This document shows positions 1 to 39,929 of a stretch of 39,929 nt of DNA, piece after piece. The translations under genes were made by a program, and so were the position numbers. This DNA is from a virus. The notes below the pieces were generated by a model. It was not told the origin of the DNA. It saw only the letters and a list, made by a program, of their open reading frames with translations, and made no database searches. The stretch is from IMG/VR virus record IMGVR_UViG_3300022707_000821, positions 1 through 39,929 of that record; one strand, written 5' to 3'. Within the stretch, counting starts at the first letter, position 1. Each line of letters begins with the position of its first letter.

Positions 1-144
1 GGGATAATATGCCAAACATAGATTATAAAGCAGCGTTAAAGCTGGTACAGGTCGAGGAACATTTCGATAAACATATAGAACAATTCACTTCTGAATTAGA
101 ATGTCTTGTTAAAAAATACGGAGGGACAATACAAAAAAATCTTT
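1..144. repeat. Terminal direct repeat (contig circularity overlap), left copy
   Basis: Bases 1-144 are repeated exactly at 39786-39929, both beginning GGGATAATATGCC and ending AAAAAATCTTT. An exact repeat at both contig ends is what an assembler leaves on a circular or circularly permuted genome. The gene at 39433 then reads directly into the gene at 9. A true short terminal repeat cannot be excluded. Confidence 0.95.
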
Positions 145-281
145 CTGGATATCACACAGACAACAATCCATATAGAAAGCACATTTGCCATTTAAAAATG
201 AATATTGAGCTAGACGGCATCATCATAGGTGGTGGTAAGGAAAAAATGAATCAAGAAAGGATGAATGACTTTCTGCAATAA
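9..281 (+). CDS. Hypothetical phage protein, 90 aa
   Basis: Not recognised. It is a small soluble, mainly helical protein with a charged N-terminal half. In the circular genome the gene starts two bases after the stop of the gene at 39433, with GGGGGAT as ribosome site, so the two are one transcription unit. That unit probably starts at the palindromic promoter near 39368 and runs on through 293 and 494 to the hairpin at 1223. The start of this gene is duplicated at the right end of the window. Confidence 0.8.
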   Translation: MPNIDYKAALKLVQVEEHFDKHIEQFTSELECLVKKYGGTIQKNLSGYHTDNNPYRKHICHLKMNIELDGIIIGGGKEKMNQERMNDFLQ

Positions 282-292
282 GGATTAATAAT

Positions 293-469
293 ATGAGTAC
301 ATTTGTTGAAAATGAAATAAGACGATTAATGAAAAGGGCTGAAAGCCTAGAAAAAGAAAACAAAGATTTGAAAAAGAAATTAAATAGCCAAAGAATAATA
401 AACTCTGCACTTGAAACACAAATTGAAAGCTTAGAACAAAATATAGATGATTTAAATGAACACATGTAA
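293..469 (+). CDS. Small coiled-coil protein, 58 aa
   Basis: A short reading frame with AAGGATTAATAATATG at its start, 11 bp after the preceding stop. The product is almost entirely charged and helical, with leucine and isoleucine at heptad spacing (RRLMKRAESLEKENKDLKKK, then SLEQNIDDLNEHM), so a coiled coil is likely. No function is recognised. It sits in line with genes 9 and 494 in the same direction. Supported by coding-like composition and position rather than by homology. Confidence 0.65.
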   Translation: MSTFVENEIRRLMKRAESLEKENKDLKKKLNSQRIINSALETQIESLEQNIDDLNEHM

Positions 470-493
470 TTAATTTAATTTAAAGGAAATGGA

Positions 494-1216
494 ATGGAAA
501 ATTTAGACTTAAAAACAATGATGGAAAAAGCACTTAATGAAAGCTTAGACCCTGAAAAGATTCAAACTAAAATTAATGAAGGTGTTGAAAACTTAGTTGA
601 TAAAGTTTTAAAAGATGAATTGTTTAGTCAATGGGGAATAGTTTCAAAAGGCTTTAAAAAATACCTTGAAGAGAATTCAGAAATTGATTATTCAAAACTA
701 CCTATTGGGGCTTTATGTGCATCAATTGGAAATCAATTAATCGAACATATAAAAATATTTGATGAAACCACAAGAAGAAAACAAGTAGAAGAATTAGCAA
801 AAACTCTTTTATGTCAAGCACCGGAAGAATACAAGCTTAGTGTATTGGTTGAATCATTAATAAGTGAGTTTGGTAATTTTGATGACGGTTGCCCGTGTGG
901 GCCAGAAGAAGAAAGGCAAATTGAAATTGAAATTGAAAATACAAGTTCAACTTATAGTGATTTCAAAATGATTCATTTTAAATTCAAAGACCAACATGAT
1001 GATGAACAACATTTGCAGCTTCACATATCTCAATTTGACAAAAATAATATTATAGGAATTCGTTTTGATGGTGAAGATTTAGAAAAATCATTAAAAGAAG
1101 AAGATGTTTCAAGATGGCAAGGTCTCCTTATCTCTTGCAAAAGAGGCGATTCAAAAATTATCATTGATATTGATGATGGTGACGGGTTCCCATTAACCAC
1201 AAATTCAGACTATTGA
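494..1216 (+). CDS. Hypothetical protein, 240 aa, acidic
   Basis: A clear AAAGGAAATGGAATG start. The N-terminal 120 residues are predicted helical. The C-terminal half, from about residue 150, is beta-rich and acidic, with a CPCG pair near residue 132. No motif is recognised. It is the last gene before a hairpin terminator at 1223-1248 and so probably ends the transcription unit that begins at the palindromic promoter near 39368 on the circle. It could be a host-takeover or anti-defence factor from its early-unit position, but the sequence does not show this. Confidence 0.8.
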   Translation: MENLDLKTMMEKALNESLDPEKIQTKINEGVENLVDKVLKDELFSQWGIVSKGFKKYLEENSEIDYSKLPIGALCASIGNQLIEHIKIFDETTRRKQVEELAKTLLCQAPEEYKLSVLVESLISEFGNFDDGCPCGPEEERQIEIEIENTSSTYSDFKMIHFKFKDQHDDEQHLQLHISQFDKNNIIGIRFDGEDLEKSLKEEDVSRWQGLLISCKRGDSKIIIDIDDGDGFPLTTNSDY

Positions 1217-1222
1217 TTTAAT

Positions 1223-1251
1223 AAAGCCCTTGCTTTAGTGGGGGCTTTTGG
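1223..1251 (+). terminator. Hairpin terminator after gene 494
   Basis: AAAGCCC (1223-1229) pairs with GGGCTTT (1242-1248) around a 12-base loop, followed by a short broken T stretch (TTTTGGTTT). It lies 7 bases after a stop codon and before a change of gene module. The T tract is weak, so termination may be partial. Confidence 0.6.
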
Positions 1252-1292
1252 TTTAATGTGTCGAAAACTAATAAAAATACGGAGCTTTTAAG

Positions 1293-1472
1293 ATGAAAAC
1301 TCAAGAATTCTTAAATATTGATGATGCTTGCGAGCTTTTCAGTATTTCAAAGGCTTCAATGTACAAAATAATGGAAAGGGATAAAGACTTTCCACGATTG
1401 AAAATAGGTGGTTCTATTAGATTTGATAAGGAGGAAATAATATCTTATTTCAAGTCTAAGGGGAAAAAATGA
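1293..1472 (+). CDS. AlpA/excisionase-type HTH DNA-binding protein, 59 aa
   Basis: The product has the winged-helix layout of the excisionase/AlpA (HTH_17) family. A recognition segment of the kind DDACELFSISKASMYKIM spans residues 10-27, then FPRLKIGGSIRFDKEEI spans 34-50, where the family has its conserved 'K.G...RF....' wing. GGAG lies upstream of the ATG, and the stop overlaps the next start as ATGA. With no integrase present, a role as a transcription regulator or replication accessory is more likely than excision. It is a candidate, with the protein at 36902, for binding the palindromic operators. Confidence 0.8.
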   Translation: MKTQEFLNIDDACELFSISKASMYKIMERDKDFPRLKIGGSIRFDKEEIISYFKSKGKK

Positions 1473-2302
1473 GCGGTTGGGTAAAAGTACACAGAAAAAT
1501 AATAGATTGGGAATGGTTCAAAGATGATAAGGCTTTTAAGGTATTTATGTATTTGATCATGATGGCAACTCACAAAACAACTAAATTTAGGGGTACAGAA
1601 TTGAAAGCGGGTGATTTAGTAACAGGTCGAAAAAAGATCGCGGCTGATTGCGGAATTACAGAGCAATCTGTTAGAACTGCCCTCGAACACCTAAAATCAA
1701 CCAAAGACATAACCATCAAAACAACCAACAAATTTAGTATCATAAGTGTCTGTAATTACGAGACTTACCAAATAAAAGAAACAGACAGCAACCAGCACAG
1801 CAACCAACCAACAACCAACCAACAACCAACCAACAACCACATTCAAGAAGGTAAAGAAGTAAAAGAAGTAAAGAAAGATCAAGAACCTATTGGGGGTGAA
1901 CCCCAAAATGACAAAAAAGCAGATAAATTAAAAAAGGATCGGGCCAAATTAAAAGAACTTCTAACCCATGAATATTTTAAAAATCCTAAATTCTGTGAGT
2001 TTTGGGACGATTGGAAAAACCACAAGGGCAGCAAATATAAAATAAACGCTCAAAAACTGCAACTAATGCAGCTTTTTAAGGTTAGCTTAGATGTTTGTAT
2101 TGACTCGATGGGAAAAAGCCTCTCAGCCTGCTATAAGGGAATTTGGATAAACGAGAGTTATCAAGCTGCAAAGAGTCCTAAAATTAGCTATGATGAGAAA
2201 AAAGAACAAGGTCTTGAAGATTTTATAAAAGAAGCTGAAAATCAAGAAAACGCTGAAAATTACAGAGATGTCGAACTTAATAATAATTCACTTGAAGGAT
2301 AA
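1469..2302 (+). CDS. Phage replication initiator-like protein (O/DnaD-type), 277 aa
   Basis: The N-terminal 100 residues match the pattern of phage replisome-organiser proteins. GWVKVHRKIIDWEWF opens the protein, then LKAGDLVTGRKKIA, then a winged helix (GITEQSVRTALEHLK, about residues 62-76) and the wing strand ISVCNYETYQ. A low-complexity N/Q/T linker at about 107-130 is encoded by an 11-bp tandem DNA repeat. The C-terminal part (about 155-225) is helical. Such proteins bind an origin, often inside their own gene as in lambda O, and recruit the helicase through a loader. Here the next gene may be that loader. No phage helicase is seen, so the host helicase would be used. Confidence 0.75.
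   Translation: MSGWVKVHRKIIDWEWFKDDKAFKVFMYLIMMATHKTTKFRGTELKAGDLVTGRKKIAADCGITEQSVRTALEHLKSTKDITIKTTNKFSIISVCNYETYQIKETDSNQHSNQPTTNQQPTNNHIQEGKEVKEVKKDQEPIGGEPQNDKKADKLKKDRAKLKELLTHEYFKNPKFCEFWDDWKNHKGSKYKINAQKLQLMQLFKVSLDVCIDSMGKSLSACYKGIWINESYQAAKSPKISYDEKKEQGLEDFIKEAENQENAENYRDVELNNNSLEG
1801..1838. repeat. 11-bp tandem iterons, candidate replication origin
   Basis: CAACCAACCAA is repeated three times head to tail without mismatch at 1801-1811, 1812-1822 and 1823-1833, followed by a partial fourth copy (CAACCA). The period of 11 is one helical turn and is not a multiple of three, so it is not explained by a repeated peptide. Directly downstream lies a purine-rich A-tract region (1846-1884, units like GTAAAGAA). 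Iterons followed by an A-rich strand inside an initiator gene is the lambda ori arrangement. Confidence 0.55.
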
Positions 2303-2305
2303 AAA

Positions 2306-2839
2306 ATGATTACAAATTTAGATTATGCAAAAATCATTTCAGAATTTAAGTTTTTAAAGTTCTATCCAATTGGTTTAGAAAAGATCAATGAACAATTTAA
2401 AAGTTTAAAGTATTCAGGAATTGAGGATAGAGATATATTAATATTTGCTTTTGATAAATGGTGTAGAAAAGGGAATGATACCTTTCCAACATTTGCAGAA
2501 CTTAAAAAAATGACTGAAACTGATATGAAGCAATATTCTTATAAAGAAATATTCTTTGATCCTTGTGAAATATTATCAGAGATAGTGCATATTAGAGTTT
2601 GGATTGAAAAGCATTGTGAAATATATACAAGACCTCATCTAGCATCATTTGACTTAGCAAGAGTTACCCAAAAACAAGATGATGAATGGGCACACAATGA
2701 AAGAGTAAGCCAATCAATAGCAATGAGTAAATATTACAGTTATTTTAAACAAAGACCGGATGAATATAAAAGGCTTGTTAATGGTGGGCTTGATGTGTTA
2801 TCAATTGACCACCAAGAAAATTTAAATTTAGGGGAATGA
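2306..2839 (+). CDS. Replication-associated protein, possible helicase loader (G39P-like), 177 aa
   Basis: Follows the initiator gene by 3 bases. The N-terminal 75 residues have the outline of the SPP1 G39P loader/inhibitor family: a helix ending in FYP, a charged helix, then a run ending in FPTFAELKKM (about residues 60-69), where the family has a 'FPP...EI' type element. The C-terminal half is not recognised. The loader role rests on this weak pattern and on position after the initiator, so it is inference. The gene overlaps or abuts the next at GGGGAATGATTATG. Confidence 0.45.
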   Translation: MITNLDYAKIISEFKFLKFYPIGLEKINEQFKSLKYSGIEDRDILIFAFDKWCRKGNDTFPTFAELKKMTETDMKQYSYKEIFFDPCEILSEIVHIRVWIEKHCEIYTRPHLASFDLARVTQKQDDEWAHNERVSQSIAMSKYYSYFKQRPDEYKRLVNGGLDVLSIDHQENLNLGE

Positions 2840-2841
2840 TT

Positions 2842-3144
2842 ATGAAGAAGTTTTTTAGTTTTTTAAAAATGGTGTTCACAATTTACGCAGCATTCAGAAG
2901 GGAGAGAGAAAAAACAAAGATGCTGATTCAAAATGTTAACCAGCTTTTTGATGTGGTACAAGATGCCAGAGACTACCAAGAAAAACAAGGTATAGAAGGC
3001 GGTTATTTATTAAGTGTTCTAAATATTAAAAACATTAAAAAGGGTTTGATGACAGCCCAAAAAGCAAAAGGTTTGCTTGATGCCATCGCGGATGATGTAG
3101 AAGTCCAAAAACTTATTGACAAAGAAAAGGAAATGAAAAGATGA
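2842..3144 (+). CDS. Small membrane-anchored helical protein, 100 aa
   Basis: Two in-frame ATGs lie at 2836 and 2842. The second is chosen because AGGGGAA at 2830-2836 is then correctly spaced. The product starts KKFFSFLKMVFTIYAAF, a short amphipathic or hydrophobic segment, followed by a long charged helix. No family is recognised. Its stop overlaps the start of the lipoprotein gene as ATGA, so the two are translated together and may act together at the membrane. Confidence 0.65.
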   Translation: MKKFFSFLKMVFTIYAAFRREREKTKMLIQNVNQLFDVVQDARDYQEKQGIEGGYLLSVLNIKNIKKGLMTAQKAKGLLDAIADDVEVQKLIDKEKEMKR

Positions 3145-3479
3145 AAAAATTATTAATATTCTGTTTATTAATCGGGTTATCTTTTGGGTGTAATTTAAAA
3201 AGAGGTAATCAAAAATTGTTTGATGAGATTTATCAAAACCGTGCGCAAATTGGGGACGCAATCGAAACGGTAATTGAATTGTTTGGCAGGCCTCAATCAG
3301 TAACAAAAAGTAAATCTAAAAAAGGCGGTGATGAAACAAAGGTATATGTATTTTATGCAATGAAAAGCAAAGTTAAATTGTATAATACTGCAAAGAGTGA
3401 CGCGGAATCTTTATCAATTATCGTTACCGTTATAAAAGGAAAAGTAACCAAAATTGAAAAGGTTAAATCGGTGTACTAA
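3141..3479 (+). CDS. Putative phage-encoded lipoprotein, 112 aa
   Basis: An N-terminal signal (MKKLLIFCLLIGLSFGC) ends in a lipobox-like LSFGC with Cys17 as the likely lipidated residue. The mature part contains IGDAIETVIELFGRPQSV, resembling the short 'G.....v...lG.P' segment of SmpA/BamE-type domains, then a lysine-rich beta region. It would be exported and tied to a membrane. Phage lipoproteins of this kind are known in superinfection exclusion (Cor, Llp) or as outer spanins; the present role is undetermined. The -3/-2 lipobox residues (S, F) are not ideal. Confidence 0.65.
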   Translation: MKKLLIFCLLIGLSFGCNLKRGNQKLFDEIYQNRAQIGDAIETVIELFGRPQSVTKSKSKKGGDETKVYVFYAMKSKVKLYNTAKSDAESLSIIVTVIKGKVTKIEKVKSVY

Positions 3480-3889
3480 TGTCTGAAACTTTTAAAGTTG
3501 GTGATAAAGTAAATATTCTTGATGATGGAAGGATTGTTCATAAAAATCTTACTATTTCTAAAAAAGAAAGTGCTAATGTAGAGTTTGAAGGAAAGCATTT
3601 TGCCGAGAATGTAGTAAACCTTCAACATGTAAAAGTCAAGCCAAAGGAACAAGAGCCGGAAATTAAGACTCAATATGCAATTGCGTCATCGAATGACATG
3701 GGGAATATGTCTGAATATTGCGAAGAATTTCTTAAAGATGGGTGGACACCATTAGGCGGCATTTCCGTTACGCTTGAAGAGGCTGGACATGATACTAATA
3801 CTGATTGGGAGCCTGCCGTTTTTCTATATTGTCAGTCTTTCGCTATATCTCACCCAGTTGATAACCATTTACCAAACGAGGTTAAATAA
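3479..3889 (+). CDS. DUF1737-like protein, 136 aa
   Basis: Starts on the A of the preceding TAA (TAATG). The N-terminal 50 residues look like a small KOW/SH3-type barrel (FKVGDKVNILDDGRIV). The C-terminal part, from about residue 64, follows the DUF1737 pattern: YAIASS, then FLKDGWTPLGGISV at about 84-97, then FLYCQSFA. DUF1737 proteins are small and of unknown function, common in phages. The SH3-like N-terminus is my reading and less certain. Confidence 0.6.
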   Translation: MSETFKVGDKVNILDDGRIVHKNLTISKKESANVEFEGKHFAENVVNLQHVKVKPKEQEPEIKTQYAIASSNDMGNMSEYCEEFLKDGWTPLGGISVTLEEAGHDTNTDWEPAVFLYCQSFAISHPVDNHLPNEVK

Positions 3890-4080
3890 TGGATGTTTCA
3901 AAATTAGATGTAAACAAAGTAAATATTAGATGCAGTAATTGCGGCTCTATGTCTAGGTGGTGTGATTCATGCAAAGGTTTTAAATGTAAGAAATGTAATA
4001 CAGTTACAACAACTAAGGGCGTTACAGTAAAAGGAAAAAAGGGCGGTGGTTGTGCTGGATGTGGAAAGAAAAAGAAGTGA
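3889..4080 (+). CDS. Zinc-ribbon protein with four CxxC pairs, 63 aa
   Basis: Cysteine pairs sit at C15/C18, C25/C28, C33/C36 and C55/C58, enough for two zinc sites. The C-terminal third is lysine- and glycine-rich and ends GKKKK, which suits nucleic-acid binding. The start overlaps the previous stop region (TAATGG). It is one of a run of small cysteine-rich genes. The function is unknown; transcription or translation modulation is only a guess. Confidence 0.75.
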   Translation: MDVSKLDVNKVNIRCSNCGSMSRWCDSCKGFKCKKCNTVTTTKGVTVKGKKGGGCAGCGKKKK

Positions 4081-4101
4081 ATTTCTTTGAAAGGGAAATG
4101 A

Positions 4102-4485
4102 ATGTTTTTAAGAGATGTTCCAAACTTTGATAATTTGAAAGGAAAGAAAATGGGCGATAGATGTAAAGTGGTGGGCCATACATATTCTAAGCAGATGGGG
4201 CAACCATATCCTAGAAAGTGTATTAGGTGTAATAATTTAGAGGGTGAGGCTCCACCAATGCCACCGTGTAAACCAGCAAAGAAAGAAGAAAGAATAATAA
4301 ACGAGGTGAAAGAGGTAGCCGGTACTATTGTTGCTTGCTGCAATGATAATACTTTTTGGTATTACGAGAAATTAATCTGGAATAAGTTCCCAAATATTCC
4401 ACAGTATGGAGAAACGCCCATGCTTTGCCCTGAATGCCAAGAGGTTGAATGTGATGAAGACTGTTCAAATCCGAGGGAAAAATAA
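4102..4485 (+). CDS. Cysteine-rich zinc-binding protein, 127 aa
   Basis: GAAAGGGAAATGAATG gives a good start at 4102. An internal ATG at 4150 also has GAAAGGAAAG before it, so a shorter form (111 aa) is possible. Cysteines include C21, a KCIRC pair near residue 39, and CPECQEVECDEDC near the C-terminus, suggesting zinc sites at both ends. No family is recognised. The stop overlaps the next ATG (TAATG). Confidence 0.7.
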   Translation: MFLRDVPNFDNLKGKKMGDRCKVVGHTYSKQMGQPYPRKCIRCNNLEGEAPPMPPCKPAKKEERIINEVKEVAGTIVACCNDNTFWYYEKLIWNKFPNIPQYGETPMLCPECQEVECDEDCSNPREK

Positions 4486-4745
4486 TGAATGAAATAAAAG
4501 TTAATGTAAATCATAAAGTTAAGGTAAAGCTAACAAATCTTGGTAAAGCGGTTCATTTAAGAAATCACCTTAAATATTTCAAGGATGACTTAGAGAATCA
4601 CCCATACAGAGAGCCAAAAGAAGACAAGGAAGGGTGTACAGAATATGTTTTTTGGGAATTGATATCTGTATATGGCCCAGAAATGTATCATGGGACAAGG
4701 CCAATGTTTAAAGAAAATAGCGTTACAATCTCATTACAAAATTAA
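4485..4745 (+). CDS. Hypothetical protein, 86 aa
   Basis: Translationally coupled to the gene before by TAATG. A beta strand of alternating K/V (IKVNVNHKVKVKL) is followed by an alpha segment and YVFWELISVYG. No motif is recognised. Length and composition match other small early phage proteins. Confidence 0.7.
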   Translation: MNEIKVNVNHKVKVKLTNLGKAVHLRNHLKYFKDDLENHPYREPKEDKEGCTEYVFWELISVYGPEMYHGTRPMFKENSVTISLQN

Positions 4746-4767
4746 TTAAACCTTGAAAGGAAATGAA

Positions 4768-5076
4768 ATGGAAATTCAAAAAGCTACAGGATATATGATT
4801 GATGGAAAAAACTTTGAAACAATTTCAGAAGCAAAGGAATATATGTTTAAAGAAAAAGCAAAAAAAGAAATTGAAGCCTCTGTTTTCGCAAATCCGAGTA
4901 GTCCAGAAACAAGAGACTTATTAAATGAATTTATGGCCTCTAATTTTTGGGCATTACATGACAATATAAACGCCCTTAGAAAAGATATTTTCGCAAGATC
5001 AAAGAAAGAAAAAATTGAAGAACTTGCAGAAGATTTGACAGAAAGCAAAAGGGAAAATGAAGGGGTTGTTTTGTGA
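4768..5076 (+). CDS. Hypothetical helical protein, 102 aa
   Basis: The ATG at 4768 is preferred over an upstream in-frame TTG because AAAGGAAA lies just before it. The first 20 residues (ATGYMIDGKNFETISEAKEY) resemble the short N-terminal beta-hairpin plus helix seen in many phage proteins. The rest is charged helix. It ends GTGA, overlapping the start of a two-helix membrane protein. The function is unknown. Confidence 0.7.
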   Translation: MEIQKATGYMIDGKNFETISEAKEYMFKEKAKKEIEASVFANPSSPETRDLLNEFMASNFWALHDNINALRKDIFARSKKEKIEELAEDLTESKRENEGVVL

Positions 5077-5270
5077 AAAAATTAATGATAGCTATGGGAT
5101 TCATATTTATTTTTCTTGGTATAGCAATAATAATAGAAGTTCAAATCTCAAACCCAGATAAAACAGAAATGAGATTATTAATTGATCATTGGGTATCATT
5201 TTTGTCTGGATTTATTACTGCATTCTCAGGATTATTTATTCAAAGGATTGCTTCAAAATGGGAAGACTAA
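5073..5270 (+). CDS. Small membrane protein with two transmembrane helices (holin-like candidate), 65 aa
   Basis: A GTG start overlaps the previous TGA. Hydrophobic segments span about residues 4-23 and 41-57, joined by a short polar loop with charged residues, and the C-terminus is RIASKWED. Length and two-helix layout fit class II holins, and the position is next to the terminase small subunit gene. No adjacent endolysin is present, so the holin reading is only a possibility. Confidence 0.6.
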   Translation: MKKLMIAMGFIFIFLGIAIIIEVQISNPDKTEMRLLIDHWVSFLSGFITAFSGLFIQRIASKWED

Positions 5271-5301
5271 TAATAATTTAATATAATGTTAAGGGTTTTT
5301 T

Positions 5302-5784
5302 ATGTATGAATTGAATGAGGGTGGAAGACCAAGCAAGCTTAATACTGTCTTAGTGGCTGCTATTGAATTAGGTGGGTTCTCAATGCTTACTATCAAAGAT
5401 ACTTGTGTTGCTTGTGATATCACTTATCAAACTTATTTGAATTATCGAAAGCAAGCAAAAGAGGCAATGAATGAGGAAGGAGAAATTCAAGATAAGCTAC
5501 TTAATGATTTCTTTATTGCTCATGAAAAAGGTAAGATAAAAAGAAAAGCCGTGTTGATTAAAGTTTGTCTTGACTCTGCTATGAGTGACCCAGATATGGC
5601 CCTTAAATTACTTGAAAGGAAGTTCCCAGACTTTAGCAATAGAATCAAGCAGGAAATCGAAGTTCATAAGCAAGAGATCGCTTATAATTTCGATGACCTG
5701 CCTTTTGAAGATATCGAGGCTATTGTATTAAAGGCATGGAAACAGGAAGAAGAAGAAGCACTTAACCTAAAGGAAATGGAATGA
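5302..5784 (+). CDS. terS: Terminase small subunit, 160 aa
   Basis: It begins GGRPSKLNTVLVAAIELGG, the usual 'GRP.K' opening of small terminases. A helix-turn-helix follows (DTCVACDITYQTYLNYRKQA, about residues 34-53), and then FFIAHEKGKIKRKAVLIKV and DPDMALKLLERKFPDF, where family members have 'A..gd...a..wlLerr.P..f'. TerS binds the packaging site and regulates TerL. AAGGG six bases before ATG marks the start. Unusually, nine small genes separate it from terL. Confidence 0.8.
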   Translation: MYELNEGGRPSKLNTVLVAAIELGGFSMLTIKDTCVACDITYQTYLNYRKQAKEAMNEEGEIQDKLLNDFFIAHEKGKIKRKAVLIKVCLDSAMSDPDMALKLLERKFPDFSNRIKQEIEVHKQEIAYNFDDLPFEDIEAIVLKAWKQEEEEALNLKEME

Positions 5785-6152
5785 ATTGTAAACATTGTAA
5801 CAAATCGATAGATGGTGAAAATAGAGTTAAAGAAGTAATTGGTAGAGCATTTTGCGGCTTACATTGCCATGATTTATATATGAACCACGACCCAGACGAA
5901 GAAGCCGTAATCCCATTAGATGAATTAGAAGCAAAAGGAATAACTATTGATTTGTTTAAGGGGCCGAGAAGGTTTTTTAAGACTTCTCACTGTACATTTG
6001 TTTCGATAGATCAAGTGTATTCAGTATTGTTAGAAATGGAGGGTGACGAAGAGGTATATCAAATATACGGAAGCGATGGCTATGTGATCTCGTTCTTTAA
6101 GGAAGATAAAGCCCGTTTCGAGGCTTGGCTTGAATCGTGGGGGGTGGCATGA
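5781..6152 (+). CDS. Zinc-finger-like protein, 123 aa
   Basis: Overlaps terS by ATGA. The N-terminal MNCKHCNKSIDG...AFCGLHC is a four-ligand zinc site (C3, C6, then C and HC near 24-29) like MYM/TRASH or LIM-type knuckles. The rest, with YQIYGSDGYVISF, is probably an independent small domain. The function is unknown. It lies between the two terminase genes but shows no packaging motif. Confidence 0.65.
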   Translation: MNCKHCNKSIDGENRVKEVIGRAFCGLHCHDLYMNHDPDEEAVIPLDELEAKGITIDLFKGPRRFFKTSHCTFVSIDQVYSVLLEMEGDEEVYQIYGSDGYVISFFKEDKARFEAWLESWGVA

Positions 6153-6442
6153 TGATACACCCCATGATTAAGCCTAATGTTGTATACTCTTTTTTTATTT
6201 CAATCGTTTTTTTTATTATGAATTATTTCAGTTTAGATATGGAATTAAGGATTATTATTACGATATTTTCATTTGTTGGATTCATACCGCTTAACTTCGT
6301 TATGGGTGGGATTTTTCTTTGTCATGAAATTACAAAGTATGAGAAAATAAAAAATCTTGAATATGAAGAATGGAATAATGATTTTGAGGGACAGTATAAA
6401 GAAAGAAAAAAAATGCTTGATGAGCTAAGGAGTGAAAAATGA
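6149..6442 (+). CDS. Small membrane protein with two transmembrane helices, 97 aa
   Basis: The ATG at 6149 is used because it overlaps the previous TGA (ATGATG) and GGGGTGG lies just before. An upstream GTG would lack a site. Hydrophobic segments are at about 11-27 and 33-55. The C-terminal 40 residues are charged and helical (EITKYEKIKNLEYEEW). It is followed directly by two more tiny genes, the first also membrane-associated. No family is recognised. Confidence 0.65.
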   Translation: MMIHPMIKPNVVYSFFISIVFFIMNYFSLDMELRIIITIFSFVGFIPLNFVMGGIFLCHEITKYEKIKNLEYEEWNNDFEGQYKERKKMLDELRSEK

Positions 6443-6564
6443 CTTTAATTGATTTAATAGATAAACATGTATGGATGTCTTTTTTCTTATCAGGATTGTT
6501 TCTGTTTGGTTCTATAGTCTGTATATATCAGTTTGCTTTATCATGGGGGCAAAGAAGAAGATGA
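6439..6564 (+). CDS. Single-pass membrane microprotein, 41 aa
   Basis: A short frame locked between ATGA overlaps on both sides (6439-6442 and 6561-6564), which argues that it is translated. One hydrophobic segment covers about residues 13-34 and the protein ends GQRRR, giving a positive cytoplasmic tail. The role is unknown; small phage membrane proteins of this shape are often inhibitors of lysis, uptake or host enzymes. Confidence 0.55.
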   Translation: MTLIDLIDKHVWMSFFLSGLFLFGSIVCIYQFALSWGQRRR

Positions 6565-6734
6565 TTGAACTTTTATTAATGGAGTTTGCCGTATTGTTTA
6601 CTCTTCTATGCACGAAGCCTAAATTTAGGTGTGCTATCGGTATGCATGGAAGAATGTTTTTTAAATTCGCAGAAGATTGCGAGCATTTTAGATGCAGGGT
6701 TTGCGATGATTGTAAAAAAGAGCTGCCACTTTAA
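6561..6734 (+). CDS. Small cysteine-rich protein, 57 aa
   Basis: The ATG at 6561 couples to the previous stop. An in-frame ATG at 6543 would add six residues but has no ribosome site. A hydrophobic N-terminus (LLLMEFAVLFTLLC) precedes a cysteine/histidine cluster (CAIGMHG, then CEHFRCRVCDDCKK), giving a zinc site like that of small phage zinc proteins of the DUF1660 type, though that match is loose. Confidence 0.55.
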   Translation: MIELLLMEFAVLFTLLCTKPKFRCAIGMHGRMFFKFAEDCEHFRCRVCDDCKKELPL

Positions 6735-6744
6735 AGGAAATTGA

Positions 6745-6969
6745 ATGAGTCTACATGATGACGATGAGAATATGACCCTTCACCCCTTTGAATTCTTCAC
6801 AACATGGCAAGGGGTGGTAATAGATGTTTGCTTGATAGAGGAAGTATTAAGGGGCGAGGACTTTAAATTTACTGTCTCTGTGGAAGAATACGGAAATGTA
6901 ATTGTAGACAATGAAGATTACTTAGCCTTTGAATTGTTTTTAAATTATAATCAGGTGGAAATATTATGA
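6745..6969 (+). CDS. Hypothetical protein, 74 aa
   Basis: Has a consensus AAAGGAAATTGAATG start. The product is acidic, with a beta-rich middle (FKFTVSVEEYGNVIVDNEDY). No motif is recognised. It overlaps the next gene by ATGA. Confidence 0.65.
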   Translation: MSLHDDDENMTLHPFEFFTTWQGVVIDVCLIEEVLRGEDFKFTVSVEEYGNVIVDNEDYLAFELFLNYNQVEIL

Positions 6970-7235
6970 AGTTTATAGCAACCAACAAAAGAACGGGAGA
7001 GGTTGAAATAATAGAAGACCTTTACTGGTTTGAAGAAAATGGAGTGCATGAAAACGGGGAAAATGATTGGGTTATTGCTGAGTTTGGAAAGTGTGCGAAT
7101 TGTAAGCACTATGATGATGGCCATTGTGTAGAATTGCAACAAGATATAGAGGGGGAATATATTCATGCAGTGGGTAATGTTGGAATATTTCAAGACCCCG
7201 AAACATTTAAATGTAGTGAATGGAGGCCTAAATAA
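6966..7235 (+). CDS. Cysteine-containing hypothetical protein, 89 aa
   Basis: Coupled by ATGA to the gene before and by TAATG to the gene after. The N-terminal half is acidic. The C-terminal half has CANCKHYDDGHC followed by FKCSEWRPK, a four-cysteine pattern suited to one zinc ion or a disulfide pair and often seen in phage proteins that end 'C..w.P'. The function is unknown. Confidence 0.65.
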   Translation: MKFIATNKRTGEVEIIEDLYWFEENGVHENGENDWVIAEFGKCANCKHYDDGHCVELQQDIEGEYIHAVGNVGIFQDPETFKCSEWRPK

Positions 7236-7390
7236 TGCAAAGACCGAATCATAATTCAATCGAAGAGTTTATGCTGTGGATAAAAAGAAGGGTATTTCTT
7301 TTAGACCACTTTAAATCAGTTAATGGTATCTCACCAAGGAGTCTTAGAAATAAAGAATGGAAAAAGTTTTTTGAAAGGGGAGACAAATGA
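7235..7390 (+). CDS. Small basic protein, 51 aa
   Basis: A short frame between TAATG and ATGA overlaps. It is basic and helical (MLWIKRRVFLLDHFKSVNG, ending KEWKKFFERGDK). The tight coupling at both ends supports translation. No family is recognised; nucleic-acid binding is possible from charge alone. Confidence 0.55.
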   Translation: MQRPNHNSIEEFMLWIKRRVFLLDHFKSVNGISPRSLRNKEWKKFFERGDK

Positions 7391-7893
7391 ATATACCCGA
7401 TAAGCTAGAAGCAAAGATAAAAAAGCTGCTGGCCCTATCTGAAAATGGAATTGATGGGGAAAAGGAAACAGCAACTAAGTTTTTAAATAACCTGCTTGAT
7501 AAGCATGGTATAAAGCTTGAAGACTTGGACGATTTAAATATATGTAGACATGCATTTTCATACAAAACTAAGATGGAAAAAAGATTGTTATTTCAGATAA
7601 TTAGTTCTGTTATAGGACAAGTAGACACTTATAGAAAACAGGGTGGAAAATCTATATACATTGATTCTACTTACGAGGACTTTCTTGATATTCAAATGAA
7701 ATTTGATGTTTATGGTAGATCATTAAATGAAAATATAGAAATGTTGTATTCTGCCTTTGTTCAGAAGAATAATATATTCAATCCAAACGATAAGCCGAAA
7801 GAGCCGACCGAGGAAGAAATGGAAGAATATGATAACTCGCGAGGCTTTAGAAATAGTATTGATCGTGTTAATGTGAGAATGGGCATAGATTGA
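7387..7893 (+). CDS. DUF2786-like protein, 168 aa
   Basis: The N-terminal 45 residues follow the DUF2786 pattern 'KI.KLLALS..., EA..A......L..K.GI': KIKKLLALSENG, then ETATKFLNNLLDKHGIKLED. The C-terminal part is helical and includes a lysine/proline/glutamate linker. DUF2786 proteins are common in phages and of unknown function. The gene immediately precedes and overlaps terL. Confidence 0.6.
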   Translation: MNIPDKLEAKIKKLLALSENGIDGEKETATKFLNNLLDKHGIKLEDLDDLNICRHAFSYKTKMEKRLLFQIISSVIGQVDTYRKQGGKSIYIDSTYEDFLDIQMKFDVYGRSLNENIEMLYSAFVQKNNIFNPNDKPKEPTEEEMEEYDNSRGFRNSIDRVNVRMGID

Positions 7894-9332
7894 AAACTCT
7901 TCATCAATTAGAATGTGCATACTTTAAGAAGTCCTTTCATGCTTTCTATGTTAGGTGTTTTTCTAAGGTCTTGGTTCCAAGTGGAAAGTATATTGATAAT
8001 TGGCACACTAAATATATATGTGATGTCATGCAGAAGGAAGCAGAGCGAATAATAAGAGGTGAAGAAAAGACAGATGATATTATTATTAATGTCCCTGTTC
8101 GATCTGGTAAATCATTAATCGCCTCTGTTGCCTTTAATGCATGGGTTTGGACTATTGACCCTACTTTTAAAATAGTTACCGCCAGCTATGGCGATATCTT
8201 ATCTAAAAGCCTATCAACAAAAACAAGAGACTTGATTAAATCTGATTGGTATCAAGAAAGATTTGGTCATATCTACCAACTAAAAAAAGATCAAGATACT
8301 AAAGGTTTATTTGAAACCACTAAAGGCGGTTCTCGTTTCGCTACTTCAACCGGTGCGGCTGCCACTGGTATGGGTGGGCACATGATCATTGCAGATGATT
8401 TAATGAACCCTGACGAAGCCAAATCACCTAAAAAAAGAGAAACAGTAAATGAATGGTATGATACAACATTATGGACTAGAACAGATACGCCGGATTTAGT
8501 TTGTAGATTTATTATTATGCAAAGGCTGAGTGATAAAGACTTAACCGGCCATCTATTAGAATTAGGCGGCTATCGTCATATATGCATACCAGCCGAGGCT
8601 AAAGCAAATGTTCAACCGGCAAGCCTTAGAAAGTTCTATAAAGAAGGTCTATTCTTCATTGAAAGATTTACCCGTAAAATATTAGATCAATTCAAAGTAG
8701 CTTTAAGAGAAAGGGGATTTGAGGCCCAGCTTAACCAATCGCCCAAAGTAGCAAGCGGTAATATAATAAACACATCCTTTATTAAATATCTTGATGAGCC
8801 ACCAAAGCCATTAAAGATAATTCAAACAATGGATACCGCCTTTAAAGATGGTGAAGAGAATGATTATAGTGTTTGTATGACATGGTGTTCTTTTAGACAT
8901 CCAGACCGGCCCGATAGAGATTCGTATTATTTAATGCATGTCATGAAGGGAAAGTTTACATTCCCAGACTTAAAGAAAAGAATGCATGAAGTCGCTAAGA
9001 AATTCAAGCCCAGTAAAATAATAATTGAAGATAAGGCCAGCGGTCAATCATTGATTCAAGAATTTGAATTAGATAAATATATAAAAAGAAAACTTTTAAG
9101 AGTCAATCCAGATAGAGACAAGGTAACAAGGGCTCATTCTATTACGGAAATTGTAGAGGATGGCTTTGTTTATTTCCCTTCTACCGGTCATTGGGTTGCT
9201 GGATGTATTGAAGAATTAAGCCTTTTTGATTCAGGTGAGTTTGACGACCAAGTGGATACTTTTGTTTATGCCTTGCAGTATTATAGTAAAAAACTTGGAG
9301 ACCATAGAGAGCCAAAAATTAGAGTACTTTAA
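7890..9332 (+). CDS. terL: Terminase large subunit (TerL), 480 aa
   Basis: The ATPase-nuclease motor that packages DNA through the portal. The Walker A-like loop is VPVRSGKS (residues 68-75) and Walker B is MIIADD (165-170). GAAATGMGG sits between them, as in many phage terminases. The C-terminal RNase H-like nuclease shows D315 (MDTAF), E380/D381 (IIEDKASGQS) and D452/D453 (FDDQVDTFVYAL). The TTG start overlaps the previous TGA, and the length is typical. It acts with TerS (5302) and the portal (10444). Confidence 0.95.
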   Translation: MKTLHQLECAYFKKSFHAFYVRCFSKVLVPSGKYIDNWHTKYICDVMQKEAERIIRGEEKTDDIIINVPVRSGKSLIASVAFNAWVWTIDPTFKIVTASYGDILSKSLSTKTRDLIKSDWYQERFGHIYQLKKDQDTKGLFETTKGGSRFATSTGAAATGMGGHMIIADDLMNPDEAKSPKKRETVNEWYDTTLWTRTDTPDLVCRFIIMQRLSDKDLTGHLLELGGYRHICIPAEAKANVQPASLRKFYKEGLFFIERFTRKILDQFKVALRERGFEAQLNQSPKVASGNIINTSFIKYLDEPPKPLKIIQTMDTAFKDGEENDYSVCMTWCSFRHPDRPDRDSYYLMHVMKGKFTFPDLKKRMHEVAKKFKPSKIIIEDKASGQSLIQEFELDKYIKRKLLRVNPDRDKVTRAHSITEIVEDGFVYFPSTGHWVAGCIEELSLFDSGEFDDQVDTFVYALQYYSKKLGDHREPKIRVL

Positions 9333-9351
9333 TAATTTAAAAGGAAATGAC

Positions 9352-9510
9352 ATGTTAAAAACAGTGTGCAAGAAATGCAGAAAGCTAAACATCTTCAAGA
9401 TGAATGTCCAGCTAGGCCCTAAAGCATCGGTAAAATCTAAATGCTGTCAATGTGGGCATGATGTTACTTATCGAGCTAAGAAGGAAAAAAACGATCGCAT
9501 CCGAAAGTAA
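9352..9510 (+). CDS. Zinc-ribbon protein, 52 aa
   Basis: AAAAGGAAATGAC precedes the ATG. Two knuckles, C6/C9 and C31/C34, separated by about 20 residues form a classic zinc ribbon, and the tail is very basic (YRAKKEKNDRIRK). It probably binds nucleic acid or a protein partner of the terminase. It is the last gene before a 157-bp gap with a promoter. Confidence 0.7.
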   Translation: MLKTVCKKCRKLNIFKMNVQLGPKASVKSKCCQCGHDVTYRAKKEKNDRIRK

Positions 9511-9608
9511 GACATTCTCATTTGTTATCCTGTTTAAAAATCTTAGAAATTCTAGAGCCCAACGATCGAAAATCCGCTGCCGTTCTCACATCTGCATCCA
9601 GTATCCTA

Positions 9609-9635
9609 TTGACAATAGATAGAATAGTGTACAAT
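9609..9635 (+). promoter_or_regulatory. Candidate sigma70-type promoter
   Basis: TTGACA (9609-9614) and TACAAT (9630-9635) are separated by 15 bp, shorter than the usual 17. It lies in a 157-bp gap, 33 bp before a good ribosome site and the ATG at 9668, so it would drive the two regulatory-looking genes before the head operon. The short spacer suggests weak or activator-dependent use. Confidence 0.45.
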
Positions 9636-9667
9636 TTCATATTTCAGCACTTTACAAAGGAAATAGG

Positions 9668-9880
9668 ATGGAATGGGAACACGCAAAAAAGGGAATGGAA
9701 GCGGGGGAGATTTGGAAATTTTCTTCTTCTTTTTGCAGAGTAAGAATAAAAAATGATATGGTGCAAAGAATATTCAAGACTGGCATTCGTGATAAATGGG
9801 AAGATTTTTGCAGTCTGGATTATGTGCAAACTGTCTTAATAGAAGCAAATTGGACTAAATGCGAGGAAGTGAAATGGTAA
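9668..9880 (+). CDS. Hypothetical protein, 70 aa
   Basis: AAAGGAAATAGG precedes the ATG by the usual distance. The protein is basic with many aromatic residues (WKFSSSFCRVRI). Its 3' end overlaps the start of the HTH gene at 9874 by seven bases. No motif is recognised. Its position behind its own promoter and ahead of a putative regulator suggests a control role, which is inference. Confidence 0.6.
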   Translation: MEWEHAKKGMEAGEIWKFSSSFCRVRIKNDMVQRIFKTGIRDKWEDFCSLDYVQTVLIEANWTKCEEVKW

Positions 9881-10128
9881 AGAAAACTATTGAAATGTGT
9901 GACTTATTAAAGGAAACAAGGCTTTTGTATGAGGCAAGGCATAGATCAGCCACTTGCGCGAGGGTTTCCCGTGAAACAGGATTATCTATTGGATGGGTAG
10001 GGGATTTCCTTAAATACAATGATCCAAGCGTGAATAAGGTTGTCGTGTTGAATAAATACCTTAAAACAAGATTTGCCTTCTATAATCGAGGAATAAAGGA
10101 ATTAAATTCGTTATCCCCATCAATTTAG
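9874..10128 (+). CDS. HTH-type DNA-binding protein, 84 aa, possible late regulator
   Basis: The ATG at 9874 is chosen because GAGGAAG lies just before; an in-frame ATG at 9859 is less well placed. CARVSRETGLSIGWVGDFL (about residues 28-46) reads as a helix-turn-helix with the conserved G at the turn, resembling the HTH found in phage and sigma-like regulators. The gene lies immediately upstream of the 315-bp control region of the head operon, so it may act there. Confidence 0.55.
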   Translation: MVKKTIEMCDLLKETRLLYEARHRSATCARVSRETGLSIGWVGDFLKYNDPSVNKVVVLNKYLKTRFAFYNRGIKELNSLSPSI

Positions 10129-10248
10129 TATAACATGTACATACTGGATAAAGTCAGGGAATTACATTGTTCTATCCCACGCCATGGTAAGCATGGACAG
10201 ACGAACGGATTTAATAAGTGCCTTGGCTTTATCACAGTTCATATCAAT

Positions 10249-10276
10249 TTGACATCACATAAATTATTATTATAAA
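10249..10276 (+). promoter_or_regulatory. Probable promoter of the head/tail operon
   Basis: TTGACA (10249-10254), a 16-bp spacer and TATAAA (10271-10276) match the sigma70 consensus at 11 of 12 positions. It is the best promoter by consensus that I see in the window. Transcription would start near 10283 and enter a 160-base leader before the portal gene. The repeat CATCACATAAATT overlaps the -35 and spacer, so a regulator bound there would control the promoter. Confidence 0.7.
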
Positions 10277-10318
10277 TCTACCGAGTGCTTTCCTTTGGAT
10301 TCATTCATTTCCTTTCAG

Positions 10319-10354
10319 AGAGGCTTATCTGCTTTTTAGTGGGTTGGCCTTTTT
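10319..10354 (+). terminator. Possible leader hairpin / attenuator
   Basis: AGAGGC (10319-10324) can pair with GCCTTT (10347-10352), with one G-T pair, ahead of a run of five T (10350-10354). It lies between the promoter at 10249 and the portal gene, so it could attenuate late transcription unless antiterminated. The stem is short and the loop large. Confidence 0.3.
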
Positions 10355-10368
10355 GAAAAGTCTCTTAG

Positions 10369-10410
10369 CATCACATAAATTCATTGTTTTTTTCATATTA
10401 GTGATAGAAT
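10369..10410 (+). promoter_or_regulatory. Second 13-bp repeat copy and weak extended -10 promoter
   Basis: The second CATCACATAAATT (10369-10381) lies upstream of TGATAGAAT, an extended -10 (TGN-TAGAAT, -10 at 10405-10410). A poor -35 (TTGTTT, 10384-10389) is 15 bp away. This could be an activated promoter closer to the portal gene. Confidence is limited by the weak -35. Confidence 0.35.
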
Positions 10411-10443
10411 TCGTGAAAAACCACTATATATAGAAACAAGTTT

Positions 10444-12651
10444 ATGAAATGGTTTCCCAGCTTCTTTAAAAAGAAAAATAGTCCTGTTACAGAAAAAAAG
10501 ACATCAACAGGGTTCTTCTTTCCAGAGGGAACCTTTACCACTGCTCAACCTGAGAAACTAGCCCGTGAAGGCTATGTTCTTAATCCTTCCGTATTTTCCG
10601 CAGTCAATGCAATCACAAAAGCAATTACTCAAATGAGAATGATTGTAACTGAGAAATCAGATGAAGACAAACAGCCAATTGATAATAAATTAAGTAAATT
10701 ATTAAATAAACCAGATGGCAATCAAGGTCAAGTGGCATGGCTTACTGAATATTTCGGTTACTATTTGCTATTTGGTAATACATTTATTTATAAAAGTAAA
10801 TTTGAAAATGGCCTGAGTGCCGGTCAAGCCTTTCAATTAAAAGTTTTATCTGAAAAGCAAGTTGATGTAATAGCCAAAAATACAATGTTTGGTTTGCAGC
10901 TAAAAAAATACGAATTTATAAATGATAGAAAGTTTACGATTGATGAGCGTGATATTCTCCACGGGAAAACATTCAACCCAGAAAATCAAGTAATGGGACT
11001 TGCTCCATTAATGGCCGGTGGTCTTTCAGTAGACCTTGATAATGAAGCCAAAAGATGGAATGTTAAATTGTTACAAAATGGCGTTAATCCTGCCGGTATT
11101 TATGAGATTGACGGCGTTCTTGAAAATGATCAGTACAGAAGGCTTAAAAACCAAATAGATGAAAATTCTGGTTCTGAAATGGCAGGCACAGAAAAGATTC
11201 TAGAGGATGGTATGAAATGGAAACAAACGGGATTGTCTCCCAAGGATGCAGATTTTACAAAAGGCCAAGCTATGAGCAAAAGAGAAATAGCAGCCGTTTA
11301 CAATATTGCGCCGCAGCTTATCGGAGACACGGAGAGCCAAACATTCGCGAATTACGAACAAGCAGTATTAAGCCTGCACAACGACACTGCTTTTCCCCTA
11401 ATGGAAGGCTTAGTGTCTATGCTTAATAATTGGCTTACTCCTGCATTTGGGGAAAACCTTCTTATTAGGATTGATGATTCAGGCGTTGAAGCACTTCAAA
11501 GACAAAAACAACAAAAATGGGCTTCAATTGATTCATCTAATGAGCTTTCACAAGATGAAAAACGAAATGCAAAAGACTTTGATAGTTTGGAAGATGAAGA
11601 GCTTGGAAAATCAATCATTGTTAATGGTCAACAGACCTTAGATAATATTGTTAATCCACCGGCAGCACCTACACCGTCAAGCTTTGGCAATACAGGCCAT
11701 GAAGACGAGGAAGAAAATACAGGCCATCTTGATGACGAAAAACCAATGAAGAAACCTAAAAAGAAAGATGAGAAATCATTTAAAATAGATATTAAAGAAT
11801 ATTTCAACATCCAAAAGAAGGCTATCAATCAGGCCGAGGATGACGCAATTACAGTATCACATAAAGTAATCAATGGGTATTTTGATAATCAGTTTAAAGA
11901 GATAGCGCAAAATATGAAAGGTGTTGCAACTACTGCCGGTATGATGCCCGCTGTTCTTGCTGTTATCCAACAGACAACCCCAGAACTTAAAGAAGTGTAT
12001 GACGAAATATACAAAGATATCTCTTTTGATTTCTCATTGAAGGCCCGATTTGATGCCAAGGCGCAGATTAATTTAATCATCGAAAGAAAACAAGATATAC
12101 CTTCTGAGTTTAATATTTTAAATGATTTCAAAGCTGAGTTCTCTTCATTCGTTGACTCTTACTTTGTAGAAATACAGATTGGCGAATTGATTAAAAATGT
12201 AAATGAAACTACTATTAAGATGGTAGATAAAGTAGTTACGGCAGGCGTTAAAGAAGGTAAATCAATCTTTGCAATAACTAAGGACATCCAAGCCCAATAT
12301 AAGGGAGACATGGAAACATGGAGAGCCGAAAGAATCGCAAGAACCGAAACGCTTAGAGGTATGAGTTTTGCGCAGCATGAAGCACAATTAAAAGTTTCTC
12401 CATTATCAAAACAATTATGGTTAGATTCAGGAGATAGCAGAGTTAGAAAAGGAAGCTTAAAGAATCCTTTCAATCATAGAAATGTTGATATCGCTAATGG
12501 TAAGATTGGACTTGATCAATCATTTAAAGTGGGTGGTCAAACTATGAGGTTTCCAAGAGATACCAGCGAAGGAGCAAGCGCCGGAAATGTAGTCAATTGC
12601 CGGTGTACAGTCGTATTTATTGATGAAGAATTTACGGAGTTTTTTCTATGA
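10444..12651 (+). CDS. Portal protein fused to Mu gpF-like minor head protein, 735 aa
   Basis: Residues 1 to about 390 are an HK97-type portal: a basic start, VLNPSVFSAVNAITKAI near 44-60, GYYLLFGNTFIY, LAPLMAGG, and MSKREIAAVYNIAPQLIG near 280-297. A charged linker (about 400-440) leads to a helical region and then a Mu gpF/SPP1 gp7-like domain. That domain has ARTET near 630, SGDSRVRKG near 662 and VVNCRC near 716-720, the hallmark end of the family. The portal forms the DNA gate, and gpF-like proteins enter the head. Normally these are separate genes; here one frame encodes both with no stop. The ribosome site is weak. Confidence 0.9.
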   Translation: MKWFPSFFKKKNSPVTEKKTSTGFFFPEGTFTTAQPEKLAREGYVLNPSVFSAVNAITKAITQMRMIVTEKSDEDKQPIDNKLSKLLNKPDGNQGQVAWLTEYFGYYLLFGNTFIYKSKFENGLSAGQAFQLKVLSEKQVDVIAKNTMFGLQLKKYEFINDRKFTIDERDILHGKTFNPENQVMGLAPLMAGGLSVDLDNEAKRWNVKLLQNGVNPAGIYEIDGVLENDQYRRLKNQIDENSGSEMAGTEKILEDGMKWKQTGLSPKDADFTKGQAMSKREIAAVYNIAPQLIGDTESQTFANYEQAVLSLHNDTAFPLMEGLVSMLNNWLTPAFGENLLIRIDDSGVEALQRQKQQKWASIDSSNELSQDEKRNAKDFDSLEDEELGKSIIVNGQQTLDNIVNPPAAPTPSSFGNTGHEDEEENTGHLDDEKPMKKPKKKDEKSFKIDIKEYFNIQKKAINQAEDDAITVSHKVINGYFDNQFKEIAQNMKGVATTAGMMPAVLAVIQQTTPELKEVYDEIYKDISFDFSLKARFDAKAQINLIIERKQDIPSEFNILNDFKAEFSSFVDSYFVEIQIGELIKNVNETTIKMVDKVVTAGVKEGKSIFAITKDIQAQYKGDMETWRAERIARTETLRGMSFAQHEAQLKVSPLSKQLWLDSGDSRVRKGSLKNPFNHRNVDIANGKIGLDQSFKVGGQTMRFPRDTSEGASAGNVVNCRCTVVFIDEEFTEFFL

Positions 12652-13454
12652 AAACTAAATTTGAAACTAAAGATAAAACAAAACTTAAAAACGAAAAGAA
12701 ATCAATTAAGTTTGATATCAAAGCAGAGCATGAAGATGATAAGTTTATGATCTTTAAAGGCGTTGGCTCACCGTTTAACGGTAAAGCCGATCTAGGCGGC
12801 GATATTGTAGAAGAGGGGGCATTTACTACCACTCTTAGACAAAAGGGTAATACAAGAGTTTTATTGTTTCACCATGACACCAAAGAGCCAATAGGTACGG
12901 TTAAGCTAGAAGAAACAAAAGAGGGCTTAATGATTACCGAGGGCAGGATAAATAAAAATATCCAACGCGGTTTAGAAGTTGCTGAATTAATCGCAATGGG
13001 AGCCTTGAAAGGTTTATCTATTGGGTATCGTGCTGTTAAGGTTGCCTTTGAAGGTGACATTAGACTATTAAAAGAGATTGCGCTTTTTGAAATGAGTATT
13101 GTACCTTTTGCAATGGATGAAGAGGCAGAAATTACAAGCGCAAAATCTAATGAAGAGCTTAGCTTTGAAGATGCTTTATCAGCGGCCGTTGATAAGCTCG
13201 AAGAGGCGAAGGAATCAGACTTAGTTCTGATTAACGAAACCATTAAAAAGTTTAATTGCTTTTTGATGAAATCTTTTGAAGAATCCATAAAGTCAAAGGT
13301 TGAAAGCTCATCCAGCGATCAACAAGAAAACTTTGATGATGACCATTCAGATAATCTTGACTCACTCAGTGAAGACGAAACAAAAGATAGTGATGATGAA
13401 TTAAGTGACGAAGAATTAAAAGAAATTAAATTATTTATAAAGGATTTCAAATGA
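12648..13454 (+). CDS. Prohead protease (HK97 gp4-like, U35) with acidic C-terminal tail, 268 aa
   Basis: Matures the capsid by cutting scaffold and capsid N-termini. The HK97 protease pattern is present: VLLFHHDTKEPIGT with His75/His76, GALKGLSIGY with Ser124, and IALFEMSIVPFAMDEEA with E148 in the catalytic region. It couples to the portal by ATGA. After about residue 170 comes a non-protease extension, very acidic at 218-258 (SSSSDQQENFDDDHSDN, EDETKDSDDELSDEE), which could act as a cleavable scaffold. The following capsid also has its own delta domain. Confidence 0.88.
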   Translation: MKTKFETKDKTKLKNEKKSIKFDIKAEHEDDKFMIFKGVGSPFNGKADLGGDIVEEGAFTTTLRQKGNTRVLLFHHDTKEPIGTVKLEETKEGLMITEGRINKNIQRGLEVAELIAMGALKGLSIGYRAVKVAFEGDIRLLKEIALFEMSIVPFAMDEEAEITSAKSNEELSFEDALSAAVDKLEEAKESDLVLINETIKKFNCFLMKSFEESIKSKVESSSSDQQENFDDDHSDNLDSLSEDETKDSDDELSDEELKEIKLFIKDFK

Positions 13455-14584
13455 GCGAAAAATTGCTTAAAGAATTGAAAGAAGGCTTTGAAAGTACATG
13501 GTCTGATTTCAAAGTTGAAAATGATAAGCTGATTAATGAGAAATCAGCAGCAAACACCGAGAAAGTAGAAAAGCTTGGTGAACAGATGGATGGCTTTGAA
13601 CAAAAATTCAAAGACTTAGAAACATCTATGGAAAAAGATTCCCAAGATGATGAAGTCAATGAACAAAAAGATGCTGTCTTGCATTACATGACCAAAGGCA
13701 AAGACCAAATGCCGGAAGAAGCGAAAGCCAAACTGATTGCAGGTGATGCAACAGCGGGCGGCTATTTGATTAACCCTGAATGGGATAATACTATTGTTAA
13801 GAAAGTAACGGAAATTGATCCTATCAGACAATTTTCAAGAGTTACAACTATTAATTCTAGTTCTCTTCCTTACCCAAAAAGAGAAACTCTTTTGAAAGGC
13901 TCTTGGTCTTCTGAGCAAGGTAATGTTCAAGATGATAACTCAACTTATGGCCTTGGTGAAATTGCGGTTCATGAGCTTGATGTGAATGTCCCTATATCTA
14001 TTAAATTGTTAATGGATTCATTCGCTAACATCGAACAAGAAGCTACCACCGATGTAGTAGAATCTTTTGCTGAAACAGAAGGTGCTGCTTTCGTTAATGG
14101 TGATGATGTTTCAAAACCACAAGGTATCTTGAATGGTGGTTCAGAAGAAATTCTTACTACTGGTTCAGGTGCTATTGATTCAGATGACCTTTATGATTTG
14201 ATCTTTTCAATCAAAACGGCCTATGCATCAAATTCAAACTTCTATGGCAACAGACAAGTTTTGAAAGAGTTTAGAAAATTGAAAGATTTAGACGGTCAGT
14301 ATATTTTACAGACTGCTCAAAATGGACGAATCACTTTCGATTTGTTAAACTATTCGTTTGTTGAAACTCCTTCAATGGAAAAAACAATTGCGGCCAATAA
14401 GAAGATTTTATTCTTTGGTGATTTGTTCCGTGGTTATCGTATTGTTGATAGAATGGGTATGTCTGTATTGAGAGACCCTTTTACAGCGAAAAAACAAAAA
14501 ATGGTTGAGTTCCTATTCTCTAAAAGAGTAGGCGGTCAGGTTGTTTTGAAAGAAGCAATTAAAATCTTAACAGTTAAAGCATAA
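13451..14584 (+). CDS. Major capsid protein, HK97 fold, 377 aa
   Basis: An N-terminal coiled-coil delta domain (about 1-75) is normally removed by the protease. After it come the shell signatures: AGDATAGGYLINPEW near 97-111, VTEIDPIRQFSRV, then ISIKLLMDSFANIEQ, AFVNGDDVSKPQGILNG near 214-229, and a C-terminal FFGDLFRGYRIVDR with MSVLRDPF. Length and order match HK97 gp5 relatives. AAGGATTTCAA is the ribosome site, and ATGA overlap links it to the protease. Confidence 0.93.
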   Translation: MSEKLLKELKEGFESTWSDFKVENDKLINEKSAANTEKVEKLGEQMDGFEQKFKDLETSMEKDSQDDEVNEQKDAVLHYMTKGKDQMPEEAKAKLIAGDATAGGYLINPEWDNTIVKKVTEIDPIRQFSRVTTINSSSLPYPKRETLLKGSWSSEQGNVQDDNSTYGLGEIAVHELDVNVPISIKLLMDSFANIEQEATTDVVESFAETEGAAFVNGDDVSKPQGILNGGSEEILTTGSGAIDSDDLYDLIFSIKTAYASNSNFYGNRQVLKEFRKLKDLDGQYILQTAQNGRITFDLLNYSFVETPSMEKTIAANKKILFFGDLFRGYRIVDRMGMSVLRDPFTAKKQKMVEFLFSKRVGGQVVLKEAIKILTVKA

Positions 14585-14599
14585 AAGGAGAATTTTATT

Positions 14600-14998
14600 A
14601 TGCCTATTCTAGATAGACTTACGAACCCAGTTGATAAAGCTTTGGCTTTGGCTGTTGGTTCCGTTACAGGTGGTGAAACTGGCTTGGCTATTGACTTAGC
14701 CGGTGTTATCGCTTTAGACTTCCTTGTATTAGTCACCGCTTTCACAAGTGGCACGGCTACATTAGATATTGAGCTTTCACCGGATGGTACTACTGGTTGG
14801 GTGTCTGTTGATCCTAAATATCTTATTCAGCCAAAAACAGCGGGCGTTAATGATGTCCTTGATGCTGTTGATGAAACTCTTTCAGTTGGGCTTTCAGGCG
14901 TTGACCTTGAAACCCAAAAGTTTGCAAGAGTTGTAATTGATGGCACTATTGTAATGGATGTTGTCGCACTTGCGCTAATCCAAAGAAACGATAGATAG
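14600..14998 (+). CDS. Probable head decoration or capsid-associated protein, 132 aa
   Basis: Lies 15 bp after the capsid gene with AAAAGGAGAA as ribosome site. It is beta-rich with segments TATLDIELSPDGTTGWVSV and an alanine/valine-rich start. 'DI..S.DGT.W' features occur in small structural proteins encoded just after the capsid. A hairpin follows the stop, so it may be co-expressed with the capsid at high level. No strict family match was recognised, and the role comes from position. Confidence 0.55.
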   Translation: MPILDRLTNPVDKALALAVGSVTGGETGLAIDLAGVIALDFLVLVTAFTSGTATLDIELSPDGTTGWVSVDPKYLIQPKTAGVNDVLDAVDETLSVGLSGVDLETQKFARVVIDGTIVMDVVALALIQRNDR

Positions 14999-15006
14999 TT
15001 TTAATT

Positions 15007-15033
15007 TGGTGGGTTTCGGCCCACCATTCATAT
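15007..15033 (+). terminator. Hairpin after the capsid/decoration genes
   Basis: TGGTGGG (15007-15013) pairs perfectly with CCCACCA (15020-15026) around a six-base TTTCGG loop. The following tract is T-rich but broken (TTCATATTTTAT). It lies between 14998 and 15050 and would reduce transcription into connector genes, keeping the capsid in excess. Confidence 0.65.
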
Positions 15034-15049
15034 TTTATAGGTTGGTCAC

Positions 15050-15688
15050 ATGGGAATCATTAGCAACAAACGAATAACAAGCCAGTTATCAAGAAAAGAG
15101 CTAACCGCCCCCAGTGGTCAACCTGTTACAAGAGATGAGCAAAAATTATATTCCCGCATTGATGGAACATTTGAAGATTCTTTAATTGATATATTAATAA
15201 GCGCAGCTACTAAAAAAAGTGAACAATATGTAAGAGGTGGTTTCCTTAGAAGGACATACAGACAAATAGAGGATGCAGGAGAGAATCAAAACCCTTTTGT
15301 ATTTGCTCACTTCCTTTTCGGCAATCAGATTGCCATAGAGATCAAAAACACACAGGTAACAAGTATTGAAAATTTCTCTATATTTGATACAGATGATAAT
15401 GAAATTGTCATTGCACCATCAAATTTTAGATTAGACCGAGCAGATGATAATCAACCGGCTAGAATTGTATTTAATATACGATCATCAATACTTACAAGCA
15501 CACGATATTTCACACAATATAAATTAGACTATACGGCAGGTTATCCCGATGTTGCAAGCGTACCGGATGACATAAAGCTTGCCATCATGACAACAACGGG
15601 CGGTTATTATGAAAACCGTGAGACAATGAAAAACATTTCCCCATTAGCTAGAAATCTATTAATGCCTTATCGGATATTGGAGCTATGA
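15050..15688 (+). CDS. Head-tail connector, HK97 gp6-like, 212 aa
   Basis: Has the gp6/gp15-type layout. VTRDEQKLYSRIDGTFED starts a helical domain (IDILISAATKKSEQYV) at about residues 26-60. A beta insertion follows, and it ends LDYTAGYPDVASVPDDIKLAIMTT near 166-190, the typical 'Y.aGyp....vP..ik.Ai' signature. It binds below the portal as the adaptor ring. Its stop overlaps the next start by ATGA. Confidence 0.85.
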   Translation: MGIISNKRITSQLSRKELTAPSGQPVTRDEQKLYSRIDGTFEDSLIDILISAATKKSEQYVRGGFLRRTYRQIEDAGENQNPFVFAHFLFGNQIAIEIKNTQVTSIENFSIFDTDDNEIVIAPSNFRLDRADDNQPARIVFNIRSSILTSTRYFTQYKLDYTAGYPDVASVPDDIKLAIMTTTGGYYENRETMKNISPLARNLLMPYRILEL

Positions 15689-16110
15689 AAGCAAACCAGC
15701 TAAGGCAAAGAATACAGGTCTTCCAACAAATATTAGGTGATGATACCTGTCTAGGTGTTGACGAGACTTTTGTTTCTAAGGGTTCATGTTGGGCAGAAGT
15801 TAAATCAAGAAATCCCGCCATCAATGATGAACAGTTTCATGATAGGCGAATTGTAGCAGTCAAGCAATATAATATTAAGACTCGCTTTAATATAGGCTTT
15901 TCATTTGAAGAGACCGACATAATTGTTTTTAAAGGGAATGTTTTAAGAATACAGGGTATCACAAATGTTATTGATCATGATTTTCAATTTCAAATAATGT
16001 GCCATCAAATAGAAAGGGACTCTGTGAAATTTGGCGGCCTATTAACTCAGGCGGCCGAGAATATATTTACTCAGGTAGGCGAGCCCGTTTTTGATCAGTT
16101 GGGCGCATAA
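15685..16110 (+). CDS. Head-tail joining protein (SPP1 gp16 / Phage_H_T_join-like), 141 aa
   Basis: Opens ANQLRQRIQVFQQ, the family's 'l..ri.i....', with CWAEVKSRNP near residue 36 where others have 'WA.v.p.s'. The later VKQYNIKTRFN and VFKGNVLRIQGITNV match the 'y.V.iRy....' and 'd.i...g..y.I..v' blocks. It stops the portal channel and accepts the tail. It is coupled to the connector by ATGA. Confidence 0.8.
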   Translation: MKANQLRQRIQVFQQILGDDTCLGVDETFVSKGSCWAEVKSRNPAINDEQFHDRRIVAVKQYNIKTRFNIGFSFEETDIIVFKGNVLRIQGITNVIDHDFQFQIMCHQIERDSVKFGGLLTQAAENIFTQVGEPVFDQLGA

Positions 16111-16148
16111 AATGATAATTAAAACATATAACATAAAGGACTTGTAAT

Positions 16149-16910
16149 ATGTCAGGACGCGGATCACAAATGGCCAGAGGTGAAATAGATTTTTTTAGAA
16201 CATTATCGATATTTGCATTCAATGGAATTATTGGGACAGGCTTAGAAGATTTATGGCAAGGTAAACTATTAACCCCGCCATTACCTAACATGGAATATAT
16301 AGATATAGGTTCAGCCGAAAGACTTTTAATTAAATCAACTAGCCCAGACGATACATTACTAGGAACAGGAACAACGAAAGTATTAGTTGATGGTGTGGAT
16401 CAAGATTTTAAAAGAGTTCTTAAACAATATGATACCGGAGGAACAACCGGAATATTAACAGACGAGTTGTTTTTAGGTGTAACCGTTCTTAGTGCTGTTG
16501 AAAACGCTGTTTTAGGTGAATCTAATAAAGGCATAATCACAGCCGAGGGAAGCGTAAGCAATAAAATTCAATCTATAATTGCAATAGATGAGGGCCGAGA
16601 CCAAGGCGCACACATGTTTGTACCTGTTGATGAAGATGCAGTATTAACGAGGCTTCATTTTACAGGTGAGAAAAACGCCGAGTATAAAATTGTTTTTCAG
16701 GTAACGCCTTTTGTGACAACTATAAATAGTACAAGATTGACATCAATACCAATTATATTTTTTGAATCTTCAATTGAAATCAATTTTGAATTGCCGCTTT
16801 TACTTCCACGCGCAAGCCGTATAAATGTAAAGGTGCTTTCTGATACAGGGCCAAGTAATAAAGTAAGCGGAAGTTATGATTTAGAATTATCAAAGTTGGG
16901 GGTTAGATAA
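16149..16910 (+). CDS. Virion structural protein, beta-rich, 253 aa
   Basis: AAAGGA precedes the ATG. From about residue 50 a beta-rich pattern follows: IKSTSPDDTLLGTGTTKVLVDGVDQDF, then ILTDELFLGVTVLSAVENAVLGESNKGIITAEG, then GAHMFVPVDEDAVLTRLHF. This is the outline of a widespread phage structural protein family of unknown exact role ('D...GtGa..v.i.GLd...'). It lies between head-joining and tail genes and is probably a virion or tail accessory protein. Confidence 0.55.
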   Translation: MSGRGSQMARGEIDFFRTLSIFAFNGIIGTGLEDLWQGKLLTPPLPNMEYIDIGSAERLLIKSTSPDDTLLGTGTTKVLVDGVDQDFKRVLKQYDTGGTTGILTDELFLGVTVLSAVENAVLGESNKGIITAEGSVSNKIQSIIAIDEGRDQGAHMFVPVDEDAVLTRLHFTGEKNAEYKIVFQVTPFVTTINSTRLTSIPIIFFESSIEINFELPLLLPRASRINVKVLSDTGPSNKVSGSYDLELSKLGVR

Positions 16911-17404
16911 TGGGTACTAATACATTAGGAGTAATGCAAGGCTTTGCAGCCGTTCCAAGTGGAGACAATATCGGTAAACCATCGATAGAGGATTTGCTTG
17001 AACTTGATGTTAAATTAAAGCGTGATATCTCCACAGTTACGATTAAGGCCAGTGAGATAAACACGGCTTCCGGTTTGCTCAATGTAGCAGCAGGAAAGAT
17101 AATTGATATTGATATGGATGCAAATATTACTGATTTTGATATTGATGGATTGAACGGATTACTAGACGCTCTTACAAATCCAATAAATGCGAATGGTTTA
17201 ATGACACTCATTAGATTTATTCAGGATGGAACAGGGACAAGAACCGTTACAGTAAAAACAGTAACTAATATTGATTTTGGTACTGCATTAGGTTCATTTG
17301 CTCTAAGCTCTTCCGCTGGAAGAATAGATTTAGCCGTATTAAATTATGATAAGACTTTAAATAAATATTTCGTTGTAGGCTTTGACAAAGGACATAATCA
17401 ATAA
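16910..17404 (+). CDS. Probable virion protein, 164 aa
   Basis: Coupled by TAATGG to the gene before and TAATG to the gene after. A short N-terminal helix (IEDLLELDVKLKRDIS) is followed by beta-rich sequence. 'TGTRTVTVKTVTNI' and a C-terminal 'LDLAVLNYDKTLNKYFVVGF'-like ending resemble the beta domains of phage fibre proteins that end by reporting a fitted value. No family assigned with confidence. Confidence 0.5.
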   Translation: MGTNTLGVMQGFAAVPSGDNIGKPSIEDLLELDVKLKRDISTVTIKASEINTASGLLNVAAGKIIDIDMDANITDFDIDGLNGLLDALTNPINANGLMTLIRFIQDGTGTRTVTVKTVTNIDFGTALGSFALSSSAGRIDLAVLNYDKTLNKYFVVGFDKGHNQ

Positions 17405-17763
17405 TGAGTTCTAAACCTTTTGTAGATGAAAATGGGACTGCATTAAGCCCCAATGATTTTAGTACATGGTCGGATCATTACCAATCATATACATTTTCAA
17501 TTAATGATACTGTCTCAAAGGGCGGTGATGATATTAAAATTGAGACTCGAACGCATGGTATTAAATATGGTTTTAAAACAATTGTTACCTCTTCAAATCC
17601 AAGCAATGAGGCGCATATTGTGAGGGATGAAGAAGGAGTTCTTATTGAAGAATATGACGGGCTTTTAAGAGAAACAAACGGGCAATTGAATGTTACATTA
17701 TTGCACCAAAATATAATTGATAATATAAATGATGGTCTACCAATAGACACACCGAGGGTATAA
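17404..17763 (+). CDS. Hypothetical virion-module protein, 119 aa
   Basis: Overlaps the previous stop. It is acidic and beta-rich (QSYTFSINDTVSKGGDDIKI, then IVRDEEGVLIEEYDGLL). It ends one base before the start of the beta-solenoid gene, so it may be a chaperone or anchor for it. No motif is recognised. Confidence 0.5.
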   Translation: MSSKPFVDENGTALSPNDFSTWSDHYQSYTFSINDTVSKGGDDIKIETRTHGIKYGFKTIVTSSNPSNEAHIVRDEEGVLIEEYDGLLRETNGQLNVTLLHQNIIDNINDGLPIDTPRV

Positions 17764-17764
17764 G

Positions 17765-20479
17765 ATGACAGCGAAGTTTTTTAGAGGACTAGCAGACACT
17801 AAATGGTCAAATGATGCTAATTGGTCTTTAAGCTCAGGAGGGCCGAACGACACCACAAAAGCCGTGGCCGGTGATGATGTAACAAATGAAGCCTCTCAGA
17901 TCGTTATTGACACTACAGAGGCCTGCCTATCTTTTACGCAAACTTCAAGCTTTTCTGTAGATATAGACGGTGCTTTAAATGTAAGCGGTGCTCTTTTAAT
18001 ATCAAATATAAACGGATTAGAAGGAACTGGAACAGTAAATGTTCAGGGTAATTTATCTTACACAGACGGAGCAAGCCAAAGTAATACAATTGTATTTACA
18101 ATGGATGGAACAGGTGCGCAAAATTTAGATTGGGGCGGAACTGCATCGGCCATTACTTTTGATCTAAGGATTAATAAGGCAAGTGGTACAGTTACAAATA
18201 TATCTAACATGAACGCAAGCACAACGAGTACGGCAAGATTAAGATTGACTCTTGATGCAGGTACTTTTAATGGTAACGGGTTTGATTGCAAATATTTCAA
18301 TCTTACCATTAATAGCGGTACTTATAATGCTGGTTCTGGCAATACGGAATGGTCAGGTCTTTTAAGTATTACAGGCGGTGTTTTTAATGGTGACACTTCT
18401 TTAATGACTACACCTAACGACCTTAATCAATCAGGTGGAACATTTAACGCAACAAGCGGAACGCTAGAATTCACAGGCGGCGGTAATGTATTTACAATGA
18501 GCGCCGGTACTTTTAATCATAATAGCGGCTTTGTTACCTTTAACGGCAATCAAGGCAATATGGATATTAATGGAAGAATCTTAAATGATTTTACTTCCAA
18601 TATATTAAACCCTATTTCATCTATGGTTTACCTTTCAGACTTTACAACTGTAGGGACATACACTCATCAAAGCGGACATATTAGCTTTACAGGTCGGACT
18701 ATAGATGTACAAGGTGACTTTATTATAAAAGCAACAAGCAATCAAACATCAAGCGGTGTTCATAGAATAAGCGGTAATGCAACGCAAGAATTATTTTCTG
18801 ATAAATTAGGAAGTGAATCAAGAATAAATGGCGGTATTGAATTTGCAAAAACTGGCGGGTCGATAACTTGCTTTGATTTTATTATTTTTGCTGCATCAAC
18901 ATCAAACATTTTAATTTTCACATCCGGTACGGTTGTATTTGATCCAGCTTTTACTTTTGGAGATAGGGGCTTTGCTGCTAACTATGATTGGTCCGGTGGG
19001 CCTAGAATTCCTAATTACTTTGTAAGAAAAGCAAATACGGCCGTTGGATCAACCCTTGTAAGTAATTTAGAAGTAACTAATTTTACAAATGAAGGAATGG
19101 GAGCATTAAGCGGCGCGGGTGTTTTAGATATATCTGGAAATGTTAATTCAGATAATTCAATTACTGGTTCAGCTAGAATTGATTTAACAGGGACAGCAAA
19201 TCAAACATTAAATTGCATTGATTCTTTTGGCGGTGGAGTTTTCGCAATAAACAAACCTTCTGGAATTGTTTCATTAGTAAGCACTTTTCAAAACACCGCG
19301 ACCGGCTCAGATTTTTTCATGGTTGCGGGTACTTTAGATTTAAAAGGTTTTGCTTTTACTGTAAAAGATGAGCTTGTCCAAACAGGCGGTTTAATTAATG
19401 ATACTGTTGGTGGTGGAGTATTCACAATAGGCCGACATGTGGCCACAGCGGGAACTATTACGCTTAATGTATTGTTTGCCGTAACAACAACAAGCGGGGT
19501 AGTTTTTAGCGACTCAGCAGGCTATAATTTAAATATCGGTACATACTGGTTTCAAGGCGCTAATCATTGGGATGTCCAGCAGCTTAATACTTCTTTTACA
19601 AATATGGTTATTGATAAATGTCCTACATGTAATTACTCAGGTACGCAAGATATAGACGGGAAATTAACTGTAATGAGTATGGGTAATTTTCTAAATGGAT
19701 CATTAACTAAATTAGCCGGTGATATGGACGGCGGCGGCGCTCTTACTCAAAATGGCGGCGGTGTAATTAGATTTGATGGAACAACAACGCAAACGGTAAG
19801 CTTTACCGGTATCATGCCAGATATCGAAGTTAATAAATCAAGCGGAACTCTTGTATTCTCAACAGCTCAAAGAATAGTAGCCGGTTATAATGTAATAGCT
19901 GGCCAAGTCGATTGGTTGACTAATCAGGTATCCACTAGCTTTGTAGGTGGCAACAATACATTTACTATTACCTCAAATCTACAGCCTTTTAATAATGTGA
20001 CATTTGATAAGACAGGTTCATCTAAATATACTTTGCTTGATCTAATGCCAATTGCAAACGGCTTAACTATTACAGATTTAGCCGGTAGTTTTGAATTGTC
20101 CGGCTTCTCTGTCGAGGTTCAAGGTGATATATTTGTTGCAGAAACAAGCCTTTTAGGATCAACAATAATTAAGATGACAGGCATTAAAGATGCTATCATT
20201 ACGCAAACTAATACAGATTGGTTTGATTCTGATTTAGTTCTTGAAAAAACCAGTGGACAAGTAGAGCTAGGAAACGACCTAGTATTGCCATTTGATTTCT
20301 TACATAATGATGCAATCTTTTGTACTAATGAGTTTGATCTAACAGCGGCTAATATTACTATTATTGCTAATGCTACATTCAATAAAACACCTGCTTCAAC
20401 ATTAACGGGGACTGTTACCGGTACTGTAAATGATGTTGATGACTGTGAAAAAAAAACGGCTCTTTTTTATGCGGTTTAG
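17765..20479 (+). CDS. Beta-solenoid adhesin-like virion protein, 904 aa (frame 0 product)
   Basis: GAGGG seven bases upstream marks the start. The N-terminus (TKWSNDANWSLSSGG) is the 'W....NWS..' opening of autotransporter-like repeat domains. The body is glycine-, threonine- and asparagine-rich with repeating short strands (NSGTYNAGSG, TGGVFNGDT, QSGGTFNATSG, SAGTFNHNSG), typical of a right-handed beta-solenoid. There is no signal peptide. Near the 3' end nine A residues (20448-20456) form a -1 slip site. Frame 0 then reads only seven more codons to TAG, whereas frame -1 continues for 533 codons. It is probably a displayed host- or surface-binding protein. Confidence 0.75.
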   Translation: MTAKFFRGLADTKWSNDANWSLSSGGPNDTTKAVAGDDVTNEASQIVIDTTEACLSFTQTSSFSVDIDGALNVSGALLISNINGLEGTGTVNVQGNLSYTDGASQSNTIVFTMDGTGAQNLDWGGTASAITFDLRINKASGTVTNISNMNASTTSTARLRLTLDAGTFNGNGFDCKYFNLTINSGTYNAGSGNTEWSGLLSITGGVFNGDTSLMTTPNDLNQSGGTFNATSGTLEFTGGGNVFTMSAGTFNHNSGFVTFNGNQGNMDINGRILNDFTSNILNPISSMVYLSDFTTVGTYTHQSGHISFTGRTIDVQGDFIIKATSNQTSSGVHRISGNATQELFSDKLGSESRINGGIEFAKTGGSITCFDFIIFAASTSNILIFTSGTVVFDPAFTFGDRGFAANYDWSGGPRIPNYFVRKANTAVGSTLVSNLEVTNFTNEGMGALSGAGVLDISGNVNSDNSITGSARIDLTGTANQTLNCIDSFGGGVFAINKPSGIVSLVSTFQNTATGSDFFMVAGTLDLKGFAFTVKDELVQTGGLINDTVGGGVFTIGRHVATAGTITLNVLFAVTTTSGVVFSDSAGYNLNIGTYWFQGANHWDVQQLNTSFTNMVIDKCPTCNYSGTQDIDGKLTVMSMGNFLNGSLTKLAGDMDGGGALTQNGGGVIRFDGTTTQTVSFTGIMPDIEVNKSSGTLVFSTAQRIVAGYNVIAGQVDWLTNQVSTSFVGGNNTFTITSNLQPFNNVTFDKTGSSKYTLLDLMPIANGLTITDLAGSFELSGFSVEVQGDIFVAETSLLGSTIIKMTGIKDAIITQTNTDWFDSDLVLEKTSGQVELGNDLVLPFDFLHNDAIFCTNEFDLTAANITIIANATFNKTPASTLTGTVTGTVNDVDDCEKKTALFYAV
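20448..20456 (+). promoter_or_regulatory. A9 slip site for -1 frameshift
   Basis: Frame 0 reads GAA AAA AAA ACG, so the heptamer A AAA AAA is 20449-20455. A -1 slip gives AAA AAA AAC GGC and enters the frame that runs to 22056. Frame -1 has a TGA at 20446-20448, just before the run, so the switch must occur between there and 20479. GGCTCTT (20458-20464) can pair with AAGAGCC (20534-20540), a possible stimulatory stem. RNA polymerase slippage on nine A could give the same fused product. Confidence 0.65.
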
Positions 20480-22056
20480 CTTTACAAGGTTATTTAGGTG
20501 AAATCTGGTTAAGAAATGACCGATCTTGTGAAGAAGAGCCACTTTTTATTAAGGTGGCTTGTATCACAGACTTTAATTTTACCATCCAATCAGAGTTACA
20601 AGACATTTCAACAATAGGCCAATTAAACAGAGATGATAACTACCGAAAGTTTGAGCCAACTTTTAAGCGTTGGAGTATGTCAATAAATTCTCTTTATATT
20701 GAAGATGATGAGGGCCAAGAAAGGATGAGGCAGGCCATTGATAATGATGAAAGATTGTGGCTTAAAATTATTCCTAGAAATATTCCAAGCGCAGGCGGTT
20801 TAGTTCGTGTTTGGGTTGGCAATGGTCTTGTAACAAGTATTACCCACGGCAACGGTTTACAATCTGTAGTAGGTCAAGGCGTTCAGATAATTGGTACAGG
20901 GCCGCTTGAATCATTAAGGGAAGATGTAACCAACCCTATACAATGTTCTAATATATGTTGCGTTGAATTAAACGAAAGCGTATTCTTATATGATGGGCAA
21001 ACATTTGAAGCACCGCCAGCGCCGGAAGGCTCCACGGGTTTCATAGTTGAAAAATTCTTTGAACCTGTCGAAACTGGAACGGGTGATATAGGAACCATTT
21101 CCCTAAATGCCACGGGAGCGGGTTTAAGTGGGTGCCCTGTTCAAGTTGTTTATAGATATCTATGTGATGATTCCCCATTTGTTCCAGATACAGGAAACCC
21201 ACCTAATGAGCAATTTCAAGAGATAGGGGAAAAAACTACTAATACCCAGCAGCTTGGAATCATTAAAATATTAGAAAAAGAAACAGGTAAAACGGTTAGT
21301 GATACTTTCAGCTATGAAGATTTATGGATTGAATTCAATTTTGTTTTCTTGCCTGCTAATCCTGATTTCATTCTTGATCTGTCACAATTTGGATTAACTG
21401 ATACTTTTATAATTGCTACTTTAACAGAACTTAAAGGGCTTAATATTGATTTCAATAATTTATCTACTCCTGACTTGGAAACTATTGCAGACTTGGAGCT
21501 AGTACATTTCTCAGCCAATCATAATTTATTCGGTCAGTTTGACGCTTCATTGCAAGCCTTTGCAGACACAATAAAACATCTTGATATTTCATTCAACTTT
21601 TTTACAGAGGCTCACGCTTTCGGTGCAATAGTTGGGAGTGGATCGGTAACGCTAGATTTGTATGATAGTAGCTTTAATATTTGGTCTTTCTATTTGAGAG
21701 ATAAATTAAAATCAAAAATCATGAGGGTCAATAATAATACTTATCCTAATGATGCCGCCCTTGGTAATGGGTTTTGGGAAAACATGAAAGGTGATCCAAA
21801 TATTATTACGCAAATAGCTGTTCAATTTCCGCAACTTTGCGAGAACTTTTCTATTCTGGAAGAGCTTGATATTTCAGCTAATGAATTAATACCTAGTGAT
21901 GATATAAGTTTATTAATTGCACAGGTTGCCGCTGATTTAAGTATTACAGTTGCACAAGCCACGCCTATAGTAAAATATGATCCAACCTTTACAAGTACAT
22001 TGCCTATTGATGTATTTGACTTTTTAACACTTGTTAGGAATTGGCTTGATGCCTGA
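20455..22056 (+). CDS. Frame -1 continuation: tail-tube-like domain plus leucine-rich region (fusion about 1430 aa)
   Basis: Reading from AAC at 20455 the frame is open and coding-like (NGSFLCGLALQGYLGEIWLR) before any start codon. The first candidate start, GTG at 20554, has no spaced ribosome site. Residues equivalent to 20660-20900 hold RWSMSINSLYIEDDEGQE and later PRN...GLVRVWVG...VVGQGVQIIGTGPL. This parallels the tail tube gene at 24164 (EWSASVENIYLEADAGQE ... PRDESGAKFFQGS ... MSLTGCG). From about 21350 the sequence is leucine/isoleucine/asparagine-rich like LRRs (LTELKGLNIDFNNLS, IKHLDISFNFF, LEELDISANEL). The tube-like domain may dock the solenoid on the virion. Confidence 0.65.
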   Translation, partial: NGSFLCGLALQGYLGEIWLRNDRSCEEEPLFIKVACITDFNFTIQSELQDISTIGQLNRDDNYRKFEPTFKRWSMSINSLYIEDDEGQERMRQAIDNDERLWLKIIPRNIPSAGGLVRVWVGNGLVTSITHGNGLQSVVGQGVQIIGTGPLESLREDVTNPIQCSNICCVELNESVFLYDGQTFEAPPAPEGSTGFIVEKFFEPVETGTGDIGTISLNATGAGLSGCPVQVVYRYLCDDSPFVPDTGNPPNEQFQEIGEKTTNTQQLGIIKILEKETGKTVSDTFSYEDLWIEFNFVFLPANPDFILDLSQFGLTDTFIIATLTELKGLNIDFNNLSTPDLETIADLELVHFSANHNLFGQFDASLQAFADTIKHLDISFNFFTEAHAFGAIVGSGSVTLDLYDSSFNIWSFYLRDKLKSKIMRVNNNTYPNDAALGNGFWENMKGDPNIITQIAVQFPQLCENFSILEELDISANELIPSDDISLLIAQVAADLSITVAQATPIVKYDPTFTSTLPIDVFDFLTLVRNWLDA

Positions 22057-22915
22057 TTTATTTAATACACATGATATGAATAGACACATGCCCTATATAT
22101 TTGAGGGCAATAAATTGTTGTTTAGCCAAGCGTCAACACAAGATGATTTCTATGAGGATTACGGCTCTAGGTCTAGAATGGGATTAACAAGCAAATCACC
22201 TTTTAGAGCATATAGGGTTTGTGTGGGTGATCTTGATTTAAATGCTGGAACAGTAACCAACATTAAAGAAATAGATTGTTGTGAGCATAAAAATATTTAT
22301 TGCTCTCCATGTGCTTATAGGGATGAAGACGGGAAGATTAATTTTACCTTTATTAAAGAATGGACTCTTGGCAATTCAATGAGTAATTGCAGGGCATATA
22401 AAAGAATTGGTGAAGACTTCGATTCATTGGGTGATATGAAGCATATTAAGCCCGTGATGGGAGTAAGAAGCTATTGCATTACAGAGAACAAGTATTATAG
22501 GGTTGTTGCATCCTCACGGATTGGAAATGTTTATTTAATGGTGTTTAAGAAATCAGATAAAACTATTTCAAAAATACAAATAGGTAATTGCCCATTTATA
22601 AGAAGGGTATCTTTAGAATCTGGAACAAATAATCTATTGGTAACTTATCCAGAATCTAAGAACGGCGCTTATAATTCGGCGGCCACTCATTACACGGAAA
22701 GAATGAACCTAGAAACCCTAGAAACATTTAAAATAGTTGCAGAAGATAAATCTATATATAAATCGACTATATACGGTGATAAGGTGATTTATAGCAAAAG
22801 GGGGCCAAGTCAAGAAAGTTATTCTATGGATTTGAAAATAAGTGAATATTCGCTTACTAGTGGTAAAATCAGGCCCAATATACAATATGTGAGAGAGGTT
22901 CCCAATTATGGCTAA
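22049..22915 (+). CDS. Hypothetical virion-module protein, 288 aa
   Basis: The ATG at 22049 is preferred (AGGA nine bases before) over an upstream in-frame TTG at 22031, and it overlaps the stop of the LRR frame. The sequence has many short beta strands with charged turns, and cysteines (DCCEHKNIYCSPC near 78-90). Repeated 'Y..D.KI.....' segments could form blades or a sandwich. No family is recognised. It lies between the large display protein and the gp10-like gene, so a receptor-binding or accessory role is plausible. Confidence 0.55.
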   Translation: MPDLFNTHDMNRHMPYIFEGNKLLFSQASTQDDFYEDYGSRSRMGLTSKSPFRAYRVCVGDLDLNAGTVTNIKEIDCCEHKNIYCSPCAYRDEDGKINFTFIKEWTLGNSMSNCRAYKRIGEDFDSLGDMKHIKPVMGVRSYCITENKYYRVVASSRIGNVYLMVFKKSDKTISKIQIGNCPFIRRVSLESGTNNLLVTYPESKNGAYNSAATHYTERMNLETLETFKIVAEDKSIYKSTIYGDKVIYSKRGPSQESYSMDLKISEYSLTSGKIRPNIQYVREVPNYG

Positions 22916-23375
22916 AATTATAGGTGAGAAAGCATTAAAGAAGTTTCTCGATAAGGTAGGAACCGATACAAGAAACAAGATTAGAAGGGCCGTTGTTGCT
23001 GGCGGTAATGCAGTACAGAAGAAAGCTAGGGAGAATTTAGCATCAAATAAAACTAATGATACCGGAAATCTTACTAATAGCATTATCTCAACTAAAACTT
23101 TAGGCAAAGATGAGTTCATTACAGAAATTGGGCCTACAGTTGATTATGGGGCGCATGTTGAATTTGGAACCCGTCCACATTTCCCGCCAACATTACCATT
23201 AAAAAGATGGGCAGAAAGACACGGTTTTTCTAATCCTGTTTTTGCTGCCGAAATGATAGCACTAAAAATATCACATCGTGGAACAAGAGCGCAGCCTTAT
23301 TTAATACCGGCTTTTAATGTGGTGTCACCAAAGGTTTTTAAAAAAATAGATAGTATTGTGAAAGGTATAAGATGA
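22908..23375 (+). CDS. Tail completion protein, HK97 gp10-like, 155 aa
   Basis: Shows the gp10 pattern: KALKKFLDKVGTDTRNKIRRAV, GNAVQKKARENL near 44-55, DTGNLTNSI near 63-71 ('tG.Lr.Si'), and VDYGAHVEFGTRPHFPP near 90-106 ('YA..vEfGT..'). Members of this family help join the tail to the head connector. Its start overlaps the previous stop by eight bases. Confidence 0.88.
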   Translation: MAKIIGEKALKKFLDKVGTDTRNKIRRAVVAGGNAVQKKARENLASNKTNDTGNLTNSIISTKTLGKDEFITEIGPTVDYGAHVEFGTRPHFPPTLPLKRWAERHGFSNPVFAAEMIALKISHRGTRAQPYLIPAFNVVSPKVFKKIDSIVKGIR

Positions 23376-23785
23376 GTTGTTCATTAGGTGAGTTACATTG
23401 TGCCGTACATTCTCTTTTAGTTGCCGATTCTCAATTAATGAGCGTTGCAACAAGAATATATAATCATGTGCCACAAAGAAGGGCCGTATACCCCTATGCC
23501 ACTATAGGCCGGATTGATGGGAGCGCATTCATTACATTTGATGATCAAGGTGATGATATGATTTACAATATTGATATATACGGAAAGTCTAAAGACTTGG
23601 GGCCAATTTACGAGATAGCACAAAGAATAAAAGAGCTGCTTGCAGGTCAGGAGAATAATATAACGGATGCGGGAGCGTGTTGCATTGTTATGTTTAAATA
23701 TGATGGGATGATTGAAAACCCCCAGCATAATATGGAAGTCGAGGGACGGCTTCTTACTGTTGAATTTCAGGTTAAAATTTTATAA
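23372..23785 (+). CDS. Tail terminator/completion protein, DUF3168-like, 137 aa
   Basis: Matches the DUF3168 outline: an N-terminal helix (LHCAVHSLLVADSQLMSV), RIYNHVPQRRAVYPYATIG near 28-46 ('iy..vp....yPyi.ig'), IYNIDIYGKSKDLGPIYEIAQRIKELL and a C-terminal strand. This family caps the tail tube and stops its growth. ATGA-coupled to the gp10-like gene. Confidence 0.82.
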   Translation: MSCSLGELHCAVHSLLVADSQLMSVATRIYNHVPQRRAVYPYATIGRIDGSAFITFDDQGDDMIYNIDIYGKSKDLGPIYEIAQRIKELLAGQENNITDAGACCIVMFKYDGMIENPQHNMEVEGRLLTVEFQVKIL

Positions 23786-23797
23786 AAAGGAAAGAAA

Positions 23798-24139
23798 ATG
23801 GCAAGAACTGAAATCGTGGCTGTGGATCAATTACCCCACGCTATTAATAATATTTCTTTTGCGGCCGGTGATGCTGCTAATGGAATGTTTTTTAAAAACA
23901 ATGGCTTTAGAAAAGTAATTGTTAAAACTGGTGCTTCTGCATCTACCACCTTAACTATTAAATCGGTGACTGATAACAACAGGCGTACCGGTGATATAGT
24001 TATTACTTTAGGAGCTAGTGAAGTTTGGGAATCATCATTCTTTGAGCAAGCTTTATTTAATAACGGCGGTAATGTCGATATTGATATTGTTAGTGACACC
24101 GATGTTGAAATTGCAGTTGTAAATCAGAAATTAAATTAA
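23798..24139 (+). CDS. Small beta-rich structural protein, 113 aa
   Basis: AAAAGGAAAG precedes the ATG. It is almost all beta (VIVKTGASASTTLTIKSVTD, GDIVITLGASEVWES, GNVDIDIVSDTDVEIAVV), like small jelly-roll virion proteins. The capsid-associated protein at 14600 has a similar flavour. It lies between tail terminator and tail tube genes. Possibly a decoration protein of tail or head; not certain. Confidence 0.55.
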   Translation: MARTEIVAVDQLPHAINNISFAAGDAANGMFFKNNGFRKVIVKTGASASTTLTIKSVTDNNRRTGDIVITLGASEVWESSFFEQALFNNGGNVDIDIVSDTDVEIAVVNQKLN

Positions 24140-24163
24140 TACTTTTTTAAAAAGGGGTCAGAA

Positions 24164-24595
24164 ATGGCATGTGGAAAAGGTTCAGCGGGTTATAAAGGTA
24201 AGCCGTTTATTTCAACCGATGGGGGAGTTATTTTTTTAACAGTATCAGCCGCTAAGGATATGAGCTTAACAAAAAATATGTCTCCAATCGATGTTACAAA
24301 TTTTGATGGCGTTGATGGATGGAAAGAATTCATTGAAGGTCTTAAAGAGTGGTCAGCTTCCGTAGAAAATATATACCTTGAAGCGGATGCAGGTCAAGAA
24401 GCTATTTTAGGCGGTATCACAGAAGGTACTGAACTTGTATTCCAGTATCGACCAAGAGACGAAAGCGGCGCTAAGTTTTTCCAAGGTTCTGTTTTTGTTA
24501 ATGAATGGAATTTGACAAACGCTTTAGAAGATGCGGTAACGGTTTCCATGAGTTTGACAGGTTGCGGTAAACCTCAAACTTTAACTTTACCATAA
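24164..24595 (+). CDS. Major tail tube protein (TP901-1-like), 143 aa
   Basis: AAGGGG lies before the ATG. The protein has the tail-tube pattern: FLTVSAAKDMSLTKN, then IDVTNFDGVDGWKEFIEGLKEWSASVENIYLE, then a beta C-terminus ending VTVSMSLTGCG. 'D.T..d...w.e.i.g..~ws.s' is the family core. It polymerises around the tape measure to make the tail tube. It is followed by the frameshifted chaperone genes, the standard order in siphophages. Confidence 0.85.
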   Translation: MACGKGSAGYKGKPFISTDGGVIFLTVSAAKDMSLTKNMSPIDVTNFDGVDGWKEFIEGLKEWSASVENIYLEADAGQEAILGGITEGTELVFQYRPRDESGAKFFQGSVFVNEWNLTNALEDAVTVSMSLTGCGKPQTLTLP

Positions 24596-24622
24596 TTTAA
24601 ACAACAACTGAAAGGAAATTAA

Positions 24623-24997
24623 ATGGCTAGTATTCAATTAGATAAACCAAGACGCTTAAAGTTTGGCTTCAATGCAATGGAGCATTTGAAGCTACACTTT
24701 GGGTTTAAGAATCCCATGCAAGCATTTGTAGAAATGGAGGAAGGGGATGTTTCAATATTAAAAGCAATCCTAGAATCTTGTTTAGTTGGTGACAATGACG
24801 GATTGAATTCTGTTTTGATTGGCGATCTCATGGATAATTATCTTGATCAATTTGGACTTGATAAATTTCAGGAAGTTCTCAAAGTCGCTATTGAAGAAAG
24901 CGCTTGGTTTAGAGCTGCAAAAAAGCAAGCAGCCAAGGCAGAGAAGGAAGCGAAAGCGAACAAGAAGAAAGCAGAGAAGTTGACCTTGGCGAAGTAA
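24623..24997 (+). CDS. Tail assembly chaperone G, 124 aa (frame 0)
   Basis: GAAAGGAAATTAA precedes the ATG. RLKFGFNAMEHLKLHFG near residues 11-27 is a common start of this chaperone family. The C-terminal region is lysine/alanine-rich. It sits between tail tube and tape measure with a slip site at 24919-24925 giving a longer GT-type product. By analogy with lambda G/GT it coats the tape measure and recruits tube subunits. Confidence 0.85.
   Translation: MASIQLDKPRRLKFGFNAMEHLKLHFGFKNPMQAFVEMEEGDVSILKAILESCLVGDNDGLNSVLIGDLMDNYLDQFGLDKFQEVLKVAIEESAWFRAAKKQAAKAEKEAKANKKKAEKLTLAK
24919..24925 (+). promoter_or_regulatory. Slippery heptamer A AAA AAG for -1 frameshift
   Basis: Frame 0 reads GCA AAA AAG, so A AAA AAG is in register for a -1 slip, the same heptamer used by dnaX. 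Frame -1 is open from 24913 through 25374 and has no ribosome site at its nominal TTG start (25030). This is the conserved tail-chaperone frameshift. Confidence 0.85.
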
Positions 24998-25374
24998 TAG
25001 CACAGTTTAAAGAGGTTTTTGTCGTTGAATTGGGTGGTAATCCTTTGGAGTTTGGGGATTACACACCACATGAAATTAATTTACTTGTTAAGGCTAAGGA
25101 AAATGATTGGCGTATTAGAATGCAAGAAAAAGCTTGGTTTATTTCTTGGATTACCGCGCCTCATGTCAAAAAACCTTTAAAACCTAAACAGATATTTGAT
25201 TATGACAAAATCAAAATAGATGATGAAAAAGATGAGTATGAAAAGTTTGAAGATATGTTCATGAGTAAAGAAGAAAAAAATAAAAAGATGAGTGAAACTA
25301 TTACTAAAAAGTTAATAGAAATTAACGAGAGAAAAAAACAAGATGGCGACAAAATCCCTATTAGTAATACTTGA
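24925..25374 (+). CDS. Tail assembly chaperone T extension (GT fusion about 250 aa)
   Basis: Frame -1 after the slip at 24919-24925. Reading starts ASSQGREGSESEQEESREV, an acidic serine-rich linker, then LGEVIAQFKEVFVVELGG and PLEFGDYTPHEINLLVKAKE. The C-terminal half is charged helix. It would be made only as a fusion to the first 101 residues of G. It overlaps the tape measure start by 32 bases. The position and layout match lambda GT. Confidence 0.85.
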   Translation, partial: ASSQGREGSESEQEESREVDLGEVIAQFKEVFVVELGGNPLEFGDYTPHEINLLVKAKENDWRIRMQEKAWFISWITAPHVKKPLKPKQIFDYDKIKIDDEKDEYEKFEDMFMSKEEKNKKMSETITKKLIEINERKKQDGDKIPISNT

Positions 25375-27619
25375 TTTAAATATCAAAGGATTTAGCAAGA
25401 GTTTAAAGATAGCTACAAAGCAAATGTCTGTTTCCATGAAAAAAATGGGGGCTTCTGTCTCTTCTCTTGGGAAGTCTCTTTCTGCTTCAATAACTCTTCC
25501 CGCAACAATTGCTGGAGTAGCAATGATAAAGCTTGCCAGTGATGCGGATGAGGTTAATAATAAATTTAATGAAATCTTTCAGAAGTCAGCAAAGCAAACA
25601 GGTAAAGAGCTTAATAAATTAGCTAAGTCAGTAGGTAGGAACTCTACATCATTAAAAGAGTTCGCCGGTGACATGGGCGGTATTCTTTCATCCATGCAAT
25701 TCACTGACGCGGAAGCAGGGGTATTATCATCAAGTATGATCAAGCTTGGTATTGATGTGGCCAGTTTTAGAAATAAATCTGACGCACAAGTAATCAATGC
25801 CTTTTCAAGTGCTTTAGTTGGTGAGCGTGAAGCCCTTAAATCATTGGGTGTCTCTATCCTTGACGCGGATGTCAAGCAAGAAGCCTTTAGACTTGGACTT
25901 TCAAAAGGTAAGGGGGCATTAACCAAGAGAGCTACAGTATTAGCAACTGTAAGCCTATTGCAACAAAGATTTTCAAAAGATGCCGGTGATGCTATAAGAA
26001 CACAAGACGGATTCGCGAACACATTAAAAAAGTTTAATTCAACATTAAAAACAATGGGTGAAACTTTCGGCAAATTAATATTGCCTGTCGCTTTAAAGTT
26101 TTTAAATGTACTTATACCAATGATTGAAAAGCTTACTAGTTTAGATACGACCACACAAGCTTGGGTTTTAGGACTTATTGCCGCTGCCGCTGCTCTTGGC
26201 CCTGTCTTAATTGCCATTGGTGCAATGTCCACAGGTCTAGGAATATTACTACCAGTACTTGGAACTATTGCAACGGCCTTTATTACAATATTAGCCCCTC
26301 TTGCATTGGTTGGGGTTGCTGTTATTTCTGTGATTGGTGCATGGGATGATTTGCTTGAAGGTGGAAAAATATTATGGAGAGGCCTTATATCGATCTTTGA
26401 TACCGGTGGTAGTTCGATTCTAGATATATTTATATTCCCATTTAAAACAGGATTCAAGCTTATCAAAGCGGCGTATGATAACTTCGGACTTATCAGCCAA
26501 ACATTTGTTCAAACGGTTTTAGATATCCTTGTAAACCTTCCAATCAAGATGGCTAAAGCAGTTGTCCAGCCCTTTGTAAATAGAATGAATGAAATGCTGG
26601 GTTTGTATAACAAGGTCGCCAAAGAGCTTGGCTTGACTGTTTTTGATATAGACCCATTTAAAAACTTCATTCCAGATGTAGAAGTTACATTTGACGATAT
26701 GAAAGAAATTAGTCTTAGTGCTTTTGATTTTACCAAAGATCAAGCAGAGGCCCTTTTTGATACGCTTGCTATTTCTGGTTCTCAGGCAATGGATAATTTT
26801 CAAAGAAATTGGTCTAACGGATTGAAGAAAATTGGATTAGATACCGATTCATTACAAAATAAATTTAAAAACCTATTTGGCGCGGGGCCATCGGGCACGG
26901 CCCCCGCTGGAGATGCAGCACCGGAAAAAGGGGGAGGCGTTGCAGAAATAACACAACAGGAAGTAGGCAAAGGCAATGTACAAAAAATTGATGATAGTAA
27001 AACAGCCCTTCAATCATTCTTTGCGGAGTCTCAAAATATTTCCGGTCAAGTTGATGAGATGTGGGCCAATACATTTACAAATTTTGCAGATGGTGCAAGT
27101 CAATCTTTTGCAGGTGCTTTAGTAGAAGGCGAAAACCTAGCTGAATCAATGAAAAAATTAATGCAAGATATGGTAAAAGATATCATAGCGCAATTAATTA
27201 AGATGGGTATTCAATGGGTTATATCATCGGCTATGGCATCAAGCGCAAGCGCCGCACAGACCGCAACAGTAGTTACAAACAACTCTTTACAAGCTGGTTC
27301 AGGTGCGGCAGCCTCACAAGCTTCAATTCCAATTGTAGGCCCTATCTTGGCCTTAGCTGCAATGGGTGCAATGATTGCCGCTGTCGGTGCTTTAAGTGGA
27401 GATATTGCGCTTGCTAATGGTGGTATTACGACAGGCCCAACAAGGGCTTTAATTGGTGAAGCAGGACAAGAGGCCGTTATACCATTAGATAAGCTTGACG
27501 GCATGATGGGAGCAAGAGAGCAAACTATTATAATGAATTTAGATGGCCGATTAATAGCAAGGTCAGTAATAAAAAATGCACCAAAAGAAATTAGACTAGC
27601 AACAGGAGTATTAATGTAA
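25343..27619 (+). CDS. Tape measure protein, 758 aa
   Basis: The longest tail protein after the display fusion. It is helical and alanine-rich. A hydrophobic block lies at about residues 272-333 (WVLGLIAAAAALGPVLIAIG and following), and a C-terminal element AGQEAVIPLDKL near 706-717 is widespread in tape measure proteins. The N-terminal 60 residues (FSKSLKIATKQMSVSMKKMG) match the common 'a.k.m....k.mg' opening. It sets tail length and leads DNA entry. By the usual 1.5 angstroms per residue it suggests a tail of roughly 110 nm. Confidence 0.93.
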   Translation: MATKSLLVILDLNIKGFSKSLKIATKQMSVSMKKMGASVSSLGKSLSASITLPATIAGVAMIKLASDADEVNNKFNEIFQKSAKQTGKELNKLAKSVGRNSTSLKEFAGDMGGILSSMQFTDAEAGVLSSSMIKLGIDVASFRNKSDAQVINAFSSALVGEREALKSLGVSILDADVKQEAFRLGLSKGKGALTKRATVLATVSLLQQRFSKDAGDAIRTQDGFANTLKKFNSTLKTMGETFGKLILPVALKFLNVLIPMIEKLTSLDTTTQAWVLGLIAAAAALGPVLIAIGAMSTGLGILLPVLGTIATAFITILAPLALVGVAVISVIGAWDDLLEGGKILWRGLISIFDTGGSSILDIFIFPFKTGFKLIKAAYDNFGLISQTFVQTVLDILVNLPIKMAKAVVQPFVNRMNEMLGLYNKVAKELGLTVFDIDPFKNFIPDVEVTFDDMKEISLSAFDFTKDQAEALFDTLAISGSQAMDNFQRNWSNGLKKIGLDTDSLQNKFKNLFGAGPSGTAPAGDAAPEKGGGVAEITQQEVGKGNVQKIDDSKTALQSFFAESQNISGQVDEMWANTFTNFADGASQSFAGALVEGENLAESMKKLMQDMVKDIIAQLIKMGIQWVISSAMASSASAAQTATVVTNNSLQAGSGAAASQASIPIVGPILALAAMGAMIAAVGALSGDIALANGGITTGPTRALIGEAGQEAVIPLDKLDGMMGAREQTIIMNLDGRLIARSVIKNAPKEIRLATGVLM

Positions 27620-28206
27620 TGGCAAACCAAAGAAATACAATAGCAAGAAATACAACAGGAAACATCATAGAAATATTTGTGGCTAATAGCTCAGGTAAAG
27701 GCGTTACAGGCATTTTAAATACTGCCGTTAATTTAAGAGCATGGCAAAGAGGAAAGGCAGGCGCAAGCGTTACAGCTAACCCAGTAGCGGGAACCATAGA
27801 TATATTTTTATCTAATGGTTGGATTGAAGTCGATGCCGTTAATCTTGCAGGTCTATATCAATATTCGATACCTAATGCATTGCTACAAATAGCAGCCACA
27901 GAGATAGATTTATTATTTGATTTTACTTCTGGTACTGCAAATAATGTTTTAGTTGAGATTACTATGACAGCCGTTCCATTATTTACAGGCGTTCAGGTTT
28001 CGGCCGATGGTTGGGACGCTTTACCGGTTGAAGGCTTTACAGCATTAGAAGCATTTAAATTGCTCTGCTCTGTTGCAATGGGTGAGACCACCGGCGCGGA
28101 AGGATCGAAAACAATATTTACAGCACTTGGAGATAATATTATACCAAGAGTAGAAAGCACTAGTTCAGATGAAAAGAATAGAACCCTTGTTAAGTTGCTC
28201 CCATAA
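27619..28206 (+). CDS. Baseplate/tail-tip accessory protein, 195 aa
   Basis: Begins on the last A of the tape measure stop, with GGAG 12 bases earlier. The N-terminal 110 residues form a beta-rich Ig- or BppU-N-like module: IIEIFVANSSGKGVTG, then AVNLRAWQRGKAG, then WIEVDAVNLAGLYQYSIP ('vd..~~pGlY.~~iP' is a phage-tail hallmark). The rest is helical (EAFKLLCSVAMGE). It probably sits at the tail tip. The assignment is moderately firm. Confidence 0.6.
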   Translation: MANQRNTIARNTTGNIIEIFVANSSGKGVTGILNTAVNLRAWQRGKAGASVTANPVAGTIDIFLSNGWIEVDAVNLAGLYQYSIPNALLQIAATEIDLLFDFTSGTANNVLVEITMTAVPLFTGVQVSADGWDALPVEGFTALEAFKLLCSVAMGETTGAEGSKTIFTALGDNIIPRVESTSSDEKNRTLVKLLP

Positions 28207-29960
28207 TGTTTGATAGCCTTCATTTCGCAAGCAATCACTTTGCTAGTAAGCATTGGACTAAGGCCGGAAAGGGCCTAAAGCTTTTCACCATCGGTAAGTT
28301 TGGCCGATTGGGGAACCTACAGCCTAGCTCTTTGATTATTCAGCAGCACATGAACAACAGGAGTACGGCAAGCTTTACTTTAGTTGGTCTTGATGGCTAT
28401 AAGCCTTTAATCGGTGAAGAGGTTATCATTGAAAGCGCACCATGTAAAGGCGAACCATTTAAAAGAATATTTGCAGGACACATAAAAGATATTAATAGTT
28501 CTAATCTGTTATGTGATACCACGGTTTTTCATGAGGTAACATGTGTTGATTATAATGCTCTTTTAGATAAAAGGCTTGTGTTCCAAATATACGAGGATCA
28601 AACAGTTGCAAGCGTTATTGAAAAAATTCACCGTGATTTTCTAAATGGTGAAAACATAACTCTTGGAAATGTTGATACAGGAAATATTAAAATAAAGAAA
28701 AGTGTTTTTAGTTATACAAAATGTTCAAAAGTTTTTAATGACATATCAACCCAAACGGGATTATTTTGGTTTATTGATTTCGATAGAGATTTACATTTCT
28801 TTCCAAGGTCAAAAAAATCAACCGAATTTTTCCTTAATGCTGATTGCTCATTTGTTAATATTGATACTAAAAAGTTTTGTGCTTATATAAATAATCAAAC
28901 ATGTAATGAAGGCATAAAACACGCCAACATTGTTGTAAATAGGCGATCTGATCAAGTAGTTAATGAGCAATTTATAATTGCCGGTAATGATGAAACAAAG
29001 CAAAGGCAAGAATCTTTTGTTGGTGATGGTGAAAGACAAGCATTCAGTCTAAAATATGAGATGTCACAGCTTAAAAAGGGCCTTGATGGTATTATTGCAG
29101 CCGATGCAATAACTTTAGATTCAGGCGGTGGCCCTGTAAATCAAACCGTAGCTTCAAGAGATGATAATGAAGACGGTGAACCAGTAGGGGCGCAATGGTA
29201 TTTTGAAAAAGGTAGCTATGAGATTGTACAAGATGATGGAGATACCCCGATTACATCGGCTGATACATTAAGAGTAAATTTCAAAGGTCTATATAAGGTT
29301 GTTGTAAAAAATAGAAATATATCCCCAACAATTGCAGACTATAGAAAGATTGAAAACACTTCTGGTTTATATCAAAATGTTGATGATGATGAATCAATTG
29401 AATCTAAAGCCTACGCTCAATCAATGGCAGACGGTTTAGTTAGAAAGTTTCAGCGCGGCCCCATTACGGTTAATTTCAGTACTGATATCTTAGTAATCAA
29501 TATTGGTGATGTTATAAGCGTAAATCTTCCCGACCATGATATAGATATGCCTAATGGATTTATTGTAAATGCAATTGGTATACAAGAAATTGAAAATAAG
29601 CTAATGAGGTTTAGCTATGAATTAATTTCCACAGAAAACCAAGGAGATTGGCAAGAATACTTTAGAAAGATTGAATTTTTTGGAAGACAGTTAAAATTAC
29701 GCGAACAACAAGAATTAGTTAATTCTGATACTGGAAATGAAGGGGTAGACCCAGAAACAGGGGAAGTAATTCAAATTATTACACAAACTTTTAAATCATC
29801 TTTAGGAATTGGTGATTTAAATGTTCAAGATAAAGGATATGACAGATGTATGGTACATTCTTTTGATCCTTTAGATGGCACGGAATTATTACCTAGTAGA
29901 ACATTTCATAATTATAATTTCCATTGTGTACCGGAAGTAGTGAGGCTTGGCTTAGTATGA
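28206..29960 (+). CDS. Baseplate hub / tail-associated protein, 584 aa
   Basis: TAATG-coupled. The domains resemble a gp27/Tal-type hub: strands IIQQHMNNRSTASFTLVG, an insertion with FAGHIKDINSS ('F.G.I.......'), VTCVDYNALLDKRLVFQIY, then ASVIEKIHRDFL and CSKVFNDISTQTGLFWFIDFDRDLHFF near 180-206 ('~~~~~L...sg~~w~~d....l~f~'). That order is typical of siphophage hub proteins. The C-terminal 100 residues carry other beta modules. It closes the tube and holds fibre proteins. Confidence 0.75.
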   Translation: MFDSLHFASNHFASKHWTKAGKGLKLFTIGKFGRLGNLQPSSLIIQQHMNNRSTASFTLVGLDGYKPLIGEEVIIESAPCKGEPFKRIFAGHIKDINSSNLLCDTTVFHEVTCVDYNALLDKRLVFQIYEDQTVASVIEKIHRDFLNGENITLGNVDTGNIKIKKSVFSYTKCSKVFNDISTQTGLFWFIDFDRDLHFFPRSKKSTEFFLNADCSFVNIDTKKFCAYINNQTCNEGIKHANIVVNRRSDQVVNEQFIIAGNDETKQRQESFVGDGERQAFSLKYEMSQLKKGLDGIIAADAITLDSGGGPVNQTVASRDDNEDGEPVGAQWYFEKGSYEIVQDDGDTPITSADTLRVNFKGLYKVVVKNRNISPTIADYRKIENTSGLYQNVDDDESIESKAYAQSMADGLVRKFQRGPITVNFSTDILVINIGDVISVNLPDHDIDMPNGFIVNAIGIQEIENKLMRFSYELISTENQGDWQEYFRKIEFFGRQLKLREQQELVNSDTGNEGVDPETGEVIQIITQTFKSSLGIGDLNVQDKGYDRCMVHSFDPLDGTELLPSRTFHNYNFHCVPEVVRLGLV

Positions 29961-30967
29961 TAAAAAAAATATTTAAACAGTCAGTAGGTGCAAAAGGTGA
30001 GTCAGTATTAATAAGGCTTTCCGATGGTCACAAAATAAGAGATAAGAACACTATTACTAATTTTGGTTTATCTGAATTAGCATTTAGTCTTTTAGATAAA
30101 TCATTGCCGCAATTTTATTTTGCTGTTGGTGATGACGACACGCTTCTTGATCCTGCTTTAGTTGCATTGCAAAACACTTTACAAAATGAAGTGTCTAGGC
30201 TACCCCCTACAAATGATATATCGGTTGAGCAGCAAACAGACGGGCATTATCAATTTATTTTAGAATCTATATTCTCAGTAAGAAACGATCCTAATTTATT
30301 ACAATCCCCAGCTATTACATTAAAAGAAATTGGTTTGTTTAATCGTGTAAAAGATGGTGTTATGTTTTCAAGATCAAAAAAAGAAACGCCTTTGACAATG
30401 GATTTTCAATCAAAATATAACGGCGCTTGGTTGGTTGATATCGGTATTGGTGATATAGTTTCAAATGGTGGTATTGTCAATGAGGGTTCAAGATTAATCT
30501 GTGAAGCCATGCGGAAACGGGATGAAGGTATTGATTATGAAAATCTTTATTATGGCGGCGCAGATAATACAGATAATTACATTTTACCGGCCCCCTTTGG
30601 CATAAATCTTATATCTTTAGGAACAGGTTCAGTAAGCCCAACTGTGGAAGATGTTGACCTTGTAGAGCCTTTAATTGAGTTTGACACAGAACCAACAATT
30701 ACAAACTTAGATTTAACAGGTGAAGGAACAGACCCGCTTTATAGACCTAAAGTAATCATTCAAAAATACATACCACCAAATACGGTTAATGTCGAAATAA
30801 CCGAGGCCGCATTATTTAATTCAAGATTTGTAAGAACATTTTCAGAACAAAATATTATACAAGAAAAAAGAACCATGTTTTCAAGAGTCATACTAGGCGA
30901 ACCAATACCGGCAAATGAAGAGGCAGTTTTAACATGGGAAATCACATTTAATAGGGCAGGCGAATAA
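29957..30967 (+). CDS. Baseplate/fibre protein with an internally duplicated domain, 336 aa
   Basis: The ATG at 29957 couples to the hub stop (ATGA). An upstream GTG is less likely. Two halves share a pattern. The first has FYFAVGDDDTLLDPALVALQ ... ITLKEIGLFNRVKDGVMFSR ... PLTMDFQ. The second has LISLGTGSVSPTVEDVDLVE ... VEITEAALFNSRFVRTF ... TMFSRVILGEPIPANEEAVL. 'E.gLFn...~~mfsR' with 'p~~.....~~~w.i' is common in siphophage baseplate/fibre proteins. An internal duplication is inferred. Confidence 0.65.
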   Translation: MIKKIFKQSVGAKGESVLIRLSDGHKIRDKNTITNFGLSELAFSLLDKSLPQFYFAVGDDDTLLDPALVALQNTLQNEVSRLPPTNDISVEQQTDGHYQFILESIFSVRNDPNLLQSPAITLKEIGLFNRVKDGVMFSRSKKETPLTMDFQSKYNGAWLVDIGIGDIVSNGGIVNEGSRLICEAMRKRDEGIDYENLYYGGADNTDNYILPAPFGINLISLGTGSVSPTVEDVDLVEPLIEFDTEPTITNLDLTGEGTDPLYRPKVIIQKYIPPNTVNVEITEAALFNSRFVRTFSEQNIIQEKRTMFSRVILGEPIPANEEAVLTWEITFNRAGE

Positions 30968-32118
30968 TGACAATAGATATTAATTTTGCGGAATTTGACA
31001 GGATTTACCCAACTCAAAAAGATATTGCCTTTGCTCCTTATAATGGGGTTAATTCAACAGAGCAAAACTTTACTAATAATCTAAATACTAGATACGCAAG
31101 AAATTATATTTTGCCTAATCTTGATGGTAACGGAGTACCAGAAACAGACGCGGGGTTTGTAATTACAGATGGTGGAGGGCTTAACTCAATAATTACAAGA
31201 GGCAGGTCTTACATACAAGGCAGATACTTTGAACTACTAACAGGCCCAGATTTTACCGTACCTTTAGATGATGATAGAGATACTTATATTTATTTACAAT
31301 TGCAGATTTCCGGAGTTGTTAATGATTCTCCACCGGCTCAATTTGTAACCGTTCCAGTTTTGCATGATGCAGACCACACCATTCAAATAAACGCTGTTTT
31401 GCTTGGAGCTGTTAGGACCGATACGGGAGTAATAACAAGCATTAGAGATTTTAGGCCGTCACCACATGAAGAATATATACCAGACATGAAATTTTGTGTA
31501 AGGTCTCTTAATACTGGACTTGAAGGCTTTGTACCTTTTAATACTTCTGAGCCAACCAGAACTTTAATTGATGATGCGATTACCAATACAGATGTAAAAA
31601 TTTGGCATCCCTTCAAGGTTCCAGATTGGGAAAATAATCAATTCAGGGTTGGCGGTTGGGTGTCTGTTGGCATGGGAGATTTATCCGGTGGTAGTGATGG
31701 GCAAGTTAATTTTACTGCAAGGATGTATATAAGAAATGGGGCGCAAGTTGTTTCTAATGCTTTTGGTGTTACCAAGACAATAGATGTTTTTGCCCAAGAA
31801 GATGAACAGAGTTCAATATTAACTTTCTATATGAGCATTGGGACAGGCTCCGTTATTACAGATTTATTTCTTTCTAATCTAGTCAAAGGAAGACAATTAG
31901 AATACGCCATTTCTTTTGAAATAAATTCAACTTCTGGTTCTATTAGTCCCACAGGCGATGAGATTGTTTTTCAAACATATCCTTTTAATTCTGATCTAAC
32001 AAAACAAATGGATAAACTATCTGATATTGACGGCAGCAGAACATTTATAACAGACTTTTTTAATACTGTTCAATCGGATGGTACATGGAGGATAAAAAGC
32101 ACTAAGACGGAATTCTAA
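30967..32118 (+). CDS. Tail fibre / baseplate protein, 383 aa
   Basis: TAATG-coupled. The N-terminus (INFAEFDRIYPTQKDIAF) and then SIITRGRSYIQGRYFELLTG with DDRDTYIYLQL resemble baseplate and fibre modules that describe a property then decorate. The middle and end are beta-rich. It is the last gene of the tail module; 43 bp then a membrane protein. A receptor-binding function is plausible but no receptor can be named. Confidence 0.6.
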   Translation: MTIDINFAEFDRIYPTQKDIAFAPYNGVNSTEQNFTNNLNTRYARNYILPNLDGNGVPETDAGFVITDGGGLNSIITRGRSYIQGRYFELLTGPDFTVPLDDDRDTYIYLQLQISGVVNDSPPAQFVTVPVLHDADHTIQINAVLLGAVRTDTGVITSIRDFRPSPHEEYIPDMKFCVRSLNTGLEGFVPFNTSEPTRTLIDDAITNTDVKIWHPFKVPDWENNQFRVGGWVSVGMGDLSGGSDGQVNFTARMYIRNGAQVVSNAFGVTKTIDVFAQEDEQSSILTFYMSIGTGSVITDLFLSNLVKGRQLEYAISFEINSTSGSISPTGDEIVFQTYPFNSDLTKQMDKLSDIDGSRTFITDFFNTVQSDGTWRIKSTKTEF

Positions 32119-32141
32119 TAAAGTATAGACTTAAATACAAT
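32113..32141 (+). promoter_or_regulatory. Weak candidate promoter before gene 32162
   Basis: TTCTAA (32113-32118), a 17-bp spacer and TACAAT (32136-32141). The -35 is poor, but the only gap in the tail-to-membrane-protein junction lies here. Low confidence. Confidence 0.25.
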
Positions 32142-32161
32142 AGTTTACGGATGATTAAAGA

Positions 32162-32536
32162 ATGAATATTATTGGACTGAGTGGTGAGCAAATAGTAATG
32201 CTTTTGACGGGATTAGGAGCATTTTTAACAGTTTATAAAACCGGTAGTGCTATACTAAAATCAAGGAAGACTAAGAAAGAAAAACAATTTAATGATAAAG
32301 TAAATAAGATTGTTGAGTTGCAATTAATAGAATATCACAAAGAGGAAATCAGCCTTAGAGATATGAGAAAAAGAGAGTATGAAAAAAAGTTTGATGATCA
32401 TACACAGGAAGTAGATAAATTTATTTCAAAGCTTGCTGATAACGAAGCAAGAGAAAACAAAATGGAGCTAGATATTAATAATCTAGGAAATAAAATAGTT
32501 AACCTTAACCAAAGATTTGAAGACCAAAGGAAATGA
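32162..32536 (+). CDS. Membrane-anchored coiled-coil protein, 124 aa
   Basis: One hydrophobic helix at about residues 10-26 (QIVMLLTGLGAFLTVYK) is followed by a long charged coiled coil with KKE/KxL heptads to the C-terminus. There is no cleavage motif, so it is likely a type II or tail-anchored single-pass protein with a cytoplasmic coil. A phage holin with one helix or a membrane partner of the receiver protein encoded next (2 bp away) are both possible. No family was matched. Confidence 0.6.
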   Translation: MNIIGLSGEQIVMLLTGLGAFLTVYKTGSAILKSRKTKKEKQFNDKVNKIVELQLIEYHKEEISLRDMRKREYEKKFDDHTQEVDKFISKLADNEARENKMELDINNLGNKIVNLNQRFEDQRK

Positions 32537-32537
32537 A

Positions 32538-32963
32538 ATGGATGAAATAATTGAAAGCGATCCCCAAATTTTAGCTATACTTGATGATAACCTTGATGAT
32601 GTTCTTTTTATGGGCAAACAATTACAAGAGCATTATTCAATTTTAAAATTTACAGACATTCAAAAATTTCATGATGCTATGATGACCTGTAGGCCCGATG
32701 TCCTTATTTTAGATTATCGCCTTTATGATGATGGTGAGAACTGCCTTAAAATCATATCCAGATATAAACACCGTATACCAATTATTATGGTAGTCACGGG
32801 CATGTATGACAATAAGCAAGTTATTCTTTCATGTTATAAGGCGGGGGCAATGTCTGTTTTAGATAAAAAGAACCCTAAAGAAATCAAGCGCCAGATTACC
32901 GGCCTTTGGAGAAGCAGAACAAGACTAATCCAAAGACGAGAAACGCAAGTAATGAGGGCTTAA
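32538..32963 (+). CDS. Stand-alone CheY-like receiver domain protein, 141 aa
   Basis: AAAGGAAATGAA sets the ATG at 32538. All receiver hallmarks are present: acidic pair D16/D17, phosphoacceptor D59 in DVLILDYRL, T87 in MVVTG and K110 in SVLDKK, in the order and spacing of CheY. There is no output domain, only a basic C-terminal helix of about 15 residues (WRSRTRLIQRRETQVMRA). It could intercept or mimic a host two-component system. Phages rarely carry such a gene. Its stop overlaps the stop of the minus-strand nuclease gene by four bases. Confidence 0.85.
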   Translation: MDEIIESDPQILAILDDNLDDVLFMGKQLQEHYSILKFTDIQKFHDAMMTCRPDVLILDYRLYDDGENCLKIISRYKHRIPIIMVVTGMYDNKQVILSCYKAGAMSVLDKKNPKEIKRQITGLWRSRTRLIQRRETQVMRA

Positions 32964-33319
32964 AATGGCTTGGTTAGCTGATTAACAATAACAAGCTTTT
33001 CATTTGGGAAGTATTTATAAAACCTTTTTACTTTAGTTATGCTTTTTGCATCCCAATAGCCTTTAGTTTCAACCCAATAATGAGAACCATCTAAATTATA
33101 AACTTTAAAATCTGGTTTATAATTGGTGGTTCCTCTTCTGATTCCCTCAAAATAAAAGGTCTTTGGCTCATGTTCCCAATCTAAAATATTTCCATTCTCT
33201 TTTAATAGCTGCAATTTACCTGCATAGTTCTTTTCTAGCTTTGACCTGTAATAATTGTTTTTACCCCCGATGTTACACCACCCCGCTTTGATATGGCCAA
33301 ATGTGCGCCTTTTCTTCAT
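32960..33319 (-). CDS. PD-(D/E)XK nuclease-like protein, 119 aa
   Basis: The only minus-strand gene. The ATG complement at 33317-33319 with GAAAGGAATTACT before it is preferred to an in-frame TTG 15 bases further upstream. The protein shows SKLEKNYAGKLQLLKENGNILDWEHEP (E29), NYKPDFKVY (D70) and WVETKGYWD (E84, K86), the pattern of DUF1064/Gp49-like phage endonucleases of the PD-(D/E)XK fold. Such small enzymes resolve or nick recombination intermediates; this is family knowledge. It may share the control region at 33386 with the divergent early operon. Confidence 0.75.
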   Translation of the reverse strand: MKKRRTFGHIKAGWCNIGGKNNYYRSKLEKNYAGKLQLLKENGNILDWEHEPKTFYFEGIRRGTTNYKPDFKVYNLDGSHYWVETKGYWDAKSITKVKRFYKYFPNEKLVIVNQLTKPF

Positions 33320-33342
33320 AGTAATTCCTTTCAAATTAACCT

Positions 33343-33371
33343 ATTCTAAAAAATATTAAAAAAAATCAAAA
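33343..33371 (-). promoter_or_regulatory. Candidate promoter of the minus-strand nuclease gene
   Basis: On the minus strand TAGAAT (complement of 33343-33348) has T-rich sequence 15-17 bp upstream (TTGATT complement of 33364-33369, or TTTTGA of 33366-33371). It lies between the ATG and the palindromic operator and would fire leftward. It is AT-rich, so false positives are easy. Confidence 0.35.
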
Positions 33372-33385
33372 AAAGATTAGATTAA

Positions 33386-33416
33386 GTGTTTTAATATTAA
33401 AACACCTTGATATACT
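33386..33416 (+). promoter_or_regulatory. Palindromic operator-promoter, copy 1 (early/recombination operon)
   Basis: GTGTTTTAATATTAAAACAC (33386-33405) is a perfect 20-bp palindrome. It covers the -35 region, and TATACT (33411-33416) lies 17 bp after GTTTTA (33388-33393). Two further copies at 35829 and 39368 have the same geometry. It drives the operon starting at 33454. The palindrome is centred about 20 bp from the -10, where a dimeric phage regulator would sit. Confidence 0.8.
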
Positions 33417-33453
33417 CCGTTTATCGAAGTTAACCAAATTAAGAGGAAATGGA

Positions 33454-33747
33454 ATGGAAAAGTTTGAATTGTACTACAAGCTAGGACAGGAAAAGATACA
33501 GGCACTAATGAATAGAAAGGCAGTTGTATTAGCTTTATATGAAGTTGAATTAATACATACTTATATGGTGGTGATTACCCAAAATGATAATGGTTTTGAT
33601 CTTTTGTTTATGCAATCAGAAATACAAATAAAATGCCAACATGTGACCACATTTGAAGCAATGGAGCTGCAAATAGGATATTTTATAAAGGATATGAAAG
33701 AGGAATTCAAGGACAAGAAAAAAGACGGTGATGATATACCGTTCTAA
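33454..33747 (+). CDS. Early protein with SSB-type C-terminal tail (DDIPF), 97 aa
   Basis: AAGAGGAAATGG precedes the ATG; first gene of the early operon. The body (about 1-85) has helix-strand character without the OB-fold features of an SSB. The C-terminus is KKDGDDIPF, the acidic tip that bacterial SSBs use to bind RecO, RecQ, PriA, exonuclease I and others. The protein may be a highly diverged SSB or a mimic that recruits or titrates such partners, consistent with its place before RecT and a nuclease. Confidence 0.6.
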   Translation: MEKFELYYKLGQEKIQALMNRKAVVLALYEVELIHTYMVVITQNDNGFDLLFMQSEIQIKCQHVTTFEAMELQIGYFIKDMKEEFKDKKKDGDDIPF

Positions 33748-33772
33748 TTATTAATTTTTTAAAGGAAATGAA

Positions 33773-33982
33773 ATGATAACCACAATTACAGTACAGCAAA
33801 ATGATGTTGATGAGTTCACTATTGAGAAAATATCTAATTGCGAAAATTCAGGAATAGAAGATACAAAAGGTGATTGGATGCAAATTATAATAAAAATACA
33901 TAAACACCTTATTGATAATGATTATGAAATGAAAGAAGTATTTGAAGCAAACGGAAAACTAATTTTTATTGGGGAGTGCTAA
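33773..33982 (+). CDS. Hypothetical protein, 69 aa
   Basis: AAAGGAAATGAA precedes the ATG. A small acidic protein with strand-helix pattern (TITVQQNDVDEFTIEKI, then WMQIIIKIHKHLID). No motif is recognised. It overlaps the region before the nuclease gene and is part of the same operon. Confidence 0.65.
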   Translation: MITTITVQQNDVDEFTIEKISNCENSGIEDTKGDWMQIIIKIHKHLIDNDYEMKEVFEANGKLIFIGEC

Positions 33983-33984
33983 TA

Positions 33985-35055
33985 ATGATCAAATTATATC
34001 CAAGTAGTATGAGAAGAATTTTAAATTGTCCTGCAAGTAAAGAACTACCTGAAATCGAAATTGATAGCAGCAGCCAAGCAACCATTGAAGGTAATGCTTA
34101 CCATGAAGCTATGGAAATTGTCTTTATGGAGAATATAAAAGAAGATAGTAAGCCCACAGTAAATGAAATTATTGAAAGGGTAGAAAAAAAATATGATGTG
34201 GTCATTGGTTTTATGGTTTGGCAAACATTAGGAATGATTAAAAAGCTTGAAAATGTTGGCTTTAACTTAACAGAAACAGAAGGCAAACATAGAGCCGAGT
34301 TTAATAATTATATTTTATCGGGCCGAATTGATGCAAGGGGAACCGTTGATAAATATCATGTCCTAGTAGATTACAAAGGTGGATATAAGGACACAAGCGC
34401 CACCGATCAGCTTCTAAGCTATGCTAGTATTATAAATAAGAATGAAGGAATAACAGACTTCAAGATAATTACTATTTACGGTAGGCTTAATAATTATGAT
34501 GTCCTTACAGTAGACGAGGAATTAATAAAAGATTTTGATATCCGTGTTGAAAGAGCTGTTAATTCAAAAAAATATTGCGCCGGTGATCATTGCGAGTACT
34601 GCCCAATGCAATTTAAATGCCCAGCAAAAGAGCTAATGATTAATAACGCTGTCATTGAATTAGGAAGCGGAGATTTACCCGCCGCTAATCCTGCCGATAT
34701 ATTCGACCGTGTAAAAATGATTAAAAAATCTGTTGCTAATTATGAAGCTCAATTAAAAGATTATGTTGATACTCATGGTGATATACAGGATTCAGAAGGT
34801 AGAACATTTACAATAGAAGAGACTGAAAAAGTAACTTTTAATTTAAATGATAAGGCATTGGAAAAAGTAAAAGAAAGATTACCTGAAAAATATCTTGACT
34901 CAATGAAGCTAAACAAAACGGCCTTGAAAAAAATAATCATGGCAGAAGCTCCAAAGGGATTAAAGAAAGCAGAATGGGAAGCGTTCGAGGGTGAGCTTTT
35001 AGAGCTTGAAGGCGTTGAAGAAATAAAAACATCCAAGACTTTGAAAAGGTCTTAA
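33985..35055 (+). CDS. DUF2800-type RecB/Cas4-like exonuclease with Fe-S cysteines, 356 aa
   Basis: GGGGAG eight bases upstream marks the ATG at 33985. KLYPSSMRRILNCPAS opens the protein (C15) and DARG/VDYKGG (D116, D129, K131) gives the PD-(D/E)XK core. C203, C206 and C212 (CEYCPMQFKC) have the C-x2-C-x5-C spacing that with C15 makes a 4Fe-4S cluster in AddB/Cas4. A fourth cysteine, C198, precedes them. It is probably the 5'-3' exonuclease that supplies single strands to the RecT protein at 35942. ATG/operon order supports this. Confidence 0.8.
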   Translation: MIKLYPSSMRRILNCPASKELPEIEIDSSSQATIEGNAYHEAMEIVFMENIKEDSKPTVNEIIERVEKKYDVVIGFMVWQTLGMIKKLENVGFNLTETEGKHRAEFNNYILSGRIDARGTVDKYHVLVDYKGGYKDTSATDQLLSYASIINKNEGITDFKIITIYGRLNNYDVLTVDEELIKDFDIRVERAVNSKKYCAGDHCEYCPMQFKCPAKELMINNAVIELGSGDLPAANPADIFDRVKMIKKSVANYEAQLKDYVDTHGDIQDSEGRTFTIEETEKVTFNLNDKALEKVKERLPEKYLDSMKLNKTALKKIIMAEAPKGLKKAEWEAFEGELLELEGVEEIKTSKTLKRS

Positions 35056-35057
35056 TC

Positions 35058-35354
35058 ATGGGTGAATGTGCAGAAGCGGCCCTTTATGAAGGGGCCTATT
35101 TAAAAGACCACAGCGGAAGCTTTAAGGGGGAGTTTGTAAAAGCTCCTTCTTTTTCAAAAGACAATGAACAGGATCAAGCCTATATAAATGACTTATTAAA
35201 AAATTCTGTTGGTAATACTAAATGGGAAATAAATTTTATTCTACAAATGGAAGAATGGTATAAAGAGCATAATTATGTTACTTATAGGCAGCTTTTCCAA
35301 ATAGAAAGAATTTATAAAAACACACAAAAACGATTTAAAAAGGAAATGAAATGA
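35058..35354 (+). CDS. Hypothetical protein, 98 aa
   Basis: Two bases after the nuclease stop. GECAEAALYEGAYLKDHSG at the start is an odd cysteine- and glycine-containing opening. The C-terminal half is helical (YRQLFQIERIYKNTQKRF). Overlaps the next gene by ATGA. Function unknown. Confidence 0.65.
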   Translation: MGECAEAALYEGAYLKDHSGSFKGEFVKAPSFSKDNEQDQAYINDLLKNSVGNTKWEINFILQMEEWYKEHNYVTYRQLFQIERIYKNTQKRFKKEMK

Positions 35355-35572
35355 CATTTTATATAACATTTGGACAAGGTCACGCCCACCATGTAGGCGG
35401 CAAATTATTCCACCCTAACTTAGTAGGGACAATCAGAGCTGATAATATGATTGAAGCCCGTAAAATTGCTTTTGAATATTTTGGAGCTAAATTTTGTTTC
35501 ATGTACTCAGAGGACGATTTTGATTTTAAATCTATGACATTTTTCCCTGACGGTTTTCTAGAGGTTAATTAA
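35351..35572 (+). CDS. Hypothetical protein, 73 aa
   Basis: ATGA-coupled. FYITFGQGHAHHVGGKLFHPN near the start and DNMIEARKIAFEYFGAKFCF in the middle form a known small phage pattern of alternating strand and helix. The histidines (GHAHH) could bind metal. No name assigned. Confidence 0.65.
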   Translation: MTFYITFGQGHAHHVGGKLFHPNLVGTIRADNMIEARKIAFEYFGAKFCFMYSEDDFDFKSMTFFPDGFLEVN

Positions 35573-35573
35573 T

Positions 35574-35828
35574 ATGTCATTCTATAAACTAAAGGGCGGC
35601 CTTAACCACACCAAGAAACTAGACGAAAGCACACAAGAGGAATTGATTGAAATTATACAGGTCTTAGAGCATGGAAGTTTTAAATCAATGTCTGAAAGTG
35701 TAGCCGATGAATTAAGAGCAGAAATTACAGAGATTGCAAACGATCTTGAAAATCTTAGTGATAGGCTTGTTGATGTTGACGAGTCTTTCTATAAAAATAA
35801 GAATTTATTAACTAATTTTATGCTTTAG
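35574..35828 (+). CDS. Hypothetical helical protein, 84 aa
   Basis: One base after the previous stop, in the same direction. Mainly helical, acidic (TQEELIEIIQVLEHG, then ADELRAEITEIANDLENLSD), probably a coiled coil. Its stop codon touches the second palindromic operator, so transcription of this unit runs into that site. Confidence 0.6.
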   Translation: MSFYKLKGGLNHTKKLDESTQEELIEIIQVLEHGSFKSMSESVADELRAEITEIANDLENLSDRLVDVDESFYKNKNLLTNFML

Positions 35829-35858
35829 TGTTTTAATATTAAAACAAGGATATATAAT
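35829..35858 (+). promoter_or_regulatory. Palindromic operator-promoter, copy 2 (RecT)
   Basis: TGTTTTAATATTAAAACA (35829-35846) is an 18-bp perfect palindrome with the same core as copy 1. GTTTTA (35830-35835) and a consensus TATAAT (35853-35858) are again 17 bp apart. It lies before recT and after three early genes, so it is an internal second promoter for recombination functions. Confidence 0.8.
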
Positions 35859-35949
35859 GGATTGGATTATATTTATAGGTGAGATTGCTTTAATGATTGG
35901 AGCAATTACTTTTATAGGAAAACTTTTAGAAAGGAAATTAAATGAATAA
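35857..35949 (+). CDS. Membrane microprotein overlapping recT start, 30 aa
   Basis: ATG at 35857 lies in the -10 region of the promoter at 35829, and AAGGA is well spaced. The product is one hydrophobic helix (WIIFIGEIALMIGAITFIG) with a basic tail. Transcripts starting at this promoter would begin downstream of the ATG, so only read-through RNA from 33411 could encode it. Its last eight bases overlap recT. Real coding is uncertain. Confidence 0.35.
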   Translation: MDWIIFIGEIALMIGAITFIGKLLERKLNE

Positions 35950-36727
35950 TCAATTAAGTAATGTAGAGAAAGAACAGCAAATGCTGACCATTAGAAAGAG
36001 TTTTGAGGGCAAGCTTGAAAAGATGAAGCCCGAATTTGTAAAGCTGCTTGGTGACAAGGAAAAGGCTATTAGATTCGCCCGTATCGTTCAAACAGAAGTA
36101 AAAAGAAATCCAAAGCTTTTAGAATGCAATGAATTATCTTTGTTTGGTTGTGTAATGGATTCCTTTAGGCATGGAATGGAAATAGGCGGTCAAATGGGCC
36201 ACGCTTATCTAATTCCCTATGCTGGCGAAGTTACCTTCCAGATTGGCTATAAGGGCTGGATGGAGATGGCGAGAAGATCAGGACAGATTAAATCTTTGAA
36301 TGCATATCCTATTTATAAAAATGAAGTTGATCAAGACCGTTTCTATATGGATTATGGAGAGAATACAGTTTATCATAAACCGATTCTTTTTGATGATGCC
36401 GGTGAGCGTGTCGGATGGTGGGCAAAAGCTGTTTTAGATAATGGTGAAAGCGTTACTCACTTCATGTCAATGATAGATATTAATAAACGCAAAGCTAAGG
36501 CAATGACTAAAAAGATTTGGGATGAATGGGCTTTAGAAATGGAAAAGAAAACCATCTTAAAAGCACTTTGTAAATTATTGCCTTTATCAATTGAAGACCA
36601 AAGACTTGCTTCTAAAGATGAGCATATCATAAAAGATTTGGCCGGTGAAGAATACGAATACCCAAAAGAAGAAGAAGAAATTAAAGAAGTTGAAGCAAGC
36701 GTTCTAGAAGATGGTAAACACGAATGA
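35942..36727 (+). CDS. recT: RecT-type single-strand annealing protein, 261 aa
   Basis: GAAAGGAAATTAA precedes the ATG. Typical RecT features: helical N-terminus, then RIVQTEVKRNPKLLECNELSLFGCVMDSF, GGQMGHAYLIPYAGEVTFQIGYKGWMEMARRSG (about 80-113), AYPIYKNEVDQDRF and KKTILKALCKLLPLS. The C-terminus is acidic. It anneals complementary single strands, with the nuclease at 33985 supplying them; this pairing is family knowledge. Confidence 0.93.
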   Translation: MNNQLSNVEKEQQMLTIRKSFEGKLEKMKPEFVKLLGDKEKAIRFARIVQTEVKRNPKLLECNELSLFGCVMDSFRHGMEIGGQMGHAYLIPYAGEVTFQIGYKGWMEMARRSGQIKSLNAYPIYKNEVDQDRFYMDYGENTVYHKPILFDDAGERVGWWAKAVLDNGESVTHFMSMIDINKRKAKAMTKKIWDEWALEMEKKTILKALCKLLPLSIEDQRLASKDEHIIKDLAGEEYEYPKEEEEIKEVEASVLEDGKHE

Positions 36728-36921
36728 TGAGCTTTTGCGATAACAGACATTCTCAAATAGTTTACATGGGGGATGTCTGCCCAGCTTGTGAAATAGATGA
36801 TAGGCTGATTGAATTTCAAGAAGAAATGTATGCCATGATCGATGATAGGCAATCATTACTAGAAGAGATAAACAAATTAAAATTATTAAAGAGGAAACAG
36901 GATGAACATAAAAGCACTTAA
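36724..36921 (+). CDS. Small zinc-finger coiled-coil protein, 65 aa
   Basis: ATGATG overlaps the recT stop. SFCDNRHSQIVYMGDVCPACE in the first 22 residues gives a C-H-C-C ligand set, common in short phage proteins, followed by a coiled coil (MIDDRQSLLEEINKLKLLKRK). It overlaps the next gene by 20 bases. Function unknown. Confidence 0.65.
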   Translation: MMSFCDNRHSQIVYMGDVCPACEIDDRLIEFQEEMYAMIDDRQSLLEEINKLKLLKRKQDEHKST

Positions 36922-37090
36922 AAAAGCGATGGAAAAAAATAATATTGGCCAGAGAGAGCTTTCAAGGGCAAGCGGTGTTTCATTGTCATCAATAAACCTT
37001 GCTATAAATGGCAAGACAAAGAATGTTACATCTAATACGATCACGGCATTAGAGAAGGCTTTAAAATTAAAGAAAGGTACTCTATTATGA
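36902..37090 (+). CDS. XRE-family HTH repressor-like protein, 62 aa
   Basis: AGAGGAAACAGG lies before the ATG. The whole protein is one Cro/CI-type HTH: ALKKAMEKNNIGQRELSRA, then GVSLSSINLAINGKTK, then ITALEKALKL. It is the best candidate in the window for binding the palindromic operators, being a small dimer-forming DNA-binding protein in the same operon. That link is inference; the AlpA-like protein at 1293 is the alternative. Confidence 0.85.
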   Translation: MNIKALKKAMEKNNIGQRELSRASGVSLSSINLAINGKTKNVTSNTITALEKALKLKKGTLL

Positions 37091-37284
37091 ATCAAAATAA
37101 ATTAGGCGATGATATTATTAAAGAATTAGTTGAGTTTGTTCATAAAGGATCAATAGACAAAATGATTCAATATTATGAGAATGCAATAAAAGATAGAAAA
37201 GATAATAATGAAATTGAATGTTCTAATATATTTGAAAAAGACTTAGAAGAAGTTAAAGATTATAAAAAAAGGAATCCAAGATGA
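37087..37284 (+). CDS. Hypothetical protein, 65 aa
   Basis: ATGA-coupled to the HTH gene, so it may be its partner. Charged and helical (IIKELVEFVHKGSIDKMIQY, then EKDLEEVKDYKKRNPR). No family recognised. Confidence 0.6.
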   Translation: MNQNKLGDDIIKELVEFVHKGSIDKMIQYYENAIKDRKDNNEIECSNIFEKDLEEVKDYKKRNPR

Positions 37285-37442
37285 CAGAAAAGCAAATGAG
37301 ATTACATATTCGAAATTTAATAGAGTGCAATAAAACAATTATTAGATTCATGGAAAAGACTTGTCCAGAAAGTAAACTTATTGATGTTAAGAAACTATCA
37401 AAAACTTTTAGTGATACGGTAAAGGAAATTGAAAATGAATGA
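37281..37442 (+). CDS. Small helical protein, 53 aa
   Basis: A short frame between ATGA overlaps. Basic, with two cysteines (IECNKTIIRFMEKTCPE). The tight coupling supports translation. No family recognised. Confidence 0.5.
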   Translation: MTEKQMRLHIRNLIECNKTIIRFMEKTCPESKLIDVKKLSKTFSDTVKEIENE

Positions 37443-37647
37443 TTTTACATTAGAACACAATGCATATTTAGAACCACCGGAAGAGGAAGAATATCCTTGT
37501 CCTATTTGTGATCATGATTTTCAAGAATGCGAATGTAGTCAAGATGAATTAAGTTATTATCTTGATGAGTGCAAGGCAGATGCAAGAGAAGAAGCGGAAG
37601 CTCAACAAATGGAATATGAATTAAACTATTGCGATGAAAGGCGATAA
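37435..37647 (+). CDS. Acidic zinc-knuckle protein, 70 aa
   Basis: The ATG at 37435 follows AAAGGAAATTG. An in-frame TTG six bases earlier is rejected. CPICDHDFQECEC near residues 22-34 can bind one zinc. The rest is very acidic (YLDECKADAREEAEAQQ). It overlaps the previous gene by eight bases. Role unknown; the acidity would suit a DNA-mimic but nothing proves it. Confidence 0.6.
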   Translation: MNDFTLEHNAYLEPPEEEEYPCPICDHDFQECECSQDELSYYLDECKADAREEAEAQQMEYELNYCDERR

Positions 37648-37648
37648 A

Positions 37649-38074
37649 ATGCTGAAAAGGGAATTGGAAGAAAAAATCAAGAAGATAGAAAAGGAATTCA
37701 AAGAAAAATTAGAACGCTCAACAAAAAGAGAAGAAGAAGCCATTATACTAAACATAAAAATGGGCAAAACAATTGAAGATTTAAAAGAAGATGTAAAAGA
37801 AGATGTTGAGTTTTCTAGAGGTACGCTCAAAGAACTAAATTCAAAACTTTTTCATGCTGGCGAAAGTTTGGGAAATAAAGTAAAAGAAAATCAACAACTA
37901 GATGAAGACTTTGAAGACTATAAAGAGATGTTTCCAGAAAGTAAGTTTAAGATTATGGAATTTGATATGAACAGGCAAGAGAGAAAAATAGTTTCATTAA
38001 TAAATGAAGTTGATCTTTTAAATCGTGCAATAGTAGACCAATCCATATTATTTTCTAGAAAGGGTTTCAAATGA
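37649..38074 (+). CDS. Coiled-coil protein, 141 aa
   Basis: The ATG at 37649, after GAAAGGCG, is better placed than the ATG at 37634. The first 70 residues are a lysine/glutamate coiled coil (KRELEEKIKKIEKEFKEKL), and more helix follows with heptads to the end. ATGA-coupled to a membrane protein that follows. No family recognised. Confidence 0.65.
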   Translation: MLKRELEEKIKKIEKEFKEKLERSTKREEEAIILNIKMGKTIEDLKEDVKEDVEFSRGTLKELNSKLFHAGESLGNKVKENQQLDEDFEDYKEMFPESKFKIMEFDMNRQERKIVSLINEVDLLNRAIVDQSILFSRKGFK

Positions 38075-38472
38075 AATTTATTTATACCAAAGAATATAAA
38101 ATTTGTTTTACAGTAATTGAAACAACCGCATTAATTTACGGTTTTTGTTATGGAATACAAGGTTTTGTTAATGTTGTTATGTTCTTAAATATATTCTGCG
38201 CCTTTATGATGATGCTTACATTTTTTTTCCCTGAATCAATTAAAATAAAGGGGATTGAGAAAGAACTGAAAGAAAAGCCTTATAAGTTTAAAAGCACAGG
38301 GGATGCAATGGCCTCATTTATGACTATTTCAAACTCAATTCAATGTTTAGTTTTTGCTTATCATGAATATTATTTTACTTCAATTATGACAATTATATCA
38401 ATTGTATTAGTTGCCCTTCATTATGATTTAGTAAACAAAATTAAACACGATTTAAAAAAGGAAGTGGAATGA
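38071..38472 (+). CDS. Multi-pass membrane protein, 133 aa
   Basis: Three to four hydrophobic segments: about 13-33 (TVIETTALIYGFCYGIQGF), 34-52 (VVMFLNIFCAFMMMLTFFF), 83-98 and 99-119 (TSIMTIISIVLVALHY). A basic/acidic loop lies between the second and third. No export signal. It could be a phage exclusion or host-transport modifying protein; the sequence does not decide. Confidence 0.65.
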   Translation: MKFIYTKEYKICFTVIETTALIYGFCYGIQGFVNVVMFLNIFCAFMMMLTFFFPESIKIKGIEKELKEKPYKFKSTGDAMASFMTISNSIQCLVFAYHEYYFTSIMTIISIVLVALHYDLVNKIKHDLKKEVE

Positions 38473-38705
38473 TACCAATATTAAAAAACCATGATGTTGA
38501 AAAGATAATTGGAGGGGTTGACGGTAACGGGATAGCGACCCTATTAAACCCAATTCCACTAGATGGACTTGCTATTAATTATGGAATTACGGTTCTTGAA
38601 TATGAAATTATAGCAGGTGTCAAATGTATTAAAAAGTTCAAATTTTTAGAATTATCTCTAGGGCCTGACTTAAACAACGAAAAAAACATAAAGGAAATGC
38701 CATGA
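38469..38705 (+). CDS. Hypothetical protein, 78 aa
   Basis: ATGA-coupled on both sides. Beta-leaning with GGVDGNGIATLLNPIPLDGL, which reads like a small enzyme or binding fold. No family recognised. Confidence 0.6.
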   Translation: MIPILKNHDVEKIIGGVDGNGIATLLNPIPLDGLAINYGITVLEYEIIAGVKCIKKFKFLELSLGPDLNNEKNIKEMP

Positions 38706-39022
38706 AAGAAAAAAAGGTTATGACGCAAGCAAAAGAATTAGGTCACGCTGTTTTTAAATTCAAGCAGCATGTAAAGGATTTACCGAACAATATAAACAAT
38801 AAGCAAGCGGAGGATTTAAGATTTGAAATAGCCTCTTTAATGACATCTTGCGATAGTATGAGCGCCTCACTAGGTATTTTGGCTTATGAGATTACGCCAT
38901 CATTAAGAAATGATCCTAGTATTGATATAGAGAGGTTTAAAAAAGGAAGTGAGCTAGCCAAGGCCCTTCTTGATGTAACTAAAAAAATGAGAGACTTTAA
39001 AAAGGATATTGAAAATGAATAA
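38702..39022 (+). CDS. Hypothetical helical protein, 106 aa
   Basis: ATGA-coupled. Largely helical with a central hydrophobic/serine-rich segment (SLMTSCDSMSASLGILAYEI). No family recognised. Confidence 0.6.
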   Translation: MKEKKVMTQAKELGHAVFKFKQHVKDLPNNINNKQAEDLRFEIASLMTSCDSMSASLGILAYEITPSLRNDPSIDIERFKKGSELAKALLDVTKKMRDFKKDIENE

Positions 39023-39350
39023 GCAATTTAAAAGATTTAAAAAGTTCCATGCAGAAAACCCGCTTGTATATAGTGAGTTGAAGAAGCTAAGTAAGAAAGT
39101 TAAAGTTCTAAAGTCTTGTTATTCGATATATGCCTTAATGCATGTGATACGGTTTAACTTCGATATAAACACAAATGGAAAGCCTTTTAAGATTTCTAAT
39201 GATAACATTCCTTTCTATGCAAGAATGCTTGTTACAGAGTTCCCAGAATACGAAGGGTTCTTTGCTATTAAGGGCGGTATACATGTTGATTCAACATCTC
39301 ATGCAGAGATTAAAGATGTGATAATTGAAACAAATCTTAAAAAACTTTAA
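39015..39350 (+). CDS. Conserved phage protein of unknown function, 111 aa
   Basis: AAAGGA sets the ATG at 39015. The pattern FKKFHAENPLVYSELKKLS, then YSIYALMHVIRFNF, then FKISNDNIPFYARMLVTEFPEYEGFF matches a small phage family ('FhaeNP.vy......~~~a.~h~iR.....g..fkinNn..~~YaR.~~~.~P~..~fF'). Its role is not known to me. It ends the early operon; the third palindromic promoter follows. Confidence 0.7.
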   Translation: MNKQFKRFKKFHAENPLVYSELKKLSKKVKVLKSCYSIYALMHVIRFNFDINTNGKPFKISNDNIPFYARMLVTEFPEYEGFFAIKGGIHVDSTSHAEIKDVIIETNLKKL

Positions 39351-39367
39351 AATATTTAGTGAATAGG

Positions 39368-39397
39368 TGTTTTAATATTAAAACAGTTGGATATGAT
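39368..39397 (+). promoter_or_regulatory. Palindromic operator-promoter, copy 3
   Basis: TGTTTTAATATTAAAACA (39368-39385) again, with GTTTTA (39369-39374) 17 bp before TATGAT (39392-39397). Copies 1 and 3 also share TTTATC nine bases after the -10 start. It drives the gene at 39433 and, across the circle, genes 9, 293 and 494. Confidence 0.8.
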
Positions 39398-39432
39398 TCT
39401 TTTATCTTAATAACTAACTAAAAGGAAATGGA

Positions 39433-39792
39433 ATGGAAAGACCAAATTTAAAAAAGCTATTGAATGACAAAGAAGAATTTTTTGTTGTTGTGGAAACGCC
39501 CGAAAAAAGCGAGGAAATACAAAAGCATTGTTTTGATTCAGGTGTATTCTGGATTCACAGTAATACGGATTTTGATTTTACAAATGAGAGAATTTTAAAT
39601 CCAACTTGTGAAAGATTCGGTAAATATACATTAATGTTTTTCGAGGATTGCAATTTATCACTTGATCAGATTACCCAACATGCAGAAGAACAAATTAAAG
39701 TCAAGTATGATTTCGATAGTGACAAAGTTTATAAAGAATTTATTGATGTAGAAGGTGAAAGCTCAGGCATTACTTTAAGGATTGGGGGATAA
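39433..39792 (+). CDS. Hypothetical protein, 119 aa
   Basis: AAAGGAAATGG precedes the ATG, as with gene 33454. The sequence has a helix/strand mix with FFVVVETPEKSEEIQ and WIHSNTDFDF; the cysteines (C33, C59 and C73) show no paired motif. No family recognised. It is the first gene of the unit that crosses the contig ends, so likely early. Confidence 0.7.
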   Translation: MERPNLKKLLNDKEEFFVVVETPEKSEEIQKHCFDSGVFWIHSNTDFDFTNERILNPTCERFGKYTLMFFEDCNLSLDQITQHAEEQIKVKYDFDSDKVYKEFIDVEGESSGITLRIGG

Positions 39793-39929
39793 TATGCCAA
39801 ACATAGATTATAAAGCAGCGTTAAAGCTGGTACAGGTCGAGGAACATTTCGATAAACATATAGAACAATTCACTTCTGAATTAGAATGTCTTGTTAAAAA
39901 ATACGGAGGGACAATACAAAAAAATCTTT
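39786..39929. repeat. Terminal direct repeat, right copy
   Basis: Exact copy of bases 1-144. The ATG at 39794 and the following 45 codons are the second copy of the gene at 9, cut by the window end. Confidence 0.95.
39794..39929 (+). CDS. Duplicate partial copy of the gene at 9 (contig overlap)
   Basis: Identical to the first 136 bases of the gene at 9. It is not a separate gene; it results from the terminal redundancy of the contig. Confidence 0.9.
   Translation, partial: MPNIDYKAALKLVQVEEHFDKHIEQFTSELECLVKKYGGTIQKNL

Follow-up and report, generated by a model that had tools for sequence, protein, structure and literature searches.

A candidate −1 recoding site on nine A residues that may add a second tail-tube-like domain to a fibre-like phage protein

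Phage SPP1 and the Listeria phages PSA, A118 and A500 have a programmed frameshift within the gene for the major tail protein, which in SPP1 gives gp17.1 and gp17.1* (PMC8718954, PMC5009743). The outcome is a tail-tube-domain protein in two versions, of which one bears an additional surface domain, made at a fixed ratio (3:1 in SPP1). In the lactococcal 936 phages a frameshift likewise links a tail-tube domain with a module for host binding, as MTP–TpeX. In the neck passage structure of these phages, the neck fibres are believed to consist of three chains, mounted on a six-fold collar (PMC6669499). The locus described here, which lies in a 39,929-base IMG/VR record of an uncultured tailed phage (the whole of this stretch was analysed and is referred to as the window), would resemble both: two reading frames meet at a run of nine A (A9), and a frameshift there would give a fibre-like protein with and without a tail-tube-like domain. 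It differs from the SPP1 and Listeria systems in domain order, as theirs have the tail-tube domain first and the decoration C-terminal, whereas here the fibre-like protein comes first and the tail-tube domain is added, and in that the tail-tube homologue is a second and separate one rather than the main tail gene. The order is also the reverse of that in MTP–TpeX, where TpeX is C-terminal; no sequence relation to that system was found, and host binding, a feature of the 936 module, is a putative role for the present fibre. In Orsay virus, recoding yields the fibre in free form and also, as CP-delta, linked covalently to a building block of the virion (PMC7565637), which is the outcome proposed here, but this is an RNA virus with the capsid protein first and the fibre second, and the proteins are unrelated.

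The lambda-type tail chaperones G/GT are similar in that a −1 slip takes place on an A-rich site in the same operon, but gene and product are different and the chaperones are absent from the virion. In Citrobacter tssM1, Thermus dnaX and Shigella mxiE, runs of nine or more A suffice by themselves for protein products of two lengths, with no conserved stimulators (PMC4256274, PMC1088944), although these cases of transcriptional slippage concern cellular genes. An A11 run in tssM gives about 20% slippage (PMC4256274), and nine-A runs are selected against in the coding sequence of many bacteria (PMC1088944). No phage virion fusion made by slippage of this type was found in the literature searched, and the open-licence literature yielded no report of the reverse order, in which the surface protein comes first and a tail-tube domain is added. 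Known phage tail frameshifts place a C-terminal decoration onto an abundant tail protein, whereas here the anchor comes last; if the reading is correct, this would be a further way for a phage to set the share of a surface protein that is fixed to the particle.

The first half of the proposed fusion is a frame-0 ORF of 904 aa (17765–20479, + strand), which reads GAA AAA AAA ACG GCT CTT TTT TAT GCG GTT TAG across the A9 run (20448–20456, +), its stop codon (TAG, 20477–20479, +) lying 21 nt past the run. The second half is a frame −1 coding region of 535 codons (20449–22056, +), which overlaps the first ORF, is preceded by a TGA at 20446–20448, has no further stop until 22056 and is without a usable start of its own. 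The coordinates, the A9 run and both frames had been given in an earlier note on this DNA, and all proved correct on rechecking. At the end of the first ORF, A AAA AAA (20449–20455) follows the slippery pattern X XXY YYZ in the correct phase, as it does in a related contig, L003; it is a standard −1 heptamer. A −1 slip on it is predicted to join 897 and 533 residues into a protein of 1430 aa with the junction ...DDCEKK/NGSFLCG. Runs of nine A are scarce in the window, where 1 was observed on both strands together against 13.2 ± 5.4 expected from dinucleotide shuffles, and the relatives are likewise below expectation; within the structural genes of the L003 contig there are 2, both at frame junctions (the fusion site and the tail chaperone). 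We consider it likely that the two frames form one recoded gene, in which −1 recoding on A9 would produce a 1430-aa fibre-plus-anchor fusion besides the free fibre.

L003 is a 37-kb contig whose tail tube protein is 71% identical to that of the window. It has a frame-0 ORF of 665 aa and an A9 run at 6275–6283 with phase and flanks as in the window, followed likewise after 21 nt by a TAG (6304–6306). Its frame −1 protein is 53% identical to that of the window over 534 residues, the changes between the two being mostly at third codon positions, and the longest DNA identity is the 15-nt stretch TGAAAAAAAAACGGC. In a second relative, L010, with a tail tube protein 68% identical to the window's, the anchor protein is encoded separately, from an ATG of its own (7425–8705), and no fibre gene stands before it. 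The A9 fusion arrangement is kept in two of the two genomes that bear the fusion, the genes being separate in L010. This comparison of the A run among related phages, with the same run, phase and stop position in L003 and a separate ATG gene in L010, supports the claim of the earlier note that slippage on A9 joins the frames. Scans of viral and genome contigs for further relatives gave only these two and the more distant L002, which is related by its capsid protein and has no match to the tail-tube-like domain of the anchor (TTP2). The TTP2 profile was unmatched in L008, a Rokubacteriota match; neither half of the fusion matched named phages, and the anchor was unmatched in plasmids.

The real sequence might instead hold ten A, which would make a plain in-frame fusion, with A9 as an assembly error or as one phase of a tract whose length shifts within the population by replication slippage. 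A run of this length is prone to error and mutates very readily, and a systematic error shared by both contigs is conceivable because the only two with this arrangement, the window and L003, are metagenome assemblies, which also limits the case for recoding. These contigs are, however, diverged and come from different samples, and they have exactly nine A in equal phase with the frame-0 stop in an equal place. Comparison of the structural genes of the two showed no other broken frame, and the tail-chaperone slip sites of these genomes read as expected. We regard the ten-A explanation as unlikely. An assembly error confined to one contig was rejected as insufficient, given the identical run and phase in L003.

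Alternatively, the halves could be two separate proteins, with translation of the anchor beginning at the GTG at 20554 or at a rare start, for example the conserved Ile codon of position 20503, and possibly linked to termination at the TAG at 20477. The anchor is a separate gene in L010, and an Ile codon stands at codon 19 both in the window (ATC 20503) and in L003 (ATT). In frame −1 no ATG, GTG or TTG occurs ahead of GTG 20554, which lies 36 codons in and is the first standard start. Its ribosome site is weak, in agreement with the earlier observation that the frame lacks one at its first GTG: the duplex energy is −2.1 kcal/mol, against −4 to −9 for most genes of the window. L003 has GTT at this place and no start codon before 6420, and starting at the GTG would cut off the conserved N-terminal strands of the tail-tube domain. 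A separate start at GTG 20554, being neither conserved nor provided with a good ribosome site, was accordingly rejected. Between A9 and this GTG, window and L003 agree in 16 of 31 residues in frame −1, against 6/30 and 9/30 in the other frames; none of 20,000 column permutations gave a frame −1 agreement as high, and 11 of 19 identical residues have synonymous codon differences. Because the stretch is conserved as protein in frame −1 only, with no permutation matching it, the comparison argues that it is translated in this frame, and the conservation lies upstream of both candidate starts. Separate initiation is in our view very unlikely. An out-of-frame ATG at 20469–20471, near the place of the L010 anchor-gene start and one base off frame, is possibly a relic of a lost anchor start codon.

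The loss of a start codon relative to L010 might suggest that the anchor half has been decaying as a pseudogene since a gene fusion, but this is hardly credible given some 535 codons without a stop in both genomes, 53% protein identity, a dominance of third-position changes and a conserved A run.

With −1 recoding at A9 as the preferred reading, the shifted protein would continue into the second tail-tube-like domain, TTP2 (20455–20916, +; PHROG_1407/PF06199), the probable anchor, and then into a C-terminal region with a weak leucine-rich-repeat signal (20917–22053, +). PHROG_1407 is matched over the N-terminal ~160 residues of the frame −1 protein at E 8e-12 (3e-15 for L003 and 5e-5 for L010), and the match to PF06199 falls just under the cut-off. 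TTP2 is 26% identical to the phage's own tail tube protein (gene 24164; E 2e-12), whose start, MACGKGSAGYKG, aligns at SFLCGLALQGYLG, a few residues past the slip point, and the N-terminal residues CG...GY.G of the anchor coincide with those that open the tail tube protein, precisely at the junction. A structure model of the region, itself weak, has mainly tail tube and neck proteins as its best fold matches. By homology, the N-terminus of the anchor is a relative of the tail tube protein, and the second in this phage besides the main tail tube gene. The earlier proposal that the downstream half is a virion anchor gains from this, since a frame −1 protein that begins with a second tail-tube-like domain makes the anchor a good reading. 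The fusion gene follows those for head closure and precedes those for tail completion, so its product would probably sit in the neck or in the tail tube.

Gly, Thr, Ser and Asn are abundant in the frame-0 protein, which is also strand-rich. Compared with L003, its N- and C-terminal parts are conserved and its middle has diverged, a pattern like that of fibres and adhesins, and it is probably a large fibrous surface protein. It had been described as a beta-solenoid and adhesin; the composition fits, and the L003 protein shows a weak periodicity of 20–22 residues, but no match was found in Pfam, PHROG or PDB, and the structure model is too poor (pLDDT 34.8) to bear this out, so that the beta-solenoid stays presumptive.

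In the mechanism that we propose, the majority of ribosomes, or of nine-A transcripts, would give the free 904-aa fibre-like protein ending just past A9. A fraction would shift −1 at A9, by a ribosome slip on A AAA AAA or by RNA polymerase adding one A, and would yield the 1430-aa fusion, whose C-terminal part consists of the second tail-tube-like domain and extra domains. The tail-tube-like domain would build into the tail or neck as part of a six-fold ring, holding the N-terminal fibre on the virion; because it is the anchor domain that would fix the fibre there, the slip frequency would set the ratio of free to anchored fibre, with the free form in excess. The conserved A9, the frame break, the frame-0 stop, the missing start, the protein conservation across the junction and the tail-tube homology are read from the sequence; that the shift occurs, its rate and kind, where the fusion sits in the virion and that the fibre binds a host are inferred. 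Free chains may assemble with anchored ones into mixed fibres or may be shed. A more speculative idea, prompted by the neck passage structure of 936 phages (PMC6669499), is that the slip frequency is matched to a symmetry mismatch: three-chain fibres stand on a six-fold ring with one anchored and two free chains each, so that recoding of about one-third would give 6 anchored and 12 free chains. We hold this to be rather unlikely; if true, recoding would set the make-up of mixed fibres and would not merely add a decoration.

Whether slippage on A9 would be ribosomal or transcriptional appears about even. For their tail chaperones these phages also rely on A-rich sites, which is consistent with the ribosomal option, and a run of at least nine A where such runs are scarce, in the window and in the relatives, is consistent with the transcriptional one. 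Of the ribosomal −1 slip claimed earlier, slippage on A9 is upheld, but not the ribosome as its sole agent. A possible stimulator is a hairpin just 3′ of the slip site (20458–20540, +). The 7-bp stem GGCTCTT/AAGAGCC of the earlier note is present and extends to 14 continuous pairs (20458–20471 with 20527–20540) and then 5 more; it has a folding energy of −27.2 kcal/mol (z −3.4 against dinucleotide shuffles), and about 0.6% of the 90-nt windows across the structural region reach an equally stable fold. It begins 2 nt past the heptamer, where the usual spacing of a stimulator is wider (5–9 nt downstream), and no counterpart exists in L003 (z −0.7). A role of the stem as a conserved stimulator is thus not supported; it may help slippage in the window without being a conserved part. 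No Shine-Dalgarno-like stimulator was seen by eye upstream of A9 in the window or in L003.

According to a suggestion relayed in a review, such joins arise where a mobile domain has landed out of frame and recoding is subsequently selected for (PMC5009743). The three genomes L010, L003 and the window are in keeping with such a history. If the recoding reading is correct, these close relatives would capture the passage from genes that stand apart to a recoded fusion.

The structural genes follow the order terminase, portal, protease, major capsid protein, connectors, fusion region, tail completion, tail terminator, tail tube (24164), chaperones and tape measure. The canonical tail tube gene (24164–24595, +), the relative of TTP2, encodes 143 aa and is followed by the tail-chaperone pair (24623–25374, +) with its usual −1 site, GCA AAA AAG. 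The chaperone site is found in three of three genomes, as A AAA AAG in the window (24623–25374), A9G in L003 (10471–11207) and A8G in L010 (10460–11217). The frameshift at the fusion gene had been thought to occur there rather than at the tail chaperone; as the phage has a chaperone slip site too (24623 ff., A AAA AAG), the A9 fusion site is instead an additional one. In L010, A9 and A8 runs lie close together (15891–15923) within a tail-gene ORF common to L003. Directly after the anchor gene of the window stands a 294-aa ORF (22031–22915), which is about 42% identical to L003 in the main matched stretch and has no PHROG or Pfam match. Near the end of the tail genes is a 148-aa protein (32517–32963) with a response-regulator receiver domain (Pfam Response_reg, E 3.7e-10), an unusual cargo for a phage.
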